From assembly GCA_027620395.1 (NCBI GenBank), contig JAQBZY010000016.1, forward strand, positions 1-11,245: DNA of 11,245 bases, written 5' to 3'. Source of the DNA: Pseudomonadota bacterium (GTDB taxonomy: Bacteria > Pseudomonadota > Alphaproteobacteria > Rhodospirillales > Casp-alpha2). Under the pieces are notes generated by a model. It searched no databases. It was not told the origin of the DNA and saw only the letters and a list, made by a program, of their open reading frames with translations. Shown here piece after piece: positions 1 through 11,245 of this stretch (position 1 is its first letter; the number at the start of each line of letters is the position of its first letter). A program made the position numbers and the translations under genes.

Positions 1-858
1 ACCGGCGGCGTCATCGTCGAACAGGTGGTGCGCCCGACCGGGCTGATCGATCCGGAATGCTTTATCAGGCCGGTTGAAACCCAAGTCGACGATTTGCTTG
101 GTGAATGCCGCGCCGTCGCCGCCAAAGGCATGCGGGTGCTGGTCACGACACTGACCAAGCGGATGGCCGAGGACCTGACGGAATACCTGCACGAACATGG
201 CGTCCGGGTCCGCTACATGCATTCCGACATCGAAACCCTGGAGCGGATCGAGATCATCCGGGATTTAAGGCTCGGCGCCTTCGACGTGCTGATCGGCATC
301 AATTTGTTGCGCGAAGGCTTGGATATTCCGGAATGCGGCCTGGTGGCGATCCTCGATGCCGACAAGGAAGGATTTCTCCGCTCGAAGACGTCCTTGGTGC
401 AGACCATCGGCCGCGCGGCTAGGAACATCGACGGCCGGGTGATCCTGTATGCTGATCGGATGACCGCCAGCCTCGATTACGCCATCGGCGAAACCAACCG
501 CCGCCGCACCAAACAGACGGCCTACAACGAGGAACACGGCATCACGCCGCAGAGCATCAAGAAGGGGATCGGCAGCATCATCGAAAGCGTCTATGAGCAG
601 GACTACTTGACCGTCGATACCGGGGTCACAGGCGAGACCGAACTGGTCGGCCACAACATCCAGGCCGTGCTGGCGAGCCTGAATTCACGCATGCAAAGCG
701 CCGCCGCCGAGCTGGAATTCGAGGAGGCGGCGAGGCTCAGAGACGAAATCCGGCGCCTGGAAGCGCACGAGCTTGGCCTCGACCGGCCGGGCATTTCCGG
801 CAAGGCGCGGGCGTCGTGGCAGCCGGAAGGCAAAAAGAATAAGCGCCGGGGGCGGTGA
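1..858 (+). CDS. uvrB: UvrABC excinuclease subunit B, C-terminal part (5' end outside window)
   Basis: UvrB is the helicase-like damage-verification subunit of nucleotide excision repair. It is loaded by UvrA and recruits UvrC to cut beside the lesion. The frame is open from base 1, so the start lies upstream; about 285 residues are visible of a protein usually near 670-700. What is seen is the second helicase lobe: the [14 protein letters not shown] segment, the LREGLDIPE motif, and motif [11 protein letters not shown], which contains the arginines that contact ATP. Near the end is a UVR domain ([17 protein letters not shown]), the coiled hairpin that binds UvrC, followed by a basic tail KKNKRRGR. 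The stop TGA is at 856-858, only 19 bases from the stop of the convergent methyltransferase gene. No clear terminator separates them. Confidence 0.97.
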
Positions 859-877
859 TGGCTCGCCGGAACGCGGG

Positions 878-1501
878 TCAATCGGCAACGCCGAAATACT
901 TAAACACCACCATGAAATTATTGGCCGGCATTTTCACCGTTTCCGTGATCTGGAAGCCCATCCGACGGGCTTCGAGTGCAACGTCGTCGAGGTTTCGGAT
1001 GCCCCATTGCCGATTCTCGGCGCGGAGGCGTTGATCGAACGCCTCGTTCGAAGCTGCCGTATGCTTGCCGCCGATTTTGTAGGGACCATAGAGCACCAGC
1101 GTGCCGTCGATCTTGAGTGACGCGGCCCCGTTCCGGATTAATCCGAGGCCGGCTTCCCAGGGCGCGATGTGGATCATGTTGGCGCAATAGACGGCGTCCA
1201 ACTCAGAAAACGGCCAGCTTTCGGCCGTCGCGTCCAAGGTGATCGGCGCTCGCAAATTGCTGGCCCCGGAAGCATCGCGCCAAGCGTCGATGGAGGCGAG
1301 CATCGATCCGTCCGGGTCGCTCGGCTGCCAATCGAGGCCCGGCATGGCGTCGGCGAAATGCGCCGCGTGCTGGCCGGTGCCGGCGGCGATCTCGAGAATG
1401 CGTCCCTGTTTCGGCAGAATCCGCCTGAGCACGTCCAGAATCGGCGCCTTGTTCCGCTCGGCCGATGCCGAGACGGCTTGGGCATATTTCCCGCGGTCCA
1501 T
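878..1501 (-). CDS. DUF938-type class I SAM-dependent methyltransferase
   Basis: The predicted protein has 207 residues and matches the DUF938 family of small class I methyltransferases; its substrate is unknown. The N-terminal ASAERNKAPILDVL segment (12-25) and motif I LEIAAGTGQH (36-45) form the SAM-binding start of the Rossmann fold. WQPSD (58-62) is the family motif after strand 2, and NMIHIAPW (108-115) follows strand 4. An upstream ATG at 1564 would add 21 residues. The start at 1501 is preferred because GGAG lies 7 bases ahead of it and because family homology begins just after it. The gene is divergent from fdxA and convergent with uvrB, so it is probably transcribed alone. The family is clear; the biochemical role is not. 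Confidence 0.9.
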   Translation of the reverse strand: MDRGKYAQAVSASAERNKAPILDVLRRILPKQGRILEIAAGTGQHAAHFADAMPGLDWQPSDPDGSMLASIDAWRDASGASNLRAPITLDATAESWPFSELDAVYCANMIHIAPWEAGLGLIRNGAASLKIDGTLVLYGPYKIGGKHTAASNEAFDQRLRAENRQWGIRNLDDVALEARRMGFQITETVKMPANNFMVVFKYFGVAD

Positions 1502-1683
1502 GCTTTGGCTCCGAAGTCGTTGCGCAATTCGGCCAAAGGTGCCGACAGGCCCAGGCCGGAACAAGTTAAATCCGCAGTTTTCCTATGGTTGTCTAGGTCG
1601 AAAGGCTGTGCTACGCAACGGTCAACGGTTCTGGCGGACGTCCCTCTGTTGTTCGCCAGGGCATCATCCGAGCGGAGTTCCCA
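1502..1683. promoter_or_regulatory. Divergent intergenic region between methyltransferase and fdxA
   Basis: This 182-base gap must hold promoters for both divergent genes, but no convincing -35/-10 pair is visible on either strand. Two structures stand out. A perfect tandem 7-mer, CAACGGT twice, lies at 1616-1629. A stem-loop follows, with CTGGCGGAC (1631-1639) pairing to GTTCGCCAG (1651-1659) with one G-T wobble and an 11-base loop. The stem-loop sits just upstream of the fdxA ribosome binding site GGAG (1674-1677). It could be an operator or a leader hairpin. Confidence 0.35.
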
Positions 1684-2019
1684 ATGACCTACATCGTCAC
1701 CGAAAATTGCATCAAATGTAAGTTCCAGGACTGCGTCGAGGTCTGCCCTGTCGACTGCTTCTATGTAGGCGAGAACTTCCTGGTCATTCATCCCGACGAA
1801 TGCATCGATTGCGGCGTTTGCGAACCGGAATGCCCGGCCGAGGCGATCGTCCCCGATACTGAACCGGGGATTGAGAAATGGCTTGAGATCAACACAAAGT
1901 TCGCCTCCATATGGCCGAATATCAGCCGCAAGGGTGAAAGTCCGGCCGACGCCGAGGAATGGAAAGATAAGCCCGGCAAGCTTCAGTATTTCAGCGAAAA
2001 ACCCGGCGAGGGCACATAA
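1684..2019 (+). CDS. fdxA: 7Fe-type ferredoxin FdxA ([3Fe-4S][4Fe-4S])
   Basis: This is a small cytoplasmic electron carrier of 111 residues, the usual length for the Azotobacter FdI/FdxA type. All nine cysteines expected of that family are present at residues 9, 12, 17, 21, 25, 40, 43, 46 and 50. After removal of Met these become 8, 11, 16, 20, 24, 39, 42, 45 and 49, exactly the Azotobacter FdI numbering. By homology, 8, 16 and 49 hold the 3Fe cluster and 20, 39, 42 and 45 hold the 4Fe cluster. The C-terminal extension (about 60-111) with [10 protein letters not shown] is typical of the family. GGAG lies 6 bases ahead of the ATG. The redox partner is not evident from the neighbours. A fdxA-carD neighbourhood is common in alphaproteobacteria. 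Confidence 0.97.
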
Positions 2020-2137
2020 CTATCTGTAATATATACATTTTTAGGCCATTTACGGAACCTCTTCAGGGCTGACCGGCGGCGGCCTTTCCCCGGCCCTACA
2101 TTTGTGGTATGGTTCTGCCAATGGCGCAAAGCCGAAT

Positions 2138-2266
2138 GGGGCCCCTTGGGCCCCGTTCTTGCGACCGAAACGGGTGATCGAAACGGCGGCAATGGGCCGC
2201 TGCGTTGAGTTGATCGCCGCAACCAATTAAGGGTCCTGGAGCCGGTTGGCGAGTCGGGGCCCTTTT
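2138..2266 (+). promoter_or_regulatory. Foldable fdxA-carD intergenic region: candidate carD leader or small RNA
   Basis: The 254-base gap 2020-2273 has no gene but much dyad symmetry. GGGGCCC (2138-2144) pairs with GGGCCCC (2148-2154) around a 3-base loop. A bulged rod at 2173-2218 stacks three helices: GGTGATC with GATCGCC, AACG with CGTT, and GCGGC with GCCGC, closed by loop AATGG. CGGGGCCC (2255-2262) can pair with GGGCCCCG (2148-2155) and runs straight into TTTT (2263-2266). The two uses of 2148-2155 exclude each other, as expected of an attenuator. It could be an untranslated leader acting on carD or a separate RNA ending at the T run. No known RNA family was recognised. Confidence 0.4.
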
Positions 2267-2273
2267 CGGTGGA

Positions 2274-2792
2274 ATGATGAGCAAAGCAAAAACAGCGACA
2301 GTCGAAATGTTATTTAATCCCGGCGACTTCGTGGTCTATCCGACGCATGGCGTCGGCAAAGTCATGAGCGTCGAGGAAGAAACCATCGCCGGGCACAAGT
2401 TGGAGTTGTTCGTTATCAGCTTCGACCGCGACCGGATGACGCTCCGGGTGCCGGTGTTCAAGGCCGCCAATTCGGGGCTCCGCAAGCTGTCCTCGAAAAA
2501 GCGGATGGACGAAGCGGTCCAGACCCTCAAGGGCCGGGCCCGAATCAAGCGGACCATGTGGAGCCGCCGGGCCCAGGAATACGAGCTCAAGATCAACTCC
2601 GGAGATCCGGTGTCGATTGCCGAAGTGGTGCGCGATCTACACCGCAACGTCGGCCAGCCCGATCAATCGTTCAGCGAACGGCAGATCTACGAGCAGGCCC
2701 GCGACCGGCTGGCGTCCGAACTTGCCGCCGTCGAAAAGACCGACCTCGAAAAAGCGACACAGAAGCTCGAACAAATCCTGCAGGCGGCCTGA
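2274..2792 (+). CDS. carD: CarD/CdnL family RNA polymerase-binding transcription regulator
   Basis: CarD/CdnL proteins bind the RNA polymerase beta subunit and stabilise open promoter complexes, notably at rRNA and other growth-related promoters. The 172-residue product has the N-terminal RNAP-interacting Tudor-like domain (about 13-72, with NPGDFVVYPTHGVGKV at 15-30). The C-terminal helical DNA-binding domain (about 75-172) includes MWSRRAQEYE at 95-104; its Trp96 matches the conserved Trp that contacts the upstream edge of the transcription bubble in studied homologues. Two ATGs are in tandem at 2274 and 2277. The only purine-rich site, GGTGGA at 2268-2273, is closely spaced to both, so the start is uncertain by one codon. 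The foldable stretch upstream suggests leader-level control. The next gene begins 23 bases after the stop. Confidence 0.95.
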   Translation: MMSKAKTATVEMLFNPGDFVVYPTHGVGKVMSVEEETIAGHKLELFVISFDRDRMTLRVPVFKAANSGLRKLSSKKRMDEAVQTLKGRARIKRTMWSRRAQEYELKINSGDPVSIAEVVRDLHRNVGQPDQSFSERQIYEQARDRLASELAAVEKTDLEKATQKLEQILQAA

Positions 2793-2815
2793 TCGGGCCG
2801 TCGCCGGGAGCTAGT

Positions 2816-3295
2816 GTGCCGACAGTGCCGGGCGGCCTCCCAGAAAAGATCGTGTCGGGCGCCCAGACCGGCGTCGACCGCGCCGCGCTTGATGTCGCGC
2901 TCGCCGTTGGGCTCAAGGCCGGCGGCTGGGTGCCGAAGGGGCGGCGCGCCGAGGACGGTCCGATCGACGGCTATTATCCTGTCCGCGAAACCGCCGGCAC
3001 CGATTACGCCGGGCGGACACTCAAAAACGTCGAGGATTCCGACGCCACGCTGATTTTGACCCGAGGCGAGCCCGAGGGTGGCACCAAGCTCGCCCTCGAT
3101 CATGCTCGGGCCACCGCGAAACCATTCCTGATCGTCGACTTGGGTCGCAGCCGTTCGCCGCTCGCGGCACTCAAGTGGTTGGAAGCGAAGCGGCCAAAAG
3201 TCCTAAATGTCGCCGGGCCGCGTGAAAGCGAGGCCGGCGGCATTTACGACGAGGCGACGGCGTTTTTGAAAAATTTGTTCACGCTGGCTGGGTGA
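2816..3295 (+). CDS. YpsA-like SLOG family protein (annotated in databases as putative molybdenum carrier)
   Basis: The 159-residue product matches the cpYpsA-related SLOG family. SLOG proteins are Rossmann-like and are thought to bind nucleotides or nucleotide-derived ligands; the old name 'putative molybdenum carrier' lacks strong functional support. The nucleotide-binding loop SGAQTGVDRAALD is at residues 14-26. A GYYPVRET segment (52-59), DSDATLILTRG (75-84) and EGGTKLALDHA (87-97) follow in the family order. The frame stays open upstream inside carD. The GTG at 2816 is chosen because GGGAG (2806-2810) lies 5 bases ahead and homology starts right after it. With 23 bases to carD, the two are probably cotranscribed. 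The physiological role is unknown. Confidence 0.85.
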   Translation: MPTVPGGLPEKIVSGAQTGVDRAALDVALAVGLKAGGWVPKGRRAEDGPIDGYYPVRETAGTDYAGRTLKNVEDSDATLILTRGEPEGGTKLALDHARATAKPFLIVDLGRSRSPLAALKWLEAKRPKVLNVAGPRESEAGGIYDEATAFLKNLFTLAG

Positions 3296-3303
3296 ATTCG
3301 CTC

Positions 3304-3410
3304 CTCCTTCGAGACGGCCTGCCAGCCTCCTCAGGATGAGGCGAACTATTTAATACCGAATAAATCACCTCATGCTGAGGAGGGCACGTAGTGCCCGTCT
3401 CGAAGCATGC
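3304..3410. repeat. Large imperfect palindromic intergenic repeat between convergent genes
   Basis: The two halves are inverted copies of each other. CCTTCGAGACGG (3306-3317) mirrors CCGTCTCGAAG (3395-3405), and CCTCCTCAGGATGAGG (3326-3341) mirrors CCTCATGCTGAGGAGG (3368-3383) with one mismatch. An AT-rich spacer of 26 bases separates the arms, and a smaller hairpin GGGCAC-GTA-GTGCCC is nested at 3382-3396. Repeats built on a 'GAGACGG...CTCAGGATGAGG' theme are widespread between genes in alphaproteobacterial genomes. This copy lies between two converging genes and could act as a bidirectional transcript end, or may just be a non-autonomous mobile repeat. A purely local hairpin is less likely because the long arms are made of that repeat theme. 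Confidence 0.8.
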
Positions 3411-3460
3411 CAGCGGGGCGATATTTTTCCTAATGGGACAAGTCACGCATTGCTTGGCGC

Positions 3461-4948
3461 CTACTTGGTGACGATCTTGACCTTTTCGCCGACCGCCAAG
3501 CCGTCGCCGAGAACGTTCATATTGAGCGCATGGAACCAAGCGTCGCTGAATCGTCCAAATGGCATCGAATTTGCGAAAATCACCGGCGTGTCGCCGGCCC
3601 TGACGGTGGTGACGCGGATCCGTGGCGGCAGAACGCCGTCGGCTTCAGCCTTGCTCATGGCACGGAACGAATAAGTGGTGCGTCTCAGCGCGTCCGACAT
3701 CCGTCCGCTCAACTGCGGCGGGGTCACGAATGTGAAACGGTAGATATGATCGCGGTCGAGACGGATGGCGACCAGACGAATATCGCGGATGCCCGTGCTG
3801 GTATTGGCGCGGGCCTGGCCGGTGGCGGCATCCAAACCGTTGATGGTGATTTGTTCGACACCGCTCAATGTCAGCTTGGCGCCCCAGGCTGATCGCAGAT
3901 AATCACGCAAATTCGGCATGCCGCTGGCGACGCGTGGATCCTCGGCGTCGAAAATGATTGCCGTCCCCTGGCTGTCGGCGGCGGAGACCTTGCTTGGCGT
4001 ATTGGCGATCTTCATGCCGGGCGGAAAAGTGAACCGGAATCCCAAATCAGGATGAATGAAGTCGTTCTCGCGCACGAAGCCCTGTTTCGGATCGTCGCCG
4101 AAGATGATGCCGTCGATCCGGTCCAGGAACGGCGCGCGGCCGATGATCGCATCCTTCGGCGTCGAGGTGTCGGCCAAATGCGCTGCCTGTTGAATCCGCT
4201 CCGCCGTTCTCGGATGCGTCGACATGACCGAAAAAATATCCGCTGGCCGGCCCTCTTTCTTGGCCTCGATCCGGGTATTGGCATCGAGCTTGGAGAAAAA
4301 AGTCTTGAGCGCATGTGGATCGTAGCCGGCGCGGGTCATGTAGCGGACGCCCAGGCGATCGGCCTCCATTTCCTGGGTGCGGGAGTAGCCTTGCAGCGCC
4401 GCCTGCGCCCCCAGCGAGGCAAGATTGCCGACGCCGGACGGCACGCCCAACATGCTGCCGACGACGCCCAAGGCGGTGAGGCCGAGGTTGGTCGCCATTG
4501 CTGACGAATATCGGGCCGCCGTATGCCTGGCACTGACGTGGCCGATTTCGTGGCCAATGACGCCGGCGAGTTCCGCCTCGTCCTCGCAAAGTGCGATTAG
4601 GCCGCGGCTGATGTACACGTACCCGCCCGGCAGCGCGAAGGCGTTCACGGTCTTGTCGTTCAAGACGGTGAAACGGAACTTCTGATTGGGAATTTCCGAA
4701 ACCGCGGTCAGACGCTGACCAATCGATGTGACATAGGCGGCGAGCTGGGCGTCGGAATAAGCGCCACCGAATTCCTTCAGCATCTTCGGGTTTTCCTCGG
4801 CGCCGACGCGGGCTTCGTCTTCTTCCGACATGAAGGCGGTGAAACTTTGCTCACCGGTGGCGCGGTTGGTCTCGCAGCCGCCGAGCACTATCGGCAACAG
4901 CAAGGCGCCCGCAAGGATACCCGGCCAGGATTTGGCGAACCGAGCCAT
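3461..4948 (-). CDS. M48 family metalloprotease, lipoprotein with C-terminal LysM-like segment
   Basis: This is a 495-residue zinc protease of the BepA/YfgC type, probably anchored to a membrane on the periplasmic side and acting in quality control of envelope proteins. The N-terminus is a lipoprotein signal with lipobox LGGC (22-25), so Cys25 would be lipidated. The zinc site is HEIGH (133-137), and the third ligand should come from EMEADRLG (193-200). VNAFALPGGYVYISRGL (101-117) precedes the site as is typical for M48. The middle (about 285-430) is a poorly conserved beta-rich region. The last 60 residues (PPRIRVTTVRAGDTP onward) resemble a LysM-like module found at the end of many alphaproteobacterial homologues. 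GGAG lies 8 bases ahead of the ATG. It follows gluQ and the nuclease on the same strand after 76 bases, so cotranscription is possible. No TPR domain was recognised, unlike E. coli BepA. Confidence 0.93.
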   Translation of the reverse strand: MARFAKSWPGILAGALLLPIVLGGCETNRATGEQSFTAFMSEEDEARVGAEENPKMLKEFGGAYSDAQLAAYVTSIGQRLTAVSEIPNQKFRFTVLNDKTVNAFALPGGYVYISRGLIALCEDEAELAGVIGHEIGHVSARHTAARYSSAMATNLGLTALGVVGSMLGVPSGVGNLASLGAQAALQGYSRTQEMEADRLGVRYMTRAGYDPHALKTFFSKLDANTRIEAKKEGRPADIFSVMSTHPRTAERIQQAAHLADTSTPKDAIIGRAPFLDRIDGIIFGDDPKQGFVRENDFIHPDLGFRFTFPPGMKIANTPSKVSAADSQGTAIIFDAEDPRVASGMPNLRDYLRSAWGAKLTLSGVEQITINGLDAATGQARANTSTGIRDIRLVAIRLDRDHIYRFTFVTPPQLSGRMSDALRRTTYSFRAMSKAEADGVLPPRIRVTTVRAGDTPVIFANSMPFGRFSDAWFHALNMNVLGDGLAVGEKVKIVTK

Positions 4949-5024
4949 GATGTCGTCTCCGTTAATTCCCTCGATGGTTCCAATTTAGGTCGGTTCAGGG
5001 GCGCCGCCAACCACCGAACGACGC

Positions 5025-5828
5025 TCAAGGCGTCCGGCGGTCGGTCACGGGCTCGATCTGCTCGGGATGGGTGGCGACGATCATCGGCCCGTTCCGGTCT
5101 TTTAGCCAACCACGGACCCGAATTCGAGCCCCTTGCAGACGCAGCGGGTCGGTGTCGGCGAACAGCGGCACATCGGCTTTTTCAATGGTGACGGTGAAGT
5201 CGGTCCGCCAGTCGGCACCGAAATTGAGATAGACCGTACCTTTGATTTTGGCTGTGGCGCGGACCCGACCTTCGATCACTTGGAACGAGCCGAGCAACGG
5301 CTTTAGAGCGTCGGCGGCGGGATCGCGAATGGCGTAAAAGGAGTTGCCCCAGATGCCGAGGCCGGCCGCCCGGGCCTCTCGTTCCAGCGCCAACATTTCG
5401 GCGACCCGCCAGCGGTTGTCCCTGAAGCTGTAGACCCGGGCCATGCCAAGCCGCAGCATCTCGCCCTGCAGCCAAAGCGCCGCGATACCGTCCTCGGCGA
5501 TTTCCAAATGCGCCAGCCAGCGGTTGTAGCGGTCCTTCCGGACGCCGCCGAAGCGGAGCCTGACTGTCCGGCCAAGGGCCAAAAGCGCCAACGCCGCCTT
5601 GCTCTCATCGGCGAGTGGCCAGGTCTTGAAATTGCGCCGGCCGAGCGGCAGCTTCGGCGCCTGGATGCCGACCAGACGGATTTCTCGGCTGTCCTCGATC
5701 GGCTCGGCGAGCAGAACCGTATCGCCATCGACGATCTCGGCGATCCGACCCAGGAAATCGTCGGCGAAGGCGGGCGCCGACGATACAGCCCAGACCATCA
5801 AGATCAGCGTCCGAATTGGGCGCCGCAT
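5025..5828 (-). CDS. Secreted thermonuclease-like (SNase family) protein
   Basis: The 267-residue product begins with a signal peptide (hydrophobic ILMVWAVSS, likely cut after APAFA at residue 22), so it should be exported. The staphylococcal nuclease fold follows (about 25-160). Equivalents of the SNase active-site residues are visible: DGDT at 34-37 (calcium-binding Asp), Arg51 in IRLVGIQAPK, Glu75 in ADESKAA, and Arg103 in DRYNR. With both arginines and the glutamate in place, activity is plausible. The last 85 residues form an extra beta-rich, OB-like segment of unknown role. The start is ATG 5828 or GTG 5831. The gluQ stop TGA (5830-5828) overlaps both, in the string GTGATG, so translation is probably coupled to gluQ. 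The substrate in the cell is unknown. Confidence 0.88.
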   Translation of the reverse strand: MRRPIRTLILMVWAVSSAPAFADDFLGRIAEIVDGDTVLLAEPIEDSREIRLVGIQAPKLPLGRRNFKTWPLADESKAALALLALGRTVRLRFGGVRKDRYNRWLAHLEIAEDGIAALWLQGEMLRLGMARVYSFRDNRWRVAEMLALEREARAAGLGIWGNSFYAIRDPAADALKPLLGSFQVIEGRVRATAKIKGTVYLNFGADWRTDFTVTIEKADVPLFADTDPLRLQGARIRVRGWLKDRNGPMIVATHPEQIEPVTDRRTP

Positions 5829-6673
5829 CACGTTGCCGCCAATCCGGTAAGTGCGCGAACCTCGGCTGGTGTCCGCCCAGCCTCCCGCAAGGACCGGATC
5901 GTCGCTGCCCGGTCGCGTTTGGCGAGCCGGCGGCCCCGAGTGTCGGTCAATAAGCGGTGATGCCGGTAAAGTGGCGTCGGCAATCCGAGCAACGCCTGAA
6001 GCAATCGATGTATGTCGGTGGCATCGTTCAAGTCCTCGCCGCGCGTCACCAGCGTCACGCCTTGCAAGGCGTCGTCGACGGTGACCGAAAGGTGATAGCT
6101 GGTCGGCACTTCCTTGCGGGCCAGCACGATGTCGCCGAACCGTTCCGGCCGGGCCGCGATCTTGCCTCGGCTATCGTCTTGCCACGATAGCGGGCCGGCA
6201 CGCCGGCAAGCTGCGGCCATGTCGAGCCGAAGTGCGTGCGCTTGACCAGTGGCAACTCGCTCGCGGCGCTCGCCGGCGGCAATCGTTCGGCAGATGCCGG
6301 GATAGACCGGCCCGTCCGGTCCCTGTGGCGCGCCGCCGGCGGCGGCGATTTCATCGGCGATGTCCTTCCGGGTGCAGAAACACGGATAGATCAGGCCCCC
6401 ACCGGCAAGCCGGTCGAGCGCGGCTTGGTAATCGGGCAAGTGTTCGGACTGCCGGCGGACTGGCGTTTCCCAGGCCAGGCCGAGCCAAGCCAAGTCTTCG
6501 GAGATGGCAGTGTCGAATTCAGACCGGCACCGGCCCGGGTCGATGTCTTCGATCCTGAGCAGGAATCGTCCGCCGGCATCGTGCGCCGCTTGCGCCGCGA
6601 ACAGAGCCGAATAGGCGTGCCCAAGATGTAGATATCCGGTCGGGCTTGGCGCGAATCGGGTGACGACGGTCAT
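5828..6673 (-). CDS. gluQ: Glutamyl-Q tRNA(Asp) synthetase (GluQRS)
   Basis: GluQRS is a truncated paralogue of glutamyl-tRNA synthetase that lacks the anticodon-binding domain. It attaches glutamate to the queuosine base of tRNA(Asp). The 281-residue length fits the family and excludes full GluRS (about 470). FAPSPTGYLHLGH (7-19) holds the HIGH-type ATP motif, and LLRIEDIDPGR (38-48) the glutamate-binding segment. CFC (98-100) with YPGIC (124-128) forms the zinc site pattern CxC...Yx3C that is typical of GluQRS. LVTRGEDL (208-215) and RRLAKRD (248-254), the KMSKS equivalent, complete the catalytic core. AGGA lies 9 bases ahead of the ATG. It is the first gene of the minus-strand run, and its stop overlaps the nuclease start. 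Confidence 0.95.
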   Translation of the reverse strand: MTVVTRFAPSPTGYLHLGHAYSALFAAQAAHDAGGRFLLRIEDIDPGRCRSEFDTAISEDLAWLGLAWETPVRRQSEHLPDYQAALDRLAGGGLIYPCFCTRKDIADEIAAAGGAPQGPDGPVYPGICRTIAAGERRERVATGQAHALRLDMAAACRRAGPLSWQDDSRGKIAARPERFGDIVLARKEVPTSYHLSVTVDDALQGVTLVTRGEDLNDATDIHRLLQALLGLPTPLYRHHRLLTDTRGRRLAKRDRAATIRSLREAGRTPAEVRALTGLAAT

Positions 6674-6867
6674 GCGGCGGCGGGTTCCTGCAACGGGTCG
6701 GCAAGGCGATTGAGCCTAGGTTTCAAATGGAGATCACCATAGAGCATTTCTCGCCCAGGTGCTTGTTTTGGCGGCAAACCGTCGCCGCCGGCTTATTCGC
6801 CGCTCGGGATTTGCTCTAGCAAAGTTTTCCGGATACTTCTTGCATCAGAGATGATCCGGAGCCGCTC
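6674..6867. promoter_or_regulatory. Divergent intergenic region between gluQ and esterase, with inverted repeats
   Basis: This gap must carry promoters for both divergent genes, though no strong -35/-10 pair could be assigned. A short perfect inverted repeat TTTGCT-CT-AGCAAA lies at 6810-6823 and could be an operator. CCGGAT (6829-6834) can pair with ATCCGG (6854-6859), reinforced by CATC (6843-6846) with GATG (6850-6853). That hairpin would bury part of the esterase ribosome binding site GGAG (6858-6861). Confidence 0.3.
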
Positions 6868-7557
6868 ATGACCGATGACCAGGAAATCGTAAGACTCTCC
6901 GGCCCCGCCGTCGATCCTGCCAATGGCAGGAAACCCCGCCAGTTGGTGATGTTCTGCCACGGCGTCGGTTCCGACGGGGAAGACCTGATCGGGCTCGCGC
7001 CGTATTGCCAGCGCGTTCTTCCCGACGCCCGGTTTGTCGCGCCGAATGCGCCGTTCCCATTCGAAAGCGCGCCGTTCGGTTATCAATGGTTCAGCCTCAA
7101 CAACGCCGGCCCGGACGGCCGCTTGGACGGCGCCCGAATGGCGGCGCCGATACTCAACGCTTTCATCGATGCCGAACTCGGTGCGCATGGGCTCACCGAC
7201 AGGGATCTGGCCTTAGTCGGGTTCTCGCAGGGCGCCATGATGTGCCTGCATGTCGGTCTCCGTCGGCCGAAGCTGGTGGCCGGCGTCTTGGCCTATTCCG
7301 GGATGCTGGTTGGCCCGGATGTCTTGGAAAGCGAAATCCGCGCCAAGCCGCCGGTTTTGTTGTGCCATGGTCAAGCCGACGAAGTCGTGCCGTTCGACTT
7401 CATGCCGGCCGCGCTGGAAGCGCTCAGGGGCGTCGGTGTCCGGGCCGAGGGCTTGGGCCGGCCTGGGCTCGGACACGGCCTTGACGACGACGGCATCAAG
7501 GCCGGAATGTTTTTCCTTGCCGATTGTTTCGGCATCGATTTGCAAGGCTTGAAATAA
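6868..7557 (+). CDS. Alpha/beta hydrolase, phospholipase/carboxylesterase family
   Basis: This 229-residue cytoplasmic serine hydrolase is of the Abhydrolase_2 (phospholipase/carboxylesterase) family, which typically hydrolyses short-chain esters or acylated small molecules; its natural substrate is unknown. The catalytic triad is complete: Ser120 in GFSQGAMM (nucleophile elbow GxSxG), Asp171 in HGQADEVVPF, and His203 in LGHGLDDDGI. The oxyanion-hole segment is FCHGVGSDGEDL (29-40). There is no signal peptide. GGAG (6858-6861) lies 6 bases ahead of the ATG. It is divergent from gluQ and is followed by the HNH gene after 118 bases on the same strand; joint transcription is possible but not evident. 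Confidence 0.92.
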   Translation: MTDDQEIVRLSGPAVDPANGRKPRQLVMFCHGVGSDGEDLIGLAPYCQRVLPDARFVAPNAPFPFESAPFGYQWFSLNNAGPDGRLDGARMAAPILNAFIDAELGAHGLTDRDLALVGFSQGAMMCLHVGLRRPKLVAGVLAYSGMLVGPDVLESEIRAKPPVLLCHGQADEVVPFDFMPAALEALRGVGVRAEGLGRPGLGHGLDDDGIKAGMFFLADCFGIDLQGLK

Positions 7558-7675
7558 CGCCGTCTGGCGGCCTCGATCGGCCTTCGGCGCTGACGAAAGA
7601 TTCATTCTCGGATATTTTGCTTTTCCGCAAGATGGTGTATTGTCGGCACCGACCGGCCAGGAGATTTTGTATCCG

Positions 7676-8230
7676 ATGTCGATCGACGGCTTTCCCGCGT
7701 TGGCCTTGAACGCCGATTTCCGGCCGCTCAGCTATTATCCGCTGTCGCTGTGGTCATGGCAGGACACGATCAAGGCGGTGTTCCTGAGCCGGGTCACGGT
7801 CGTTTCCGAATATGACCGGATCGCGCATTCGCCGAGTCTGGCGATCCGGCTGCCGAGCGTCATCGCGCTCAAGGAATACATTCCGATGAACCGCCAGCCG
7901 GCGTTCACGCGGTTCAACGTCTTTCTCCGTGACGGCTTTGCCTGCCAATACTGTGGCGACCGGTTCGTGACCGAAGATTTGACTTTCGACCACGTTGTGC
8001 CGCGCTCGCGTGGCGGCCGCACCACGTGGGCAAATGTCGTCACCGCCTGCTCGCCTTGCAATCTGACCAAGGGGCATAAAATCCCGCGAGAGGTGAAAAT
8101 GTACCCGTTGCGGGCTCCCGACAGGCCGACCTGTAACGAATTGCAGTTCAACGGCCGCGCCTTCCCGCCAAATTATCTGCACGAAAGCTGGCGGGATTTT
8201 CTTTACTGGGATACCGAACTCGAAGCCTGA
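7676..8230 (+). CDS. HNH endonuclease
   Basis: The 184-residue product carries a zinc-containing HNH nuclease domain in its second half. CQYC (90-93) and CSPC (125-128) form the four-cysteine zinc knuckle. DHVVPRSRGG (105-114) supplies the Asp and the general-base His106. Asn120 in WANVV and the NLTKGHK segment (129-135) supply the remaining HNH residues. The N-terminal part (LNADFRPLSYYPLSLWSWQD, 11-30) is characteristic of a stand-alone HNH family common across alphaproteobacteria, whose role is not established. A TTG at 7640 would extend the frame by 12 residues. ATG 7676 is preferred because family homology starts there; AGGAG (7659-7663) is its nearest ribosome binding site, with a rather long 12-base spacing. 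No methylase or specificity gene lies nearby, so a restriction role is not supported. Confidence 0.9.
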   Translation: MSIDGFPALALNADFRPLSYYPLSLWSWQDTIKAVFLSRVTVVSEYDRIAHSPSLAIRLPSVIALKEYIPMNRQPAFTRFNVFLRDGFACQYCGDRFVTEDLTFDHVVPRSRGGRTTWANVVTACSPCNLTKGHKIPREVKMYPLRAPDRPTCNELQFNGRAFPPNYLHESWRDFLYWDTELEA

Positions 8231-8320
8231 CTTCGTTGGCGGTTCAAGTTTCTTTCACACCATTGTGAGGACATGCGATGGCATCGTGACGGGCCTTTGC
8301 GGCGCGCATGGCTACACTTG

Positions 8321-8349
8321 TTGGTGCCAGCAAGGAAGCCCGGTAATAT
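8321..8349 (+). promoter_or_regulatory. Candidate sigma-70-type promoter for the bufferin operon
   Basis: A good -10 element, TAATAT (8344-8349), lies 27 bases ahead of the bufA start. TTGGTG (8321-8326) is 17 bases upstream of it as a weak -35. The overlapping CTTGTTGG-TG-CCAGCAAG (8317-8334) is an imperfect dyad that covers the -35 and could be a regulator site. Copper control is known for other bufferin operons, but no specific regulator box could be confirmed here. Confidence 0.4.
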
Positions 8350-8376
8350 TTTTTCATCATGTAGGAGTCCTCGACG

Positions 8377-8643
8377 ATGTCCATCCAAAATAGAATGATC
8401 GGCATGACCCTGGCGACCGCCGCCGCTGCGTTGTTCATTTCCGGCGCCGCCATGACCGCCGCGCCGTCGTCGGCCTTGGCCGACAGCGTCAAGTGCGCTG
8501 GCGCCAATGCCTGCAAGGGTCAGGGTTCTTGCAAGAGTGCGAAGAACGACTGCAAGGGTCTGAATTCCTGCAAGGGTCTGGGCTGGGTTTCGACCGCCAC
8601 CGCCAAGGAATGCATGGAAAAGGGCGGCAAGGTAGCGAAGTAA
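8377..8643 (+). CDS. bufA: Bufferin-type RiPP precursor, exported six-cysteine peptide (BufA2-like)
   Basis: This small 88-residue protein has a signal peptide (hydrophobic stretch at about 9-29, likely cleavage after SSALA at residue 35). The mature peptide of about 53 residues has six cysteines at 40, 46, 52, 59, 65 and 79. They sit in a repeating CKG-type pattern (CAGANACKGQGSCKSAKN, then CKGLNSCKGLGW) ending with Trp70 and a CxxxGG tail. This matches small cysteine-rich substrates encoded beside DUF692 enzymes. In Caulobacter such bufferins carry enzyme-made thiooxazole groups and sequester copper in the periplasm, so the same job is inferred here. It does not match the DUF2282 (BufA1) layout, which has a KCYGVAKAGKNDCA-type start, so BufA2-like is the better guess. 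AGGAG lies 9 bases ahead of the ATG. A terminator-like hairpin follows the stop. Confidence 0.85.
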   Translation: MSIQNRMIGMTLATAAAALFISGAAMTAAPSSALADSVKCAGANACKGQGSCKSAKNDCKGLNSCKGLGWVSTATAKECMEKGGKVAK

Positions 8644-8649
8644 TCTCGC

Positions 8650-8709
8650 CGGATCTGTCGTCTTGAAACCCTTCGGGGGGCCGGTTTGTTGGCCTCCCGA
8701 TCCGTTTTT
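8650..8709 (+). terminator. Terminator-like hairpin between bufA and bufB (probable partial terminator)
   Basis: An outer stem CGGATC (8650-8655) pairs with GATCCG (8699-8704), which runs directly into TTTTT (8705-8709). Inside it GGGGGGCC (8675-8682) pairs with GGCCTCCC (8691-8698) with one G-T wobble around an 8-base loop. The shape is that of a rho-independent terminator placed inside the operon. Read-through must supply bufB and bufC unless they have their own promoter, which was not seen in the 82-base gap. Confidence 0.6.
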
Positions 8710-8725
8710 CAGCTAGCATTCGAGC

Positions 8726-9577
8726 ATGAAAAGCAGAGCCCACAATTTTTCCGGCTTCGGACTCGGCTTCCGGCCGCAGCATTTTCCGGATATTCTCGGT
8801 GGCGCGAACGCCGCCGACGGCGTCGATTGGTTCGAGATCATCTCGGAAAACTTCATCGGCGTCGGCGGCATGCCGATGCGAAATCTGATGCGGGTAAGTG
8901 ACGACTATCCGATCGTCATGCATGGCGTTTCGCTTTCCATTGGCGCACCGGATCCTTTGGACCGGGATTATCTGCAAGGCCTCATGGACTTGGCCGAGCG
9001 GCTGCAACCAGAGGTGATTTCCGATCACCTTTGTTGGACCGGCGCGCACGGCGTCAATCTGCACGACTTGCTGCCGTTGCCGTTGACTGCGGAGACCCTC
9101 GTCCACGTCGCAGACCGGGTCGGACAGGTGCAGGATTTCCTGGGCCGCCGTATCGCGCTCGAAAATGCTTCGACCTATGTGACTTTCACCGCCGATGCGC
9201 GCAGCGAATGGGAATTCTTGAGCGAGCTTTCCGAGCGCGCCGATTGCGAACTTCTGCTCGACGTCAACAACGTCTATGTGTCGGCCTTCAATCACGGCTT
9301 CGACGCGGCCGATTATATCGCCGGTTTGCCGGCCAAGCGGATCCGGCAAATTCATTTGGCCGGGCACGAAAACAACGGCGATCACATCGTCGACACGCAC
9401 GATGCGCCGGTCGCGGATCCGGTTTGGGATCTGTATCGAGATACCATCCGGTTGCTCGGGCCGGTGCCGACGATGATCGAGCGCGATGCCAACATTCCGC
9501 CGTTCGCCGACTTGGTGGCGGAATTGCAACTCGCCCGCGAGGCCGCTGGCAAAGCCGGACATGGAGCCGCCGCGTGA
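8726..9577 (+). CDS. bufB: MNIO family (DUF692) bufferin-modifying oxidase BufB
   Basis: This is a 283-residue multinuclear non-heme iron-dependent oxidative enzyme with a TIM-barrel-like fold, related to MbnB, TglH and ChrH. It is expected to oxidise cysteines of the BufA precursor to thiooxazole-type groups in the cytoplasm before export. The family motifs appear in order: SENF (40-43), HGVSLSIG (66-73), SDHLCW (99-104), ENASTY (146-151), DVNNVYVS (179-186) with NH at 189-190, QIHLAGHE (208-215), DTHDAPV (223-229) and ERDANIP (252-258). The His, Glu, Asp and Asn residues in these motifs are the iron ligands of the family, and none appears missing. No strong ribosome binding site precedes the ATG (only GAG within 5 bases), which fits low enzyme output relative to bufA. 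Its TGA overlaps the bufC GTG. Confidence 0.95.
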   Translation: MKSRAHNFSGFGLGFRPQHFPDILGGANAADGVDWFEIISENFIGVGGMPMRNLMRVSDDYPIVMHGVSLSIGAPDPLDRDYLQGLMDLAERLQPEVISDHLCWTGAHGVNLHDLLPLPLTAETLVHVADRVGQVQDFLGRRIALENASTYVTFTADARSEWEFLSELSERADCELLLDVNNVYVSAFNHGFDAADYIAGLPAKRIRQIHLAGHENNGDHIVDTHDAPVADPVWDLYRDTIRLLGPVPTMIERDANIPPFADLVAELQLAREAAGKAGHGAAA

Positions 9578-10370
9578 ACACGGGGCTTGCCGAATTACAG
9601 CGCCTTTTTCAAGACCGGCTGCTCGCCGGCGGGAACGATATTGAACGTCATCTGAAGGACCGGGGGCCGTTTCTCAAGGTTTACGATCACGCCTATCTGG
9701 CCCGGCTGCTCGAAGTCATGGGCGAGGACTTTCCGGCCGTTCACACCTTGCTCGGCGACGACCAGTTCGGGGACGCGGCGGTAGCGTTTGTCCGCGCGCA
9801 TCCGTCTCGGGCCCGATCGATCCGTTGGCTGGGCGCCGGTTTTTCGGCATGGCTGAGGGAAGCCGATCCTTGGCGGAACTTGCCCGTTGTTGCCGACATG
9901 GCCGCCTTCGAGTGGGCGCTCGGTCTCGCGTTCGATGCGCCGGACAGCGAACCGGTCGGCATGCCGGCCCTGGCGGCGGTGCCGGCGGAAGCCTGGCCCG
10001 GGCTACGCTTCGAATTCCATCGCTCGCTCAATATTGTCCGCCTCGCCGTCGATGTGGCGCCATTTCAACGGGCGGTGGCGGCGGAACGCGACCCGGAAGC
10101 CGCACCCGAGCCCTTGTCCGAGCCCGGGGACTGTGGGGGGTTTGGCGCGACCTGGAAAGCTTGCAGGTGCGCTATCGGCCGCTACCGGTGGATGAGGCGG
10201 CGGGGCTCGATTGCCTGAGATCGGGCGGCGATTTCGCGGCACTTTGCGAGGTTTTGGCCGAATTCGGCGACCCAGACGCCGCCGCCGTCCGGGCCGCTGG
10301 CCTGCTCAAGGCGTGGCTAGAAGCCGGCTGGCTCACCGATCTGAGTGCCGACGGCCTGAGTTGGACCTAG
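9574..10370 (+). pseudogene. bufC: BufC (DUF2063 family) with a -1 frame break near 10110-10143
   Basis: DUF2063 proteins are encoded with DUF692 enzymes and are thought to recruit the precursor to them. The GTG start at 9574 overlaps the bufB stop in GTGA, and GGAG lies 7 bases upstream. The first frame gives about 180 family-like residues: the DUF2063 N-terminal domain (LQRLFQDRLLAGG through IRWLGAGFSAWLRE, about 7-95), then a middle part to AVAAERDPEAAPEP. That frame then runs into unrelated sequence and stops at 10218. The expected C-terminal part (VWRDLESLQVRYRPLPVDEA to LSADGLSWT) continues in the -1 frame and ends at TAG 10368-10370. Restoring one base gives about 265 residues, the usual length. 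A run of six G at 10135-10140 is a plausible place for a lost base. This could be a real mutation, a sequencing error, or recoding. Confidence 0.85.
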
Positions 10371-10421
10371 GCAGGCTCCAAGCCGGCTGGAGATGTTTGC
10401 CGGTTCACCAGTCCTGAGGCT

Positions 10422-10449
10422 TTGACATTCCGAGCGTTTTCCCTATATT
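10422..10449 (+). promoter_or_regulatory. Strong sigma-70-type promoter for rpsD
   Basis: A consensus -35 TTGACA (10422-10427) is followed after 16 bases by TATATT (10444-10449). Transcription would start near 10456, giving a leader of about 115 bases before rpsD. It is the best match to a housekeeping promoter in the window, as expected for a ribosomal protein gene. Confidence 0.75.
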
Positions 10450-10455
10450 CCCGGC

Positions 10456-10571
10456 CTTCATGCCTGGGAATGTGGGCTGGCGGCTTTGTTTCGCCATGCC
10501 CCGCCGCCGCTGATCAGCGGGTCGGACTACCGGGCCAGTAACCGACACCCGGTAAACGAGGGGACGTAAAC
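10456..10571 (+). promoter_or_regulatory. rpsD 5' leader with perfect palindrome and alternative stems
   Basis: The leader contains a perfect 14-base palindrome CCGCTGATCAGCGG (10507-10520). Downstream, GTCGG can pair with CCGAC, or CCGGG with CCCGG; these two stems interleave, so they are either alternatives or a pseudoknot. S4 represses its own operon in gammaproteobacteria and Firmicutes through structured leaders, so a similar role is possible. No known leader family was recognised. The ribosome binding site GAGGGGA (10558-10564) lies just after these stems. Confidence 0.4.
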
Positions 10572-11186
10572 ATGACCAAACGCCTGCAATCCAAATACAA
10601 GATCAACCGCCGCTTAGGCGTCAATCTTTGGGGCCGCCCGAAGAGCCCCGTCAACACGCGCGAATATGGCCCCGGCCAGCACGGCCAGCGCCGCAAGAAG
10701 CCGTCCGACTATGGACTGCAGTTGATGGCCAAGCAGAAGCTCAAGGGCTATTACGGCAACATCTCGGAAAAGCAGTTCCGCAGTTATTATCAGGAAGCGA
10801 CGCGGCGGCGTGGCGACAACTCGGAGAACCTGATCGGTCTCCTCGAGCGCCGCCTGGATGCCGTCGTCTATCGCATGAAGTTCGTGCCGACAGTGTTTGC
10901 CGCCCGCCAGTTTGTTAACCACGGCCACGTCACCGTCAATGGCAAGCGCGTCAACATTCCGTCGTACATGGTGTCCGATGGCGACGTCATCGAGGTGCGC
11001 GAGAGGTCCAGGCAAATTCCGTTGGTTTTGCTGGCCACCGAAAGCACCGAGCGTGATGTTCCGGATTATCTCGAAGTCAATCATCAGCGGCTGCGCGGCA
11101 CCTTCATTCGGGCGCCGAAGCTCGCTGACGTGCCGTATCCGGTACAGATGGAACCGAACCTGGTGGTCGAGTTCTACTCACGCTGA
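10572..11186 (+). CDS. rpsD: 30S ribosomal protein S4
   Basis: S4 nucleates assembly of the 30S subunit by binding the 5' domain of 16S rRNA and helps keep decoding accurate. The 204-residue length is normal for the alphaproteobacterial form. The N-terminal part ([36 protein letters not shown]) lacks the Cys4 zinc knuckle present in some bacterial S4 proteins. [16 protein letters not shown] (55-69) is the conserved core, and the S4 RNA-binding domain spans about 93-157 ([12 protein letters not shown], then [20 protein letters not shown]). GAGGGGA lies 7 bases ahead of the ATG. It is a single gene with its own promoter and terminator rather than part of a ribosomal protein operon. Confidence 0.98.
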
Positions 11187-11209
11187 CTGGCCGACCAATT
11201 CTTTCGGCG

Positions 11210-11242
11210 AAGGCCGGCGATCCCTTGGGACGCCGGCCTTTG
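11210..11242 (+). terminator. Rho-independent terminator after rpsD
   Basis: AAGGCCGGCG (11210-11219) pairs perfectly over 10 bases with CGCCGGCCTT (11231-11240), with an 11-base loop that can itself pair. The stem ends in TTT. It begins 23 bases after the rpsD stop and would end that transcript. Because the stem is symmetric, it might also serve a convergent gene beyond the window. Confidence 0.8.
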
Positions 11243-11245
11243 CTA

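Follow-up and report, generated by a model that had tools for sequence, protein, structure and literature searches.

The presence of a short cysteine-rich peptide gene, directly followed by genes for a DUF692 enzyme and a DUF2063 protein, in the draft genome of an uncultured alphaproteobacterium raises the question of what this gene set makes, which metal its product would bind, and what switches it on. The window considered here (the whole stretch of DNA that was analysed, 11,245 nucleotides, bases 1-11245) belongs to an assembly of 441 contigs that is 67% complete. Family matches place the set, bufA-bufB-bufC, between an HNH-endonuclease gene and rpsD (Table 1). The identities and the order of these genes can be read from the DNA itself, and a chance match of the operon genes is excluded because the family scores are high. 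The operon is a real and ordinary Buf2 (BufA2-family) bufferin set, with a small peptide that is predicted to be exported and to bind copper, and is one further member of a family of which thousands are reported (PMC12452194). Taken as a whole, the locus is very probably best explained as a Buf2 bufferin (captophorin) operon with a copper-binding peptide. The Buf2 class has already been published; the novelty at this locus is a conserved DNA element upstream of bufA. Scans of the window for Rfam families and tRNAs gave no match. An ORF at 2558-3295 matches circularly permuted YpsA (PF12694); its long open start overlaps CarD (2274-2792), and its true start is probably further inside.

Table 1. 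Features of the bufferin locus, with positions in the window
Feature	Position	Strand	Evidence
Dyad TCAC-N6-GTGA, first operator-like site	8255..8268	+	Fixed spacing to half-site in the window and 14/14 distinct relatives
Second half-site GTGAC, 21 bp from the first GTGA	8286..8290	+	N17 spacing in 15/15
Putative -10-like hexamer TACACT, 22 nt after half-site	8313..8318	+	TACACT in 12/15
bufA, BufA2-family precursor, 88 aa	8377..8643	+	NCBIfam NF050166, 84.7 bits, cut-off 60
Terminator-like hairpin, then GTTTTT	8673..8705	+	-21.8 kcal/mol, z -3.44, 0/200 shuffles fold as well
bufB, MNIO (DUF692) bufferin maturase, 283 aa	8726..9577	+	NCBIfam NF050167, 364.2 bits, cut-off 310
bufC N-terminal part: DUF2063 domain plus first portion of RRE-like domain; out of frame at its end	9574..10218	+	PF09836, E 7e-18
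bufC C-terminal part: rest of RRE-like domain, other frame	10131..10370	+	68% identity over 77 aa to P0003 residues 188-264

A BufA2-Type Precursor and Its Maturase

A sequence-only reading of this DNA had proposed a bufferin-type operon with an exported six-cysteine precursor, and this proposal has held, as both the BufA2 and the BufB equivalog models match above their cut-offs; for the precursor this is the result of the profile search against BufA models that had been named beforehand as a check. The ORF contains six cysteines, and its hydrophobic N-terminus ends in ALA, directly followed by D, which by eye resembles a Sec-type export signal. The cysteines are found at positions 40, 46, 52, 59, 65 and 79, giving a spacing of 6-6-7-6-14. 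Homologues number 330 at E<=1e-3 (the protein of the window counted in), of which 120 were listed, and 114 of these 120, again with the window included, have six cysteines in the mature part. Among these 114 proteins, the spacing of the first five cysteines is 6-6-7-6 without exception, Cys 2 and Cys 5 are always followed by Lys-Gly, and Lys follows Cys 3 in 100 and Cys 4 in 106. For the Buf2/BufA2 family at large, six cysteines are reported in 90% of members (PMC12452194), and Cys-Lys motifs define one of three groups of captophorin precursors (PMC13097082).

These conserved CKG motifs bear out the assignment of the precursor to a CKG-repeat kind rather than to DUF2282. No Pfam family, DUF2282 included, matches the precursor at E<=1, and there is no DUF2282 match in the draft genome, which rules out membership of Buf1 (DUF2282). 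Some BufA2 homologues carry a PF10048 label, which was not reproduced when six of them were scanned again; those six scored as BufA2. The description of the precursor as belonging to a less studied class needs to be qualified, since the class is named both as the Buf2/BufA2 family (PMC12452194) and among the Cys-Lys captophorins (PMC13097082). The accompanying remark that its modification pattern is not settled is fair: in the available text of the published accounts, the 5-thiooxazole has been reported for bufferin 1 and for EGKCG peptides, and Buf2 is represented by an AlphaFold model only.

The second gene encodes the expected DUF692 enzyme with its family motifs (PF05114, E 7.3e-108; PDB 3bww, E 3.2e-49). 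Twelve residues (H66, D100, H101, E146, N147, D179, N181, H210, D223, H225, E252 and D254) are invariant in 86/86 Buf2-type BufB proteins, the window included, in a sample that was drawn around the window's own BufB. In 14 more distant MNIO proteins (<53% identity), 11 of these 12 positions are likewise invariant, and Asp 100 is mostly replaced by Glu. We take the metal-binding residues to lie among this conserved set of His, Asp and Glu. In the window, the conserved ERD is directly followed by Ala (residue 255), which aligns with Phe in 3bww; over the 86 BufB proteins this column holds Ala in 60, Asp in 24 and Gly in 2. Cys-Lys enzymes have been reported to replace FonB Phe250, beside the catalytic Asp, with Asp (PMC13097082). 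If the residue-255 column is the FonB Phe250 column, a match made through 3bww, Asp would be the minority state in this BufB sample.

The hairpin between bufA and bufB is possibly a partial terminator. Such a terminator would be expected to give more peptide than enzyme, and may in this manner hold the enzyme level below the peptide level. A hairpin of -9 kcal/mol or better that is followed by a T-run is present in 38 of 79 bufA-bufB intergenic regions (window included), a raw count without a shuffle control.

The closest known counterparts are the Buf2 bufferins of Caulobacter (CCNA_03001-03000-02999), with which the window shares a six-Cys precursor with a putative signal peptide, a BufB-type MNIO, a DUF2063 partner and, as had been anticipated, the order of the genes. 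The Caulobacter operon is copper-induced and SigF-dependent (PMC8224329, PMC3511200), and its SigF-dependent start has been mapped by 5' RACE (PMC3511200). The window, in contrast, has SigF-type matches at chance level only and carries another conserved element upstream of bufA, and its bufC is split in the assembly. Cys-Lys captophorins have multiple Cys-Lys motifs and an MNIO/PME1 pair in common with the locus, but their enzymes are reported to carry Asp at the FonB Phe250 position (PMC13097082), whereas BufB of the window has Ala in what is presumed to be the same column. Fontiphorin (oxazolin) systems, characterized by EGKCG repeats, likewise combine an MNIO, a PME1 partner and an exported Cys-rich peptide, although their repeats are Lys-Cys and those of the window's precursor are Cys-Lys; a low score of BufC against the HvfC model, given below, also sets the locus apart from them. 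The methanobactin MbnBC enzymes have a partner of another class and a role in copper uptake. The precursor of this system is reported to be without a signal peptide (PMC12452194), whereas that of the window is predicted to have one.

A Frame Break in bufC

The third gene had been read as one DUF2063 gene overlapping the bufB stop. The overlap stands, as the GTG start codon of bufC at 9574 gives it 4 nt in common with the end of bufB, and its product matches PF09836; the single gene does not, as the sequence runs through two frames. The frame opened at 9574 stops at 10218, yielding 214 aa, and the remaining C-terminal half is encoded in a different frame that ends at 10370, so that the end at 10370 in the sequence-only reading spans both pieces. 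The break lies between about 10119 and 10131, inside the RRE-like domain. The N-terminal piece has 66% identity to P0003, a relative with an intact gene. Among the clusters listed by the protein search, none fell between 66% identity and the window's own, where an intact copy from the same species might have appeared. BufC falls far below the cut-off of the HvfC model (142), with 26 bits in the window and 36-51 bits in three intact relatives, and the match reaches model position 107 of 237 in the window's piece versus 232 in P0003. A sequence search of solved structures with the in-frame BufC piece gave no match.

Both bufC halves were found in 75 of the 86 distinct loci, and one or both half matches were absent in the other 11. 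The halves share one frame in 74/74 other loci, leaving the window as the sole exception. A programmed frameshift is rejected, as the halves are co-framed in all 74 of these loci and no standard slippery site was recognised by eye. As the halves are co-framed elsewhere and selection on the displaced part is not clearly relaxed, the break is either recent or an error of the 67%-complete draft genome. The pN/pS of this part against nine relatives is 0.38-0.58, within the range of 0.17-0.72 found for the same part among intact relatives, and pN/pS is higher in the C-part than in the N-part in 7/9 window pairs versus 20/28 control pairs, which is no difference.

The operon as assembled thus presents either an assembly error or a newly impaired operon of this strain. 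The latter would be a decaying copy: the living strain itself would carry the frameshift in bufC, and would either export BufA without modification or leave the system silent. Consistent with this notion, the break is present in the assembly, with the window as the only exception among the 75 loci with both halves; it cuts the RRE-like domain; the longest complete ORF after bufB is shorter, at 214 aa, than in 79/79 other loci (237-358 aa); and besides bufB there is no further match to an MNIO gene in the draft genome. Nevertheless, neither bufA nor bufB nor the promoter is damaged, the selection measures resemble those of intact relatives and their controls, and in a draft genome broken into 441 contigs an assembly error is no less likely than a real lesion. 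Decay of the operon is therefore a reading to be kept in mind that we consider unlikely.

A Predicted Copper-Binding Peptide

For the functional Buf2 operon, we infer the following course of events. The conserved promoter, in which two sites of the activator type precede a -10 element, would drive transcription. BufA would be made in the cytoplasm with its Sec-type signal peptide, and BufB, guided by the RRE-like domain of BufC, would oxidise cysteines of the Cys-Lys motifs to 5-thiooxazoles. The modified BufA would then be exported and its signal removed after A35, leaving 53 aa, and this mature peptide would capture surplus periplasmic copper. If Buf1 is taken as a guide, C40 and C79 may form a disulfide, and C46, C52, C59 and C65 may be the modified residues. 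The calculated mass of mature BufA is 5306.52 Da when reduced and unmodified and 5288.38 with four modified cysteines and one disulfide, an assignment carried over from Buf1. Two findings speak against this reading of the locus: bufC does not form a single frame in the window, and DoxX has no match in the 67%-complete draft genome.

That the product is instead a bufferin-like metallophore for a metal other than copper, or serves metal supply, is improbable. To judge from MerC-Buf2 fusions, some members may handle other metals, and induction by gold has also been stated for bufferin operons (PMC12452194). However, the Caulobacter homologue is induced by copper, even if chromate and cadmium act on its regulon too (PMC8224329), and the family matches of the window's other genes include no mercury, gold or metal-uptake gene.

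A Conserved Promoter Element Upstream of bufA

Upstream of bufA, positions 8255-8318 harbor an element of fixed spacing with the form TCAC-N6-GTGA-N17-GTKAC-N22-TACACT-like. It was found by aligning upstream regions, and within the element the alignment is ungapped. The first 36 nt of the pattern are present in the window and in 14/14 other distinct loci with a bufB identity of at least 65%. Over these 15 loci, the half-site is GTGAC in 11 and GTTAC in 4, and the hexamer is TACACT in all but three, which have TATTAT, TAATAT and TATGCT, respectively. Core columns hold a mean of 1.83 bits of information, as compared with 0.80 for the spacers and 0.46 for the flanks.

The 36-nt pattern occurs once each in 8 of 41 searched genomes, 6 times before bufA and twice in genomes without a bufB match (G001 and G014), and its reversed control occurs once. 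Six of the 41 genomes carry a close bufB, and in those six the element is found once per genome. When one mismatch is allowed, a search of six genomes yields 25 matches versus 7 for the reversed control, of which 8/25 are at the bufA promoter; seven other contexts, inspected by eye, look unrelated and none is copper-related. The dyad alone, counted over the 86 distinct loci, occurs 42 times close to precursors (up to 320 nt upstream, 37,273 nt in total) versus 8 times in 762,040 nt elsewhere, a density about 107 times higher before BufA2 genes. It is present in 31/86 loci and at 42/117 mechanically found precursor starts; 55/86 loci are without it. In a separate class sample of 385 genomes, 28 have a BufA match (the window's own included), and the dyad is found in 6/28 readable upstream regions versus 0.07 in shuffles; at least one of these six loci (L139) repeats an element already counted in the first set, that of L036.

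Named loci with the dyad are titled Rhodospirillaceae, Rhodospirillales, Alphaproteobacteria, Pacificispira, Reyranella or Enhydrobacter, two are titled only Proteobacteria and one Mesoflavibacter; no gammaproteobacterial title occurs among the named loci that have the dyad upstream of a precursor. The Mesoflavibacter locus (L031) is a bufABC locus with the same promoter element, and its title is probably wrong because its bufB is 74% identical to that of the window. The element is also present in L041, a locus of the cultured relative Pacificispira spongiicola. Tandem BufA2 precursors are found in L058, L077 and L079, with three per locus that have an upstream dyad and one beside bufB that does not. 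More generally, several precursors of tandem loci carry the dyad and the one adjoining bufB is mostly without it. In L007 and L010, which belong to one genus, an extra CTCACG half-site precedes the dyad by about 20 nt, which suggests a third binding site.

Candidate Regulators of the Element

Assuming a start 7 nt after the hexamer, the dyad and the half-site are centred at about -63 and about -37, and sites in this range fit an activator. Their geometry alone, with a dyad near -65 and a half-site near -35, also resembles that of LysR-type regulators, a reading that was set aside in favor of a published sequence match of the CenR type. A SigF box is rejected as well: the window has 8 SigF-type matches with up to 2 mismatches versus 8.3 expected, and none is upstream of bufA.

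A regulator that we take to be CenR-like is present in G000 and in 9 of 10 relatives. This presence, the centres of the two sites and the lack of SigF-type boxes above chance in the window are consistent with the notion that CenK-CenR reads the promoter element, which would place the bufferin in an envelope-stress regulon instead of the SigF copper regulon. The dyad before bufA is, moreover, a site of the CenR type, with counterparts at srlA of S. meliloti and RSP_2718 of R. sphaeroides. At srlA, AGTCAC-N6-GTGACT lies at -42, its mutation lowers promoter activity, and CenK-CenR is required (PMC9561847). In R. sphaeroides, the CenR consensus is TGA-N8-TGA and 28 of 31 listed sites are just upstream of -35 (PMC9275681); by our own count on the table of that report, 7/31 sites fit T[CG][AG]C-N6-GTGA, and that of RSP_2718 is TCAC-N6-GTGA exactly.

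Nevertheless, control by CenK-CenR is rather doubtful. Both cenR and tolQ are reported CenR targets in R. sphaeroides (PMC9275681), but no dyad-type site is found in the 350 nt upstream of the cenR-like genes in 9/9 readable cases of 10, nor in the sequence preceding tolQ itself in 9/9 intact loci, even when the pattern is relaxed enough to match the tolQ site of R. sphaeroides. The published CenR table and the accompanying text, as far as available, show no DUF692 target (PMC9275681), and the seven one-mismatch matches inspected outside the bufA promoter point to no wider set of related genes.

More broadly, alphaproteobacterial bufferin-2 operons could be under the control of an OmpR-family envelope-stress regulator, CenR or a relative, that acts via the conserved double-site promoter, with the dyad repeated before several tandem precursors in Reyranella-type loci; this proposal is tentative and rather unlikely. 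If it were true, a copper-buffering RiPP would be connected with envelope homeostasis in general, by a route separate from the SigF copper circuit of Caulobacter. Sigma and anti-sigma genes have been reported in Buf1 but not in Buf2 clusters (PMC12452194), and the control element is useful as a candidate clue to what switches on Buf2 clusters outside Caulobacter. With its fixed geometry and a single copy, before the precursor, in each of the six genomes that carry a close bufB, the site allows a direct search for its regulator, and the element is a modest, testable new lead on regulation.
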